Below, piece by piece: positions 1 to 64,000 of a stretch of DNA of 64,000 nt (its first letter is position 1; every line of letters starts with the position of its first letter). The notes beneath the pieces are model-generated. The model was given only the letters and a program-made list of their open reading frames with translations. It was not told where the DNA came from and did no database searches. The stretch comes from Verrucomicrobiota bacterium (GTDB lineage Bacteria; Verrucomicrobiota; Verrucomicrobiia; Opitutales; Puniceicoccaceae). The position numbers and the translations under genes were made by a program. The stretch is from assembly GCA_038744685.1 (NCBI GenBank), contig JBCDMB010000008.1, positions 1-64,000 of the forward strand, given 5' to 3'.

Positions 1-333
1 CCTCCGACGAGCGAGTTAGGCCCATTCTCGGGAGCGGCGCAAACAAACGCCTTCCCATCCGCAGAAAAACACTTTAACCATCAACCACACTAACAATCGA
101 AAATACGATAGTCCCCTGACAACCAGAACGGGGGAGGCTCAAACGCCGATTACGATTAGGATTAAGAGGTGATTCTCGCAACGGGACACCCAAATTCAAG
201 GCCTACCCTAGTATTTACCGGGCCTTTTAAGCACGTTTTTCGGCTTTGTTGAACTCAAGAAAAACACTCGCGGCTATCGCCGCCGTCCCACTCCCCGGCT
301 TCCTTATTCCGAGTCCAGCTACTCAGCTTTTCT
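1..333. other. Window edge, no gene assigned
   Basis: No gene can be assigned. A plus-strand frame is open from base 1 to a stop at 91-93 and could be the last 30 codons of a gene that lies mostly outside the window, but its peptide is not recognisable. The remainder up to the sulfatase stop is non-coding and holds a probable terminator for that sulfatase. Confidence 0.4.
258..285 (-). terminator. Probable Rho-independent terminator of the first sulfatase
   Basis: On the minus strand a GCGGC-GATA-GCCGC hairpin (arms 270-274 and 279-283) is followed by GAGTG and a run of five T. It lies about 50 bases beyond the stop of the sulfatase at 334-1917. The stem is short (5 bp), so the call is moderate. 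Confidence 0.4.
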
Positions 334-1917
334 TCACCAATTCTCCTCGATAATGGCCTCAAGCTCGGGATAGGCCGCATCTGTCTCATTAAGCTCTACC
401 CGCTCAGTCTCGAGAGTCTGTTTTAGACGAGCAATGATTGGGGCATACTCCGGGTTGCCGTATTGATTGACCTGCTCGTGCGGATCGTTGCGAAGGTCAT
501 AGAATTCCCAGGCAACCGGAGTAGGCCCGAGATAGCCATCGTACTCGCTCTCAGGCGTTCCCCAATAGAAGTCACCGAACTCACTTTCATCCCGGTAGTT
601 CTTACCGTAGTAGAAAATCAATTTATGATCCTCGGTCCGAATCCCGAAATGCGCGGGCACCCAATGGTGGATCATGTGCATCCAGTAGCGGTAATAAGTC
701 GCAGTGCGCCAGTCCTCCTCAGGAAGCCCGACCAGTGTCCGGGCAAAGCTCTTCCCCTGCATGTATTCCGGAACGGCTCCTCCGGCTAAATCGATCATGG
801 TCGGAGCAAAGTCGGTATTGTTGATGAGCAGCTCGCTACGAACGCCAGCCTGAATCCCTGCAGGAAAATGAACGATAAACGGCATCTGCATGGATTCGTC
901 GAACATCCATCGCTTATCGATCAAGTCATGGGCACCAAGCATGAAACCCTGGTCACCGGTGTAGATGACGATCGTATTCTCCCAAAGACCCTCTTCCTTC
1001 AGGAAATCAAAGAGCCTTCCGAGGTTGTCATCGATTCCGCGGACACACCTTAGGTAGTATTTTAGGTAATTCTGATAAGCACGCGCATCCAGCTCTTCGG
1101 GCGAACCGCTCTCATCATCAACAAATTTCTCAACGTAGTTTCGCCGCTCATGCCGCGACGAAACCGAAGTGCCTATAACTGTGCGTAAAGAATCATCCAC
1201 CCCGCGAGTAGCGACTGACCCGAACCCCGGGCCGACTTCTAAATTCGGTGGCAACGGCACCTCAACATCCTCAAGGTAGGATTCGTATCGGGGCGCATAC
1301 TCAAAGTCATCATGCGGCGCTTTATAATGATGCATAATGAAGAACGGTTTTGAACGATCCAACTGCTTGAGGTATTCAATCGTGATGTCGGTAATCACAT
1401 CGGTTGAATGACCTTCCGTCTGCACAATGTTCCACGGCCAGTCACCCTTCCCTTTTTCGTGAAAGGTCGGATCGAAATAGAGACCCTGGCCGGGCAGAAC
1501 TTTGTAGTAATCGAAATGCACGGGTTCTGTCTTCAAGTGCCACTTCCCGATCATCGCCGTCTGGTAACCGAGCTTGCTCAGCTCTATCGGCAGGTATTGC
1601 TTTTCGACATCAAGTTCATCATCGAGGTCCAGTACACCGTTTGTTTGTGGGTACTGCCCAGTAATGATACTGGCTCGGCTAGGCGTGCAGATCGAGTTGT
1701 TGCAAAACGCATTCTCAAAAAGGACGCCTTCAGCAGCCAATCGGTCGATATTCGGAGTTGGATCAAGATCAGCGAGATGACTACTATAGGCCCCAATCGC
1801 ATCAGCCGCATGATCGTCGGACATGATGAACAGGATGTTGGGACGCTGGTCAGCAATCGCGACAGAGGAATTCACGAGGACTGCCAAGAAACCCAGCTGG
1901 AATAAAAAAGCGCGCAT
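334..1917 (-). CDS. Secreted sulfatase, family S1
   Basis: Formylglycine-dependent sulfatase, 527 aa, predicted to remove sulfate esters from polysaccharide outside the cytoplasm. Residues 1-22 form a signal peptide ending VAIA. The alkaline-phosphatase-like fold starts at about 25 (PNILFIMSDDHA supplies metal-binding D34/D35). The maturation motif CTPSR lies at 77-81, with C77 the residue converted to formylglycine. Further conserved blocks are IGKWHLK, TGDQGFMLG and the C-terminal YDLRNDPHEQ. The ATG at 1917 directly precedes the signal peptide. It stands alone on the minus strand, divergent from a lactonase 60 bases away. No maturation enzyme (FGE or anSME) is in the window. The substrate cannot be read from the sequence; the KRWMFDESMQMP block resembles sulfatases acting on glycosaminoglycan- or algal-type sugars. 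Confidence 0.93.
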   Translation of the reverse strand: MRAFLFQLGFLAVLVNSSVAIADQRPNILFIMSDDHAADAIGAYSSHLADLDPTPNIDRLAAEGVLFENAFCNNSICTPSRASIITGQYPQTNGVLDLDDELDVEKQYLPIELSKLGYQTAMIGKWHLKTEPVHFDYYKVLPGQGLYFDPTFHEKGKGDWPWNIVQTEGHSTDVITDITIEYLKQLDRSKPFFIMHHYKAPHDDFEYAPRYESYLEDVEVPLPPNLEVGPGFGSVATRGVDDSLRTVIGTSVSSRHERRNYVEKFVDDESGSPEELDARAYQNYLKYYLRCVRGIDDNLGRLFDFLKEEGLWENTIVIYTGDQGFMLGAHDLIDKRWMFDESMQMPFIVHFPAGIQAGVRSELLINNTDFAPTMIDLAGGAVPEYMQGKSFARTLVGLPEEDWRTATYYRYWMHMIHHWVPAHFGIRTEDHKLIFYYGKNYRDESEFGDFYWGTPESEYDGYLGPTPVAWEFYDLRNDPHEQVNQYGNPEYAPIIARLKQTLETERVELNETDAAYPELEAIIEENW

Positions 1918-1979
1918 TTAAGAGAGTCTAAGAGTATCATTGTACGTGTAAACTTGTTTCAAACGATAACGAATAAGTG

Positions 1980-3059
1980 ATGACCAAAAGCCTAGTCCAC
2001 ATCGGCACCTACACTCAGCGGCTTTCTCATGTGCATGGTGCTGGTGAGGGGATTCACAGCGTAGAATTGGACCATCGAACTGGGGCTCTTCGTGAGTGCG
2101 CCGCTGTTGTCCATTCCGAAAACGTATCCTACGCCTGCCAATCGCGAGACGGTAGATCCCTCTATGCGATTGCGGAAATCTGTGATTATGGGGGAAAACG
2201 GGATGGTTGCTTGGGAGTATTTGCGACCACCCCGGAACTCTCAAGAATACAGGTGTGTAGCTCCTCTGGTGAAGGTCCTTCTTACATCAGCCTCGATCAA
2301 AGTGGCCAATGGCTCTTTTGTGTGAATTACGTCGCAGGCAACATTGTAGTCCTCCCGGTTATGGCTAATGGCCTCCTCGGCCCGGCGAACCAAACGATCC
2401 AACTGGCAGGTAAGGGCCCCAATAGAAGTCGACAGGACGGACCCCACCCCCACGCCATCGTTCCGTCTCTAGACAATCGGTTTGTCTACGTCGCAGACCT
2501 TGGAACCGATCAAATCATTACCTACCCATTCAAAAGCGAAACAGGAAAACTCGGAGATAAGCCATTCATTCTGAAAACTGGCCCTGGAACTGGACCCCGG
2601 CACATGATCTTTCATCCGAGCGGAGAGATTGCCTACTTCGTCAGTGAACTCACCTCCGAGCTGAGCGTTTGCCAGGTGAATCTTACCTCCGGGGAGATCG
2701 AGATCGTGCAGACCCTTTCGACTGTACCAGCGGATTTCCGTTCACGTAACCACTGTTCGGAGCTTTGCATCACTTCAAACGGGCAGCACATCTACGTCGC
2801 GAATCGGGGCCACGACAGTGTTGCCGTCTTCGAAGTGAATCGAAACGGCACGGTGGCTTTACTAAGCCATGCAGATTGCGGAGGGCAAATTCCGCGCCAC
2901 ATCGCCTTGAGCCCTAACGAGCAGTTTTTACTGGTCGCAAACCAAGAGTCTGACCAGGTGGTGAGCCTGAGACGCGACCCGTTGACCGGTCAGCTTTACC
3001 GAACCGGTCACTCTATCGATATCCCGACTCCGGCTTTCGTCGAATTTCGCCGATCCTAG
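1980..3059 (+). CDS. Lactonase family protein (6-phosphogluconolactonase-like beta-propeller)
   Basis: A protein of about 359 aa of the seven-bladed propeller lactonase family (YbhE/Pgl-like, lactonase PF10282). Repeated blade signatures are visible: GxxxLYAIAE near the start, FVYVADLGTDQI, GPRHMIFHPSGEIAYFVSEL, HIYVANRGHDSVAVF and PRHIALSPNEQFLLVANQESDQV. The family hydrolyses 6-phosphogluconolactone or related sugar lactones in the cytoplasm, and no signal peptide is seen. Two starts are possible, GTG at 1977 and ATG at 1980; ATG is chosen, though neither has a clear ribosome site. The gene ends 4 bases inside the convergent pseudopilin gene. The exact lactone is unknown; aldonolactones produced by sugar dehydrogenases are an alternative. 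Confidence 0.88.
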   Translation: MTKSLVHIGTYTQRLSHVHGAGEGIHSVELDHRTGALRECAAVVHSENVSYACQSRDGRSLYAIAEICDYGGKRDGCLGVFATTPELSRIQVCSSSGEGPSYISLDQSGQWLFCVNYVAGNIVVLPVMANGLLGPANQTIQLAGKGPNRSRQDGPHPHAIVPSLDNRFVYVADLGTDQIITYPFKSETGKLGDKPFILKTGPGTGPRHMIFHPSGEIAYFVSELTSELSVCQVNLTSGEIEIVQTLSTVPADFRSRNHCSELCITSNGQHIYVANRGHDSVAVFEVNRNGTVALLSHADCGGQIPRHIALSPNEQFLLVANQESDQVVSLRRDPLTGQLYRTGHSIDIPTPAFVEFRRS

Positions 3060-3829
3060 CGACTGAAGAACTCTTGCGGGTTTTCCTCGACCTCGTCCTT
3101 CGACATCCACTGGACGTGGCCATCAGCGAAAAGATAATGCCCGCCTCCATTGTAGTGAGACGGAGCACCCGCTGTCGGCCATCCTTGCCCAACCCAAGTA
3201 GTTGTCTCGAAAGCGCCATCACCATTCGATTCCGCTATTACCACAAACTTGGCCGGATTGGTAATGTTGATCACCTTTATAGGACCTTCGCCTTCATCCG
3301 CATCTCGAATCTCAGAACTCGGGTGAACGGCACCGTCGCCGATCCCGGGGCGGTTGTATCCATAGCTTGACGTCACTTCGGCATTGTAAGGGTCGAAGTC
3401 TACCTCTTTGCCAGGATCCTGAAAGATCGTCTTGTGGGGAGTTGACGTCCACTTGTAGGCTTTATTTCCAGTCCGCTCAAGAACGGCCAGATCAAGCCGT
3501 GCAGCAAGAACATCATACCAACCAAAGTCTCCCCAGCCACCATCCGCTCCATAGGTTCCCCAGGCGGCTGGAAAACGACCGTCACCGATGATACTGGCTT
3601 GGGGCGGGTGATCATTGACAGAGAGCGACAGCGCAGCGCCCATCTGGCGCAAATTGCTGGTAGATTTTGCACCGTTCGAGCGTTCTCGGACGCCACCCAA
3701 AATTGGGACGATAATTGCCGCCAAAATACCGATGATTGCAATGACGGTAAGAAGCTCGATCAGTGTAAAGCCACTCCGCTTCTGAAGAGGACATAGCGAA
3801 GGGCGGATAGGTAGGGTTGGGATATCCAT
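3056..3829 (-). CDS. Type II secretion-like pseudopilin with H-X9-DG-like C-terminus
   Basis: A 257-aa protein with a prepilin leader ending RSG before FTLIELLTVIAIIGILAAII, the class-III signal and hydrophobic helix cut and N-methylated by prepilin peptidase; the glutamate at mature position 5 is present. The C-terminus reads HYNGGGHYLFADGHVQW, matching the H-X9-DG module of DUF1559-like pseudopilins that are abundant in Verrucomicrobiota and Planctomycetota. The ATG at 3829 is preferred over the upstream TTG at 3865 because the leader then has a normal length. It has no secretion-machine neighbours. Such proteins probably sit in the inner membrane or a short pseudopilus; the role is unknown. 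Confidence 0.85.
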   Translation of the reverse strand: MDIPTLPIRPSLCPLQKRSGFTLIELLTVIAIIGILAAIIVPILGGVRERSNGAKSTSNLRQMGAALSLSVNDHPPQASIIGDGRFPAAWGTYGADGGWGDFGWYDVLAARLDLAVLERTGNKAYKWTSTPHKTIFQDPGKEVDFDPYNAEVTSSYGYNRPGIGDGAVHPSSEIRDADEGEGPIKVINITNPAKFVVIAESNGDGAFETTTWVGQGWPTAGAPSHYNGGGHYLFADGHVQWMSKDEVEENPQEFFSR

Positions 3830-4188
3830 GCCTGTAAAGAAAGTGCAGAGATCGGTGGATTGCAAGCCAAATCAAGTATCATTTTACCATTTAATACATG
3901 ATAAATGGGCAAGGACGCTACCATCATTACTAGAGGAAGACTAAAGAAACACCCTTCAAATGCTCGTTTTTATGGCCATTAAGCCATATTTACTCGAGCA
4001 AAGTAAAGGATCTCGTAAATCCAAGAGAAAGTATAAATGCCAAATTCTACATATATTGGTCTTTAGTCACGCCGCACTGACCACGACTCTAAAATTTTTA
4101 AATGCAACGACTTAGACCGAAACCGCGAGCCCTGCAGTGCCGCATTCTCAATGCCTTTCTAACGCCGCACGGCGAGGTCTCGGTGCAA
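3830..4188. other. Intergenic region with one short inverted repeat
   Basis: This stretch is A+T-rich and contains no convincing ORF. It should hold the promoter of the minus-strand pseudopilin and the end of the HEAT-repeat gene. The only structure seen is TATGGC-cattaa-GCCATA near 3972-3989, which could be an operator or a chance palindrome. No T-run follows it. Confidence 0.4.
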
Positions 4189-6072
4189 TCAAATTGACGC
4201 CAAGATCTCTTCGACCCGATCGGAGACATCCGGGTCGTTCTTCAGTCTCGGTAGCCTGGACCGGAGAACCCACCCAGAGTTCTTGGGAGGCGGCGAGAGC
4301 GCTTCGAGGAGAGCAAGTTTAAACTCTGCGTCCGGCGAATCATTCACTGCCTTGATGAGAGAATCAATCCGTTCAGTTGCGGGAAGGTTGGCACCTTCAA
4401 CCACACGTCTAATTTGCTTGATCGAGTTTTCCCGTTCATCTGGAAGCGTCTTCGCAATCTCGACCCAAGCAGGGACTGAGAGACTATTCGACCAGCGGGA
4501 GAGGGACCTGCGCGACGGCTCCTGCAGAGGCGATTCCGGGTCGGTAATGTGGACAGTCAAATAATCGACAGCCTCTTTTGAACCTACCCCATCGAGGATC
4601 GCAATAAATCGTTCACGCACCTCGTCCCCGGGCGCATTTTCAATAGCGGGTTTAAAGTAACTTGTCCAAAGCTCCTTAGGAGCACGTAAATTCACGCTCA
4701 GGCGTTTCAAGCTGAGCTGAGCTTGGCGAAGTCCCGCGCCACCTTCGTTGATCGAGGAGACAAAAATCTCAACTGTATCAAAATTTCCGATAGTCTCGAG
4801 CGTCTTAAACGCTGCCTCACGAATCTCCTTAGGCGCTGAGCGGTCATTAGCGATACCGTTGAGAACCTCTAGCGCACCAGGACTATTGCGGAGCTCCATC
4901 AAACGCATCGAAGCCACTCGATCAGAGACAGGTAGGCTGTCGTTTCGCAGGTTTTCTATTGCTTTTTCGTCTGCCGAAGGCGCATCGAGTCTGGAGAGAG
5001 CATTTAGAACTACCGTGTTCTTCGAGTCTGCCAGCATGGCCTGGAAGATCGGATCAAAGCTTTGGTCACTCCCTATTTTTCCAAGAACTTCGATGCAAGA
5101 CTGCTTGAGGCGATCATCCTGCGAGGAAAGCATCACCTCGATGACTTCTGACTCGTAAGAGTCCAGGCCCGCTTCCCCTATGGCCGTGACAATAAGAATC
5201 TGATCTGCCACGGAGGAGGTGGCGAGACGATCAACAGCGTAAGAACGCATTCCTTCATTACCCTCCACCAGAGCAATACCAATGATCTGAGAACGACCCG
5301 GCGATGGGCCGTTATCCAACAAACTCTTAAAAATGGATTCAGCATCGCCGTTGTCCCTTTCAAGCAATCCGTTAAAAGCCTGAATCCGGATAGCAGGGTC
5401 GTTCGAAACCTCAAAAAGCTCTTTCGCAACCGAAGCATCCGGCCCTAGAGAAAGGATGGCCCTTTCCAGTTCAGGTTCCGCATCGCTACCCTGTCTCCAT
5501 GCCTCCAAGAGTGCCGGAAGCGCTTCTGTTGAACCGATTCTCATCAGCGCAACAGCAGCAGCACCTGCCGTTGGACCATTGCCTGATTCGAGAAACCCCG
5601 AGATCAGACCAATGGCTCGCGGCTCCTTTCGGTAGGCCAACGCGCCAATGTAGGCAGGGGCTTCTTCTGCTGAAGCATTGCGCAAGGCATTGCCAATTGC
5701 GAAACTGGCCTCGTCTCCGTCGATCGACGAAAGTGCGCGGAGCGCACTATCTCGCACCTCTTCTTCCGAATCGTTCAAAAGCTCAGTGAGTACAGGCACT
5801 GCATCTGCAGAGCCAAACCACTCCAGGAGCCGTATCATGTAGAGCCTATGCTCAATCGGCAGGCCAACGCCCACTTGTTTAATTACATCGTTCTCAAAAT
5901 TGGAACGCTCAAGCCCCTCTGCATTCGCAAACGCAAATTTGAGCGAATTCCGGGCTTGAGTTTGTTCCGCATGGTTCCCGCCGGAAAGACCCTTAAGGTA
6001 GCCCTCAAACTCGTCTGCAGACAACGAAGTGACTGACAGCAAAAGTAGAAAGATAGTTCGAATATTCGTCAC
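4189..6072 (-). CDS. Secreted HEAT-repeat protein
   Basis: A 627-aa protein made almost wholly of HEAT/PBS-lyase-like helical repeats: blocks such as AVPVLTELLNDSEEEVRDSALRAL and ALPALLEAWRQGSDAE recur about every 30 residues. The frame stays open upstream to 6135, but the GTG at 6072 is the likely start because TNIRTIFLLLLSVTSLSADE directly after it is a signal peptide and the upstream part lies inside the preceding gene. The start is 17 bases after the stop of the Gfo/Idh/MocA gene, so the two are probably co-transcribed. HEAT solenoids are protein-interaction scaffolds; in Verrucomicrobiota and Planctomycetota they are common in the periplasm. The partner is unknown. Confidence 0.85.
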   Translation of the reverse strand: MTNIRTIFLLLLSVTSLSADEFEGYLKGLSGGNHAEQTQARNSLKFAFANAEGLERSNFENDVIKQVGVGLPIEHRLYMIRLLEWFGSADAVPVLTELLNDSEEEVRDSALRALSSIDGDEASFAIGNALRNASAEEAPAYIGALAYRKEPRAIGLISGFLESGNGPTAGAAAVALMRIGSTEALPALLEAWRQGSDAEPELERAILSLGPDASVAKELFEVSNDPAIRIQAFNGLLERDNGDAESIFKSLLDNGPSPGRSQIIGIALVEGNEGMRSYAVDRLATSSVADQILIVTAIGEAGLDSYESEVIEVMLSSQDDRLKQSCIEVLGKIGSDQSFDPIFQAMLADSKNTVVLNALSRLDAPSADEKAIENLRNDSLPVSDRVASMRLMELRNSPGALEVLNGIANDRSAPKEIREAAFKTLETIGNFDTVEIFVSSINEGGAGLRQAQLSLKRLSVNLRAPKELWTSYFKPAIENAPGDEVRERFIAILDGVGSKEAVDYLTVHITDPESPLQEPSRRSLSRWSNSLSVPAWVEIAKTLPDERENSIKQIRRVVEGANLPATERIDSLIKAVNDSPDAEFKLALLEALSPPPKNSGWVLRSRLPRLKNDPDVSDRVEEILASI

Positions 6073-6089
6073 CTGGAGTTTGCTCGGTT

Positions 6090-7373
6090 TTAAACCGGAA
6101 GTTCGTAGCCCTTGCGCCGTGCACGATCCTGCCATGCGGCGGCCTCCTCATCGCCGATGATCTTTTCATCCACAGGATCCCATTGGACCGGCCGGACCAA
6201 TCGCTCGGCGATTCCCGCGAGCTGGCAGATTGTGCCTGTCCTATGCCCAACGGTAGCGGGACAAATCGTCTTTTTGCGCGTCTTAATGCCCTCGATCCAA
6301 TTCTCGTGTTGGTTGCGCGAACGATACAGCTGTTCATCGCTTGAACTCAACGGACGGCCTACTAGCTCGGCTGGAGTTGCTTCAATTCGATTCCCTCGAC
6401 TCACGCAAACCTCGCCATCGGTTCCGAAAAAGCGAATCATGTAACCCTTGCGGTCAGGATGGTCGCGAATCACTCGAATACCATCGGAATACTCGTAATA
6501 AGCATACTCCTCGCCGTTGTAGCCCTTTGGAACAAACCTGGTCGGGCCTGTGTGATCACGACCAAGAGCCCATTGAACAATGTCGTAGTGGTGCGCGCCC
6601 CAGTCTCCGTTCTTCTTTGAACCATACTCCCAGAAAGACCGCCAGCCTCCACTGTAATCCCCTTTTACACGGTCGGCGAAATACGGTTCCCAAGGGGTTG
6701 GCCCCAGCCATTTGTCGTAATTGAATCCCTCGGGGACAGGTTCTTCCGGTTTTAAAACGGGATCAGGAAAGGTACCGAGGTTGACGTGAACGTGAGTGAT
6801 GTCGCCTATCCATCCGCTACGAACGATCTCCGCTGCTTTTCGGAAGGTCCCGTCGGAACGTTGCTGTGAGCCGACTTGAACTATACTGCCATAACGACGC
6901 TCTGCGTCGACCATCGCTTGACCTTCACCAATAGTCAGGGTCATCGGCTTTTCGACATAAACATCTTTTCCAGCCCGCATTGCCGCAGTAGAGATGGCCG
7001 CGTGCCAGTGGTCCGGCGTGACGACGACAACTGCGTCTACGGCTGGATCGCTAACAATGTCTTCGTAGTCGGGAGTCGCCACTACGTCGGCAAACCCACG
7101 TTGTTTCATCTGATTGGCTGCGCTTTTTAACGCCCACGACTTCACATCGCAGACGTAAAGAGGTTGGATGTCATTCCGTCCGACCAGACCGACATGTGAG
7201 CCGACCTGCTTACCGAATCCGATAATCGCGAGATTTATTCGGCTGTTTGGGCCAATGCTTCCGTTCATTCCGAGAGTTTCCGCCCGCAAAATCGTTGGAG
7301 CACCAATGAGGGCGGCTCCCAACGAGGCTCCAGCCTTCAAAAAGCCGCGACGCGTCTGCTTTTGTTTCAACAT
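6090..7373 (-). CDS. Gfo/Idh/MocA family oxidoreductase, Tat-exported
   Basis: A 427-aa NAD(P)-dependent oxidoreductase. Residues 7-30 carry a twin-arginine signal ([21 protein letters not shown]). The Rossmann fold begins with [11 protein letters not shown] at about 46, and EKP, the family signature whose lysine assists catalysis, lies at 141-143. The C-terminal alpha/beta domain includes [31 protein letters not shown], typical of the exported subgroup common in Verrucomicrobiota, Planctomycetota and Bacteroidota. Family members oxidise or isomerise sugar derivatives, and some exported members are NAD-dependent glycosidases. It heads a two-gene unit with the HEAT-repeat protein. The substrate is unknown. 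Confidence 0.92.
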
Positions 7374-7473
7374 AAAACTATAGGGACAATATTGTTGGGG
7401 TTAGCTTACCAGGAATGCGACCAGTCACACACTCGCTTAACTATATCTAGCATCAGCCAAAACTAAGCAAGCG

Positions 7474-7508
7474 CACATTCAATTCTGGATATCTAAAGAT
7501 AGAATGTG
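7474..7508. promoter_or_regulatory. Nested inverted repeats in a divergent intergenic region
   Basis: Outer arms CACATTC (7474-7480) and GAATGTG (7502-7508) enclose TATCT-aa-AGATA. The site lies between the divergent Gfo/Idh/MocA gene and the sulfatase at 7624, where an operator serving one or both would be expected. The element has no T-run, so a terminator is unlikely. No regulator can be named. Confidence 0.35.
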
Positions 7509-7623
7509 AATCTATTGCAGAGTCCTCCCACGTTTTTCTAGGGTTCGCCGTGTAAATTAACGGAACCGAGCCGTCGAGATCGGCCTGACCACAACGCCCC
7601 AGATTTTATCCCCGACAAGTTTC

Positions 7624-9099
7624 ATGAGCAAGACCAAGCCCGTCCCCCTGTGCCTCTTTCATGGGCTCGTCCTCAGCCTTCTCATTTGCTCTGGGAGCGT
7701 CAGTGGGGGAACAAGCGCTGAACCCACTCAAAAGATGCCGAACATTGTGATGATGATGGTCGACGATCTTGGCCTCTACGAACTCAATTGCTATGGATAC
7801 AAAGACGTCGACACGCCGCATTCGAATCGTCTCGCGGCAGAAGGCATGCGATTTACCAACGCCTACGCTGGGGCACCCGTTTGTTCCCCTTCCCGGGCTG
7901 CAGTAATAAGCGGTCAAGCGCCCGCTCGGTTGCATCTGACCAATCACATTTCTACCCAGCACTTCGAACCGGAAAATCCTTACCTACTGAACGCACCTCA
8001 GGTAATGGCACTGCCTTCCGAAGTAATCACCTACGCGGAGATGCTCCGTGACGCCGGCTATGCCTGCGGCTTCTTCGGCAAATGGCATCTTTCTCTTCAG
8101 GATCCAATGGGTCAGGGCAAAGTGGTTGACGAGGACACCCTTCCTGACAACCAGGGCTTTGAAAACAACATCGGGGGCAACGGAAACGGCGGCCCTGCCG
8201 GCGGTTGGTTCTCCCCCTACGCAAACGCCTACCTCGAAAACGGACCAGAGGGCGAATACCTCCCGGATCGACTGGCCCGCGAAGCAGTCGCCTTCATTGA
8301 AGCCAATAAAGACCAGCCTTTTATGGTCACGATGTGGAACTACACGGTGCACTCACCAATCGAGACTACCCAGGAATTGACCGAAAAATATAAAGCTCGG
8401 AAGCAAGCAGGTGCTGATATCAGCAACCCCGTCTATGCAGGAATGATCGAAGCGGCTGACAGCGTGCTCGGCAGCATTTTGGAAAAGCTCGATGAGCTCG
8501 GCCTAGCAGAAAATACACTCGTGCTTCTTACTTCCGACAACGGAGGCTTCAACTACTTCATCCCCAATGACCAGCCACGACTCCGCAAAACCAAAAGCTG
8601 GCTATACGAAGGCGGACTCCGGGTACCTCTCATCGTTCGCTGGCCGGAAAAGATCCCTGCGGGCACAGTCAACGATACGCGAGTCACCCATGTCGATTTC
8701 TTCCCTACGTTCATGGAGGCAGCAGGCATTTCAATCCCCGAAGAAATCCCCCTCGACGGCTACAGCATCATGCCCGTGCTAACCGAGTCTGGCGACCTGG
8801 AAAGAGAGACACTTTACTTCCACTACCCCAACTACGCCTGGCACGCAGAAAACCGCCTTGGTGGGGCGATCATCGAAGGCGATTACAAACTGCTCAATTG
8901 GTATGACGACGATTCCGTCGAGCTCTACAACATTGTCGATGATTTCAGCGAAACCAACGACGTTTCGCGAGACAATCCGGAACTCTCGGACCATCTCAAG
9001 AAAAATCTTCAACAATGGCTTAAGGACGTAGAGGCCAACATGCCAGTTCGGAACCCAGATTACGTAGCCTCCACAGAAGACCCCCCAGTGAAGGGATAA
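7624..9099 (+). CDS. Secreted sulfatase, family S1
   Basis: A 491-aa formylglycine-dependent sulfatase. The N-terminus to about residue 32 is a signal peptide. MMMVDDLGLYELNCYGYKDVDTPHSNRLA (about 43-71) carries the metal-binding aspartates, and the CSPSR maturation motif lies at 87-91 (C87 becomes formylglycine). Other family blocks are FFGKWHLS, LLTSDNGGFN, GGLRVPLIVRWPEKIPAGT and DFFPTFMEAAG. This arrangement is that of sulfatases seen in marine polysaccharide utilisation loci and of aryl- or N-acetylgalactosamine-sulfatase-like proteins. It is divergent from the Gfo/Idh/MocA gene. The sulfated sugar cannot be deduced. Confidence 0.93.
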   Translation: MSKTKPVPLCLFHGLVLSLLICSGSVSGGTSAEPTQKMPNIVMMMVDDLGLYELNCYGYKDVDTPHSNRLAAEGMRFTNAYAGAPVCSPSRAAVISGQAPARLHLTNHISTQHFEPENPYLLNAPQVMALPSEVITYAEMLRDAGYACGFFGKWHLSLQDPMGQGKVVDEDTLPDNQGFENNIGGNGNGGPAGGWFSPYANAYLENGPEGEYLPDRLAREAVAFIEANKDQPFMVTMWNYTVHSPIETTQELTEKYKARKQAGADISNPVYAGMIEAADSVLGSILEKLDELGLAENTLVLLTSDNGGFNYFIPNDQPRLRKTKSWLYEGGLRVPLIVRWPEKIPAGTVNDTRVTHVDFFPTFMEAAGISIPEEIPLDGYSIMPVLTESGDLERETLYFHYPNYAWHAENRLGGAIIEGDYKLLNWYDDDSVELYNIVDDFSETNDVSRDNPELSDHLKKNLQQWLKDVEANMPVRNPDYVASTEDPPVKG

Positions 9100-9237
9100 G
9101 CGTAATTGTGCCGGAGGATGAGGTTTCGAAATCGAAGTCAGTGGAGCGGGAATCGAAATCGATTCGAACCATAATCTTTCTTTCCCTTCATTGATCGCGA
9201 TTTATAACACTCTCGAATAAGTGCCTCGCGACAAACA

Positions 9238-10245
9238 CTAGATACCACTGGGGAAGATTGTTCGGCTCCCATCATTCCCGGTAAAGATAAACTCGGCCTC
9301 TGGATACGCATCCCTTAGCGAAGCCAGTCCTTTTGGCCCAAGGACAAAAGCTGCCGTAGCCAACGCGTCAGCCATCATACAGCTCGGTGCAATCACACTC
9401 ACACTGTAAAATGACGCATCGCGCTCCATCGGCGTCCCAGTCGACGGGTCCAGAATATGCGTAAGGTACTCACCATCGATTCTCTTGCTCAAGTAGCCTC
9501 CTCCACTAGTCGCTATCGATTCATCTGTAAGTGAGATCGGGTCTAACTCTTGCGCATCGTCTCTCACAGACTCAATCCTAACAGACCAAGGGTTTCCAGA
9601 TCCATTTTGCCCTTGAGCTCTAAGCTCCCCTCCAAGCTCGATCAAAAAATTCTCTACACCTTCGTTTGTAAGCACTTCAGCAATCGCATCGATTGCGTAG
9701 CCTTTGGCGACCGCAGAACAGTCTATCTCAACGCCGTCCTTTGTCTTACGAATCCGCTTCTCATTTTCATCGAAGACAACATTCCGATAATCCACCAGCC
9801 CCTTAAACCTGTCGATTTCCGCTGGCTCTGGAGCAACAACCTTCTGTCCTCTGGGCGACGCAAACCCCCACGCCTTAACCAGCGGATAAATCGCTGGATT
9901 AAGCGCTCCCTCACTTAACTCAGCCACCTTGATCGAACATGCGAGGACCGAAGAAGCATGCGCAGGAACTGGCAGGGAAACGCCTGCCGGCAATCGATTG
10001 AATTCCGAAATCCAAGAATCGCTCTCCCATGTCGAAAGTTCCATCGCGATGGAATCCAAGAGACCCTTAATTGAAATGCCCAGGCGCGCATTCACGTCTG
10101 AGTCCACGCCCAAAGCCAAAACGCGAAAAGTCGTTCCCATAGTCTCACCCGAAATCACTTCCGGATCGTTCACAGGTTTCCGACCGCAGCCACCAAGGAC
10201 CAGGAACCCGAGAATCGAGGCAGTGAGTGACACCGTGAGACGCAT
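9238..10245 (-). CDS. apbE: FAD:protein FMN transferase, lipoprotein
   Basis: A 335-aa ApbE. It transfers FMN from FAD to a Thr or Ser of extracytoplasmic flavoproteins such as Nqr/Rnf subunits. The lipobox LGGC with C20 predicts an outer-surface lipoprotein. Conserved blocks are GETMGTTFRV, VEIDCSAVAKGYAID (FAD/Mg binding), LIELGGELRAQG, SIATSGGGY, THILDPSTGTPM and MADALATAAFVLG. Length is normal for the family. It is divergent from the ABC exporter; the membrane protein at 12448-13566 is a possible client. No nqr or rnf genes are in the window. Confidence 0.95.
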   Translation of the reverse strand: MRLTVSLTASILGFLVLGGCGRKPVNDPEVISGETMGTTFRVLALGVDSDVNARLGISIKGLLDSIAMELSTWESDSWISEFNRLPAGVSLPVPAHASSVLACSIKVAELSEGALNPAIYPLVKAWGFASPRGQKVVAPEPAEIDRFKGLVDYRNVVFDENEKRIRKTKDGVEIDCSAVAKGYAIDAIAEVLTNEGVENFLIELGGELRAQGQNGSGNPWSVRIESVRDDAQELDPISLTDESIATSGGGYLSKRIDGEYLTHILDPSTGTPMERDASFYSVSVIAPSCMMADALATAAFVLGPKGLASLRDAYPEAEFIFTGNDGSRTIFPSGI

Positions 10246-10370
10246 GAGTCGGAAAGAAACGGTAAACCTAACGGGTTACAAACTCTGGCAATATAGACCA
10301 AAAGGACAATAGCCGTCCAAAGCGGTATCCGGTATCCTCACTAACTACCATCCAGCGGAATCGTCAATTG

Positions 10371-12143
10371 ATGAAAGCTCCACGCCCCAGCATCCTTCAG
10401 TTCCTTCTTCAAGGAGTCAGTACAGCAAAAGTCACGCTCGGCCTGATGCTCGTATTTCTCCTCCTCGACGGCCTATTTCAGTCCCTCGTTCCGATCGCGC
10501 TTCGCAATGCAATCGATACCCTCGTTGCAAGAGAAACCCCCAACCAGGAGGTATGGAGCACGATTCGCTTCGGCCTGATCATCTCATGCGGGTGGATACT
10601 ATCGGCTATCATCCAACGCTACTGTTCGACTAAATTAACCACTGTGCTTTCGATCCATACCCGGCTCGATCTTTACTCGCACCTGCAAAAAATGGGGCTC
10701 GATTTCTTTCACCGCAACAAAGTCGGTGACCTAACGACGCGCCTCAACGAAGACGTCGAAATTGCTACCAAGACGCTTTTCGAAACCCTCCAGTTTATCA
10801 TCTGGGCGATGGCACTCTTCATTCCCTCAGCTATCGCCATGTTTTTGCTCAACCGTGCGCTCTTCGGAGTTTTCTTGGGAATCTGCGGCTCTCTCATCAT
10901 TGCCCTAGCCATTTGCGTTCCCTACTTCCGACGCAAAGAGAAAGCCATTCGGGACCAGCAGGGTAAAATCAACGCCCTCGTCACCGAACACATCCAATCG
11001 ATGGTGCTGATAAAAAGCCACTCGCGCGAGGACTCTTCTTACGAACAAGTGGGCGAGGAGATGACCACCTTCATGGGCATGCGCCTTAAGACATCGAAAC
11101 TTATGGTCACCCTTTCCGGATGCATCAACGGGTTCATCGGTGCCGTCGCACCAACTATTCTCATCGTTACCGGCCTCATGCTCCAGAAACATGGCGTCAC
11201 TGCAGGGGTTATTGCGGCTTTCTTTGCCTACTGGCTGGTCATTTCCGGGCCGATCAAACTCCTTGTCCAGCGTTTCAATTTCATTTTGCCAGCCTTCGCC
11301 TCCTACGACCGGATCATGAGTCTCTACGAGGAGGTGCCACAGGTTCAGGACTGTGACAAACCGGTTCCTCTCGACGAAGTTGACAGCAGTATTCACTTCG
11401 AGGACGTCACCTTTGCCTACAGCTCAAATTTGTCCCGAAAGGTCATCCGCAATTTCTCTCTTTCGATTCCAACCAACGAGAGCATTGGACTGGTTGGCCA
11501 GACAGGTGCTGGGAAATCGACCCTGACCAACCTGATCATGCGCTTTTACGATCCCATTGAAGGGCAAATCCGCATCGGCGAGACCGACATTCGTCACGTA
11601 AAGCGTAGCGACCTCCACGAGCATATCGCACTGGTCCTACAAGACCCAATTATTCTAAGCGGAACTGTCCGAGAGAATCTCAGGTTCATACGGCCCGAAG
11701 CGACTGAAGACGAGATGATCTATTGTCTGCAACAAGCCAAGGCTTGGCGATTTGTCCAAAGCCTACCAGAAGGACTCGATTGCGAGATCGGTGAACGAGG
11801 CGTGCGCCTCTCCGGGGGCCAGCGCCAACGCTTGGCGATCGCCTCGGCATTCCTCAAAAACCCGTCTATCATGATCTTCGATGAGGCGACCAGCGCTCTC
11901 GACTCCAAGACAGAATCGGAGATTCAGGCTACTCTAGACACTCTGCTAAAGGGCAGGACTTCCCTCGTTGTTGCCCACCGACTTTCGACCATCGTCAACT
12001 GCGACAAGATCGCCTTCATCGAAAAGGGTCAACTCGCCGGCTATGCGCCGCACGAAGAACTGATGCGGACCCTACCCGCCTATCGTGATCTCTGCGCAAA
12101 ACAATTCATTGAACCAACCAAGTCTCAAACAGCTGCAGTTTAA
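10371..12143 (+). CDS. ABC exporter, fused permease and ATPase (MsbA/lipid-exporter-like)
   Basis: About 590 aa: a six-helix exporter membrane domain (about 15-310) followed by an ATPase domain. Walker A GLVGQTGAGKST lies at about 370-381, the ABC signature LSGGQRQRLAIA near 480 and Walker B IMIFDEATSALD near 500. A half-transporter of this form works as a homodimer to export lipids, drugs or peptides. TTG at 10368 and ATG at 10371 are both possible starts; ATG is used. A clear terminator follows at 12166. The cargo is unknown; the neighbours (ApbE and a flavin-linked membrane protein candidate) do not settle it. Confidence 0.92.
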   Translation: MKAPRPSILQFLLQGVSTAKVTLGLMLVFLLLDGLFQSLVPIALRNAIDTLVARETPNQEVWSTIRFGLIISCGWILSAIIQRYCSTKLTTVLSIHTRLDLYSHLQKMGLDFFHRNKVGDLTTRLNEDVEIATKTLFETLQFIIWAMALFIPSAIAMFLLNRALFGVFLGICGSLIIALAICVPYFRRKEKAIRDQQGKINALVTEHIQSMVLIKSHSREDSSYEQVGEEMTTFMGMRLKTSKLMVTLSGCINGFIGAVAPTILIVTGLMLQKHGVTAGVIAAFFAYWLVISGPIKLLVQRFNFILPAFASYDRIMSLYEEVPQVQDCDKPVPLDEVDSSIHFEDVTFAYSSNLSRKVIRNFSLSIPTNESIGLVGQTGAGKSTLTNLIMRFYDPIEGQIRIGETDIRHVKRSDLHEHIALVLQDPIILSGTVRENLRFIRPEATEDEMIYCLQQAKAWRFVQSLPEGLDCEIGERGVRLSGGQRQRLAIASAFLKNPSIMIFDEATSALDSKTESEIQATLDTLLKGRTSLVVAHRLSTIVNCDKIAFIEKGQLAGYAPHEELMRTLPAYRDLCAKQFIEPTKSQTAAV

Positions 12144-12165
12144 GGGACCCGCAGACGAAGATACT

Positions 12166-12193
12166 CACACTGATATTAAGTGTGTTTTTTTTT
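12166..12193 (+). terminator. Rho-independent terminator after the ABC exporter
   Basis: CACACT-gatatta-AGTGTG (12166-12171 and 12179-12184) is followed by nine T. It begins 22 bases after the stop codon of the exporter, as expected for its intrinsic terminator. Confidence 0.75.
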
Positions 12194-12262
12194 GCGAGGT
12201 GTTTAGGTGAATGACTGGCTCCGTCCCGTCCGTATCGTATCGGTAGGACGACCACTCCACCG

Positions 12263-12286
12263 CGCGGACCACGCTGCCTGTCCGCG
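12263..12286. repeat. G+C-rich hairpin element in the 12144-12447 gap
   Basis: CGCGGAC (12263-12269) and GTCCGCG (12280-12286) form a perfect 7-bp stem flanked on both sides by near-identical ACTCCACC blocks. The surrounding 300 bases hold no convincing gene. The form resembles the small palindromic repeats that are dispersed in related genomes, but only this copy is seen in the window. Confidence 0.45.
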
Positions 12287-12447
12287 ACTCCACCGAGCTC
12301 GAGGTTCGATAAACTCACCGCCCATAGCAAGTCGAAGAGCCGAAGTCCGAAGCTCTCAAAGCGGAGGAGGAAAGTGTTCCCTCCCGAAGCTCTATTGAAT
12401 TACCCCGTGGATTTTATCGCACCACCCGAATCTAGAAAGGTCCTGTC

Positions 12448-13566
12448 TTAGAGCGGTCCGGATTCGTAACGGGAGAACTCCTCTTCCTCTTCATTCTGTG
12501 GCTTCGGCAAATCGACCTGCATCAAGATCTTTTCGACGATCTGTTTCGCCGTCGTCATATCGCTCAAGTCATAGTTTATCTCACCCGTAGTATTGTTGCT
12601 GGTAGAACTATGGCCTGCGGCCGTCATCAGAAACCAACGCTGGTCATCGTCTGGAAACACGTAGGCCTCGTAAACAATCGAGGGCTGCCCAATACCCTCC
12701 CGGTTGAAATAGTCACCACTCTCAGACTGTTCATGATGAAAAATCTGATTCGGATCATCCGGCGCGTTGACTTCGACAAAAACGGAAAACGGCATGCCCT
12801 GGTACTTTAAATAGGTCTCCATCGAGAAGTCCTGAATTGGAGTTGCTGAACTTACTCCGTCCACGTCCTCAGCAAGTGGTTCTTTCCCAAGTATGTCTTT
12901 ATACCGTGAATACCAAATCGGCAGCACTTCTTCCCGGGTGAAGGTCTCCCCACCCCATTCAAACTCGTTCGCGAAAGCCGCCGACTGCGAAACAAAAAAA
13001 GTTTCAAGGACGGTGCCATCTTCAGCCTCAGCCCAAATCGCGATCTGCGGATACCGACCGTCGAGCGGTTGACCGCTCCCACCTCCTTCGGGAAACTCAG
13101 GACCCCACTCGAGCTCCAGACGGATGCTCGCATCTTCGTCAGTCAGCCGTTTCACCTGCACGCCGTTCTGCAAAGGTTCAAAGGCCGTCCGGGCGTTACT
13201 GCGAAAGATCTCACGCTGGTGTCGCGACTCATAGCTGCGATCCACAATCGTTTTGACAGGCTCCCAATCGTAAATTGAGCCCACGAGCCAAAACCCCCAA
13301 AAAAGGAGAACTGCTGCAAGCAGCAGGACCGGATTCCTCGAGGGCTTTTTCTTTCTCCCGCGGTTCTTCATCAGCCCCGCAAAGTATTTACCCCTCCCCA
13401 TCAAGTGCAGGCCAACAAAGACCAGCATTCCAAAGCCAAAGATGATGTGGACCCGTGTCGTGACTAAATCAAAAGGAAGAAAAAATCGCGACAGTCCGCT
13501 GAAAACCAGCGTGCTGAAAAAGAACAGCAGCGAGACATTCACGAAGCTATTGAAGAATAGTTTCAC
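12448..13566 (-). CDS. Membrane protein, DUF4405-like N-terminus with large extracytoplasmic domain
   Basis: A 372-aa protein. Two hydrophobic helices at about 4-55 include histidines ([18 protein letters not shown]), as in cytochrome-b-like DUF4405 proteins. A basic loop RGRKKKPSR is followed by a third helix at about 79-97. The remaining 270 residues face outward and include [18 protein letters not shown], which resembles DUF2271 domains often found beside ApbE and PepSY proteins. A role in extracytoplasmic flavin or heme redox chemistry is inferred from this and from apbE 2 kb away. A flavinylation motif was not securely located. It is transcribed alone, convergent with the exporter. Confidence 0.65.
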
Positions 13567-13814
13567 AGGAATACGACGATCGAGGCGGAGAATAAGCGAA
13601 TGACTTCAGGGGCGAGAAAATTGAGAAGATGAAAAATGGTCGCCTCAAACGTCAAACTCGAGCGGAACCACACCGAACAATACGGAGTTTGAGAGCAATA
13701 TCCAATCAGCCAAAAGAACTACTTGAGGATTCCCCGAACTCATCAGAGCCAACAACGCACCAGAAAGAACACCGGAGTGATAAGAAACTCTGTAGGCCTT
13801 TGGGGGAGATCTTC

Positions 13815-15371
13815 CTACTGATAGCGGGGAAGTATCTCCAAGAGCTTCTCACGCTCCTCGCGATGAGTATCCGGCACCGAACTCCAATCCTTGATCTGAG
13901 GGTAATTATGATAGTCGACTGGCTCCTCCGATACGTCCCACCAGCGGCCATTACCATCCCGCATCACATGTTGCCCGCGGATAATCTGATCGCGGCCCCG
14001 ATAGGAATAGATGTATTCGCGAGGCCGTGCTTCATCCCCAAAAAGGAAAGGCACAAGGCTCACCCCGTCGTATTCATAGTCCTCAGGGATCTCAAAGCCA
14101 GCCAGCTCGGCGATCGTTGGCCACATATCGACAATACTCACGAGAGCTTCCTGCTGACCTTCTTTGCTCATTCCGGGCGCGTAGATAATCATCGGTACGT
14201 GGCAGCCCATCTGCCGGTCTGCACTGTTTTTTCCGTAACCACCCGAACCGTTGTCCGCAGTGATGATGAAGATGGTGTTGTCGAGAACGCCCAGCTCTTT
14301 GAACTTCTCCACATACTGCCAAATCTGGAAATCCATGTATTCGATATGAGAATCCATCCCCGGTTCTGTGACGGTTCCATGGGTATCGTAGTTCCAGCGG
14401 TCACCAGTTATCTTAGCTGGATTATAAGTGTAGGCCTCTCCATCCCATTCGATGATCGGCGTGCCAGGCCAGCTCGACTCAGGATGCATGTTGAGGAAAT
14501 CGTATTGGTCGTGGCCAAGGTGGGAAGCGTGATAGATGAAGAACGGCTTTCCTTCGGCGTGGGTGCGCTCGATGAAATCCAATACGAACTCCATCTCGAG
14601 GTCTGGGCCGTAAGTGCTCACACCAAAATTCTCTTGGGCTTCAGGAGTATTGGGCCACCAGACTAGCTCGTCAGGAGTGGAGGGATGATTCCAAAGCCGG
14701 ACGTTTGGTTGCCAGTACCAACTGTCCTGCGAGTAAGTCTTTTTCGAGATCGCTTCGCCCGTATCCTTGTTCCTTAGACCGACACGTTCTCCGTCCTCCA
14801 CAATGTGATCGAGCTGGAAGTCGCTGTGGGGATTCTCTGGCTCATGCAGCATACCCGGAGTGATCATGACTTCATCGAAACCAAACTCCCCGTAATCTCC
14901 CGAAAGATGAAACTTCCCCACCCAGTAGGTTCCGTAACCCTCCTCGCTTGCCAGGTGGCTCAGAAGCAGCGGTGAACTTTCGTAAATATGCCAGGCATCA
15001 TTCCAGCCTCCCGGTTGTGGCACACGTTTGATGTCACGGTTGCTCCACCAGCCGTGACGGTTTGCATAGCGGCCTGTCAGGATCATCGCCCGGCTCGGCT
15101 TACAGAGCGTCGCAGCCCACGCCGTTTCAATCCAGACCCCTTCATTCGCCAATCGATCCATTACAGGAGTTCGGGCGCGGAACTGAGGGTCAGAGGTGGC
15201 TCCACGTTCCGGCGGACTCCACTCCGGAGTGCCGTAGATCGCGAACTCCCGCGGACTGATGTCGTCTGCAAAGTAGAGGACGATGTTCGGCCTGCTCCCT
15301 TCCAGACCATTCGCGGTCGTCCCGCTCAAGATGAGACAAGGCAGAAGCAGACCTACCCTCGCCAGTCGCAT
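13815..15371 (-). CDS. Secreted sulfatase, family S1
   Basis: A 518-aa formylglycine-dependent sulfatase with a signal peptide (residues 1 to about 22). [13 protein letters not shown] supplies metal ligands, and the maturation motif CKPSR lies at 90-94. [24 protein letters not shown] and [16 protein letters not shown] are further family blocks. It has a longer insertion before the cysteine motif ([17 protein letters not shown]) than the other sulfatases here. It starts 3 bases after the stop of the FAD oxidoreductase gene, so it is the last gene of the probable operon that begins with GH16 at 22958. The substrate is unknown; the operon context suggests a sulfated galactan or uronic polymer. 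Confidence 0.93.
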
Positions 15372-15374
15372 AAA

Positions 15375-18300
15375 CTACTCGTTGTAGGCTCTGATTTCGT
15401 AGATCCGGGCCGAGGGATCCCCGTTCGTCTTATCAATCATCACCCGAATCTTCGATGTCTCGACTGTATCAAAACGGTCGATACACCGGCGCATGTAATT
15501 CCCTTCTCTCTCGGCGACGGTTACCCAATCACTTCCGTCGAAGTATTGAACCCGGTAATCACTCACACAAGTCGGTGGCATTCGATGCTCATCGAGGAAC
15601 TCCCAAGTAATGTAGCGCTTTACATCAAGGTCCGTATCGAAGGTAAGGTAGACAGAGTTGACCGCCTTCTTTTCACCAAAGTCCAACTCGAGCCATTGCG
15701 GCATCGCTTGACTAGGGTCCGACTTCCACATATTGTCTGGCACGTGCTCGTTTCCTATGTACATGAGCATCTCGTCATTCATCGGACGGATAAAGCCGTC
15801 AATTGCGTTCTCAGGACCGTCCGCTTCGCTCATACTACTGGACGCGGAGATACTAGCAGTCCGAGCCAAATCGTTTGGGTCGGTATTCGCCATGTGAAGA
15901 ATGGTCAAATCATCCTTCATCAACTGCTGCTGGAGATCCGACATGTCTTGAGGTGAGTTGACAATCTCCCGTGGTGTAAGGTCTCTCTTCACACACATGG
16001 CTGCCGCAGTGCCGATGACCTGACCCATTTGACCTGTAGTTTGTTGGACCCGCGCGCTACCTAGTGCCACAGCGGATACTGAAACATTGCGGCCAGCCAT
16101 AAACATATTGGGAACATTCTTGGAGTACAACATACGAAGCGGCATGGAAGCGGGCTCAATGTTGTCTTCGTAGTCATAAGGACTCTCTGGTGAGAAAATT
16201 CCCAACGGGTGGTGAACATCGAGCTTCCAGGTAAAGTAGGTGATACGATCCGGGAAGATCTCGCGGTTCACGAGGTGGTTTTGGTTGACGACAATGTCAC
16301 CGACCAAGCGTCGTGTTTCACGTTTCGCATTGGTGACCGGAATGTAGAAGAGTTTATAGTTCTCCGCCTTGTCCGCCAGCGGTGAGTAGTTCTTGATCCA
16401 GTTGTAGTAGGACATGCTGGCAAGCAGCAGGTCATCGCGCGCCCACTCCGGATCCCAAAGGTCATCGTTGCGACCGTGGTTTTCCGTCCACCAGCTTCCC
16501 GCGCGGTAGCCGTTCTCAAAACGAGGACGCTTCAGGTAACCCGGTTCGTTCTCCCTCATGTCGTAGAACCACTCTTCTTCGTTGTGGGCAATCGGCTCAC
16601 CCATGTCGATCGCCTGATAGCCAAGTATCGAGTGTTGCATCAACGAACCACTCATCGTGATGTTGCTGGCAACATCTTTAGCGTCTTTCTCACCCCACTT
16701 TTCCTTGGTCTCGCGACCGATCATATACTGCGCTCCCGCATAGAAACCCAGCCACGCATCACCCGTGCAGTCTGCAAAGAAGTCTCCGTGGTAACGGGTG
16801 CGACTACCGTCCAGCATATTGAAGGCAGTAACCGAAGTGATTCTGTTGTCCTCATCGATTGAAGCCGCGTACACGTGAGTGTTTAGGAAGACGGTTACAT
16901 TAGGCTCGTTTGCCAGTCCCACTTCGGAGCCAGCCGCCCACTTTTGGTTGTAACCAAACGCAGCGATTCGTCCAAACTCCTCGTTGAGTCCCGACTCTCG
17001 GCCTCGACCCATACTCGAGCCACCCGACATCGGCACTCCCATTTCGGAGCTGTTGTTTCCACCAACCATCGGGCGGTTTTGAATCAACGCGACTTTTACA
17101 CCGTTTCGGGCTGCGGCAATTGCTGCGTTTGTTCCTGCGGCACCGCCACCAACAACGATGAAGTCAAAGTGTCCCATATCCTCGATAGGCTCCGGACCAA
17201 CAAATTTACGGCGCATGCCGATGTAGTCATCCTGCTCCCGACTAGGAACAAAATCCATGTCTTTGGTGAGGATAATCACGTCACATCGGCCATAAAAACC
17301 GGTAAGATCCTCCAGCTCGATAGTCGTGGGTCCGTCTAGGTCAAACACTCCTCCGTCCTCCCAAACCCAAAGACGCTGGTCAGATTCGCCGAAGGTCTTA
17401 TCCGCCTTCTGCCCGTTGACCAAGACGTTAAATGTTCCCGGGGCATAGCCTCCAGCCAACCAATTCTTGGTGCGCACCCACATACGATACTCCCCGGCAT
17501 CGGGCACCTCGATTGTTGTTTTTGCGTTTTCAACCGTCTTGTGAAGACCCGCAGCCATCAGGTAGGGAGAACCCATTTCCGGAACAAACTGGGTATCCAT
17601 CCACCAGCCACCGTAATCGTCAAAGTCTTCGGTCTCGATCCACAGAGTTCCCGGTACAAGATTACCCGGGTCTTGCTTTGCCCACTTCTCGTAGAAGGAT
17701 GTAAACATGTTGTTGTTGCGCTCCACATTGAACATGCCATTGCGGAAGGTCTCGAGAATCTCGGATTCGCTCAACGCATCCGCAATCAGGCGGACCTCAT
17801 CGATTGTCCCCGCATACTTGCTACGGCCTTTAATGGACCCTAGCTGGAGAGGCATCCTGCTTTTAGAGATCTTTTTTCCCGAACCAACAGCCTTTTCGTT
17901 GGCAAGTTTACCATCGATGAAAACCTTCATGAATTCCCCGTCGTAAGTGCCAGCAAAATAAGCCCACTTTCCTGCGGGCCATTCACCAATTGGCGCTGAG
18001 ACGGTCTCCTTTTTTCCGTCCAGCCAAAGGTTGAACGTAATCTCCTTCTCCGGTCCGAGATGCAATGAGTAGGCTCCCTCGCGGTTGAGGACTGTCGGAC
18101 GATCCGGGTAGCGCGGATTCCAGGGCTTCAACCATGCATCAATCGTAATGCTATCTTCGATATCCAGACTGGCGTCACGACCGAAGTCGACATTCCCACC
18201 CGTATTCACCTGCAGTCCAGACTCCAGAACACCCTGCGCCCAGCGAACCGACCGACCTTGGCCGTGATTCTCGTAGGAAGAGCTGTCGAGAAGTTCCACA

Positions 18301-18422
18301 CCATTACCGTCATCCATACGCCAATAGCCGCGGACATCAGGGTCGCTCGCAAACGCAACCGAGGAAAGTTTTAGAACGAGTACAACAAGCAGCCCGTCAC
18401 GGATGAAGATGGGTATTTTCAT
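15375..18422 (-). CDS. Giant secreted FAD-dependent oxidoreductase with LamG-, CBM- and discoidin-like domains
   Basis: A 1015-aa protein. Residues 1-26 are a signal peptide. Residues 28-230 are a concanavalin/LamG-like jelly roll ([25 protein letters not shown]). About 258-392 is a second beta-sandwich, carbohydrate-binding in style ([26 protein letters not shown]). The FAD_oxidored core starts at [16 protein letters not shown] (dinucleotide site 425-430) and contains [10 protein letters not shown] and [11 protein letters not shown]. About 880-1015 is an F5/8 type C (discoidin-like) domain ([30 protein letters not shown], split here by function, ends [10 protein letters not shown]). FAD_oxidored proteins are frequent in polysaccharide loci, but their reaction is usually unknown. 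It lies between the LuxR-type regulator and a sulfatase in one operon. Confidence 0.88.
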
Positions 18423-18499
18423 AGTCGAGTATTGAGGATGAGGAGGAAGATACCAGTAGCCTCGAATCCAGCCAATCGACCAAAAGAACTATGCCACCC

Positions 18500-19129
18500 T
18501 CAGACCCTCAAAATCCCCCGTTTGAACGCGATGATGACTGCCTGTGTCCGATCGGCTGCCCCCAGTTTCTCGCGAATATTGGTGATGTGGATCTTGACCG
18601 TTGAGAGAGAGATGTCGAAATAGTCGGCCAGCTCCTTATTGCTCTTCCCTTCTCCTAGAAGCTTCAGCACCTCAAGCTCACGGGGTGTCAACTCCTCCTG
18701 CTTCTTTCGGGATTCGACTTTCTCCTGAATAGAGGCAGGAAAAAACGTCCCTCCTGCTGCCACCTCATGAATCGCTTCCATTACATCCTCAACCGCACCC
18801 GCCGTCTTTGAAAGATAGCCCTTCACACCGGCTTGAAACGCTTTCCAAACTTCTTCTTCCGACTCATAGACCGAATAGAGGATAATCTTGGCATCCGGTG
18901 ATTCCTCCAAGATATCCCGCGTGCATTCCACACCGCTTCGACCCGGCATCCGGTAGTCCATTACAACGACATCGGGATTGTTTTCGCGATAAACGGTCAG
19001 TGCTTCCTCCGAATTGGCCGCACCACCAACCGAAGTCAGACCGGACTCCAAATCGATCGCGCCAATCAACCCAAACCGAAGAAGCGCGTTATCGTCGACG
19101 ACCATCACCTTTGTCTCGCCTCTACTCAT
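18500..19129 (-). CDS. NarL/LuxR-type response regulator
   Basis: A 209-aa two-component regulator. The receiver domain (about 6-120) has the acidic pair D12/D13, phospho-acceptor D58 in [10 protein letters not shown] and the conserved lysine K108. A LuxR helix-turn-helix occupies about 145-205 ([37 protein letters not shown]). It overlaps the upstream sensor kinase gene by 8 bases, so the pair is translationally coupled. The operon position between GH16/SDR and FAD oxidoreductase/sulfatase suggests that it controls this polysaccharide operon. Confidence 0.95.
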
Positions 19130-21320
19130 GATGGATCAGCTCCCATTGGGAAAGGTTATCGATTTCAACGGAAATCGTGGTGCCCGCCTCTGGCCGACTC
19201 TCAATCGATATCGAACCGTCCAAACGGTTCACACGCTCTTCCATCCCCCGAATTCCGAAATGCCCCGACTTCGACAGACTCTTCTTTTCAAATCCACGTC
19301 CGTCATCGCGGATCAGGAGCCGAAGGGAATTGTCCCGGTATTCGAGTTCTACAGTAAGAGTGCCCGGAGCTGCATGACGGACTGCATTCGTTACCGCTTC
19401 ACGCGCGATCATCAGCAGATGACGCTCGGCCCGCTGCTTCAAGCGCCGCGGGTTCCCGAGAATGTCGATTCTGCATTCAGCCCCGCATTCGTCGGCCAGC
19501 AATTGCAAACTTTCACGAAGCGCCGAGGGCAAATCCATCCTCTCAAGCAAGCCACCACGCAACTCGAGAATCGAAGTGCGCGACTCTTCACCGCAATGGC
19601 GAAGCATTGCTTGGACAGACTGCAAACTGGTGAGAGTCTTTCCCGTGTCCTCCCGCAGGCTTCCCATGTGCTCCTGAAGCCGATCTTTTAAGTCCGGGTT
19701 GGTCTCACCTGCCATTTGAATCGCACTTTCGACTGCTTCAAGGTGCATTAAATTACTCGTATCGAGAAACTTTCTTCCTGCCTGCAAATGAACCGCAGCG
19801 CCAGTCAGGCCTTGATCAAGATTATCGTGTAGCTCGCGAGCCATCCTCTGACGCTCGTTGAGAATTGTCTCCTGCTCTACTTGATCGGCGATGACTTTCG
19901 TCTGTTGCCCGACCGTGCGTCGAAGCAGGATCACCCAGACAAAAAAGGAAATTGCTATCACAAACACGCCTCCGGCGATCCATAGAACCTTGGCTACTGT
20001 CCACCAAGGTGCTGTTGCAATAATCTCGATACCCTCAGCCCCGCGGACTTGTAGCCAAAAACCCTCCAACTCGACCTTCAAAGGCACGTGTTCATTGCGG
20101 ATTAGGTGACAAATACCCACAATTCGCAACCTAGCCCCAGGCTCGATTTTCTTCGGCAGATCTACGTCCAACGGAACTCTCGTTTCAAACAGGCGATCTC
20201 CGGTCCGACAAATCAGAACATTTTGGCCAATCTCGTTTTCGGACTCTTCGATGACTTTGACAAGGTCGACCAGTGTTCCTTCGACCTCGACGAGTTCAAA
20301 GTTGTAACGGGTCGACAATTCCCCGGATCCGTCGAAAGGGATTGGTTCAGGAGACAGGTTCTTCTCCAAGTTCAGAACGAGACGCGCCCGGAAACCCGGA
20401 CTCACTTCACCGGGGGAGATGAAGCCCTCAATGTAAACCCGCTCCCCGACTTCGATTCCTTCCGACGATGGCACCCGAACCCGAACCGCCGAATCCCCAT
20501 CCCTAAGAAAGACTTCCTGATCCCCAACAAAGGTCACCACGCCTGAGCTATTTACGATATAGAGATACTCGGTGTCATCGATCATGAAATCGGCGAGCGG
20601 GCGCGTCTCTCCAGCACGCGCTAACAGTTCGTCAGAGATCGCTGGGACAAAATCGTCTGCAGAACTCGCAAATAACAGACGTCCCGCAGCCTGCCGTTGG
20701 TCATTGTAAACGGTGCCCGCGACCGCGTTGAAACGAACCCAGGCAAACATGATCTCCGAGATACGTTCCTCGGATTCCTTGGTGTAAGGTAACTGAACGT
20801 TCAGCGAGTAATTGTTTCGCCTCACCTCGACCATGATGTATCGCTCGTTCGAGAAATCACGGGTCACTACTTCCATCCCAACAATCCTCGCCGACAAAGT
20901 GACCCAATCACAGTCCACAAGCGGGCTCAGAAGTTGCTCGCTGTTATAGGCCTTGGGTTCGGGAAGAGGTGCCTCACCGAGAATCACGAAGTCAGCATCG
21001 ACAATCGATGAACTGAAGTTCCCGGCGTCGGCAAAACCCGTCACCCGAACCAGACTTCCCGGCTTCAGATCCAAGTGATGGTCATAGGGCCGTTTGCCCC
21101 GGACATAGATTCCATTTTTGCCGTCGTAAAGGAAGCAGGCATTACGGATCGGATCGACCCAGACCACCTGCGACTCGAGCTCGACCGGCAGCTGCTGTGC
21201 AGCAGTTTCAACATCAAGCGCACGGATCGCTTCAATCGACTGCAAAGGTTCTGCCGATGCCCAGCTCAGAATGCCCATGAGGCCAGCAAATAGGGAGACT
21301 CTAGAAACTGGGCGAGGCAT
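19122..21320 (-). CDS. Membrane sensor histidine kinase with OB-fold-like periplasmic region
   Basis: About 732 aa. ATG at 21320 is chosen over TTG at 21332. A signal peptide ends near ILSWASA. The periplasmic part (about 25-440) has repeated beta-rich units with signatures [26 protein letters not shown] and [11 protein letters not shown] that look like OB-fold modules. One transmembrane helix lies at about 443-466. The HisKA_3 dimer domain has the phospho-histidine in [16 protein letters not shown] (about residue 498), and the ATPase domain ends with [12 protein letters not shown] and [17 protein letters not shown]. Its partner is the overlapping LuxR-type regulator. The ligand is unknown; the context suggests a carbohydrate-derived signal. 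Confidence 0.92.
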
Positions 21321-21365
21321 TTTTGAAAACAAAGATCAACCTATTCAAAATGACAATCAACGAGA

Positions 21366-22055
21366 CTACCAAGGGAGTGGATCACCCGATTCGGAGAGAA
21401 AACTCCCACTTTGATCCATTGTCAGGCCGTCAATTACGCGGTGCAAACTCTTCACTGCTTCCTCGACACTGGTGGGTGCCTGATCACCACCCATCACGGT
21501 CTTCACCCAGCCAGGACTCAGGGCCACCACCACAATCTCTCTTCTACGGAGCTTTTCCGCCAAACGCCGCGAGAACATATTCAAGGCAGCCTTACTCATC
21601 GCATAGGCCTCAAGACCATCGATCGGCCGAATGTTGAGCTCCAACGACGCCATTCCAGAAGTCATATTGACGACCTTCGCTCCATGAACCAAATACGGCT
21701 CCAGCACCTGTGTCACCAGCGCTGGTGCCGTAGCATTGACTCGGAAATGAGAAGAAAACTCCTGCCCCGTCCATTCACCAAGGTTCTCCTGTTCGGCTAC
21801 TCCGGCGTTATTGATCAAGAGATCAAGAGTGGGACCCTCGAAGTTTGTTCCCAATTTCCCAATCAATTCGTCGCTCTGAAGATCGAGCTCAAGAGGAACA
21901 AAACGCTCGCCGAATTCAACTGCGAGCCTCCTGAAAACAGCTGCCTCGGTAGGTTGACGGGCGGTTGCGTAGACCCGATAGCCATTCCTTAAAAAATGTT
22001 GGACGAGTCCAAGGCCGATGCCCTGGTTGGCGCCGGTTATCAACGCGGTTTTCAT
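21366..22055 (-). CDS. Short-chain dehydrogenase/reductase
   Basis: About 229 aa, SDR classical type. The cofactor motif TGANQGIG is at the N-terminus, NNAG in [11 protein letters not shown], the catalytic serine in [10 protein letters not shown] and YAMSK (Tyr and Lys of the active site). ATG at 22055 is preferred; an in-frame GTG at 22079 would add eight residues. It sits 42 bases after GH16 and 45 before the sensor kinase in the same direction, so it is probably in that operon. Its substrate is unknown; reduction of a sugar or keto-deoxy-uronate is possible, but the sequence does not show a KduD signature. Confidence 0.9.
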
Positions 22056-22097
22056 ACTTGGCAAGGCCGAGTCCGTCACGGCTCTATTTCCAAAAAG

Positions 22098-22958
<861 letters not shown>

Positions 22959-23004
22959 CGCTTAAATTATTGTCTGGTGAAACCGTTACGCGACCCTCCC
23001 CACC

Positions 23005-23107
23005 CTATCTTTAGGATAGAGCACCTTACTGGTAGGTTAACCGATCGGTAAGGTTGATTTTGGTAGGTCGACACCCACTGGCCTCTAACGAGGTCAATCG
23101 TGTCGAC
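23005..23107. promoter_or_regulatory. Cluster of inverted repeats upstream of GH16
   Basis: Four dyads lie within about 100 bases in front of the GH16 operon. They are CTATC-tttag-GATAG (23005-23019), CCTTAC...GTAAGG (23024-23053), the palindrome ACCGATCGGT inside the latter, and GTCGACAC...GTGTCGAC (23067-23107). They probably include the operator for the LuxR-type regulator of this operon, but no consensus can be assigned. Confidence 0.4.
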
Positions 23108-23366
23108 ACAAGTAAACGTGAATAAGAGACAGTTGGTAAAAACAAGTAGTCCTAGGGATAGGAACAAAACTCATCGATAGGGCCTTTAGAACCGAAGCGG
23201 CAAATAGTGTCCAATGAAGGTTGGGTCTAGGCTGAGGCAAGCCGGTCACAGTGGAAATAGATCCCCGTTTTGAATAAACCAATGCGAGGCTTGCCAGAGC
23301 CTACCCCCTTTTGCCAACTCCAAACTTGCCCAGATACAGACGACCGACATTCTAACCTCCGTGGAC

Positions 23367-23410
23367 GTCCCCATAGTTCAATGGATAGAACCGCGGTTTC
23401 CTAACGCTAA
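23367..23410 (+). pseudogene. Truncated tRNA-Arg(CCU) copy, left boundary of the island
   Basis: The first 38 bases are identical to the complete tRNA-Arg at 28638-28675: acceptor strand, D arm and anticodon arm to just past the CCU anticodon. Two bases are then missing from the 3' anticodon strand and the match ends after CGCTAA. There is no T arm or 3' acceptor strand, so it cannot work as a tRNA. A 24-base block 33 bases upstream (23311-23334) is also identical to the block before the complete gene, so part of the promoter was copied as well. Confidence 0.85.
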
Positions 23411-23671
23411 AACACTGATTATTCGTGATTTGCAGGAATCATCAAATTGTTGATGCAGAGAAACTCGGGAGATTCCACCATCATCCTGAATCCGCCCAAA
23501 TTCGCTCAATTTTCGGCATGAGGTTACAAAATTCGGGTTACAAAATGGAAACTGGCTTTTCCGACCGTACCGCGAGAAAAGTGACAAAGGTTCGATCCAA
23601 ACGCTTTTTCGCCACCAGTTCTATGACCCGTAACGAACGACACCCCAATTTCTGCAATCTTCGATCCCTAT

Positions 23672-24622
23672 TCAAACAAACCTAACGCAAAGATCAGTCA
23701 CGCTCTTCAACTCAGTTTGCAACTCAAAATAACCATTAAGCAGATTCTCAAAAACACTCTCTGTTTTCACATCCAAGGTTCGCACATGAGTCGTCCTCAG
23801 CAATAAAGATAGGGTCTCTACCTGCTTAGGTGACTCCTTTGGTTTCATCTCATTGAAGGGTTCAAAAAACAGCATTTTCCATCCCGAAACCTTTGCTTTT
23901 CCAGAAGAATCGTCTACCAGCCCCTCATATTGTAGTCTGCCGTTCCGATAGCCACGAATTAACCGAGGCCTAGCTCCGATGCCAATTGAACGTATGTCAT
24001 TTGCGTCTGGCGAGCTGCAAGGAACCTCACATGACCACAGCTCTTCTTTCATCTCAGTCGGACCATATTTTTCCCAAACTTTCCTCACCAAAGTAGCCGC
24101 CGTTCCTAAAAACTGATCTGATCCATCGAAAAAGTCCAAATCACGATCAGAATCCAGAAATTCAATGGTCCCATCACTTCTCTTAAGATAAAGCATCGTC
24201 GGCGTAAGCTCCCAAGCTTCGACAACCATAATTGTCTCAATTCCATTGAACCAACCATCCCGCTTAGTGTCTTCATATCGGTATAATTTAATTCCAAGAG
24301 CATCCGCCAATCTGTAGGCTGATTTCGTAAAACCGCGAGAGGAAACCATGATTCCAAGATGAGCTCCAACGTCGCGTTTCAGGCCGATGAAACTCTCGAC
24401 CCCCTTAACATCAACTTTCCTACTCCAGTTTTTACATTCTACGGCAAAAAAGATGTCCTCGCCAGCCAGCTTTACTCGAACGCAAACATCTATTTGTCTT
24501 TTTCGGCCTGAAATCTTTCCCATAATCCTCTCATTTCTCGTAACGGTTCCGCTTCCAGAAAAGGACTTTTCTAAGTTCTCCACTACAGACTCAAACTGCT
24601 GCCAGTCTCCATCCATTGCCAT
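23672..24622 (-). CDS. Mrr-like PD-(D/E)XK restriction endonuclease domain protein
   Basis: About 316 aa. The nuclease core is at the N-terminus: E11 in WQQFE, D45 in RKRQIDVCVR, and E62-C-K64 in FFAVECKNW, the D...ExK arrangement of Mrr/type IV-like nucleases, followed by the helix KGVESFIGLKRDVGAHLGIMVSSRGFT. The C-terminal 180 residues are unassigned. ATG at 24622 follows GGAGGG by 3 bases and another ATG at 24616 by 9; the upstream TTG at 24709 has no ribosome site. It follows the PIN-fusion gene by about 110 bases in the same direction. A DNA-cleaving role in defence is inferred from fold and neighbour. Confidence 0.75.
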   Translation of the reverse strand: MAMDGDWQQFESVVENLEKSFSGSGTVTRNERIMGKISGRKRQIDVCVRVKLAGEDIFFAVECKNWSRKVDVKGVESFIGLKRDVGAHLGIMVSSRGFTKSAYRLADALGIKLYRYEDTKRDGWFNGIETIMVVEAWELTPTMLYLKRSDGTIEFLDSDRDLDFFDGSDQFLGTAATLVRKVWEKYGPTEMKEELWSCEVPCSSPDANDIRSIGIGARPRLIRGYRNGRLQYEGLVDDSSGKAKVSGWKMLFFEPFNEMKPKESPKQVETLSLLLRTTHVRTLDVKTESVFENLLNGYFELQTELKSVTDLCVRFV

Positions 24623-24730
24623 TTTCCCTCCGAAACCGACCAAGAAACAGCACCTAATCCGGAAAATATCGACCCTCAGAGTGAGATCCACTGTTGAAGG
24701 AATCTCCAAGTTCTCGCTTCGTTCCCTCCA

Positions 24731-26848
24731 TCATTTCGATGATTGCTTAATTTTAGACATGTAATCACGTATCATCCGGTTTTGCCTGTACGGAGGAAGG
24801 TCCTTCGTCTCCTCCTCTATCGAATTAAGCCCTTCCACCAATTCATCTGGAACATAACCTTTTTCTGAGAGGTCGAATACTAACGGGAGCGCACCATCTT
24901 CCCTACGATTATAGAGGCCTAAGTACTTCACAAAATAGTTAGGATTCATGGTAAGGCTTGGTTCGTTGCGCAACGTCCGTTCATGATCTACAGCCTGCAA
25001 CCGCCTGTCTCTTGTAAGTAACCACCACGATTTGCTACTTCCCTCCCCTTTTCTTAGTTGCTCCGTTAATAAAATAATCTTCGCATCATTCCTAGAAAGT
25101 CCTTCCAAAAGATCTTGAGGGTACCGTTTAGGATTATGCCTTCTAGCAAGCAAGACTGGCCAAAGGGATTCATACGAATGCTGATCAATTGTCTCCCTCT
25201 CTTTTTCAAAACTCTTGACAAACACGCCCAGCTCTTCCTCTAGAAACTCTTTGAGATCAAGGTGCGTGTCGTTTGTTCCAGCAAAAACATCAATGAACTC
25301 TGAGAAAGTTCTGAATTCTGAACCGTGATGCATATTGAAAGCGTCAACCAACTCGTTATTTGTGTGACCACCCTCGCGACCAATATTTGAATTATAAATA
25401 GATCGCGCTGCCGACAGTGATGATGCAAGCTCAGAGATAGTCTCCTCGGTAGCATAGACTTGAGTGTCTAGCTCCTTACACTGCTTTATCATTTGAGATA
25501 CTGTTCGATCTTCAGCGTCCTTAAGATAATCGCAAAAGCAGGGTATAAGAATATTCGTATCCAGAAGAATCTTACTTGAGCTAACAATTGATGAAATTGC
25601 TTCCCTTATTTTCTGAATCTCTTGTATAGCAAACAGAAACTCGTAGGTCCGTGATGCCTTACTTAAATATTTTCTTATCAGTCCAGTGGGCCGCTTAAGA
25701 ACATTTTCAACCAGCTGCGGAAGAATATCAAATTGCTCGACACGTTCATGAACTTGAGATGTCCGCAACTCGGAAGCGGGGTCAGAGATTTTGTTGAATA
25801 CGAATTCCGCGACAGAAAGGTCTTCGGCTCCCGAGAAATCAGCATCCGAGACTGCTCTAATTGACTTTTCAGCTCTTTCATAAAGCAATGCCCGTGCAAG
25901 GGAGCAGGCATCTTCTACGAAAGCTTCTCTGTCATGGTCATAATCTATGCCAAGTGTAGGGATTAACTCATCTAGTAGAACTCCAACGTCTACACAGGCA
26001 TCTTCGCGTAGTGCGGCAAAGATTGCGTGCCTATCTGCAATCCGAATTCTCTCGCGGTGTTCCAATGTGAAAGAATCGGTTGATCTGTGGTGTTTTATTC
26101 TTCCACCCTTAGACGAAAGTCGAACCAGAAGACCGTCGACCTTACTTTTCACAATTTCAGGTGGATATGTTCGAATGACCTTAAGAAAGTCATCGTAAAC
26201 CTCCGCACGAGGTTTCGGATCATCCCCAGTCGCATCTCGGAGCGAATATTCAAGCAAGGCTTCAAGACCAATGCTTTCAAGTGATTTCCCATCCTCCCTC
26301 GCCTCCAACTCAGCTGAAAGTGAAGCGATAATTGCAACCTTTTCCGGATCGGCTTGCATGGCTCCTATACCGTCTTCGGTTTTTCTTTGGGCTGTTATTG
26401 GATCACAAAACTTCAGCGCAAGCTCTTCAGACGCTGATCGGGTCGACTCTGAAGAATTAGACCGTGAAACAAAATATGCTTGGTCGCGAATATCCAGCGC
26501 GACACCCTCTCTGCGTGCAAATTTTCGAATGTTATCAGCCTTCCCCACTACTCTCCTATTAGTACAGTAGACCAGCTCACTGAGTGAGTATCCATTACTT
26601 CTAATGGTAGAGATGGTTTCTTTTATTTTGCGCTCCCAGCTCTCGGTCACTGAATACTGGGCATAGGTATTGGGATGGTCGTCAGACCTATGAATGTAAG
26701 CGTCCCTTCCCGCGTCATGTAGTCCACCAACAGGTCTAAGATTTTCGATTTCTGAAGACAGGAATGCGTTACAAAAAGTCTCAAATTCCCATCCGCCACT
26801 TGTCGGAATATTGTTCAACGCGAATGTGATTCGTTCTGATCTGATCAT
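24731..26848 (-). CDS. Two-nuclease fusion: PD-(D/E)XK-like N-terminus, C-terminal PIN domain
   Basis: About 705 aa. ATG at 26848 is chosen because GAGGA lies 5 bases upstream; the open frame extends to 26887. Residues 20-125 resemble a PD-(D/E)XK fold: WEFETF (E22/E24), DAGRDAYI (D49), YAQYSVTESW (Q64) and LVYCTN. Residues 130-420 are helical and unassigned. About 425-625 is a PIN ribonuclease domain: KILLDTNIL (D430), ETISEL (E473), SRNDAKIILL (D588) and WLLTRDRRL (D614) supply the four acidic metal ligands. It is the first gene of a pair with the Mrr-like gene. Neither domain nor their fusion matches a defence system I can name; toxicity or interference by nucleic-acid cleavage is inferred. 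Confidence 0.7.
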   Translation of the reverse strand: MIRSERITFALNNIPTSGGWEFETFCNAFLSSEIENLRPVGGLHDAGRDAYIHRSDDHPNTYAQYSVTESWERKIKETISTIRSNGYSLSELVYCTNRRVVGKADNIRKFARREGVALDIRDQAYFVSRSNSSESTRSASEELALKFCDPITAQRKTEDGIGAMQADPEKVAIIASLSAELEAREDGKSLESIGLEALLEYSLRDATGDDPKPRAEVYDDFLKVIRTYPPEIVKSKVDGLLVRLSSKGGRIKHHRSTDSFTLEHRERIRIADRHAIFAALREDACVDVGVLLDELIPTLGIDYDHDREAFVEDACSLARALLYERAEKSIRAVSDADFSGAEDLSVAEFVFNKISDPASELRTSQVHERVEQFDILPQLVENVLKRPTGLIRKYLSKASRTYEFLFAIQEIQKIREAISSIVSSSKILLDTNILIPCFCDYLKDAEDRTVSQMIKQCKELDTQVYATEETISELASSLSAARSIYNSNIGREGGHTNNELVDAFNMHHGSEFRTFSEFIDVFAGTNDTHLDLKEFLEEELGVFVKSFEKERETIDQHSYESLWPVLLARRHNPKRYPQDLLEGLSRNDAKIILLTEQLRKGEGSSKSWWLLTRDRRLQAVDHERTLRNEPSLTMNPNYFVKYLGLYNRREDGALPLVFDLSEKGYVPDELVEGLNSIEEETKDLPPYRQNRMIRDYMSKIKQSSK

Positions 26849-27052
26849 GATTCCTCGAAGTCGATTAATTATTGGAAGACCTAGCAAACCCTCAGAGACA
26901 ATTCTATCTAAAGCTGTTAAGGACGATTTACCCTAGGCTTATCAGATCAACAAAGTCTCCTCATTCGAATGTGTAACGATACCATTTGCTCTTACTACTA
27001 CCTCTTAGCCTTCTAAGACTGGACAGTTACTCTCCATTGTAAACAAGGAAAA

Positions 27053-27097
27053 GGGGCCGTAGGGGGGACCGCTTCCGCGGTCGCCCCTGGCCGCCCC
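27053..27097. repeat. Long G+C-rich hairpin
   Basis: The core GACCGC-ttcc-GCGGTC (27067-27082) is extended by GGGG/CCCC past one mismatch and by GGCC/GGCC-type outer pairing, giving an imperfect hairpin of about 45 bases in an A+T-rich setting. It lies just past the stop of the small minus-strand ORF at 27113 and could act as a terminator-like or REP-like element. No T-run follows. Confidence 0.5.
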
Positions 27098-27112
27098 GAT
27101 TTCACTTGGTCT

Positions 27113-27367
27113 TTAGGTCCGATTGACCAGTTCGCATCGACCAACGGTTAGTTGCTCTTTGAACAACCGCACGCTTCCCACTTTGAGCGTCACTGCCTTG
27201 AAGTCCGGTTCCGCCGGATACTTTGTGACCCTCTCTCCTTGGATCTGGATGCTGGAATCTTCCTTCGGATCGAAGATTTCCTCCCATCGGACGATACCCG
27301 GTTGAGTTCCAATCCCATGGGAGACAAGGACTACGTTTCTGTCGGGTTTAGTTTTGGTTGATGTCAA
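27113..27367 (-). CDS. Small ORF of unknown function
   Basis: An 84-residue frame (NVVLVSHGIGTQPG, then a beta-rich, charged stretch ending CELVNRT). It matches no family I recognise. In its favour are its place between two dispersed-repeat structures, which usually lie between genes, and ordinary amino-acid composition. Against it are the lack of a convincing ribosome site and the decayed state of the island. It may be a remnant of a larger gene. Confidence 0.3.
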   Translation of the reverse strand: MTSTKTKPDRNVVLVSHGIGTQPGIVRWEEIFDPKEDSSIQIQGERVTKYPAEPDFKAVTLKVGSVRLFKEQLTVGRCELVNRT

Positions 27368-27370
27368 AAT

Positions 27371-27440
27371 GGAGCGGCGGCTTGAGCCGCCGAAAGAGAA
27401 ATGCCCATTGACCGCATTCGGCAGCTAAAGCAGCCGCTCC
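27371..27440. repeat. REPIN-like pair of inverted REP units
   Basis: A 24-base unit starting GGAGCGGCGGCTTGAGCC (27371-27394) is followed after 22 bases by a related 24-base unit in reverse orientation (27417-27440, reading GGAGCGGCTGCTTTAGCTGC on the minus strand). Each unit is itself a palindrome, and the pair forms a larger hairpin: the layout of REPINs mobilised in trans by RAYT Y1 transposases. Further copies lie at 30005 and 40362. No RAYT gene is in the window. The stretch 27441-27697 after it holds no gene I can support. Confidence 0.7.
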
Positions 27441-27697
27441 CAATTAAGCCCCGATTCCAACCGGCATGGAATCGAAAAATCCACACGGGGTCCTGTTCAG
27501 TGGTTTCCTCTTTTTCCCACTGGGATCACTACTGTCCGACAGAAATACTGAATTGCTGCAAAGCTGCTATCAATCCTCCCTTAGCATAGCCATCCTAAAG
27601 GAATGCACATCCCTAAGCTACCTTAACGTTTGCGCGACTAGGGCTCCAACGTCCCAATTGCCGATCCATTTGGCGATGACTTTGAAACCGATTCACT

Positions 27698-28279
27698 TCA
27701 ATTCTCGGAAAAGACGATTCGCCTCTGACCCTTATTAATGACCGCGATGAGGATTCTTCCATCTGCCAACCGAATTAAGGGTGCACCGCCGTCGATCCGT
27801 AGTTCTACCACATCCTTTGAGAACACCGAGTGATCCAGAGGTGTAATCAGGTCGACCCGATACTCTCTATGCAGTCCTTCTAGATCCGACTGAAAGAAAG
27901 AATGTATCAATTTCTGAGTTTGGCTGTCGTTGATTCGGTTGAGACCAAAAAGCAATCCAATCGTCAAAGCGAAAACTATGATGACAAGACCCAAAGGGGA
28001 AAATGCAATCGACCGGAAGGAGAAGGTTGTGCGGTGCCGATAGAGCCGGGAAACAAGCCAAACCGCCCCTGCTATTGAGTTGTACGCGACCAGTAAAATC
28101 GCGGGAACAAGCAACAAAGGACAATAAAACCGATCGAAGCTTAGGGCTCTGATCATAGTCTCAAACCCTTGACGAATAGAGAAGCTGCCCTGTTCGATCC
28201 GTTCGCCAATAAAGGAGAACACGAATAAGAGGAGGAAATAGCAGCTGACTTGAATCCAGATTTCTCGTTTTCGCATCAT
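27698..28279 (-). CDS. Predicted membrane protein of unknown function
   Basis: About 193 aa from the ATG-ATG at 28279 (an upstream TTG at 28306 is possible). Three hydrophobic segments are visible: IQVSCYFLLLFVFSFIG, FYCPLLLVPAILLVAYNSIAGAVWLVS and FSPLGLVIIVFALTIGLLFGL (about 7-25, 50-75, 88-110). These are followed by an 80-residue, probably soluble, C-terminal domain with LRIDGGAPLIRLADGRILIAVINKGQ. It does not match a family I know. It is the last gene inside the tRNA-Arg island and could be a membrane partner of the nuclease cassette, but it is 850 bases upstream of it. Confidence 0.55.
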   Translation of the reverse strand: MMRKREIWIQVSCYFLLLFVFSFIGERIEQGSFSIRQGFETMIRALSFDRFYCPLLLVPAILLVAYNSIAGAVWLVSRLYRHRTTFSFRSIAFSPLGLVIIVFALTIGLLFGLNRINDSQTQKLIHSFFQSDLEGLHREYRVDLITPLDHSVFSKDVVELRIDGGAPLIRLADGRILIAVINKGQRRIVFSEN

Positions 28280-28637
28280 ACCGACGAAACGGCATAACCT
28301 AGGCAAACATCCCCTTCGAGAAGAAAAGAGGTATGAAATCCCCTGCCCCTTGATTATTTGCTCCCATTATAGTGAGACTCCTTGGACAACCGCCTTACTT
28401 AAACCCGTGTGCATCACTTGCAGCCCCGATCTTTGCAACCCCGTCTTACTCATTGAGAAAACCGGCGCAAATCCGTGCAATCTGCGGACAATTACCTTTC
28501 GTTTCGACGGAGCCCTGCTGATGAATCCAAACGGGGATCTTTTCTCAATCTGCCCGGCTTGTAACAGACGACTCCCGACCATTTGCCAACTCCAAACTTG
28601 CCCAGAACCCTTCGAAGCGCATTCTGCGCGTTTAGGC
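28280..28637. other. Region upstream of the tRNA-Arg gene
   Basis: No gene is supported here; the open plus-strand frame through it reads into the transposase by chance. It contains the 24-base block at 28583-28606 (TTGCCAACTCC then AAACTTGCCCAGA) that is repeated exactly at 23311-23334 before the truncated tRNA copy. Its TTGCCC could serve as a -35 element for the tRNA, which starts 31 bases later. Confidence 0.5.
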
Positions 28638-28712
28638 GTCCCCATAGTTCAATGGATAGAACCGCGGTTTCCTAAACCGCTAATCCGAGTTCGAGTCTCG
28701 GTGGGGGCACCA
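28638..28712 (+). tRNA. tRNA-Arg, anticodon CCU
   Basis: The cloverleaf closes fully. The acceptor is GTCCCCA/TGGGGGC with one G-U pair; the D stem GTTC/GAAC; the anticodon stem GCGGT/ACCGC with loop TTCCTAA (anticodon CCT in DNA, reading AGG); the T stem CCGAG/CTCGG with loop TTCGAGT; discriminator A at 28709. The CCA end (28710-28712) is encoded. Its 5' half is duplicated at 23367, so this gene marks the right end of the island. Confidence 0.96.
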
Positions 28713-28814
28713 TCCTTCGTTCTGTCCTTCGGCCAGACACTTCGGGGTCTGCAGGGTCTGCCCCTCTTGATCAAAAAGTGGGGACAGGCAGCCCGAAGTG
28801 CTAACCTGCCCCCG

Positions 28815-30302
28815 ATGATAATTAGAGAGATAGGCATAAAAGGGTATGAGTTTTTGGGTGTCGAACCAATAGCTGCGGATTGCAGCGAGGTTCATCTGGC
28901 TCCGAAGGAGCCTCCGAGGCGTTGCCCTTACTGTGGAGGCGGCCGCCTCCACAGTAAGGGCCGGTATGAGCGCCGGGCCAATCACCTGGATTTGATAAAC
29001 AGCCGTTGTGTCGTGGTCGTGCACACCAGGCGTTGGCAGTGTCTGGAGTGTGGGCGCAGCTTTGTCCCGGATACTCCGGGCATCCGCCCCTGGCGAAGAT
29101 CGACCGAGAGGCTTAGACACAAGCTCTACCAGGACCATGAGGATGGCGTTGACCTCAAGGCTATCTCACGAAGATCACTCGTTAGTGCCGCCACTGCCGG
29201 AAGAATCTTCCGGCAGTGGACCGAGAGAATCGCCCGTGAGCGCAGCGATCTGCACTGCCCACTTGTCCTCGGCATCGACGAACACACCCTCCACCGTAAA
29301 AGCCGCTTCGTGACCACCTTCTGTGACCTCAAAAACAATAAGGTCTTCGATCTCGCTGAAGGCAAAAGCGAGAAGGAACTTGCCCCCTTCCTGCGCTCTC
29401 TCAAGGGGCGCGAGCGCGTCAGGGTCGTCTGTATCGACCTCTCCAGCTCCTACCGCTCCATGGTCAGAAAATGGTTCCCGAACGCCCGGATCGTTGCCGA
29501 CCGCTTCCACGTCGTCCGGGTCCTCGGTATCCACTTCAATCACCTCTGTAGATCCATCGCTCCCGAGATCACCCGCCATAGCGGGCTTCTCGGGGCCATA
29601 CGAACCAGACCCGATAGACTCTCACACAAACAAAAACAAAGACTCCTTCTTCTCTTCCAAAAGTATCCAGCCCTGGAACCTCTCTATCACAAGAGATGGC
29701 AAATACACTCGCTGCTCTGCAGAAAACACTGCTCAGCAAAAGCCTGCAAAATAAACGCCAGAGAACTCGATCATCATATCGACGACCTCAACAAACAGGG
29801 ATTCCCTGATCTCGCTACTCTCGCCAAAACCCTCATCCAGTGGATCGAGCCCATCGCACGTATGTGGCGATTTACCAAAAACAACGCCATTACCGAGGGC
29901 TTCCATCGCAAAATGAAACTCATTCAACGAAGAGCCTACGGCTTCCGATCCTTCCAGAACTATCGACTCCGAGCCCTCGAGTGGTTTTCACTCGTGCCTT
30001 CCCTATCGGCGGCTGAAGCCGCCGCTCCTTCTATTCAAATCCAAATGAGTCCGGTCAATTTGTTCACTTCTTGTTACCTCCCCACTCTCTATCACCATTC
30101 ATCAGTGGTTGATCCAGAGAACTGTTATTCCCGTGCACTGCATCCTCTGCCATTTGCTTCAACGTCTCGCGGTCGACTTTACCTCCCGCATTCATGGGCA
30201 TTTGAGGTAGATAGACGATTTCCTCGGGTACCTTGTAGCCTACCCGCTCCCTCGAAAATTCGATCAGCTCGGACTCCGAAGGCGGGTTTACTCCCTTTTT
30301 GA
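28815..30302 (+). CDS. ISL3 family transposase, C-terminus read through
   Basis: DDE transposase of the ISL3 type. From ATG at 28815 (MIIREIGIKG) there is an N-terminal zinc-finger region (RCPYCGGG and WQCLECGRSF), then a helix-turn-helix and the DDE core: VLGIDEHTLHRKS (first D), VVCIDLSSSYRSM (second D), PNARIVADRFHVVRVL, and KNNAITEGFHRKMKLIQRRAYGFRSFQNYRLR (catalytic E). The family-like part ends near 30000. The frame then runs through a REP unit and antisense to the acyl-CoA ligase before stopping at 30302, so the native stop is lost or moved. It starts about 100 bases after the tRNA. No terminal inverted repeats were recognised. Two long palindromes lie in its coding sequence. Confidence 0.88.
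   Translation: MIIREIGIKGYEFLGVEPIAADCSEVHLAPKEPPRRCPYCGGGRLHSKGRYERRANHLDLINSRCVVVVHTRRWQCLECGRSFVPDTPGIRPWRRSTERLRHKLYQDHEDGVDLKAISRRSLVSAATAGRIFRQWTERIARERSDLHCPLVLGIDEHTLHRKSRFVTTFCDLKNNKVFDLAEGKSEKELAPFLRSLKGRERVRVVCIDLSSSYRSMVRKWFPNARIVADRFHVVRVLGIHFNHLCRSIAPEITRHSGLLGAIRTRPDRLSHKQKQRLLLLFQKYPALEPLYHKRWQIHSLLCRKHCSAKACKINARELDHHIDDLNKQGFPDLATLAKTLIQWIEPIARMWRFTKNNAITEGFHRKMKLIQRRAYGFRSFQNYRLRALEWFSLVPSLSAAEAAAPSIQIQMSPVNLFTSCYLPTLYHHSSVVDPENCYSRALHPLPFASTSRGRLYLPHSWAFEVDRRFPRVPCSLPAPSKIRSARTPKAGLLPF
28925..28960. repeat. Perfect 36-bp palindrome inside the transposase gene
   Basis: The 18 bases 28925-28942 (beginning CCCTTACTGTGGAGGC) are followed directly by their exact reverse complement (28943-28960). 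The palindrome covers the codons for the first zinc-finger knuckle and the residues after it (CPYCGGGRLHSKG). Confidence 0.9.
29191..29219. repeat. Perfect 14-bp inverted repeat inside the transposase gene
   Basis: CCACTGCCGGAAGA (29191-29204), one A, and the exact reverse complement (29206-29219). It covers the codons of the helix-turn-helix segment ATAGRIFRQW. Confidence 0.9.
30005..30028. repeat. Single REP unit between transposase and acyl-CoA ligase
   Basis: Read on the minus strand it is GGAGCGGCGGCTTCAGCC followed by GCCGAT, the same unit as at 27371. It sits exactly where the transposase homology ends and stays open in the transposase frame, adding residues AAEAAAPS. Confidence 0.75.
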
Positions 30303-31674
30303 GCTCGACGTAGGCACGGACATTTTCGCCGTGCATAGGATTCTTTATTCCGATGACCCCAACGCTATTTACAGCCTCGTGATCGAGAAGCGAGTCCTCG
30401 ACTTCCTGCGGAAAAATATTGGAACCGTCATGAACAATAATCCGCTTTCTCCGTCCGTGGAAGTAGAGGTAACCGTCTGGATCCACCACCATCACATCGC
30501 CTGTATTGAACCATCCGTCCTCGTCAAAGACTTCTGAGGTCTCCTTCGGTCGACCCCAGTAACCCTGCATCACATTCGGGGCTTTTAGCCAGAGCTGTCC
30601 CTCCTTTCCGTGCGTGAGCGGGTTGCCTGCATCGTCCCGAATTTCCGCCAAAAAGCCCGCTGCGGTTCGTCCAACGGTGCCCGGTTTCGACTCCATTGGG
30701 AAGGCATTGAAGTGACAGATTCCTGCCTCTGTCATCCCATAGGCTTCCGAAATGTGGATCCCCGACTTTTCAAAGAATTCGCGCTTGAGTTGCGCCGACA
30801 CCTTATCTCCGCCGATCAGAACCGTTCGGAGTGATGAAAAGTGCTCCGGCAACGTTCGTTTGTCCCGTTCCAAGGCGAAAAGAGAGGCCGGAAGCATGGC
30901 GAGAAAAGTCGGCCGACACTTTCGTAGAAGGTCGACCTGAACATCAATTTTACCCACCTCGAAGGTGATGAATTGAGCCGCTTCCAAAACCGCTCCAATG
31001 AATTTCATGGATCCACCTATGTGGGAGCAGGAGGTGGCATTCATGAACCGATCGTCGGGAGAAAGCTGCATGGACCGGCCATAGCTAATTGCGATCGCTC
31101 CAATGGATGCCCTGGTGTGAGTGACCCCTTTTGCTGGTCCTGTACTTCCCGAGGTGAAAAAGATCATAGCAGGATCATCCGTCGCACACTGAACCTCAAC
31201 TGGCCCATTCGACTCGACAAAGAGCGTGCGAACATCCACCGCTCCATTGGCCGACCCCCTCCGAATGAAGCGCACCGGCAGTTCACTCGCATTCGAAGAT
31301 TCCTTAACCTGCTCCGCACGCTCGGCATCGTAGACCAAAGCTTTGGCATCACTCACAGAAAGCGCGTGATCAATCTCGCTCGCCGTGTATCGATAGTTGA
31401 GCGGAACCGCCACAAGACCCGCTTTTAGTGTGCCCAAAAAGTGAATGATCAGGGTGCTGCAGTTTGGGAGGTAAGACGCTACGCGATCTCCGGGAGAAAG
31501 ACCACTCGCAATCAAATTGGCAGCATAGTCATTCGAAAGCTGCTCAAGCTCACGCCAAGTCCAACTACCCTCTTCCGTGACAAGACCAACAGCATCCGGC
31601 GCAATCGCAAGAGGCCGTTCCAACAACCTTGAAAGATCGACTTGATAACCAAGGCGTGCTCCAGAATACCTCAT
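30064..31674 (-). CDS. AMP-dependent acyl-CoA synthetase/ligase
   Basis: A 536-aa class I adenylate-forming enzyme that activates a carboxylic acid with ATP and joins it to CoA in the cytoplasm. Core motifs are complete: P-loop-like IFFTSGSTGPAKG (171-183), YGMTEAG, GWFNTGDVM, GRRKRIIVHDGSNI, and the C-terminal lysine region MNAGGKVDRETLKQ. This set matches long-chain or aryl/short-chain acyl-CoA ligases; chain preference cannot be read. It ends 36 bases from the REP unit behind the transposase. The AraC regulator upstream (31750) is in the same direction, 75 bases away, and may be cotranscribed. Confidence 0.93.
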   Translation of the reverse strand: MRYSGARLGYQVDLSRLLERPLAIAPDAVGLVTEEGSWTWRELEQLSNDYAANLIASGLSPGDRVASYLPNCSTLIIHFLGTLKAGLVAVPLNYRYTASEIDHALSVSDAKALVYDAERAEQVKESSNASELPVRFIRRGSANGAVDVRTLFVESNGPVEVQCATDDPAMIFFTSGSTGPAKGVTHTRASIGAIAISYGRSMQLSPDDRFMNATSCSHIGGSMKFIGAVLEAAQFITFEVGKIDVQVDLLRKCRPTFLAMLPASLFALERDKRTLPEHFSSLRTVLIGGDKVSAQLKREFFEKSGIHISEAYGMTEAGICHFNAFPMESKPGTVGRTAAGFLAEIRDDAGNPLTHGKEGQLWLKAPNVMQGYWGRPKETSEVFDEDGWFNTGDVMVVDPDGYLYFHGRRKRIIVHDGSNIFPQEVEDSLLDHEAVNSVGVIGIKNPMHGENVRAYVELKKGVNPPSESELIEFSRERVGYKVPEEIVYLPQMPMNAGGKVDRETLKQMAEDAVHGNNSSLDQPLMNGDREWGGNKK

Positions 31675-31749
31675 TGTCCTACAGGGAATCGCTTGAATCC
31701 ATAGCTTTCAGTCATAAATCGGAAGCACTTAGATATTGCCTGGAAAATT

Positions 31750-32646
31750 TCAAGAATTCCCGGTGGCATAGTGTTTTGGTGATAGCCCAAAGAATTTCTT
31801 AAACAAGCGAGAAAAGTGAAAAGGGTCGTCGTAGGCCACTTCAGCAGCCACCGCTTTAACCGCGATACGCTGGTTGCGAAGGCGCTCGGCGGCATACTCC
31901 ATCTTCATTCGGGTCAAAAAATGATAAGGGCTTTCTTTACTATGGATCTTAAACAAACGGGATAAGTAGGCGCGGTCCAAATGACAGCGAGAGCTCACCT
32001 CCTCGACCGAACGCAACACGCGAAACTCTGCCTGTATGAAACCCCTGCAGCGGAGGTACGTCTCGTAACTAAGACTGCCGGATCGATCATCGACGATCTG
32101 ATCCTGTCCGATTCGCATCAGAATCAATCGTATGATCAAACTTCCCATCTCCCGAGCAACGGTCAAAGAGTATCCATTCGTATCCAAAACCTGGTCAAAC
32201 AGTGCGCGAATTCCGTCTGGAGTAACCCTTTTCGGAACACCGGGAACCAGACCAGCCCGCTTGATCAAAAGAGAGGCATGACGACCTGCAAAATCCACAA
32301 AATATTTTAAGGACGATTGGTCGGAACAACATCGCAAATTGAAGCTCGTCTCTGGACTGTAGGCAAAAACGCTACCCGGGCCCAACTCGTAGGCCATGCC
32401 TCCACAAACGAACTCCCACTTGCCGGATACGATCAACTCAACTGCAAAATACTTAAATCTATTTCGTTTGAGATGAAAGCCGGAGTCGCAGCGTTCGCGC
32501 CCTGCACCCACCAAAACCAGGGATTCACCTTCCGAGGGGGTTAGGTCTACAAAGTGGTAGTCGCTCTGAAGGACCTGTTTCGAGACAAAATCAGGACTGC
32601 TGTACACTCTTTTCTTGAATGTCACAGATATCCATGATTTCGCCAC
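31750..32646 (-). CDS. AraC family transcriptional regulator
   Basis: About 298 aa. The N-terminal cupin-like sensing domain (about 35-150) includes [13 protein letters not shown]. The C-terminal double helix-turn-helix (about 195-295) has [34 protein letters not shown] and [21 protein letters not shown], the AraC/XylS signature. The start is uncertain: GTG at 32646, with further GTG codons at 32625 and 32607. It is divergent from the aldo/keto reductase cluster (start 32747), which is its most likely target along with itself. The cupin plus HTH layout is typical of sugar-responsive activators. Confidence 0.9.
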
Positions 32647-32746
32647 ACGTGTCTATTCAAAACCAGCCGGCGGTACCTTATTCTCCTACACACGGGCTGG
32701 TGCACCCCTCCCTCACCAATTCAGCCTGCTAATCCAATTCGAACCT

Positions 32747-33769
32747 ATGCCTACACCATCCGCCAAACTAGAACTCCCGAGAATCATTTTTGGCTCAAGT
32801 GCTCTCGGAAATCTCTATGAAGTGGTTCCAGACGAAAACAAACTGAAAATTGTTGAGAATTGGATCCGCTACCAGAAGAACCCACTCATCGATTCCGCGG
32901 GTAAATACGGTGCTGGCCTCGCCCTCGAAAACATCGGGAAATGCTTGAAGACGCTGGGTGTGCGACCCGACGAAGTGTTGATCAGCAACAAACTTGGCTG
33001 GAAACGGACACCCCTACTCACCCCCGAACCAACGTTCGAGCAAGGAGTCTGGTTAGGCCTCGAAAACGATGCAGCTCACTCTTTCGGCTACGATGGCATC
33101 CTGGCTTGCTACGAACAAGGTAATGAATTGCTCGGCAGCTACAACGCACAGCTCTTGTCCGTCCATGATCCGGATGAATATCTCTTGGGTGCCGACTCTC
33201 CAGAAGAAACCACCGAACGCTACCAGGATATCCTCGACAGCTATCGTGCTCTGAATGAGTTACGCGAGGAAGGTAAAGCTTTAGGCGTCGGTGTTGGTTC
33301 GAAAGATTGGACAATAATCAAACGACTTTACGACGACGGTGTTCCCTTGGACTGGGTGATGTTCGCCAACAGTTTTACGATCTACTCTCACCCGTCTGAG
33401 ATCATTGATTTCATCAAAAAATTAAATGAGGCCGGAGTCACCATCATTAACTCAGCGGTCTTTAACGCAGGCTTTCTAATCGGAGGGAAATGGTTCAACT
33501 ACCGTGAAGTCACACCAGACTCAGAACCTGAACTCTTTGAGTGGCGCGACCGCTTCCTGAAACTCTGCGAAGCTCATTCTGTCCCGCCTGCCCTGGCATG
33601 CTGTGAGTTTGGACTCTCTGCTCCAGGCATCCAAAGCCTTGCTCTCAACACTACGCGCGCAGAACGGGTTGAGCAAAATGTATCTCTTGTGAACAACCAA
33701 GCTCCTCTTTCGTTTTGGGCGGAAATGAAAAATCAGGGGCTGATCGAATCAGACTATCCTTACCTGTAG
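32747..33769 (+). CDS. Aldo/keto reductase, D-threo-aldose/L-fucose dehydrogenase-like
   Basis: A 340-aa aldo/keto reductase with a TIM barrel. ATG at 32747 begins the conserved [15 protein letters not shown]; the frame is open further upstream, but only into the intergenic region. [18 protein letters not shown] holds the catalytic D and Y, KLGWKR the catalytic K, and [10 protein letters not shown] the active-site H. Members of this subgroup oxidise L-fucose, D-arabinose or L-galactose to the lactone with NAD(P). The gene begins the plus-strand sugar cluster (dehydrogenase, tagaturonate epimerase, mutarotase) next to the AraC regulator. L-rhamnose or L-fucose is the likely substrate by context. 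Confidence 0.88.
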
Positions 33770-33855
33770 ACTACTGGATTTCGTTCGTGTAGCCTCACCC
33801 ACACAAGACGATCCTTCACCCTTTATCTGCAATTCATCTGCACAGAGAAAATCTC

Positions 33856-34875
33856 ATGAAAGCAATTAGCATCACAAAACCCCAGCAAGCAGAAGTCATT
33901 GAGCTGAGCCCACCACCGGATCCGGCTTCCGGAGAGGTCCAACTTAGAATCAGGCAAGTCGGATACTGCGGCTCGGACTTGACCTCTTTCCGAGGTCTTA
34001 ACCCCTTAGTGACCTATCCACGTATCCCAGGGCACGAAATCGGGGCCACAATTGAATCCATCGGAGCTAATGTGCCGGAGGATTGGTCTTTAGGGCAAAA
34101 GGTCCTCGTCTCTCCCTACACCCATTGCAACAACTGCTCAGCATGCCGAGCGGGACGCTACAATGCATGTAAGAACAATCAAACGATGGGTGTGCAGCGG
34201 GACGGTGCCATGACGGAGTTTGTAAACGTTCCTCACGAAAAACTCTTTTCTTCAGACAACCTCACCCTTGAAGAAATGGCTCTCGTAGAACCATTGACAG
34301 TAGGATTCCACGCAGTAGACCGCGGCGAGGTGACGAACGATGATGTGGTAGTCGTATTTGGCTGCGGAGCGATCGGTCTTGGCGTCATCGCAGGTGCTTC
34401 TGCCCGAAAGGCACGGGTAGTCGCAGTCGATGTCGACGACAATAAACTCGCTCTGGCCAAACGTTGCGGCGCGACCGACACCATCAATTCCCTGGAACAG
34501 GATCTCCATCAAATACTCACTGAAATGACCGACGGAGAGGGACCGAATGTAATGATTGAGGCAGTCGGCCTTCCCCAGACCTTTCGAGCATGTGTTGAAG
34601 AGGTCTGTTTCGCGGGTCGGGTGGTTTACATTGGCTACGCCAAAGCGCCAGTGGACTACGAAACGAAGTACTTTGTCATGAAGGAACTCGACATCCGTGG
34701 ATCTCGCAACGCACTGCCCGCTGACTTTAATGCCGTGATTGCGCACCTAGAAAGCGGCAAATTCCCATCGGACGAGGTCATCACAAAAACAGTGGCACTG
34801 GACGAAGCTCCAGCGGCATTGGCAGCCTGGAGCGAAAACCCAGGAGAGATCACGAAGATACACGTCCAATTTTGA
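33856..34875 (+). CDS. Zinc-dependent alcohol dehydrogenase, sugar/polyol type
   Basis: A 339-aa medium-chain dehydrogenase. Catalytic zinc ligands are C38 (GYCGSD) and H60-E61 (PGHEIG). The structural zinc site has C91, C94, C97 and C105 ([15 protein letters not shown]). The NAD site is [13 protein letters not shown]. The family oxidises secondary alcohols of sugars, polyols or sugar acids, for example L-iditol, galactitol or galactonate. It is 86 bases after the aldo/keto reductase and 37 bases before the tagaturonate epimerase. A role in oxidising or reducing an intermediate of the same uronate or deoxyhexose route is inferred. Confidence 0.92.
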
Positions 34876-34912
34876 CCCTTACGGGAAACCCTAAACACAA
34901 ACTCCCAACGCT

Positions 34913-36157
34913 ATGCAAATTAAGAAGTACACAATGGGTATGGGCGACCGATTCGCCCATCAAGGCAAGGCACAGTTGAAGGCCATCATTCATGCCCAGG
35001 AGGAAGGTATTGATGTCTACCCGACTTGGAATAAATCCTTTCGCGAACATTCAATCGTCAAAAGCTCTCCCGACGATCTACGGGCAGAAGCGGACGCGGC
35101 GGTTGAATCACTTGGATGGAAGAAGGAGTACTATGTCGACGCAGACCACATTGGATTGAAGACCGTAGAGAGCTTTCTCGCAGGCAGTAATTTTTACACC
35201 CTGGACGTCGCCGATTTTGTGGGTGCGCCGCCTGAATCAGCCGATGTCGATGAATTCGTAGCGAAAAACCATCGATACCTCGGTTCGCTTGAAATACCCG
35301 GAATCGATACACCGCTGGACATTTCGGAGAGCACCCTTCGTGAAGTGGCGGAGAAATTCCTCGTCGCTATTTATGGAGCGAAGAGTATCTACGATCATAT
35401 TGTAGCGGTTAAGGGAGCTGAGAATTTCGTTACTGAAGTTTCCATTGATGAAACCAACCTCCCCCAGTCTCCAGTCGAGCTTTTTCTGATTCTCTCGATG
35501 ATCGCTGCCGAGGGAATCCCCGCTCAAACCGTGGCACCAAAGTTCACCGGACGTTTCAACAAAGGCGTCGATTACGTGGGTGATCTCACCCAGTTTGAGA
35601 AGGAATTTGATGAGGACCTCTACGTGATCGCGTATGCTATTCAGGAGTTCGGCTTGCCGGAGACTTTGAAGCTCAGCGTGCATTCCGGTTCCGATAAATT
35701 TGCTCTCTACCCGACGATCAATGCACTGATCAAAAAGCACGACGCCGGGTTACATGTGAAGACCGCCGGAACGACTTGGTTGGAAGAAGTCATCGGACTG
35801 GCTGAATCCGGTGGAGAAGGTCTGGATATTGCTAAAAAGGTTTACGCAGGTGCCTACAACCGCTTCGACGAACTTACAGGCCCTTATGCTACCGTAATCG
35901 ATATAGACAAAACCGCTCTTCCAAAGCCGGAGGATGTAAGAGAGTGGAGTAGCCAGGAATACGCAGACACACTGCGCCACGTCCAAAGTAATCCCGCCTA
36001 CAACCAGAACTTTCGCCAACTCATTCACGTTGGCTTTAAAGTCGCTGCCGAGATGAAAGAAGACTACACCGACGCACTCAAGGCCAACGAATCGGTTATC
36101 GCGAAGAACGTAACGGCAAACCTTTGGGAGAGACACATAAAGCCGATCTTTAGCTAG
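34913..36157 (+). CDS. uxaE: Tagaturonate epimerase family protein
   Basis: A 414-aa protein of the UxaE family, which interconverts D-tagaturonate and D-fructuronate so that galacturonate-derived carbon enters the glucuronate route. Hallmarks are the opening MGMGDRFAHQGKAQLKA, WNKSFREH, YYVDADHIGLKTVESFLAGSNFYTLDVADF and HVKTAGTTWLEEVIGLAESGG. Length is normal for the family. It is cytoplasmic, without a signal peptide. It lies in the cluster with a Zn dehydrogenase and a mutarotase and is 4.4 kb from kduI, so two uronate enzymes lie in the region. The gene symbol rests on family recognition from the sequence alone. Confidence 0.85.
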   Translation: MQIKKYTMGMGDRFAHQGKAQLKAIIHAQEEGIDVYPTWNKSFREHSIVKSSPDDLRAEADAAVESLGWKKEYYVDADHIGLKTVESFLAGSNFYTLDVADFVGAPPESADVDEFVAKNHRYLGSLEIPGIDTPLDISESTLREVAEKFLVAIYGAKSIYDHIVAVKGAENFVTEVSIDETNLPQSPVELFLILSMIAAEGIPAQTVAPKFTGRFNKGVDYVGDLTQFEKEFDEDLYVIAYAIQEFGLPETLKLSVHSGSDKFALYPTINALIKKHDAGLHVKTAGTTWLEEVIGLAESGGEGLDIAKKVYAGAYNRFDELTGPYATVIDIDKTALPKPEDVREWSSQEYADTLRHVQSNPAYNQNFRQLIHVGFKVAAEMKEDYTDALKANESVIAKNVTANLWERHIKPIFS

Positions 36158-36354
36158 CCGTCCGAAGAATTTCGCTAACTGCGTTCTAAATCGAAGAGGA
36201 TCCAGTTTGGCTGTGAGCCTTCTCAGCGTTCTTTCCGAGGTCCACAGAAAGAGAATACCTTTGCCTTTTGAGGACTTCTTTTGATCGAAAGAAGAAGCTT
36301 GAGGGATCATTCTTAGCGACATTTTCAGAGTCATTCCTATTCTCCTGATCCCAG

Positions 36355-37062
36355 ATGTCTCCTTACGAAAACCGCTTAAACTCTGAAAACTTCCGCAGGG
36401 TTGCCCTCCTGGCCGAGGTTCCCGCCGAGAACAAAATATCTCTTGAGGGGACTCTTCGCACCAAGCCGCCCACGCTGGCCGCTGACCTAGTGCCTTTTGG
36501 AATCAGTCACCTGCACATCTACCTAAAGGTGTTCAAACGCCGTTCGGTCCTTTTCGTTTACTTCGAGATGGACGAGCTCGATCAGGAAAAAGCCGTTCCG
36601 ATCTTTAAAAAAAGCTCGGCATGGTGGACCCACCTAGAGCCTTTCTTGGAATCGCATCCGAGAGCAGCCGAAAGAGACACACCGTGGAAGCAGGCGGAAT
36701 TCATCAACGTTGTCGCCGACAATACTGCTCGTAGCCGCGAGATCGGGAAGCCAATGGGACTCACTGCTGGTCTACACCCGGAAAAAGAGCTTTGGTATCG
36801 CACTCTCCACCAAACCAACTGGCCAGGCGTAACCGATCAAATGAGGCGAAGCAGTTATCAGAACTGGACCACTTTCCTGCTCGAATTTGGAGACGAGTTG
36901 ATGCTGTTCACACACGTCGAATACCTGGGCAAGGATCAAGCCGCTGACGACGCTCTCATGAAAGAGGATCCTGTTACCAATCGCTGGTGGACGCACACCG
37001 AGCCATGCCTCTACCCCCTTGTCGACTCAGGTAACAACTGGACGCTAATGAACGAGTTCTAA
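36355..37062 (+). CDS. Tandem L-rhamnose mutarotase-like protein (DUF718)
   Basis: A 235-aa protein made of two copies of a domain that is normally about 105 aa alone. Copy 1 (about 12-105) ends SSAWWTHLEPFLES; copy 2 (about 120-230) ends TNRWWTHTEPCLYPL. The repeated WW-x-x-x-EP and the beta strands ISHLHIYLKVFKRRSVLFVYFEM and FLLEFGDELMLFTHVEYLG match L-rhamnose mutarotase (RhaM), which interconverts alpha and beta anomers. RhaM works as a homodimer, so this is a covalent dimer. It is the last gene of the plus-strand sugar cluster. L-fucose is an alternative substrate. Confidence 0.82.
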   Translation: MSPYENRLNSENFRRVALLAEVPAENKISLEGTLRTKPPTLAADLVPFGISHLHIYLKVFKRRSVLFVYFEMDELDQEKAVPIFKKSSAWWTHLEPFLESHPRAAERDTPWKQAEFINVVADNTARSREIGKPMGLTAGLHPEKELWYRTLHQTNWPGVTDQMRRSSYQNWTTFLLEFGDELMLFTHVEYLGKDQAADDALMKEDPVTNRWWTHTEPCLYPLVDSGNNWTLMNEF

Positions 37063-37106
37063 TCACTCGCTACTTAAATAGAACATACTCGGGATTCGAT
37101 ATCGGG

Positions 37107-37157
37107 ATCGAAATCGGGCCTCGAGTGGTTTCGATAGCGATACCGATTTCGATTTTT
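37107..37157 (+). terminator. Possible terminator or dispersed repeat after the mutarotase
   Basis: ATCGAAATCGG (37107-37117) and CCGATTTCGAT (37143-37153) are perfect 11-bp arms around a 25-base loop, followed by T-rich sequence. The loop contains TCGATAGCGA, and the wording (ATCGAAATCG) recurs near 9130 and 52190. It could be a terminator for the sugar cluster or a dispersed repeat. The rest of 37063-37490 holds no gene I can support. Confidence 0.45.
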
Positions 37158-37490
37158 GCGATCATGCTTTGTGTGAGGCGCAGTTTAATGACCCCCTCAC
37201 AGCCCTGTGAATCAATGGATCATCCTGATGAGGTAAATCTGGCTTTAATCTCTTCGAGCAAACAGGGGCAATTTGATGAAACTGCCTTGGTTTCCTTTCC
37301 GTATATAATTTCCTTCATCTTTCGAGTCTACATTTGAGTCTTACCTCTACGGCTCCCATTGGCACCCAGCCAGCGATCTTTTACGGACATTTCAAATTCT
37401 TGGTGAAAACGAAATACTCAAAGTCCGAATAAGAGTTCCATGCAAACTACTCGCAAGAAACTCTCCTTTCTGACCAAGAACAGAATTCGA

Positions 37491-38798
37491 TCAAGGCTTC
37501 CCGTTCAAAAGGCTGGGCAAAGCCGTGCTCAATGGAGCCCAATAGGTGATCAGCAAAAGAGCCGTGATCATGACGGCGTAGAAGGGAAGCATGGCCCTGG
37601 ATACTTTCGCGATATCGCTCCCACCTACACCCGCTCCGACGAAGAGACAGGTTCCTACGGGCGGAGTCAAAAGCCCGATGCAGAGGTTTGCGATCATGAT
37701 GATCCCAAAATGGACGGGATCGATTCCGAGCGACAAAGCGATTGGCAAAAAGATCGGAGTGAAAATCAAAACCGCAGGGGTCATATCCATAAAGACCCCA
37801 ACGAAAAGCAGGGTCACGTTGATGATCAGTAAGATCACAAGCGGATTCTCCGAAAGCAGCAGGAGAGCCTCGCTGACCTGCTGCGGAACTTGCTCCTGGG
37901 TCAGCAAACGGCTCATTGCATAACTGCTGGCCACCAGGAAAAGCACGATAGCCGTGGTTTTTGCCGCGCGCAGGGTGATCCCGGCCAGATCCCGCAGTTT
38001 GATCTCTCGGTAGAAAACCACTCCCAGCAAAAAGGCCCAAAGCACAGCTATGGACGAGGCTTCTGTAGCGGTGAAGATACCGCCGAGAATCCCTCCGAGA
38101 ACAATCAGAATCAAAAGGAGGCTGGGAAAGGCTCCGAGAAAGGCCTTCGTGAAAGATGAGGTAACAACGGCTGTGCCCGTATCCATTTTCCCATAACCGC
38201 GAACTTTACAGAGAACGAAAGCGACGAGCATGATCCCAAAACCGATAACGATTCCGGGCAAGATCCCTGCCAAAAAGAGGGCCGCGACCGATACGTTCCC
38301 GGCGACGAGAGCGTAGACGATCATGATGTTGCTGGGAGGAATCAGCAATCCGGTGGTTGCCGCCGAGGCCGTGACCGCAATGTTGAAGTCGCGTCCGTAG
38401 CCCTTGCGATTCATCTCTGGAATCAGGGTTCCCCCAATACTGGAAACTGCCGCTACGGCTGATCCGCTGATCGCCCCGAAAAACATACAAGTGAGTGTGT
38501 TGACAAGGGCCAGCCCACCCGGAAGTCGACCGACAATTACCGTAGCGAGTTCGATCAATCGACGGGCCAGTCCCCCACTCCCCATTAGTTCTCCTGCGAG
38601 GATAAAGAACGGGATAGCCAGTAAAGCGAAGCTATCGATCCCGTTGGCTAGGTCGCTGGCAATGACCAGTGGAACGCTATTGTAGTCCAGCGCGAAAGCA
38701 GTGATCAGAGTAACCAGGCCAAGCACGAAGGCGATTGGAACCCGCAAAAAAAGCAAGGTCACAAAGCAGACCAGCATAATCGCAAGCTCTTGAGTCAC
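37491..38798 (-). CDS. dctM: TRAP transporter large permease
   Basis: A 435-aa membrane subunit with about 12 helices of the DctM/UctP type that translocates an acidic solute with sodium symport. Family blocks are LLFLRVPIAFVLGL, AIPFFILAGELMGSGGLARRL, ATTGLLIPPSNIMIVYALVAGNVSVAALFLAGILPG and GIIMIANLCIGLLTPPVGTCLFVG. The start is GTG at 38798: it follows AAGGAGG by 6 bases and overlaps the DctQ stop in a GTGA. The longer open frame upstream is only a shadow of dctQ. It is the third gene of a dctPQM unit under kduI, so the cargo is probably a uronate or unsaturated oligouronide. Confidence 0.95.
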   Translation of the reverse strand: MTQELAIMLVCFVTLLFLRVPIAFVLGLVTLITAFALDYNSVPLVIASDLANGIDSFALLAIPFFILAGELMGSGGLARRLIELATVIVGRLPGGLALVNTLTCMFFGAISGSAVAAVSSIGGTLIPEMNRKGYGRDFNIAVTASAATTGLLIPPSNIMIVYALVAGNVSVAALFLAGILPGIVIGFGIMLVAFVLCKVRGYGKMDTGTAVVTSSFTKAFLGAFPSLLLILIVLGGILGGIFTATEASSIAVLWAFLLGVVFYREIKLRDLAGITLRAAKTTAIVLFLVASSYAMSRLLTQEQVPQQVSEALLLLSENPLVILLIINVTLLFVGVFMDMTPAVLIFTPIFLPIALSLGIDPVHFGIIMIANLCIGLLTPPVGTCLFVGAGVGGSDIAKVSRAMLPFYAVMITALLLITYWAPLSTALPSLLNGKP

Positions 38799-39307
38799 GA
38801 TTCTGCCTCCTTCGCAATCCGGCGTCCAGCGGCAAGGATGGACCCCAAAGACTCCAAAGAGAAAAGTGTGATCAGCAATCCGCTGACCGGCAAGGCGAGG
38901 TAGAACCAACCCTTTGCGATCCCGAGGGCCGGCATCGTTTGTCCGGAATCGAAGCGCTGAACAACCAGCTGCCAACCACCCCAGAGCATGACGAGAAAGG
39001 CGAAGACCGTCACGACGATCCATACTGTGACCTTGGCCCAGCGCTGCAGATCCTTCGACCAAGAGCGAACCACCACATCAAGCCCGAGATGGCGCTCTTC
39101 GCGGCTTGCAAGAGCCGCTCCAAGCAGTACGAGCCAAACCATGAGCAACCGGGCAAGCTCTTCGGACCAAGCGGCTTGGTTCCCAAAAAGGTAGCGGCTC
39201 CCTACCCCCCAGAGAACGTCCACCACTAAAAAGAGAAAGACCGCTACGAGAAGAACTTGGAGAAGGGCGACCAGAGCACGGTTCAATCTGCCAAGGGTAC
39301 GCAACAT
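38795..39307 (-). CDS. dctQ: TRAP transporter small permease
   Basis: A 170-aa four-helix subunit of the TRAP transporter. Helices lie at about 12-32, 48-66, 88-110 and 130-150. WSEELARLLMVWLVLLGAALASREERHLGLDVV is the conserved DctQ block. The ATG at 39307 is 4 bases after the DctP stop, and the gene overlaps dctM by 3 to 4 bases, so all three are translationally coupled. It bridges the periplasmic binding protein and the large permease. Confidence 0.93.
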   Translation of the reverse strand: MLRTLGRLNRALVALLQVLLVAVFLFLVVDVLWGVGSRYLFGNQAAWSEELARLLMVWLVLLGAALASREERHLGLDVVVRSWSKDLQRWAKVTVWIVVTVFAFLVMLWGGWQLVVQRFDSGQTMPALGIAKGWFYLALPVSGLLITLFSLESLGSILAAGRRIAKEAES

Positions 39308-39311
39308 AAAC

Positions 39312-40334
39312 CTAGTTCCCGACCGCTTGGATGCGTTCCACTAGGTCCTTCATAGGGCCAACAGCGTGCTTTTCGCGAACGGATTCGGTTGCATCGACAA
39401 AAGGGGTCAGGTCAGCCTCGAAGATCTCGACGCCTTCTTCCCGCATGACCGCTAGGGCCTCATCCACCCCCGTTCTCCAAGCCTCGCGCTGAAACTCAGT
39501 TGAATCCGCAGCCGCTTGGTGAAACCAGTTTCTCTCCTCCTCATCCAACGAATCCCAGGTTCGCTCCGAAACCATCAAAACATCGGGGATCCGAGAGTGG
39601 TGATCGAAGGTGAAATCCTTCGTCACCTCAAAATGCCGGGATGACACAAAACTCGGTGGATTGTTCTCAGCCCCGTCCACTACCCCCTGTTGGAGAGCCG
39701 TATAAAGCTCCCCCCAGGAAATTGGAGTCGGCGACCCTCCGAGGGCTTCCACCATGTCAATCGCCACAGGATCATTCATGACCCGGATTTTAAGACCTTC
39801 CAAGTCGTCGGGGTGAAGGATGGGTTTGTTCGCGTAAAAGTTCCGGCTTCCCGCATCGTAGTAGCCGATTCCCCGAAAGCCGCTCGGATTTCCGGCAGCA
39901 TTAGTCGCCAGCATTTCAAGCATCTCCTCTCCAAGTTCTCCGTTCAAAACAGCCCAGTAATGATCAGAATCGCGAAAAAGATACGGGAGACTGAAAACCT
40001 TCGCTTCGGGAACAAAACTCCCCAACGTGGCACCTCCCACTTTTGCTGCGTCAAGGGTGCCGGACTGCATCTGTTCAAGAGTCTGTGTTTCGTTGCCGAG
40101 CTGGCCATTGGGAAAGACCTCCATCCGGAAACGACCGTCCGAGTAGAACGCCAGACGCTCTGCAAAACGCTTGATACCCGCGTGGACGGGATGGGATGTC
40201 GGAAGGTTGTGGGCAATCTTCATTTCCCGCACACCGGAACCCGACACGCTCCCGCTAGGACCGATAAACACGAATAAAAGCGAGGCTGCCAGCAAACCGA
40301 TGAGGAACCCGAAAAAGAAGGAAGGTTTGTTCAT
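39312..40334 (-). CDS. dctP: TRAP transporter solute-binding protein
   Basis: A 340-aa periplasmic receptor. ATG at 40334 (MNKPSFFFGFLIGLLAASLLFVF) gives an N-terminal signal or anchor; a TTG at 40358 is an alternative. The DctP fold shows MKIAHNLPTSHPVHAGIKRFAERL, VFPNGQLGNETQTLEQMQSGTLD, and ADLTPFVDATESV. Conserved R in LKIRVMNDP is the arginine that binds the substrate carboxylate in the family, so the ligand is an acid. Its genomic partners, kduI upstream and dctQM downstream, point to uronates. Confidence 0.93.
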   Translation of the reverse strand: MNKPSFFFGFLIGLLAASLLFVFIGPSGSVSGSGVREMKIAHNLPTSHPVHAGIKRFAERLAFYSDGRFRMEVFPNGQLGNETQTLEQMQSGTLDAAKVGGATLGSFVPEAKVFSLPYLFRDSDHYWAVLNGELGEEMLEMLATNAAGNPSGFRGIGYYDAGSRNFYANKPILHPDDLEGLKIRVMNDPVAIDMVEALGGSPTPISWGELYTALQQGVVDGAENNPPSFVSSRHFEVTKDFTFDHHSRIPDVLMVSERTWDSLDEEERNWFHQAAADSTEFQREAWRTGVDEALAVMREEGVEIFEADLTPFVDATESVREKHAVGPMKDLVERIQAVGN

Positions 40335-40361
40335 GGGGAAAATGAGGAAACTAATCAATGG

Positions 40362-40458
40362 GGAGCGGCTGCTTTAGCTGCCGAATATTGTTTCACGGTA
40401 AACCTCCGTTTTTGGACCTCGGCGAGCTCAGTAGAGTCGAGGCTGAAGCAATCGCTCC
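40362..40458. repeat. REPIN-like pair between kduI and dctP
   Basis: GGAGCGGCTGCTTTAGCTGC starts a 24-base unit at 40362-40385 that matches the reverse copy at 27417-27440 exactly. A second, diverged inverted unit lies at about 40437-40458 (minus strand GGAGCGATTGCTTCAGCC). Together they form the same inverted-pair layout as at 27371. Being inside the kduI-dctPQM unit, it may affect mRNA processing or lower expression downstream. Confidence 0.65.
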
Positions 40459-40533
40459 TTTGCCCAAAAAACGGCGGAATCCCAACAAAGGCCTCTGAAA
40501 CATTGATCAAAATAGTGCTTCCTTTACGACGGA

Positions 40534-41367
40534 TTAACGGATTTCAGCCATCGGAATGGGATCCATATCGGTAAACTCTTGGTTTTCCCCACCCATCGCC
40601 CAAACAAATCGGTAATCGGCCGTTCCGGCCCCGCAATGCATGGACCAAGGCGGCGACAACACCGGCTGCAAATTGCGGACGGCCAGATTGCGCGAGGCCT
40701 CGCCCGGTCCCATGAAGTGCATGACGAGATTATCGTCGCTCAAATCAAAATAAGTGTAGACCTCTGATCGCCGAACATGGGTATGAGGCGGAAAGGTGTT
40801 CCAGACCGAACCCGGAGCCATGACCGTAAACCCCATGACCAACTGACAGCTTTGAATGCCTCCCTCGTGGATTTGCTGGTAAATCACCCGTTCGTTTGCC
40901 GTTTCCCGCGATCCTAACTCGACCTTATTTGCATCGGCGACCGTCGCCAAGGCCGTCGGATAATCCGTATGCGCCGGGTAACTGATGATGTAGAAAATCG
41001 CTGCTTCGCTACCTTCGATACTTTCGAAAATTACCTCTTTGGTTCCACGACCGACGTAGAGCGTGTCGCACGAATCCAACCCCCACTGCTCCCCGTCCGT
41101 GGTAATCCTACCTTTACCGCCAAGATTGATTACACCTACTTCGCGGCGCTGGCAGAAAAAGTCCGCTCCCAGCATCTCGCGAGGTCCCTTGAGGGTGAGA
41201 GGCCCATCCACCGGAATCGCCGAGCCGACAATTGTGCGATCGGTCTCCCAATATACCAACCCGCACTTGCCAAACTCAAATAGATCATCGATGAGAAAAG
41301 TCTCACGCAAAACTAGCGTGGACATGTTTTCGAAATCTTCGATACGGGAACTTGGCTTAGTCTTCAT
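40534..41367 (-). CDS. kduI: 5-dehydro-4-deoxy-D-glucuronate isomerase
   Basis: A 277-aa KduI, the usual length of about 278. It isomerises 5-keto-4-deoxyuronate, the product of unsaturated uronyl hydrolases, to 3-deoxy-D-glycero-2,5-hexodiulosonate in the cytoplasm. The cupin metal site is in PPHTHVRRSEVYTYFDL (two H and the E), and the later H is in WSMHCGAGTADYRFVWAMGGEN. VDGPLTLKGPREMLGADFF and the end EFTDMDPI are family signatures. It is divergent from the IclR regulator and lies upstream of dctPQM. GH105 on the other arm would supply its substrate. kduD is not seen nearby. Confidence 0.96.
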   Translation of the reverse strand: MKTKPSSRIEDFENMSTLVLRETFLIDDLFEFGKCGLVYWETDRTIVGSAIPVDGPLTLKGPREMLGADFFCQRREVGVINLGGKGRITTDGEQWGLDSCDTLYVGRGTKEVIFESIEGSEAAIFYIISYPAHTDYPTALATVADANKVELGSRETANERVIYQQIHEGGIQSCQLVMGFTVMAPGSVWNTFPPHTHVRRSEVYTYFDLSDDNLVMHFMGPGEASRNLAVRNLQPVLSPPWSMHCGAGTADYRFVWAMGGENQEFTDMDPIPMAEIR

Positions 41368-41423
41368 GGGGTTTGGTTAAGACATGGACAATTGCGTTGA
41401 CAAATCCTATGGTCAATCTTGAA

Positions 41424-41459
41424 TGTTCATTATCGAACAGTTTTGTTCATATCTGAACA
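41424..41459. promoter_or_regulatory. Tandem palindromic operators in the kduI-iclR intergenic region
   Basis: Two 16-base dyads, TGTTCATTATCGAACA (41424-41439) and TGTTCATATCTGAACA (41444-41459), are spaced 20 bases centre to centre, two helical turns. They end 4 bases before the IclR ATG at 41464. A TTGACA at 41397-41402 could be a -35 element. IclR proteins bind such dyads as dimers or tetramers, so autorepression and control of the divergent kduI arm are inferred. Confidence 0.7.
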
Positions 41460-41463
41460 GTCT

Positions 41464-42219
41464 ATGAGTGCCCCGCTTTCCGAGAAATACCAAGTCCCGA
41501 GCGTCGAAAGTGCCTGTCGAATGCTAAGAGCGGTCTGTGAAGCGGATCGACCCATGAGCATTCCTGAGCTCACTTCACCATGCGAAACCTCCCGGACAAC
41601 CGCAATCCGGATCGCATCCTCCCTCTGCAACAACGGTTTCCTGAGTCGGAACAACGAGGGAAAGCTGATTCCCGGAGAGGTTATGCGGGTATTGGGAAGC
41701 CGGATGCAAAACAAGTCGGATCTACGCGAACGTGCCATACCTGCTCTCCAGAAGTTGGCCCAGGCCGTCGGTGAAACCACCCACTTGGCAATCCCACTTG
41801 AAACCCACTGTCTTTTGCAGGAAGTGGTCGACAGCCCACAGCTCGTACGCGTAGCCTCCCGCCCTGGAACGCTCATCGATTACCATTGCTCAGCGACCGG
41901 AAAGTCCATTCTCGCTTTCCGCGGAGATCTACTTCTGGTCCTCCGGCAAAGCATGGAACTCGTTCCGCGCACTGAGAATTCCATCATCGACTGGGAGGCC
42001 TTCGACGAAGCACTCGGGCAGATCCGCAAGCGGGGCTACGCAATCGATGAAGAAGAATACCACAAGGGGATTCGTTGCGTTGGCGCTCCCATCACCGATT
42101 CCTCGGGAATCGTAGTTGCGGCGATCGGCACCACGGGAACGACCAACCGTCTGACTAAAAAGCGCATTTCTGCGGTGGCAAAGCTGGTTCTGGCCACAGC
42201 CAAGAGCCTCAGCGGCTGA
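41464..42219 (+). CDS. IclR family transcriptional regulator
   Basis: A 251-aa regulator. A winged helix-turn-helix (about 8-75) carries VESACRMLRAVCEADRPMSIPELTSPCETSRTTAIRIASSLCNNGFL, and the effector domain includes YHCSATGKSILAF (the ligand-loop S and T) and RKRGYAIDEEEYHKGIRCVGAPI. The ATG at 41464 is chosen because the upstream open frame crosses the operator. It separates the two arms of a uronate locus (kduI-dctPQM and GH105-BNR-DUF4861). KdgR, an IclR protein, controls oligogalacturonide genes in enterobacteria, so a similar role with keto-deoxy-gluconate-like ligands is inferred. Confidence 0.94.
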   Translation: MSAPLSEKYQVPSVESACRMLRAVCEADRPMSIPELTSPCETSRTTAIRIASSLCNNGFLSRNNEGKLIPGEVMRVLGSRMQNKSDLRERAIPALQKLAQAVGETTHLAIPLETHCLLQEVVDSPQLVRVASRPGTLIDYHCSATGKSILAFRGDLLLVLRQSMELVPRTENSIIDWEAFDEALGQIRKRGYAIDEEEYHKGIRCVGAPITDSSGIVVAAIGTTGTTNRLTKKRISAVAKLVLATAKSLSG

Positions 42220-42261
42220 ATACTCCATCGCCCGACCCAAACTAAGAGACAGCAAAACCCC

Positions 42262-43491
42262 ATGAACCAAACCCTATTCATCTCCGGCCTTTTCGCCTTC
42301 GTAGCCTCCACTCTGCTCTATTCCGAAAGCCATACTCCGGAATCCGTGAAAGCCCTCACAGGAAAGGTAGCCGATTGGCAGATCGAGGTTTTTGAAAATG
42401 CCCAAGATTTCCGTGCTGTTGCCGCGGGTCGAAAACGCTTTTTAGAAAAAAAGGGACTCGAGCCAGAGAAGTGGCACGACCTCACGTGGCACAACGCAGC
42501 TCTATACGCGGGTCTCAACCACTTTCGAAGGATCGCCGACAATCCGGAAGCCTATACCGACTTCCTGAAGGAGATCGGCAAACGCAACCAATGGAGACTC
42601 CACAACCGCCCCTACCACGCAGATGACCACGCTGTGGGCCAAATGTATCTTTCTCTGTATGAAGAATTCGGAGACGATGGGATGATTAGCCCAACCCGCG
42701 AGAGTTTCGACCGGATTCTGCAAAGGCCAAAAACCGGATCACTGCTTTGGATGACAAGGGAGGACAAAAAGGCTGGACGCTACACGGACTCTCACAGTCG
42801 TTGGGGATGGTGCGACGCTCTTTTCATGGCTCCTCCGGTATGGGCCCGCCTTGCAAAGGTGACGGGTCAACAGGGGTATCTTGATTTTATGGACCAGGAG
42901 TATCACGCCACCTATGACCTTCTTTGGGATGAGGAGGAAGGGCTATTCTGGCGCGACTCTTCATTCTTCCCCAGGCGAGAAAAGAACGGGGAGAAGCTGT
43001 TTTGGGCACGGGGAAACGGCTGGGTGATCGGCGGGCTTGCAATGATGATGCCGGACCTTCCCGAGGAGTGGGAAGGCCGAACCTTCTACACTGAACTCTT
43101 TCAGCAGATGGCAGAGAGTTTCAAGGATTCCCAGCGGTCCGACGGCACCTGGAGCATGGGGTTGCTCGGGGACGAAACAGACTACCCAATCAAGGAAAGC
43201 AGTGGAACCTCGTTTATCACCTTTGGACTCGCGTGGGGAGTTAATAACGGTTTGCTGGAACGTGAGGTTTATGAACCGGTTATCCTCAAAGCGTGGAGCG
43301 CATTGGATGAATGCGTGACCCCCGAGGGACTTCTCGGCTATGTTCAGCCAGTAGGAGCAGCACCCGGAGATTCATTTCCCGATAGGACAGAGGTTTACGG
43401 TGTGGGTGCGTTCCTCGCTGCCGGGACCGAAGTCTACCTCATGCTTTTGAGTGATCAGCGTCCAGAGACTCCGACAGATGATACCCTCTGA
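42262..43491 (+). CDS. Glycoside hydrolase family 105 (unsaturated uronyl hydrolase)
   Basis: A 409-aa secreted GH105 that removes the unsaturated 4-deoxyuronate left by polysaccharide lyases. Residues 1 to about 22 are the signal peptide. The (alpha/alpha)6 barrel shows NRPYHADDHAVGQMYLSLY (D in the active site), DSHSRWGWCDALFMAPPVWARLAKVTG, FWARGNGWVIGGLAMMM and IKESSGTSFITFGLAWG. The family acts on ulvan and rhamnogalacturonan products. The start ATG is 43 bases after iclR; the next gene follows by 14 bases, so the four genes 41464-45800 form one operon. Its product is the KduI substrate. Confidence 0.93.
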   Translation: MNQTLFISGLFAFVASTLLYSESHTPESVKALTGKVADWQIEVFENAQDFRAVAAGRKRFLEKKGLEPEKWHDLTWHNAALYAGLNHFRRIADNPEAYTDFLKEIGKRNQWRLHNRPYHADDHAVGQMYLSLYEEFGDDGMISPTRESFDRILQRPKTGSLLWMTREDKKAGRYTDSHSRWGWCDALFMAPPVWARLAKVTGQQGYLDFMDQEYHATYDLLWDEEEGLFWRDSSFFPRREKNGEKLFWARGNGWVIGGLAMMMPDLPEEWEGRTFYTELFQQMAESFKDSQRSDGTWSMGLLGDETDYPIKESSGTSFITFGLAWGVNNGLLEREVYEPVILKAWSALDECVTPEGLLGYVQPVGAAPGDSFPDRTEVYGVGAFLAAGTEVYLMLLSDQRPETPTDDTL

Positions 43492-43505
43492 ATCTACCCC
43501 TAAGA

Positions 43506-44897
43506 ATGCCTTTCTCTCTTCCCATGGAAAAGAACCTCCGCAGTTTTTACATCGTCCTCCTAGCCCTCGCTTTCGGAAGCGGCCTATCCGCGGAGCGCCC
43601 GCCGAATCCAGATCGCAAAGCCGAATATGACCGCACAGCCGACCCGCATGATTTCACTGTTTTCATGGAAGAAGGTGGGTGGTGCTGGTTTCAAGATCCA
43701 CGGGCAATCATTCACGGCGGCAATCTTTTCATCGGCTCGATCAAAGGCAGTGGCACCGGAGACGCGCTGATCGGAGTCTATGATCTCGAGGCCAGGAAAC
43801 CACTCGGAATCTTCGTCGCTCGAAAACACTTCCAGCGGGACGACCACAACTCCCCAGTCTTTATCAGAAGGCCGGATGGTAGCCTCTTGGCGACCTATGC
43901 CAAACACCACAAAGACAAATTCCACTACTCGCGGATTCTCGACTCAGACAACCCGCTGGCTTGGGGCGAGGAGTTTAAGCACAAACGCAACTCACCCAAC
44001 AAAAAGGACCGAGTCACTTACATGAATCTCTACGAGATGACCAACGAGGGACTGCTCTACAACTTTTACCGTGGCATTGACTACAATCCGACCTTTGTTA
44101 CCTCTGCCGATTATGGCGAGACTTGGAGCGAGCCGGTCCACTTCTTCGCCAGCGAAGGCAGCAAGCGAAACCGTCCGTACCTCCGTTACGCAGGAAACGG
44201 CGAAGACATCATACACCTCAGTGCTACCAACGCTCACCCGCGAAGTTTCAGAAACAACCTCTACCATGCGGTCTTCAAGGACGGAAAGTTCTACAAGGCC
44301 GACGGCACCTTCATCAAAGACCTAGAGCAAGACGGGCCATTATTGCCGAGCGAAGCAGAAGTAGTCTATGCAAGCACGGGACCAGATCGGAAACCAGAAG
44401 GAGCGGATAGTTTTCCCGGAGCCGCTTGGACCAGTGCCATCGAGTTGGACGCCGATGGGCATCCCCATATGGCCTATTCCGTCCATAACAGTAACGAAGA
44501 TATCCGTTACCGTCTCGCCTCTTGGGATGGCGATCAGTGGACCGATCGCGAGATCGCTTACGGGGGAAACTGCCTCTATGCGCGGGAGTCGAGTTACAGC
44601 GGACTCGTAACCATGGACCCAGTTGACCCGACCTTGGTTTTCATCTCGAGCGACGTGGATCCTTCGACTGGAGAAGACACCGGAGGGAAACACGAGATCT
44701 ACCGCGCCAAGATCGGGCCTGAGGACAATATTTCTACCATTGAGTGGCAAGCAGTCACAGAAAACTCTCCCGTGCGCAACATACGTCCGATGATCCTGCG
44801 CGAAGACAATAGGCGGATCGCGCTGTGGCAGCGTGGCGACTTCGTCGACTTTACAAACTATCAGCTTGATACCGTCGGATTCGTTGAAAACACCTAA
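43506..44897 (+). CDS. BNR-4 beta-propeller protein, polysaccharide lyase candidate
   Basis: A 463-aa secreted propeller (signal to about residue 29; a second ATG at 43524). The BNR_4 family (PF15892) opens with EEGGWCWFQDPRAIIHGGNLFIGSIKGSG; H114-N115 and H134 lie 20 residues apart in DDHNSPVFIRRPDGSLLATYAKHH, and ADYGETWSEP is an Asp-box. Ulvan lyases of families PL24/PL25 belong to this fold and use two active-site histidines at about this spacing, so a lyase supplying unsaturated uronate ends to GH105 fits. It is 14 bases after GH105. Alternatives are a non-catalytic binding propeller or a different substrate such as rhamnogalacturonan. Confidence 0.8.
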   Translation: MPFSLPMEKNLRSFYIVLLALAFGSGLSAERPPNPDRKAEYDRTADPHDFTVFMEEGGWCWFQDPRAIIHGGNLFIGSIKGSGTGDALIGVYDLEARKPLGIFVARKHFQRDDHNSPVFIRRPDGSLLATYAKHHKDKFHYSRILDSDNPLAWGEEFKHKRNSPNKKDRVTYMNLYEMTNEGLLYNFYRGIDYNPTFVTSADYGETWSEPVHFFASEGSKRNRPYLRYAGNGEDIIHLSATNAHPRSFRNNLYHAVFKDGKFYKADGTFIKDLEQDGPLLPSEAEVVYASTGPDRKPEGADSFPGAAWTSAIELDADGHPHMAYSVHNSNEDIRYRLASWDGDQWTDREIAYGGNCLYARESSYSGLVTMDPVDPTLVFISSDVDPSTGEDTGGKHEIYRAKIGPEDNISTIEWQAVTENSPVRNIRPMILREDNRRIALWQRGDFVDFTNYQLDTVGFVENT

Positions 44898-44912
44898 CAG
44901 GATCTAAAACTA

Positions 44913-45800
44913 ATGAACAAATTCCCCGCCCTTTCCCTTACGTTTGTCTTCTCAATCAGCAGCTTTGCTGCTCCCTATGCGCTTTCCAACGCTGTCCCGC
45001 CAACAACATCCACTAAGCCACAGACCTATGCGCGCTTTGTGCCAGAACGGCAGGATGACTTTGCTTGGGAGAACGACAAGATCGCCTTCCGTGCGTATGG
45101 TCCGGCTTCACGACAGGGAGTCGAGAACAGTGGCTTCGACGCCTGGCTCAAGCGGGTAGACTACCCGATCATAGACAAATGGTACGCCCAAAACGCTGCG
45201 GGAAAGTCCTACCACAAGGATCACGGAGAAGGGCTGGACAACTACAAGGTCGGAGCAAGTGCCGGGGTGGGTGGCACCGGACTCTGGCTGAAAGGCAAGC
45301 GCGAACCCCTCGAGGCTTTCATCGAATACGAGATTATCGAAGTCGCTCCGGAACGTAGCCGGTTCAGACTTTTCTACGAACGTGAAGTAGGAGGTGCTCT
45401 CTACCGCGAGGAGAAGACTATTACTATTGAGCTAGGCAACCGCCTCTTCCAAGTCGAGAGCGTCTTCCACAAAGATGGTGAAATCGCTGCAAACCTGCCC
45501 ATTTGCGTTGGCCTGACCACCCACGAAGGTAAAGCGGAAACCTTCTTCAACGAAGAAAACGGCTGGATCGCCACCTGGGAGAAAATCGGGGAAAGTGAAC
45601 TCGGCACTGGGGCGAGGATGGATCCCGACCAGCTAGACGGTATCGAAATTATTGACTCCAAAAAACCGGACGAAAGCCATATTTTCCTCCTCTCCCACAC
45701 AGATGAAAACGGCCGATTGGCCTACGAAGCGGGCTACGGCTGGAAGAAGGCAGGCGAAATCACCTCAACGGAAGAGTGGCGTGATTACCTCAACAGATAG
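44913..45800 (+). CDS. DUF4861 family protein
   Basis: A 295-aa secreted protein (signal to about residue 20). The family is recognised from RFVPERQDDFAWENDKIAFRAYGPASRQGVENSGFDAWLKRVDYPIIDKWY and KSYHKDHGEGLDNYKVG. DUF4861 proteins are beta-sandwiches found in pectin- and ulvan-degradation loci of Bacteroidota and Verrucomicrobiota; a lyase or uronate-binding role has been proposed in such settings but is not proven. It ends the IclR-GH105-BNR operon, 15 bases after the propeller protein. Nothing in the sequence fixes its reaction. Confidence 0.8.
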   Translation: MNKFPALSLTFVFSISSFAAPYALSNAVPPTTSTKPQTYARFVPERQDDFAWENDKIAFRAYGPASRQGVENSGFDAWLKRVDYPIIDKWYAQNAAGKSYHKDHGEGLDNYKVGASAGVGGTGLWLKGKREPLEAFIEYEIIEVAPERSRFRLFYEREVGGALYREEKTITIELGNRLFQVESVFHKDGEIAANLPICVGLTTHEGKAETFFNEENGWIATWEKIGESELGTGARMDPDQLDGIEIIDSKKPDESHIFLLSHTDENGRLAYEAGYGWKKAGEITSTEEWRDYLNR

Positions 45801-46029
45801 CCTCTCCTCGGCTCAGACATTCAATACCATGGAATTCCCCACACGGGGGGCTGTCTCCCTGAAAATGGAATTCTGGGAGCTTATCTCCGCCGTCGTATAC
45901 CACCAGGCCGCCAAAAACGTCATGTGGACTTCAAAACTCCAGACGTTTTCACGTATCAAAGGCTTGGGACTAAGTGTTCATAAAACCATATCAATCAATG
46001 AGATGAGGAGGCACTTTTCAGAGGTAAAC

Positions 46030-46836
46030 CTATTCACCACCATCAAAAATATCATAATACTTTCTAGTATCGATGTTTTTGAACTCTTTATCTGAAACGT
46101 TTGTCACCTCATCCCGATAATTGATCGTAAAAGTCTTGTATGTCAGTTTCGTCGGATTTGCAACGTCATTGTGGACGATGATTATCTTACGGCCATCGCG
46201 CCTAGAAGAAATGCGGCGTTTATCGACCAAATAAGGATTACCGTCGTAGATCGCGGCGATGGATACCGGCACCAAAAAACGGGATTTACCGTTATCTTCG
46301 AGCTGAAAATCGTAAAGGCTCATACCTTCGAGTTTGTGCCTTTCTTCGTCCACAACCGCTAGGATCGTCTGATTACTCAGGTTGATGATTCGAAAAGAAT
46401 TGCCAGCGAAGCCAGCCCGATTGAAATCGAGGGTTCTGGACACAAGTCGGCCGCTACTAGACTTTCCAACAATAAGGATTTTATCGCCGGGCTTGCCCAA
46501 AGCCGCTTTAACGAGAGGTCTCTTCGCCACTTCCCCTCCGGAAGAAGAGTCTTCTTGAAAAAAGATGATCTCAGGGGGGCCGACATACTTGAAAACGCGG
46601 CTAAGGCCGTTTCGAACAGCCGAAATCTTGTAGGTCTCCTCTTCGGTCTGAAACGAAAGGGATATCCCCGGAATCACCAATCCGTCGTCTGTATATTCAA
46701 CCTGATCGTTTAGATATAATACTTGGAAGAAGTAGGTTCCAAATTTTCCTTCGTCCAAGCTCTGCGAGAAGACCGAATTAAAAAGAGAAAGGCTTAGAAA
46801 TCCGAAGACCTGCAAAAAGAGCGACTGATGCTTCAT
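46030..46836 (-). CDS. Secreted protein of unknown function coupled to the Verru_Chthon-like gene
   Basis: A 268-aa protein. ATG at 46836 overlaps the stop of the upstream gene as ATGA, so translation is coupled; the open frame to 46860 is not needed. Residues 1-24 are a signal peptide (FLQVFGFLSLSLFNSVFS). The body is beta-rich (FGTYFFQVLYLNDQVEYTDDGLVIPG, KPGDKILIVGKSSSGR). It matches no family I can name. Its tight link to the long pilin-like protein suggests a role in the same surface or pseudopilus structure. Confidence 0.7.
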   Translation of the reverse strand: MKHQSLFLQVFGFLSLSLFNSVFSQSLDEGKFGTYFFQVLYLNDQVEYTDDGLVIPGISLSFQTEEETYKISAVRNGLSRVFKYVGPPEIIFFQEDSSSGGEVAKRPLVKAALGKPGDKILIVGKSSSGRLVSRTLDFNRAGFAGNSFRIINLSNQTILAVVDEERHKLEGMSLYDFQLEDNGKSRFLVPVSIAAIYDGNPYLVDKRRISSRRDGRKIIIVHNDVANPTKLTYKTFTINYRDEVTNVSDKEFKNIDTRKYYDIFDGGE

Positions 46837-49800
46837 ATGCTCTCGTCTTCGGAAATCCAACGTGTTGAAACCACCTGGAACTCCCGCCCGAAAGCCTGAT
46901 TCAAGTTAGATAAACCAAGGATATTATCGTAGGCTTGGTCAGTGGAATCGACAAATTCGGGCATGCGTTGAACCACCACCTCATACCGAGCCTCAGCCTC
47001 AGCTGCACCTGTCGTTGGGTCCAAAGTATCACCGTAGGCGTGAATCGTGAAGGTATCACTTCTGGGCCTGAGAACCGCTCCAATCTTCGAAAGGATATCG
47101 GCTTGGAGAATCGATCCGGGAACTCCCTCGGCAAGGGGTCTGTTTTTCACCACCTCTACTGAATCGGCCAAAAAAGGAGCTGTATTCGAGGGAAGGTTAG
47201 AGGTGATGTTTCCCGCCTCCCACAAACCATTGCCGGTAACTGCGTTCCAATCCTCGTTAAGCGCCGGAGCACCATTGATCTCCGACTGGTCGATAGCGAA
47301 TTGCAAGGCACCTGTGTAGGCAAACCGTCTGGTTTCTGGATTCTGCAAGTCTTGACTCCGAATCGAGCGGTTGACGAATTCGGACAGAGAGAGGAAAGGA
47401 CGACCCATTGCCTGACCTCTGGTTCGAATCTCCCGGACAATCGAAGCAGCCAAATCCGATATCTGATCATCCGTCAAACTGCGGAATCCCGCGACGAGGG
47501 AATCCCTTTCCGAACTCTCGTAACCCGGAACAGTCCTGTTGGAACCAACAATCGGAGTAGAAATACGCGAGAATGCGTGCTTCTGCGAAGAGCTCCGCAC
47601 GTTGGCGGACCCGAGGGGATCGATATCCCTCATGGCTCCAAGGAGTGATTCCCAGGCAGCAGTGGAAGTCGAATTGATGTTGAAACCGCCCTCAAGCATT
47701 AGCTGAGCGGCCGAACGGTCTTCCCTAAACAAATCGTTTGGAGCTGCTCCCTGCGAGACAAGGACCATCCGTGAGTTGGGCAAAGGAAAGGTAGCCGTAG
47801 TCGGAAGGGTATCAGGAGTTTCTGGAAGAATGGTCGAAAAAAAGAAATCGTCCCAGAGGACATCGTTGAGTTGGTAGGAATAATCATAAAAGGTGCCCTG
47901 CATACCTGCTACCTTAGGTTTTGAACCTACCTTGATCAGGAGATCACCATCATCAACTTCCATCCCGAGACTATCCAAAGGCAAGTGAATGTTCGCAAAG
48001 GAATTCCCGATTGAGTACGCCGGGGTCGCCATCATCGTCTCGTGGCCCTTTTGCCATCCACCCGTCCCGGTGTCCCAGGCAAGATAGTAGGTATTTTGTA
48101 AATTCGCGTGCATGAGCTGACCGATTCCCAAAGGTGCCCTCGAAGGGGCCTCGAAAAGAACCATCCGATCACTCCCTTCGTCTGCCCTATTACTGAGGCC
48201 TACGTAAGACTTCAAGGAATCGGTTCCATCAATGAAGTTCTCGTAGCGCTGGACTTCCTCTCTTCCGATTCCGGCCCCTCTCAAAAACTCATAGTCGAAC
48301 GTCGGATTAGTGTCCTTGTGGTGAATCGTGTTCCGAAAAAACGTCGCGCGTGGGTTGAGTTGTGTTAGCAAGTGAGGGCGGGTTCCTGAAGAAGTCCTCG
48401 ACTTCGCGAAGGCGAGAGCTGTCGCATCACCAGTAAAAGACCCATCATGGGCGTCGCTTGGATCATATGTAAGTGTCTGCAGTTCCTGAATGTCAAAAGG
48501 AGAGTCATCGCTAGCACCAGCTCCAACACTGGACCCTTTAGCACCGTAAGAAACCGTAACACCCAATTGGGTGTCTGCAATTGCTCTTGACCTGATATCG
48601 TTGATATCGCCGTAGGAACCACCCATAAAATAAATCATACGGTTTTCGATGTCTCGACTCAAAGTCGTTTCGAGAAAAGTATATTGGGCGGGAAAAGCCG
48701 GAGGATTTGACGAACTGGACGGTAGAATGGTGACTGCTCTCATCTTGGAGAAATCGCGTCCAGTGGGCCCTTTGAACATAGGGATAGGATCAGGGAAATC
48801 TGTTTTGGAAATTGTTATTTCGTCTGAGAAAAAGCCACGAACCAGCTGACCGCTCGCTCCAGGTTTCAAAACATTATTTGCCCGATTATCTGTGTCGTAA
48901 AATGAATTGTTGGGAGGCGAAAAATTAATCGCCTCTCCAGCCCTAATGGTCGTTGCTTCGATGACAAAACCGACAAACTTCCGGGTTGCATCTGCCCTAC
49001 CTATAGTCTGTCGGTTGATCTCAAACTTACCTAATTCAGTCGTGTCATCATCTTCATGGTACATGAAGATTGTCTGAAGGTGCGTCCAGAGACCCATATC
49101 CGGCAAAACCATATCTCGATCATAGGGGTTCCAAAGAGTGACCATCGGAAAGACACCCAAAGAAAAAGCATAGTCTCTAGCGTCGTCTACATCGGTGCCA
49201 ATACGACGCGCCATCAGTTGCACTATAAAATTGGAACGGGTAATCACCGGTTGAATTCCAACCTGGTCCCGTTTTGATTGACGCATGTTTATCGGAGCAT
49301 TCAAAGACAGGTCTGCGTTCCTTAGACTTTCGCGGTAATGATCTGCCAATTGCGCCCAGGTCGGTCCTCCCGGATCACCGGGAAGCACATCATCTGCAAC
49401 TGTCTCACCCGAGACACTCGGAAACATCAGACGACCAGATAGGTCGCTCGGGAGCTGAATGAGGGCGGTTGAAAGGTCTCGCTGGAGGCCACCATCCTTC
49501 GTATTGGACAGAACCGATGAAGAACCAGTGGTGAAGTCATGAAAAAACTCTCTGCGTATATCATCACCGTTTCCACTTGGAGACAGAAACGGAATTTGAG
49601 AAGGCTTCACTACTCGACTCACAGGAGCCGAAGAGCCCTTCCACAAGGACTCCCCAGATGCCGGCTCAAAAGGACGGCTCGTGCGTGCACTGTCCAAGAC
49701 TACCGAAGGATCTGCCTGCTGAGCGATTGCTGTTCTAAAGTAGTCCGAGTCTGCAAATGCACTAGACGCATGAGTATCATCCAAGTCGATCCGCGCTTTT

Positions 49801-50399
49801 ACTCCATCGTCAGACACCCAAAACGCAAACCTACCTTCGTCTGCTCCGACCGTTTCCGTGAGAACCGAAACCGCGTTTTCGGTCGGATTGACCAAGCCCT
49901 CCGCACTGAACAGGTTCACTGATTTACCTGCTGGTAAAGCAGAACTTGGCTCGTAGTTTCCGCCAGTATTCAGGTAAGCATCTACTTCACCACTTACAAA
50001 CCAGTGAGGCTTGTTGTCATCCAGTCCTAGTTCGCGGTCGGCACTATCGTTCAGGGGTTGACCACCAGAATTCAGTTTACTGGACCAGACACCAGTCCAA
50101 CGAGCAGTTCCTTTGGGTAACTGGCTCCCACCATCCTCATCTACCAATATGGATGAAGTGGCCGTGACCCGTTGATCGGCACCGGCAAACTTCTGCAAAT
50201 CACCCAGTGCGGCGGAAGCCCCCAGCTCTGCATTCAAGCGCGCTTTCAGCAAAGTCAGATCTTGGCTGACACTCCTTTGTTCCACACCAAATTGAGCCGC
50301 AACGCTGACCAATAACAGAAGAACCAGAGCCATCAAGGATAGTGAGATCACAAGGGCGAATCCCGATTTGGAGGAAGTGGGGGTTGTGGGTAACTTCAT
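46833..50399 (-). CDS. Verru_Chthon cassette protein A-like, long pilin-related protein
   Basis: A 1188-aa protein. From ATG at 50399 the N-terminus (KLPTTPTSSKSGFALVISLSLMALVLLLLVSVAAQFGVEQRS) is a short basic leader plus hydrophobic helix, as in prepilin-like PilX proteins. The long extracytoplasmic body contains ARLNAELGASAALGDLQ and AYTGALQFAIDQSE near the end. Length and layout match the Verru_Chthon cassette protein A family (TIGR02600), known from Verrucomicrobiota. The other cassette genes (B, C, D) are absent here; instead a 268-aa gene overlaps the stop. The function of the family is unknown; a type IV pilus-like secretion or display role is inferred. Confidence 0.82.
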   Translation of the reverse strand: MKLPTTPTSSKSGFALVISLSLMALVLLLLVSVAAQFGVEQRSVSQDLTLLKARLNAELGASAALGDLQKFAGADQRVTATSSILVDEDGGSQLPKGTARWTGVWSSKLNSGGQPLNDSADRELGLDDNKPHWFVSGEVDAYLNTGGNYEPSSALPAGKSVNLFSAEGLVNPTENAVSVLTETVGADEGRFAFWVSDDGVKARIDLDDTHASSAFADSDYFRTAIAQQADPSVVLDSARTSRPFEPASGESLWKGSSAPVSRVVKPSQIPFLSPSGNGDDIRREFFHDFTTGSSSVLSNTKDGGLQRDLSTALIQLPSDLSGRLMFPSVSGETVADDVLPGDPGGPTWAQLADHYRESLRNADLSLNAPINMRQSKRDQVGIQPVITRSNFIVQLMARRIGTDVDDARDYAFSLGVFPMVTLWNPYDRDMVLPDMGLWTHLQTIFMYHEDDDTTELGKFEINRQTIGRADATRKFVGFVIEATTIRAGEAINFSPPNNSFYDTDNRANNVLKPGASGQLVRGFFSDEITISKTDFPDPIPMFKGPTGRDFSKMRAVTILPSSSSNPPAFPAQYTFLETTLSRDIENRMIYFMGGSYGDINDIRSRAIADTQLGVTVSYGAKGSSVGAGASDDSPFDIQELQTLTYDPSDAHDGSFTGDATALAFAKSRTSSGTRPHLLTQLNPRATFFRNTIHHKDTNPTFDYEFLRGAGIGREEVQRYENFIDGTDSLKSYVGLSNRADEGSDRMVLFEAPSRAPLGIGQLMHANLQNTYYLAWDTGTGGWQKGHETMMATPAYSIGNSFANIHLPLDSLGMEVDDGDLLIKVGSKPKVAGMQGTFYDYSYQLNDVLWDDFFFSTILPETPDTLPTTATFPLPNSRMVLVSQGAAPNDLFREDRSAAQLMLEGGFNINSTSTAAWESLLGAMRDIDPLGSANVRSSSQKHAFSRISTPIVGSNRTVPGYESSERDSLVAGFRSLTDDQISDLAASIVREIRTRGQAMGRPFLSLSEFVNRSIRSQDLQNPETRRFAYTGALQFAIDQSEINGAPALNEDWNAVTGNGLWEAGNITSNLPSNTAPFLADSVEVVKNRPLAEGVPGSILQADILSKIGAVLRPRSDTFTIHAYGDTLDPTTGAAEAEARYEVVVQRMPEFVDSTDQAYDNILGLSNLNQAFGREFQVVSTRWISEDESI

Positions 50400-50615
50400 A
50401 ACCGAAAGAGGTAATCGGTCTAGTCTCGAGGATAAGAGACTACCATTCAAATTTCAAAGATGACGATTACAGAACTGATCCATAGTATACTGCGGTAGAC
50501 ACACTCAATCACCTCTACATCTGAATAGGGAATCTTGATCGAAGGGAACGTATACGTCAAATTTTAGTATAGAAATCCTAGCGTGAGAAGGATCTGATTT
50601 TCGTTAATTCCCGGC

Positions 50616-52133
50616 CTAGTCAACGGTCGGGATCTGCTCCGAACGGATTTCAACGTATTTTGCAAACATTGCTTCGACCCTCTCGCGGTGTTCAGGGTTT
50701 TCAATCAAGTTTTCGCTCGAGTCTTCCGAAAGACTCACACCCAAGTTGAAAAGACCACTAGGTTCATGGTCATCTGGATTGAAGGCGTAACGCTGGGGCT
50801 TCGGACGGTTCATCGCATCTCCGTCAATCGTAAGTTTCCAGTCCCCTTGCCGAATCGCGAAATCCCGAATGCCTCCAGATTGGTGGATGAAATGTCGCTG
50901 CTCATCGACATCCTCTCCCCTGAAGATCGGGAGCAAACTGGCGGAATCTTTGATCACATTTCGATCAACCGGAAGCCCGATAAGATCCGAAAGGGTTGCT
51001 ACTACATCAAGGGAAACAATGGGTGTGTCGCAAACGCTTCCCGCCGGGATGTGGTCCTTCCAGACCGCGATGAACGGCACCCGGTGTCCTCCTTCCAAAA
51101 TCCCCCCTTTGTATCCGTCCAGACCGCCGTTGGAGCGATGCCCCGAAGCATACAGCTGCATGTCCCAACGCGGCGGCAATCCTCCGTTGTCAGAAGTGAG
51201 AATGATCAGGGTATCGTCCATCACGCCGAGCGACTCTAGGGCAGAAAGAAGCTCTCCTATCTGTAGGTCAAATTCGTAGATGAAATCTCCTAATATACCC
51301 GGTGTCTTTCCTACGATCTCCTGACCATCGATAGAAGGTGCGGCAACGTGAGGGACATGAACCGCCTGGCTGCAATAATACAAAAAGAAGGGCTGGTCTG
51401 GATGGTTTTTCACATGATTCTCCATGAAAACTACCGCCTTCCCTGCCAAACGCGGCCCAACAAGCCTAGGATCCCAATTAGAGTCTCCCATTCCATCGCG
51501 ACTCGCAGCCTTCGGGGCCAGATCGAGATCATAACCAGTTTGCTCAACTGGAATATGAGTTAAAATGGAGTCTTTCGCCAGGGGGTAAAACTGGCGGTTC
51601 TCATAGAAAGCATAGGGCGGATCTTGTATGCCAGCCGGCAGCTCAAGAGCGTAGTCGAAACCGTAGCTTAACGCTCCAGCTGGAAAGCTGGAAAAGTCCT
51701 CCGCCGTAACGGGTCGCTTTTCCCAATTTCCGCCCAGTCCCCACTTGCCGAAAAACGCAGTCTGGTAACCTCCCTCTTTCGCGATCCTCGCGATGGTTGT
51801 GAAATCAGGATCGATGAGCGGATTGGCAAAAACCCCCCATACTCCGTCCGGCTTCGCGTTACGGATGGGATAATTCCCAGTAAGCATTGCAAAGCGGGTG
51901 GGCGCACAGAGTGCGCTCGGAGAGTGGGCATCGCTGAAACGCATGCCCATCTCAATAAGGCGATCAATGTTCGGAGTCGGGACCGGAGAAGAATCCTCTC
52001 CCGTGCGTTCACGGTGGTAGAAGGAGATGTCCCCCATGCCAAGATCATCTGCCATAATGAGGACGACATTCGGAGGGTTGGCTTGGGTAATTCCGGTCGC
52101 GAGAAGGGTTGCAAGCAGGATAACACTTTTCAT
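50616..52133 (-). CDS. Secreted sulfatase, family S1, with CAPTR motif
   Basis: A 505-aa sulfatase from ATG at 52133 (signal MKSVILLATLLATGITQA); the open frame further upstream is not used. PPNVVLIMADDLGMGDISFY gives the metal ligands. The maturation motif reads CAPTR at 76-80: the usual serine at the fourth place is threonine, which the CxPxR rule still allows. FFGKWGLGG, ILTSDNGGLPPRW and GHRVPFIAVWKDHIPAGSV follow. It is close in style to aryl- or galactose-type sulfatases. Co-directional with the GH2 gene 184 bases upstream of its start. Confidence 0.92.
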   Translation of the reverse strand: MKSVILLATLLATGITQANPPNVVLIMADDLGMGDISFYHRERTGEDSSPVPTPNIDRLIEMGMRFSDAHSPSALCAPTRFAMLTGNYPIRNAKPDGVWGVFANPLIDPDFTTIARIAKEGGYQTAFFGKWGLGGNWEKRPVTAEDFSSFPAGALSYGFDYALELPAGIQDPPYAFYENRQFYPLAKDSILTHIPVEQTGYDLDLAPKAASRDGMGDSNWDPRLVGPRLAGKAVVFMENHVKNHPDQPFFLYYCSQAVHVPHVAAPSIDGQEIVGKTPGILGDFIYEFDLQIGELLSALESLGVMDDTLIILTSDNGGLPPRWDMQLYASGHRSNGGLDGYKGGILEGGHRVPFIAVWKDHIPAGSVCDTPIVSLDVVATLSDLIGLPVDRNVIKDSASLLPIFRGEDVDEQRHFIHQSGGIRDFAIRQGDWKLTIDGDAMNRPKPQRYAFNPDDHEPSGLFNLGVSLSEDSSENLIENPEHRERVEAMFAKYVEIRSEQIPTVD

Positions 52134-52317
52134 GATTTCTAAGGATTGGCGGTGGAAAAAAGGAGGGTTGGCAGTCGATGACCTTTGTGCTGTCCAAACC
52201 GAAGTCGCGGTCGAAGTCGGTAATCCATAGTCATAGGTCAAATCATCCAGCAGAAGAGTTTTTCGACTCCGATAGCGATTTTGATTTGGATTTAACCAAG
52301 CACCGTTAAAACCGACA

Positions 52318-54969
52318 TCACTCCGATGAAGTGCCTAGCTGACCTCGTAGTTCTTGGATTTCCTGATCCCGGCCAACCACGTCAAGGCGAAGCTTGCGCA
52401 CGATCTCCTGCAGGTCGCGGACTTCGGTGGGCAAATCGTCGCTACCCGCAGTCGATAGGACGACGACAGCTTCATTCGTCTCAGGCTCACGTGACTCTGC
52501 GGAGTAAGACTCATCGTAAGCCAGGGGCATGGAGGGCTCTATCGATTCCAATACAATCGAGTCGGACTTCAGACCATTCACATGCGCAGCCACCCGAATC
52601 TTCCCCGGTTCGAGGGTCGAGCGAACGAGTGCGGTCGCCGTGCCAAAAGCAGTTTTCATAGGATTTGCAAAGGTGGAGGCGTCACCAATCAATTCTCCCT
52701 GTCCCTCAACTTCGAAGTAAACGAACTCGGAAGCTAGTACCTTCTTCGTTCCGTTCTGATCGACGATATGAGCGCGAACTGGAAGGAAGTCTGACCCATC
52801 TGCGACCAATTGCATTCCTTCATCATCTACTTCCAAAGTGATTCCAGTTGTCCTTTGAGGATACCGCTTTTCGGTGGTAATCACGACTTCACCATCCACG
52901 AGACCTTCGGCAACCAGGATCGCGTCGTCGTAGTCTTTTCCGAACCTTTGTTTGGCTTCGATGAAATCAAAAACACCCGTAAAAGTGAACGGCGGGTTTG
53001 GGAGGCCCCCATAACCATCGTCAGGCTTCTGGGCAGTAAACTCCTTATCCATCCAACGGAGCGTGACCTCATCGCAATTGGAGAAAACGACAACATCCTC
53101 GCCGGAGATCTGGGTTAACTCGTTCGTAATGAAAAGAACAGGTTTTTTGCCAATCCCTGGAATTTCGTAATCCGGATCGTATTGGCTTTGGTAGAGGTAG
53201 TAATTGTAGCGTGGAATGCGGAAGCCGTTGAGCAAGCCACCGTGGAAGGGGTCGGGATGGTAACCGCGGTCATGGTCGATCCCGCACCACATCGCGCCGC
53301 CAATACTATGTGGGGGACGCGCCCAGATGTTACCCGTCGTCCGGCCTTGGATCAATGCCTGGCGGATCATTGCATTCTCCCCCCACTCCATCTTGATCCG
53401 CTGGCGTGCGTTTTGAGAACGCCAGTTGTCGACTTCGCTCCCATCTCCGAACTCCCGATTGAAAGCGTTGATGTCTGGATCGTTTCCCCGGTAATACATA
53501 TCGAAACCGCCTCGCTTCGCCTCATGAGGATCGCCAATCGTGAAAAATCCAGGGAACGGGTATTCCGTTTTGGCGATTCCATTCATTTCGATGAGAGTCT
53601 CAGTTGGTTGGCTCGGATACTCGTTGATGACCGTCTCCCACATCACGATGGAAGCTACATTTCGATCCCGACGCACCAACTGCCGGGTGTCGTCTAAAAG
53701 ACGTTCCTTGAAAATCGGTTCGTCGAAATTGTAAAAGTGCCACCCGGGATTCGCCGTTGTGGTGATGACCCCGAACTCGTCGCAGGCATCATAGAAAGCA
53801 GGATCCTTCGGGTAGTGCGCAGCTCGGATCGCACGGCTTCCACCCTCGCGTAAGAGTTTCACATCCCGCCATTGTCCAGAGTTTGGCAGAGCATTGCCCA
53901 CGTAATTATAGTCCTGGTGGCGGTTGACGCCTATGAACTTGGTATCGACCGGTTCTTTGTTGATAAAGAAACCTTCTGATCCACGCATCTCGTACAAACG
54001 GATTCCCACCCGAGTGCGCAAGCTGTCGACGACCTGACCACGGTAGAGAATATCCGTGCGGATGAAATGGAGGTAAGGGTCATCGGGATGCCACAAACGG
54101 ACATCCCTCGCTTCGAACTCGCGGGCCAACTGACGGGTCTCGCCCGATTGCAAGGTCACCTCATCCTCCATTACCTGCAACTCCTCGTGCTCGGCATTCT
54201 CTAAAGTCGTCCGAACGGTCAACGGCAAAACCTCGTCCGTTGTATTGGCTACCTCGGTACGCACTTCCATGTCGGCGTCATTTCCATTCACGTCCAGCGT
54301 TGCGACAAAAATCCCTCCGCCGGCCACAGTATCGCTGAGCTCGGTCAAGGTGACATGGACCGGCCCAGTTCGGATCAGGTAAACGTCCCGGTAAATGCCA
54401 CCCAGATAAGCAAAGTCCAAACGAGACTGAGGCTGTCCCGGTGGATAGAGACGGCTGTCTTCGTTGTTCGCCATGACAGCGACAACATTGGTCTCTCCCA
54501 CAGGTTTCAAAACGTCGGTCACATCCGCTGCAAAGGGGAGGTAGCCCCCAAAATGCTCGACTACCTCCTGCCCGTTGACCCACACCCGTGCCTCCCCCAT
54601 CACAGCTTCGAAGTAGAGAAAGACTCTCCCTCCTGTCAGAACTGGCTCGGTCGTGAATTCCTTTCGGTACCAAGCTATCCCTTGGTAATTGCGCCCACCG
54701 CTTCCATTGGCTGGCAGGGTTTCCAGTCCATGCGGAAGACGGGCCGCTTCCCAATCGCTGTCGTCAAAGTCAACCTCTTCGGCTCCTTCTACGTCTCCAA
54801 GATGAAAGCGCCAGCCCGGATTAAAGTTCTCCACCATCCGCGAACTTCCTTCGACTGCATAAAAACCAGCACTCGAGAAACGTTGCTCGCTTCCGAACGA
54901 CAGTAGGGGCATAAGGGCGCATAGGAAGAGCAAACTAAGACGGATAAGAAAGGGGGGGAAACGGCTCAT
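52318..54969 (-). CDS. Glycoside hydrolase family 2 (beta-galactosidase-like) with C-terminal coiled coil
   Basis: An 883-aa secreted GH2. ATG at 54969 starts the signal RFPPFLIRLSLLFLCALMPLLSFG. A sugar-binding jelly roll (about 45-200), an immunoglobulin-like domain (about 205-325) and the TIM barrel (about 330-610) follow. The acid/base glutamate is E450 in TVINEYP, and the probable nucleophile is E528 in KMEWGEN. The KFIGVNRHQDYNYVG block is typical. The last 40 residues (VRDLQEIVRKLRLDVVGRDQEI and on) are a coiled coil, unusual for GH2 and perhaps for oligomerisation or anchoring. It may act on galactose, glucuronate or galactosamine ends; the locus favours an algal galactan. Confidence 0.9.
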   Translation of the reverse strand: MSRFPPFLIRLSLLFLCALMPLLSFGSEQRFSSAGFYAVEGSSRMVENFNPGWRFHLGDVEGAEEVDFDDSDWEAARLPHGLETLPANGSGGRNYQGIAWYRKEFTTEPVLTGGRVFLYFEAVMGEARVWVNGQEVVEHFGGYLPFAADVTDVLKPVGETNVVAVMANNEDSRLYPPGQPQSRLDFAYLGGIYRDVYLIRTGPVHVTLTELSDTVAGGGIFVATLDVNGNDADMEVRTEVANTTDEVLPLTVRTTLENAEHEELQVMEDEVTLQSGETRQLAREFEARDVRLWHPDDPYLHFIRTDILYRGQVVDSLRTRVGIRLYEMRGSEGFFINKEPVDTKFIGVNRHQDYNYVGNALPNSGQWRDVKLLREGGSRAIRAAHYPKDPAFYDACDEFGVITTTANPGWHFYNFDEPIFKERLLDDTRQLVRRDRNVASIVMWETVINEYPSQPTETLIEMNGIAKTEYPFPGFFTIGDPHEAKRGGFDMYYRGNDPDINAFNREFGDGSEVDNWRSQNARQRIKMEWGENAMIRQALIQGRTTGNIWARPPHSIGGAMWCGIDHDRGYHPDPFHGGLLNGFRIPRYNYYLYQSQYDPDYEIPGIGKKPVLFITNELTQISGEDVVVFSNCDEVTLRWMDKEFTAQKPDDGYGGLPNPPFTFTGVFDFIEAKQRFGKDYDDAILVAEGLVDGEVVITTEKRYPQRTTGITLEVDDEGMQLVADGSDFLPVRAHIVDQNGTKKVLASEFVYFEVEGQGELIGDASTFANPMKTAFGTATALVRSTLEPGKIRVAAHVNGLKSDSIVLESIEPSMPLAYDESYSAESREPETNEAVVVLSTAGSDDLPTEVRDLQEIVRKLRLDVVGRDQEIQELRGQLGTSSE

Positions 54970-55154
54970 TATTCGGGTCCTGAAAAAATACTCCCCCCCG
55001 AAATTCGGCAAGATTACCGGTAATGCATGGCGGCAAACCAAGGGTCGCTTGTGCAGGGCCTCTAACCTACCAATTCCTCCTGACTCGGACTACTATACAG
55101 ATGACTAGCCGAAAGCGAAGGGGACTTTGGTCGATGTCCTGACTGCTCCGGGAA

Positions 55155-55251
55155 GATGGCGAACATCGAACGTCCAACTTTGAATATCGAAATAGCGACG
55201 GACCTCTTTCGACGTTGGACGTTCAGTGTTCAACGTTCGATGTTCGCCATC
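55155..55251. repeat. Perfect 19-bp hairpin repeat
   Basis: GATGGCGAACATCGAACGT (55155-55173) and its exact reverse complement (55233-55251) are 59 bases apart; partial matching continues inward (TCCAAC / GTTGGACGTTCAGTGTTC). It lies between the GH2 gene and the response regulator. The words GAACATCGAACGT are typical of hairpin repeats dispersed in Verrucomicrobiota genomes. No gene is supported in 55000-55260. Confidence 0.65.
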
Positions 55252-55261
55252 TCTCCTTGGA

Positions 55262-55897
55262 TCAAATGATCCCAGAACGCAGGGCCTTTGCCACTGCTCC
55301 AGTCTGGGACTGAACATTAAGCTTTTGATAGATGTTACCGAGGTGAAAAGCAGCTGTCGCTCGACTTATGTCCAGCCGAGCCGCAATCTCCTTGACCGCC
55401 AACCCCTGAGACAACCACTCAAGAACTTCAATTTCCCGTTGGGAGAGCTCGAAGTCGTTGGAAGCTGGTTTGCGAAACTCCTCTAGAACCAAACGGGCAA
55501 TCCCCGGACTGAGAGCAGCACCACCCATAAAAACCTGTCGCAATGCGTTTACAATCTCGACCGTAGATGAAGTCTTCAACAGATACCCCGTTGCCCCTGC
55601 ATCCAACGCTTCAAGAACTTTACCCTTTTCCTCGACAACCGTCAAAACGATCACCGTTGCATCAGGCACGATTGACAATAAGCGGCGAATACCTTCTATC
55701 CCGCTCATCTCAGGCAACCCGAGATCCATCAGTATGATATCTGGTCTCGGCCCCTCCTTCGCAGCTTCGAGGAATTCCACGCAAGAGGGAAATACCCGAT
55801 CACAGGTAACATTCTCCTGACGACTGAGCGAACGCTGGAGATTGCGCCTGTAGCCCGCATCGTCTTCCACGATCCATACGTTAATCGGTATCATCAC
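55262..55897 (-). CDS. NarL/LuxR-type response regulator
   Basis: A 211-aa regulator. The receiver has E11-D12-D13, phospho-acceptor D58 in IILMDLGLPEMSG and K108 in YLLKTS. The LuxR helix-turn-helix (about 145-205) reads LSQREIEVLEWLSQGLAVKEIAARLDISRATAAFHLGNIYQKL. The start overlaps the kinase stop by 4 bases (ATGA), so the two are coupled. It probably controls the surrounding sulfatase, GH2, and propeller genes; no site is identified. Confidence 0.95.
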   Translation of the reverse strand: MMIPINVWIVEDDAGYRRNLQRSLSRQENVTCDRVFPSCVEFLEAAKEGPRPDIILMDLGLPEMSGIEGIRRLLSIVPDATVIVLTVVEEKGKVLEALDAGATGYLLKTSSTVEIVNALRQVFMGGAALSPGIARLVLEEFRKPASNDFELSQREIEVLEWLSQGLAVKEIAARLDISRATAAFHLGNIYQKLNVQSQTGAVAKALRSGII

Positions 55898-57966
55898 TCG
55901 TTTGAAGTGTTGTATCCATGATTTCGGCTCTTTCGCAATGCTTGCAATGGCAATTCGAGAGAAATCGTAGTCCCTTTACCAGTGGCGGATTCCAAGTTTA
56001 ACGAACCGCCCAACTCCCTCGCCCTCTTTCGAAGACTCTCCAACCCCCAACCCTGTTCAACTCGAGATTCTTTAAATCCTACCCCGTTATCCAGAACCGT
56101 AAGACTGAAGTTTCCAGAGGACGCATGAATTTTGAGCCACACCTTTTCGGCTTTCGAATGTCTCGCACAGTTGTGAATCACTTCCTTGAAAAACATGATC
56201 AAGTGACGCTTTGCCCTGAGTGACAGGACCATACGGGGATAAAGGATTTTTGTATCCACCGACAACTCAACAGCGGACAAAACCTTTCGCGCCCGATCCA
56301 CCAGCTTATCAATGAGGTCATCCAAATAGAGAGTGGATTGGTCGGTCACCCAGATCACGTCACGTAGCGAGACCACAGCCTCTCGGGAGAGCAGCAATAG
56401 ATCCATTAATTCCTCCCGTAAACTTGGATCCTTGATATCCGACTCTAAACGTTCCGCGGTAAGCGATATGCTGCCAAGGTTACTGCCGACCTCGTCGTGT
56501 AGGTCGCGTGCGATTCTCAAACGAAGTCTCTTGATCTCTTTTCTTCGGATATGGATCTGCCAAAAAATGAGGAAACAAACCACTAATACCAGTAGCAGAA
56601 CGGCAACCAAAATCGTCGAACGCCAGAAAAACGCCCAACGCCCTTCCAGTTCATTTTGCTCAGCCTGCAATCTAGACAGATTTGCTTCAATCGGTTTTGC
56701 AGCCGCTAAACCTCTCAACCAGTTCTCCGTCAACATGACCGGAACGCCACCTACGAGCTCATCGGCTAACCGCTCAACATTTTCGGCTATGGGCTCACCG
56801 TCTAAAGTCACCTTCACATCGCCTTCCGCGGAATCACGATTGCCGCGGCGCTCAACGACGATTTCGCCAAGAGCGAAGTAAGACTGGCCCTGATACACCG
56901 GGAAGTCCGAAAAAGTGACACGCAACCACCTTCCAGTTAACCCTCGCCACGGTAAGCGCATCAAATTGTCTCCAGGATTAATGTAGTCACGTTTCGCCAA
57001 CAACTGAGAAACCCGACCATAACCTCCCTGACCGTCGTCTTCCACAATCTCCACCCCTACCCGCCTGGGGAACCCAAATCCCGGCACCGTCACTCCCGAG
57101 GAAAACTGCGCGGGATATAAATGTATCCATCCATCTCTGACGTTTTCCTGAAAATCCAGCTCGACCACAATCTCGTGGTTCTCTTCCGGATTTTCCAATC
57201 GCAAAACAAAATCGTCTTGAATCGAAGTTCTGCTGGCTAGTGGTGGACCCAAGGCAGACCGCCCTTCTCTCAAGTAGTTGATACTCCAGTAGGGAAATGC
57301 CTCGAAACTGGACGAAGCCTCTATGTCCGTAATTATTTGAACCTCCCCCTTTCGAATACAGAGAATTCTCGCGAGCGCAAAGAACTCGATATCGTTTTCA
57401 CGTTGCCCACGAAAGACTTCCAAGCGCAGTCGCTTACTCACCAGCTCCGGTATATCGAAATACACAGGGCGTATACCAGGATTCGGAAAATCTTCCTTGC
57501 TCCAGTCGACTAGAATTTTTTCTTTTCCGTTGACCAAAATCTCGATCAACCGGAAACGACGCGGAAACCCGTAGCTCTGCGAAATATCGCCACGACGATC
57601 TACAGACGGGACCATAACAAAATTTAGGCTCCCTCCAACAGCGCCAGTCTCCATCTCGATGACCCAGCGAGGCTCCTCCGGTGCTTCTTCAAGAGCGGGA
57701 AGGTAATCGCTGTGGTATCCATAGGCGTCATATTGAGTGGCGTTCTTCAAGTCTGGCAAAGAAGACAAGACACTCTCTGCCACCTCTATCTCAGCGTTGA
57801 TTCCGTTCAATCGCTCGGGTATTGAAAAAATCCAGGGTCTGGAAGCGTCCGAAGCTTCGTCCAGTTCATCTGGAGACAAAGGGTCAGAATAGTTGTTGAA
57901 GGCATAGCTCGTCACACCTGTGGAGATACTGAGCAAAACAACCAACCGGATAAGGGGAAAGAGCAT
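55894..57966 (-). CDS. Membrane sensor histidine kinase with duplicated discoidin-like sensor modules
   Basis: About 690 aa from ATG at 57966 (TTG at 57996 is possible). A signal peptide lies at the N-terminus. The periplasmic region has two similar beta-sandwich units: the first contains SYGFPRRFRLIEI and FFALARILCI (about 130-205), the second FGFPRRVGVEIV and YFALGEIVV (about 298-371), like F5/8 type C domains. A transmembrane helix lies at about 449-470. The HisKA_3 box is RIARDLHDEVGSNLGS (H at about 490), and the ATPase ends VLDNGVGFKES...GWGLESLRKRARELGG. It pairs with the response regulator 55262. Sensing of a glycan or glycoconjugate is inferred. Confidence 0.92.
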   Translation of the reverse strand: MLFPLIRLVVLLSISTGVTSYAFNNYSDPLSPDELDEASDASRPWIFSIPERLNGINAEIEVAESVLSSLPDLKNATQYDAYGYHSDYLPALEEAPEEPRWVIEMETGAVGGSLNFVMVPSVDRRGDISQSYGFPRRFRLIEILVNGKEKILVDWSKEDFPNPGIRPVYFDIPELVSKRLRLEVFRGQRENDIEFFALARILCIRKGEVQIITDIEASSSFEAFPYWSINYLREGRSALGPPLASRTSIQDDFVLRLENPEENHEIVVELDFQENVRDGWIHLYPAQFSSGVTVPGFGFPRRVGVEIVEDDGQGGYGRVSQLLAKRDYINPGDNLMRLPWRGLTGRWLRVTFSDFPVYQGQSYFALGEIVVERRGNRDSAEGDVKVTLDGEPIAENVERLADELVGGVPVMLTENWLRGLAAAKPIEANLSRLQAEQNELEGRWAFFWRSTILVAVLLLVLVVCFLIFWQIHIRRKEIKRLRLRIARDLHDEVGSNLGSISLTAERLESDIKDPSLREELMDLLLLSREAVVSLRDVIWVTDQSTLYLDDLIDKLVDRARKVLSAVELSVDTKILYPRMVLSLRAKRHLIMFFKEVIHNCARHSKAEKVWLKIHASSGNFSLTVLDNGVGFKESRVEQGWGLESLRKRARELGGSLNLESATGKGTTISLELPLQALRKSRNHGYNTSNE

Positions 57967-58207
57967 CGCGCAAAAAGGTTCAGAAATGAGAATCAAAAAC
58001 CAAGGATATTACAGGAATCTACAGGCCTTCGCCGATGGCAACATCCTCAAACACCAACGACCTATCCACATACATAGTCGAAATGGGTTTGTGATCATGG
58101 TTAACTTCCGGAGTGGTCAATTTCGCTGGAGCGTCGCCGTCAGTGTCTACGTCACAAACCTCCACATTGCAATACTGCCGCTCCACTTCAATTCCACGCT
58201 ACTTCCC

Positions 58208-60997
58208 GTGAACAAACTCTGCATCTGTCTCCTGGTAATCTTCTCCGTAGGTGAAGCGGGCGAGCCAGCAATTCGCGCTTTCGATACAGGCTACACGGTG
58301 ATGAAAGTTCGAAGTGGTTCCAGCCACGGCACCCCTTTTATCGTTGGCAGCACGTATGAAGGCACAATTCTCGGAATGAGGTTTGACGGATCGATCGCGT
58401 GGACGAATCCCCTTTCCGGATACATGAACCATGACCTCTGGTGCGGCGACCTGGACGGGGACGGGATCGATGAAATTCTCGCCGCCAATGCCGATGGCTC
58501 AATCTATTGTTTGAACGTAACCGGCGACCTCCTCTGGAGCTTCAAGAAAAACGATGTCCCGATGAACGCAGTTTGCATCATTAGAGACGGAGACCGCTCG
58601 TTCATTGCCTGTGGAGGATACGATCTATGGCTGTACTATCTCGATTCGAATGGAGAATTGTTAGAGAGCATTCATTCTGAAACATATTCGAAGGAAGTAC
58701 CTTGGGGGCGGGGAGGCGACGTTGAACCTCCCCAAATCGATGCGCACACGATTAACTTCCTAAGGCCTTTGAAAAGGAGCGATGGGACCGAAGTTCTCGT
58801 TATGGATGGAATCATGAACTCTCATGCTGGAACCGGAACGATTTACCTCTTTGAGCCACTCTCAACAGAACCTTTCGCGAGCCTCAAATCAAAACTCGTA
58901 AAGCCCATAGGACATCTTTCGGTGGCCGACAGCGATGGCGACGGTAATGGAGAGATCTTCCTCGGCACCAGCAATATGATCATGGATTCTGGTATCGAAC
59001 ACATCCATCCCTTCGATGAGACCAGTATGCTTTACGATGGAGAGATTCTGCGTCACGAAATTGACAATTTCGGCTACCGAGTCTGGCAAACCGTTTTTAT
59101 CGGAGGCAGCGACGGACAAACCCTCACCTTGGTTGGGTCTTCAATTGTTCTTCACGACCGAGAGATGAATCCTTCGACTGTAGAAGTCCTCGAAGGGACT
59201 TATTCATTCAACGACATTTGGCACGTTCCCAATAGTGACCTTCTCCTTCTCGCCAGCGTCCAGAGTGGTGGCAGCTGTATCTACATAATAGATACAACAA
59301 ACAAAAGCTGGAAGGAAGAATACGAGAGAATTGACCCCCCCGGAAAGATCGCACGAATCAAGAATAACACGGACATCTTGCGTAACCAGCTCAAGAATTT
59401 CACCGCTCCCGCCACTGAAAGAAATCCTCTGCCTGTTCACATCGGGCTCAATCGCACTGCGTTTGAAACAAATCAAGAGCTACTCGGAGAGATCGCCGAG
59501 CACTCGGATTCGCCCACATTTCACCTTAACTACTGGGAACTACGACCGGAAAAATGGGATCGGTCCTCCATTGAGTCCGAAAAATATCGAGAGCGACGAG
59601 ACGCCCGTAGATCCTACGTGAAAACTCAAGACGAAATCCTTGACGGAATTCGAGAGCAATACGAGGGATTCGAAGGAATCAGTTACTGGGGCGGGCATGG
59701 AAACGACCCATTCTTCTTCAGCATGGATACCCGCAGGAAGATGATCGACGCAGCCGAAGGTAAGAGAACCGCAATCGTTTTTCCAGAGCTTGAAGATCGA
59801 AGTGAGGAAGCACACGTGGTGGTAGACGAGCTGCTCCTTCCGCTTGCCAAGTATGCAGAGGGAAAAGATGTATCCATCTACATCCGAACAAAGAACATCT
59901 TTTGGTTCGGCAACGTCTACGAGGAATACTGGGAACCTTTCATCTCAGGTGAGTTTGCTGACGTTTTCGTGCCGCTCATGGAAGAGACTTCCGCGAAAAC
60001 CATGGATATCTCTGTCGCGGCCGAGTTAGGTATCTGGGCGAGCGGAGTGACCAATCGCCTTGGCACAAGAACCGCCTGGGATAACCCATCCTTCGACCGC
60101 ACCCGCCAATTCTCTCATCAGCGTCTCGCCAATCATTTTCTGCGCAACAACGTCTACTCAGTTGCCTCCGGTGCTACAGAACTGAATACCTCCGAAAACG
60201 AATACACGAGTCTTCTCTGGGAACTGATCGCGAAAGGGGCCCTCTACGTACCCAAACGCGATGAAATCGTCAGCTTTTCGCCCGTTCACCTTAGTGTCTC
60301 TCAACCAAACGAAGAGTTTCTAGAGGAAGGAGCGAACTTCAAGTGGACGACATTCTACGATCCAGAAAAGAATAAGGACAACCCGATGGTCTTTGGGCGT
60401 ATGAATGGAACGTGGCCCGGTGCCGCCAACACACCATGGGATTTCTCGACCTATGCAGCAGGGGTCAAAGACCGGCGCCAGAATTTTCTGCCTCCTTATG
60501 AGAATGGAGTTGTCTTGATTACACCACCCCAGAACGGACCGCTTGCCGAATCGGATGCCCCTCGCGGGAAGCTCACCGACCACATTCATCCCCTCTATCA
60601 GGACATTATGGTCGAGTACTATACCAACGGTAAGGACTACCTCTCTCCGGACGGACTGGAGACTTTTTCAGCGAACGGGCGAGTTTACGAAAGCATCCGC
60701 GATGAAATTGAGGAACGTAGTCAACTCCTCCCGTTAACGGTCAGTGGGGAGGTCGCCTGGGTCACGGCCCAGTCCTCTCCTAACCACCTCCGGCTCACTC
60801 TTATCGACAGTGGCTACCTCAATCCGGACGAACGCATTGCTGAAGTACAGTTTCATACCATCAATCCGGTCGCAATTCGCGACGTAATCAGTGGAGAGAG
60901 ATTCCCTCTGAGCGATAGTAACCGTGCCTTTATCGACATCCCAATTGGGCTCTTTCGTTTCATAGAAATCGAGTTCGAAGGAGACCTCAGCTCTTAA
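58208..60997 (+). CDS. Secreted FG-GAP propeller protein, lambda-carrageenase-like (GH150) candidate
   Basis: A 929-aa protein. The start is set at GTG 58208 (NKLCICLLVIFSVGEAG is a signal peptide); the open frame upstream to 57920 overlaps the divergent kinase gene and is not credible. The N-terminal half is a beta-propeller with calcium-type motifs DLDGDGIDEI (about 81-90) and DSDGDGNGEI (about 241-250). The C-terminal half (about 400-929) has SYWGGHGNDPFFFSM and IHPLYQDIMVEYYTNGKDYLSPDG. Size and propeller-first layout match lambda-carrageenase CglA (942 aa), and sulfatases are close. The match is from memory of the family's layout, so GH150 is a hypothesis. Confidence 0.55.
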   Translation: MNKLCICLLVIFSVGEAGEPAIRAFDTGYTVMKVRSGSSHGTPFIVGSTYEGTILGMRFDGSIAWTNPLSGYMNHDLWCGDLDGDGIDEILAANADGSIYCLNVTGDLLWSFKKNDVPMNAVCIIRDGDRSFIACGGYDLWLYYLDSNGELLESIHSETYSKEVPWGRGGDVEPPQIDAHTINFLRPLKRSDGTEVLVMDGIMNSHAGTGTIYLFEPLSTEPFASLKSKLVKPIGHLSVADSDGDGNGEIFLGTSNMIMDSGIEHIHPFDETSMLYDGEILRHEIDNFGYRVWQTVFIGGSDGQTLTLVGSSIVLHDREMNPSTVEVLEGTYSFNDIWHVPNSDLLLLASVQSGGSCIYIIDTTNKSWKEEYERIDPPGKIARIKNNTDILRNQLKNFTAPATERNPLPVHIGLNRTAFETNQELLGEIAEHSDSPTFHLNYWELRPEKWDRSSIESEKYRERRDARRSYVKTQDEILDGIREQYEGFEGISYWGGHGNDPFFFSMDTRRKMIDAAEGKRTAIVFPELEDRSEEAHVVVDELLLPLAKYAEGKDVSIYIRTKNIFWFGNVYEEYWEPFISGEFADVFVPLMEETSAKTMDISVAAELGIWASGVTNRLGTRTAWDNPSFDRTRQFSHQRLANHFLRNNVYSVASGATELNTSENEYTSLLWELIAKGALYVPKRDEIVSFSPVHLSVSQPNEEFLEEGANFKWTTFYDPEKNKDNPMVFGRMNGTWPGAANTPWDFSTYAAGVKDRRQNFLPPYENGVVLITPPQNGPLAESDAPRGKLTDHIHPLYQDIMVEYYTNGKDYLSPDGLETFSANGRVYESIRDEIEERSQLLPLTVSGEVAWVTAQSSPNHLRLTLIDSGYLNPDERIAEVQFHTINPVAIRDVISGERFPLSDSNRAFIDIPIGLFRFIEIEFEGDLSS

Positions 60998-61015
60998 AAC
61001 AAAGAAAACTGCTCC

Positions 61016-62353
61016 GTGCAAGAGAGTGTCTTTTTCCGGCTTTTTATAGTCTTTCTCATAACCTGCCTCACCGCTCAGGCAAAGCATCGAGAGTCCACCT
61101 ACCAGCCCCCTGATGGGTTGGTTTACGGAGCAGCATTCAAGGATCTTTTCTTGCCCGTTCCGCTCCTCGGTAAACTACGATCGGATACCTGGGGTGCGGA
61201 AAACGTGATCCCGCGCGACATCAAGAACGGGATTGAAGATCCAGCCTATTCCTACTGGGGAGGAAATATGATCGAGGGAGAGGACGGAAAACAGCATCTA
61301 TTCGTATGCCGCTGGTCGTCGAACGAGAGGCGCGGAGATAAGAGCGGTCATCGACTTTGGCCGCGCTCAGAGGTGGTGCATGCTATTAGCGAGAATCCGC
61401 TGGGACCCTTCGAGGTCATCGGAGTCATTGGAAAGGGGCACAATCCCGAGATCTACAAAACCAAGGACGGCACCTACTTTATTGGGATCATCGGCAAGGC
61501 CTACCGCTCACAATCCCTTGATGGACCATGGGAACTAATCGACGCGACTTTAAACTCTGAAATGGATTACGTGAACATTTCAAACAAGAGCTACGTGCCC
61601 CGTGAGGACGGGAGCGTTCTCATGATCAACAAGCAAGGGCACATCTGGATTAGCGATCGCGGGGACGAGAACTTTCGTCAAGTCACTACTGAGAGGGTCT
61701 ATCCCAGCATAGCGGGTGCAAAGTTGGAGGATCCGGTCATTTGGCGGGACGAGGTCCAGTATCATCTGATCGTGAATGATTGGCTTGGTCGAACCGCCTT
61801 CTACATGCGCTCTCCCGACGGCATACGTTGGAAATGGGCTCCTGGCATCGCCTACGACCCGCAGATCATGCGTTACGAAGACGGGACACCGGAAAATTGG
61901 TACAAATTCGAACGCCCGAAAGTGGTGCAGGATCCGTATGGGCGTGCGACTCACATGAATTTCGCAGTAATTGATGTGGTCAAAGACAACGACTTAGCCG
62001 GAGACAACCACAGCTCAAAAAACGTAGTCATCCCTCTCACTATACCGTGTCGCCTTGAAATTATAAACAGCGGCAAAATCTCTACTACCACCGAAGAGAT
62101 CCATCTAAGGATTCTCGCAGAAGATGGCTTTGATCCAACAAAGGACGTTGACCTGCAGAGTCTCCGTTTTGGCGCATCCGAAGAAGTCGACTTCGGGAGA
62201 GGAAGTTCGGCTCTGCGAAGCGAGGAATCCGGAGGTGATCTCGTAGTCGTTTTTGGCGGTGCTAGAACCGGTCTTTCCGATGAGAATTTTGCGGCCAAGT
62301 TACTTGGCCAAACCTCGGAGGGTGACCTTCTGTTTGGTTACGCCAAGATATAA
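61016..62353 (+). CDS. Five-bladed beta-propeller glycosidase, GH43/GH117-like
   Basis: A 445-aa secreted protein. The start is GTG at 61016; residues 1-22 are a signal peptide (FFRLFIVFLITCLTAQA). Propeller blades with acidic residues in the GH43/GH117 manner are seen: IEDPAYSYWGGNMIEGEDGKQHLFVCRWSS, GHNPEIYKTKDGTYFIGIIG and GAKLEDPVIWRDEVQYHLIVNDW. SEVVHAISENPLGPF is typical. About 345-445 is a C-terminal beta-sandwich. It begins 18 bases after the preceding gene in the same direction, so it is probably co-transcribed with it. Exo-removal of a 3,6-anhydro-galactose or related end group is an inference. Confidence 0.7.
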   Translation: MQESVFFRLFIVFLITCLTAQAKHRESTYQPPDGLVYGAAFKDLFLPVPLLGKLRSDTWGAENVIPRDIKNGIEDPAYSYWGGNMIEGEDGKQHLFVCRWSSNERRGDKSGHRLWPRSEVVHAISENPLGPFEVIGVIGKGHNPEIYKTKDGTYFIGIIGKAYRSQSLDGPWELIDATLNSEMDYVNISNKSYVPREDGSVLMINKQGHIWISDRGDENFRQVTTERVYPSIAGAKLEDPVIWRDEVQYHLIVNDWLGRTAFYMRSPDGIRWKWAPGIAYDPQIMRYEDGTPENWYKFERPKVVQDPYGRATHMNFAVIDVVKDNDLAGDNHSSKNVVIPLTIPCRLEIINSGKISTTTEEIHLRILAEDGFDPTKDVDLQSLRFGASEEVDFGRGSSALRSEESGGDLVVVFGGARTGLSDENFAAKLLGQTSEGDLLFGYAKI

Positions 62354-62385
62354 CCACCACTTCTTTGAAGTCGTAAATGCAATCA

Positions 62386-64000
62386 ATGATGATTGGGAAA
62401 ACTCTTTTACTTCTTCTGAGTTCTGGCATCACGGGCTCACTACTCATGTCCAAAAACCTCGAGGACATGCCTGAGGTTACCTTTCACTGGCCCGGGACTA
62501 AAGTCATCGACGAGGATTGGCTCTACCTTGAACGCGATACAGTTGAACTTCCGTTGGACCCAGACTTTTCCTACAAAGAAATCACCCTACCCCACACCTG
62601 GAACGCCGAGGATGTTCTCGAGGTCGCCGATTACCGCAGAGGGTCTTCGTGGTATCGCAAGAACCTTTTCATCGGCGAGGGCGATCTCGACGAGCGGATC
62701 TACCTTCGCTTCGGAGCGGCCGGGCAAGACGCGAAGGTCTTTCTCAATGGCGTCGAAATCGGCGACCACGTCGGCGGTTACAGTGCCTTTACCTGTGAAC
62801 TGACTGATGGGCTTGTGCCCGGTAAAAACCGGATCGATGTATGGGTCTCCAACGCACAAGACCGAACCACCATCCCGAAAAGCGGCGACTTCAATTTCTA
62901 TGGCGGCCTTTACCGTTCTGTCCAGCTACTGACCGCACCGGAAGTCTCCATCCGCCGCGACTGGCTCGGCGGTCCCGGCTACCGCGTCTGGAGCGAGAAC
63001 GTCAGCGACACCCTCTCCGACCTCAGGCTGACCGCCCACGTCGACAACGGCTCCGACGCCCGGCGATCCATTCGCCTCGAAGCGACCCTCTCGAATCCGG
63101 AAGACGGTTCGATCGTCTCGACCGGCGAAATCTCGTTGGACCTCGGAACCGGGGAAGCCACCGCAGCCGAAGTTCCAATGTCTGATGTCGCCAGTCCGCG
63201 CCTCTGGAGCCCAGAGGATCCTTTTCTCTATGACGTCTCGCTGAAACTTTTCGTCGACGGAAAATTCGTCGAAGAGTGCGACTTCACCCACGGCTTCCGC
63301 TGGTTCCAGTTCAACCCCGACAAGGGCTTCTTCCTCAACGGAAAGCCCTACCCGCTCAAAGGCGTCAACCGCCACCAGGACTTCGAAGGTATTGGCAGCG
63401 CCCTCTCCCCACGTCAGCACTACGAGGATCTCAAGCTGATTAAGGACGTCGGTGCCAACTGGCTTCGCCTCGCCCACTACCAGCAGGACGACTACGTTCT
63501 CCAACTCTGCGACAGGATGGGTTTGCTCGTCTGGGAGGAAATTCCCTACGTCAACGGCGGCCGTCCCGACCTAATCTGGGAAAACGCTCACTCCATGCTC
63601 CTCGAAATGATTGAACAGCACTTCAACCATCCCTCGGTCATCATCTGGGGATTGAGTAACGAAGTGTGGATCGACGACCGGGGTGACGGTTACGCAAACA
63701 TTTACGACTTGATCGAAAGCCTCCAAGACCTCGTTCATGCCGAAGACACGGTGCGCAAAGCGGGCTTCGTCACCAACAAAGACAAAGCAGCCCGCTACAA
63801 GATCGCCGATCTCATCGATGTTATTGGTTATAACCTCTATTTCGGTTGGTATGGCTCGACCGTCCACGAATCCTTCACCGAGGGCGTCACCCGCTTGCGG
63901 GACATCAGCCCGCAGACCCCCATCATCATTACCGAATACGGCGCGGGATCGGACCTGAGTATTCATACCGAGTCCCCCGGCAAGCAGGACTTCAGCACCC
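62386..64000 (+). CDS. Glycoside hydrolase family 2, 3' end outside the window
   Basis: From ATG at 62386 (a second ATG follows at 62389) the frame stays open for 538 codons to the window end. A signal-like start (KTLLLLLSSGITGSLLMS) is followed by a sugar-binding domain (about 35-170, RGSSWYRKNLF), an immunoglobulin-like domain (about 190-310) and a TIM barrel. The barrel shows KGVNRHQDFEGIGSALS, acid/base E426 in GLSNEVW and the nucleophile E517 in IITEYGAG. The gene has noticeably more G+C-ending codons than its neighbours. It lies 32 bases after the GH43/GH117-like gene and continues that plus-strand operon. Beta-galactosidase or beta-glucuronidase activity is expected for GH2. Confidence 0.9.
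   Translation, partial: MMIGKTLLLLLSSGITGSLLMSKNLEDMPEVTFHWPGTKVIDEDWLYLERDTVELPLDPDFSYKEITLPHTWNAEDVLEVADYRRGSSWYRKNLFIGEGDLDERIYLRFGAAGQDAKVFLNGVEIGDHVGGYSAFTCELTDGLVPGKNRIDVWVSNAQDRTTIPKSGDFNFYGGLYRSVQLLTAPEVSIRRDWLGGPGYRVWSENVSDTLSDLRLTAHVDNGSDARRSIRLEATLSNPEDGSIVSTGEISLDLGTGEATAAEVPMSDVASPRLWSPEDPFLYDVSLKLFVDGKFVEECDFTHGFRWFQFNPDKGFFLNGKPYPLKGVNRHQDFEGIGSALSPRQHYEDLKLIKDVGANWLRLAHYQQDDYVLQLCDRMGLLVWEEIPYVNGGRPDLIWENAHSMLLEMIEQHFNHPSVIIWGLSNEVWIDDRGDGYANIYDLIESLQDLVHAEDTVRKAGFVTNKDKAARYKIADLIDVIGYNLYFGWYGSTVHESFTEGVTRLRDISPQTPIIITEYGAGSDLSIHTESPGKQDFST

Follow-up and report, generated by a model that had tools for sequence, protein, structure and literature searches.

A 705-aa protein encoded on a 5.3-kb segment of Verrucomicrobiota DNA is probably an antiviral defence protein, judging from its sequence relatives and their genomic settings, and the segment itself is very probably foreign DNA that was inserted into a tRNA-Arg gene. 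The analysis covered 64,000 nucleotides of contig JBCDMB010000008.1 (hereafter the window). Tentatively, the protein can be read as a member of an undescribed single-gene defence family, in which an altered Mrr-like nucleic-acid sensor is joined to a PIN RNase effector, whose members are scattered across one phylum and enterobacterial plasmids, and which here lies on an island that would have supplied its target tRNA gene with a new promoter and 5' half. The island and the single-gene defence reading, taken together, have about even chances of being correct, and the mechanism is the least certain step. If true, a nuclease-type domain minus its motif lysine became a sensor and was fused to an RNase effector within one polypeptide, giving a simple one-gene defence system that is testable in laboratory E. 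coli via its plasmid-borne relative.

Domain architecture of the 705-aa protein

The gene occupies positions 24731-26848 on the minus strand, its start having been moved from that of the mechanical reading frame (to 26887, 718 aa) to an ATG at 26848 with AGGA upstream; residue numbers D443, E486, D601 and D627 follow the 718-aa frame. Profiles and inspection point to an N-terminal Mrr-like domain, a middle region and a C-terminal probable PIN domain, and at the profile level the first of these assignments is firm and the PIN assignment moderate. No Pfam or NCBIfam model reaches its cut-off with the protein, which also lacks a PHROG match, and its N-terminal domain does not match Mrr_cat at the Pfam gathering score. 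Profile-profile comparison, with a query profile of five relatives and a Mrr_cat profile built from relatives' genomes, matched the N-terminus to Mrr_cat with E 1e-4 (reversed control 0.15). The C-terminus matched the first half of the PIN profile with E 7e-4 (reversed control 0.13), found no support in that comparison for the second half, and stays under the PF01850 cut-off (13.4 vs 23.6 bits).

The Mrr-like domain carries the motif D-x-GRD...QYS, in which the aspartates D58 and D62 are kept. All members of the family have QYS, QHS or QIS, that is, Q-x-S instead of Q/E-x-K, and so the motif lysine is missing; D58, D62 and a lysine that follows the Q-x-S, K87, are invariant in all of them. The N-terminus resembles the Mrr/Mrr_cat endonucleases in its profile match and its aspartates; the 705-aa protein differs from them in the Q-x-S motif and in its large C-terminal PIN-like region.

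The first half of the probable PIN domain extends from ILLDTNILIP (D443) to TEETISEL (E486) at 25424-25570 (-), as seen by profile and by inspection, and the later acidic motifs, SRND (D601) and WWLLTRD (D627) at 25007-25096 (-), were recognized by eye and have no profile support. On inspection, three of the four lineages (window, plasmid and genome G442) retain D443, E486, D601 and D627, and the member in genome G391 lacks the first PIN aspartate. The acidic pattern is common to this protein and VapC toxins, which differ in being about 130 aa long and having a VapB partner; here, the protein has 705 aa and no antitoxin gene was seen. Single-sequence AlphaFold2 models of the two domains had a pLDDT of about 39, which is uninformative.

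Relatives and their genomic settings

The family is rare and appears to be undescribed in the sources searched, with partial coverage of the literature. Its full-length members are 20-29% identical to the 705-aa protein. Those on enterobacterial plasmids align over 97% of its length with 23% identity (E 2e-28), and plasmids in total yielded eight full-length relatives, closely alike, and one partial one. When the phylum was searched with an alignment of two rows, G442 (E 1e-93) and G391 each proved to have a full-length relative. The class search gave no additional full-length relative, and the order search, besides the window itself, only a domain match. Scans of genome contigs and viral contigs, with the single protein and with the alignment, found no relatives; phages gave no match and PDB sequence searches nothing significant.

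The association with defence comes from the settings of these relatives. The G391 relative lies in a dense defence island with PDC-S41 (1e-269), AbiEi (6e-57), a type IV restriction enzyme (2e-227) and PDC-S14 (8e-114), and the G442 relative lies near a PDC-S45-like protein, a phage-type helicase/primase and an integrase. The plasmid relative adjoins a gene for a TrlF/Ppl-like ATPase (Ppl model E 6e-35). Together with the window, these make four independent contexts, all of them mobile or defence-related, a small number on which to base the association. Since relatives occur on plasmids, near an integrase and in a phage-defence island, the gene is probably antiviral, and the candidate defence role put forward in the preliminary description is thus supported for this gene.

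The E. coli plasmid relative has the accession WP_016156503, and most of the plasmid locus is present in only 5 of 5426 E. coli genomes. Nothing was found in the part of the literature covered on the E. coli accessions and the 'TrlF family'. In the full-locus plasmids examined, a 146-aa protein of unknown family, WP_016156504 (L041:7425-7865), is encoded upstream of the relative and is a possible enterobacterial partner.

The Q-x-S Mrr-like domain also recurs in REase-TPR proteins of two further genomes, G034 and G553, as the N-terminus of proteins that have TPR repeats in place of the PIN domain, the TPR fusion being demonstrated for G034; this hints at a reusable recognition module. The gene cluster around the G034 protein (L015:4073-18914), which resembles a Wadjet system, also encodes a 1089-aa protein of unknown family.

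Functional interpretation

The two-domain layout suggests a possible mechanism, held with less than even confidence, in which the Mrr-like domain acts as sensor and the PIN domain as effector. Specifically, the N-terminal domain without the motif lysine would sense or bind invading nucleic acid, and the C-terminal domain would act as an RNase, halting translation or killing the infected cell. The protein is therefore proposed as a single-gene, auto-inhibited abortive defence protein, a proposal in which we infer the sensor role, the effector role and the protection from phage alike. A functional precedent may be seen in DS-3, which with DS-5 belongs to the PIN-nuclease defence systems of DefensePredictor that were validated in E. 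coli (PMC13092281). DS-3 is a single protein for which its authors suggested auto-inhibition and whose PIN domain is split between the N and C termini, and DS-5 combines PIN with a separate DUF5830 protein (PMC13092281). The 705-aa protein shares with both a PIN nuclease without a classical antitoxin, and with DS-3 the single-protein format; no Mrr-like domain is described for DS-3 or DS-5, which by description sets them apart from it. DS-3 is thus invoked as an analogy of function, and kinship is not claimed.

Alternatively, the 705-aa protein could be a restriction enzyme that cuts DNA, with K87, located in the following helix, replacing the motif lysine and a C-terminal region that is merely regulatory. 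The homology of its N-terminus to Mrr_cat and the invariance of D58, D62 and K87 speak for such an enzyme, as does the occurrence of Q-x-S followed by a lysine in the related TPR proteins; given the invariant lysine at 87, the Mrr-like domain may indeed remain active. The canonical Mrr relatives that were aligned, however, have their lysine two residues past the Q/E or at the equivalent place, and a merely regulatory C-terminus sits poorly with an acidic pattern kept in three of four lineages, which leaves DNA cutting a rather unlikely account.

A split tRNA-Arg gene at the boundaries of the probable island

The 5' half of tRNA-Arg(CCU) is duplicated exactly: positions 23366-23404 and 28637-28675, both on the plus strand and 5.27 kb apart, are identical over 39 of 39 nucleotides, each copy consisting of the tRNA 5' half and one preceding base. 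The identical stretch bracketing the segment, previously given as 38 nt, is thereby confirmed and one base longer. ARAGORN and Rfam agree that only the right-hand copy belongs to a complete tRNA, a tRNA-Arg with CCT anticodon at 28638-28712 (+) that is the sole complete tRNA in the window; the left-hand copy is not called. The left fragment, an attL-like boundary, ends in the anticodon loop, and the right copy, the 5' half of the intact gene, is attR-like and would form the restoring end of the island. A perfect match of 39 nt inside 5.3 kb greatly exceeds what chance would give. An assembly error at the repeat would be possible, but the segment lies well inside the 141-kb contig. A putative 3' remnant of the tRNA at about 23590-23618 was dismissed on inspection, the T-stem being absent.

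Both copies lie in the same orientation, with the 5' fragment upstream of the intact gene. This is the arrangement that Islander looks for, an intact tDNA and a same-orientation fragment from the tDNA end, the 5' fragment being 5' of the gene. Of the 3919 tRNA islands that Islander lists, 159 have a 5' fragment left behind (PMC4383910), and this polarity is therefore known but uncommon. The present island is a further case of this known kind with the uncommon polarity, and a predicted insertion at the anticodon loop fits the 5'-fragment type. It shares with the Islander class the intact tDNA, the same-orientation end fragment and more than 2 kb of foreign DNA, and differs in that the 5' fragment is displaced and an integrase gene is absent, for which the Islander filter would reject it. 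The junction thereby offers a clear sequence example of a minority polarity among tRNA islands.

The homology continues 5' of the two copies (23307-23410 vs 28579-28683, 80% identity, E about 1.7e-19 to 3e-19), and the block directly 5' of the tRNA has no further occurrence anywhere in the genome. The upstream region of the left copy (23307-23365, +) contains a promoter-like TTGCCC-N16-CATTCT and a conserved TTTGCCAACTCCAAACTTGCCCAGA block, and that of the right copy (28579-28636, +) likewise contains TTGCCC-N16-CATTCT. These -35/-10-like hexamers are identical in both copies, are separated by 16 nt in each and stand at the distance expected of a tRNA promoter. A 25-nt block ending in the region of the first hexamer is also identical. 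Counted by hand, the spacers have diverged to 7 of 16 identities, and the two copies also differ in the final 12-13 nt ahead of the tRNA. Loss of the spacer with retention of the hexamers and the 39-nt tRNA part would be unexpected in a decaying duplicate; it is the pattern that two promoters with separate histories in different genomes, joined by insertion, would show. On that basis, the left copy would be the original host promoter and 5' half, and the right promoter would be island-borne. A resemblance of the right promoter to that of a genus relative, G001 (13-nt match, p 0.014, one of six comparisons), was not significant and was dropped.

The sequence is best explained by a model in which the island entered the host tRNA-Arg(CCU) gene through recombination at its anticodon loop. 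Host promoter and 5' half would have been displaced, in the less common polarity, to become the left copy, and the gene would have been rebuilt with the promoter and 5' half carried by the island, which now form the right copy. The integrase would have been lost or would act from elsewhere, both the integrase mechanism and the direction of transfer being parts of the model. No trace of a tyrosine integrase was found within the island, as the preliminary description had held, and the interval could therefore be no more than a remnant without its integrase or a form mobilised in trans. Tyrosine recombinases occur elsewhere in the genome, and position 132970 of this contig has one with about 310 aa. 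The neighbours of tRNA-Arg(CCU) are quite different in both other genomes of the genus, and no syntenic tRNA locus that could show an empty site was found.

Composition and remaining cargo

The two nuclease genes of the segment are foreign by composition. In 1-kb windows, GC is 0.43-0.45 over these genes, about 0.50-0.55 outside and 0.47-0.50 over 27000-28600; the A+T richness earlier ascribed to the whole segment accordingly holds for the nuclease genes and is weaker at 27000-28600. The proposed check of G+C and codon usage agrees: GC3 is 0.41 for the 705-aa gene and 0.44 for the Mrr gene, compared with 0.58 +/- 0.04 (minimum 0.50) for 30 flanking genes, and the codon distance of both lies outside the range of these flanking genes.

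These data bear on a different origin of the boundaries, namely that the partial tRNA arose incidentally when the locus was duplicated locally or recombined illegitimately, with no site-specific island and with nuclease genes that came separately. In favour of such an origin are the missing integrase trace, the near-host composition of 27000-28600, the dispersed repeat copies close to both boundaries and the ISL3 transposase gene directly after the intact tRNA. It is nevertheless improbable, as the fragment starts at the tRNA 5' end and stops in the anticodon loop, where crossovers typically occur, and the promoter hexamers are kept with a diverged spacer, yet the 39-nt tRNA part is identical.

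The second nuclease-type gene, at 23672-24622 (-), encodes a 316-aa protein with an Mrr_cat domain (Pfam PF04471, E 8e-12, 45.7 bits vs a gathering score of 21). Its start was moved to an ATG at 24622 with GGAGG just upstream, the mechanical frame running to 24709 (345 aa). With its intact D...ExK (VECKNW and an upstream D), the product is predicted to be an ordinary Mrr-type endonuclease, which would constitute an independent second cargo gene 108 nt downstream of the 705-aa gene. Its relatives on plasmids and in 388 genomes of the phylum share just the N-terminal domain and not the C-terminal part. In the suggested comparison with defence profiles, neither nuclease convincingly matched a named PADLOC-DB 2.0 system: the best model was PDC-S02 (E 0.0017) for the Mrr protein and LeoA (E 7e-4, 16.8 bits) for the 705-aa protein, whose LeoA and SMEK_N matches were weak and were not used to name it.

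The preliminary description had joined the two nuclease genes into one compact two-component system, a highly improbable arrangement in which the shared strand, 108-nt gap and similar foreign composition are set against the absence of an Mrr_cat partner beside every full-length 705-aa relative, among the neighbours examined, and against the N-terminal-only likeness of the Mrr relatives. What stands of the earlier tRNA-bounded island is an inserted segment of foreign composition without an integrase, rather than a two-nuclease cassette. The two nuclease-type genes of its inventory likewise stand, and the small membrane protein, a 202-aa frame at 27698-28306 (-), is of uncertain reality as a gene, because it has no relatives in 346 genomes and its composition (GC3 0.54) is not clearly foreign.

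Further features lie within and around the segment. About 640 nt of the island (27060-27700) hold no convincing gene and include a GC-rich hairpin at 27375-27392. Copies of a dispersed repeat lie in opposite orientations just 5' of the left fragment (23219-23273) and of the right tRNA (28526-28580), and several further copies of this repeat are found elsewhere in the genome, on contigs C6, C30, C42 and C52. The ISL3-family transposase gene (28811-30302, +) starts some 100 nt after the end of the intact tRNA-Arg, and its reading frame contains a perfect 19-nt inverted repeat at 28924-28961.
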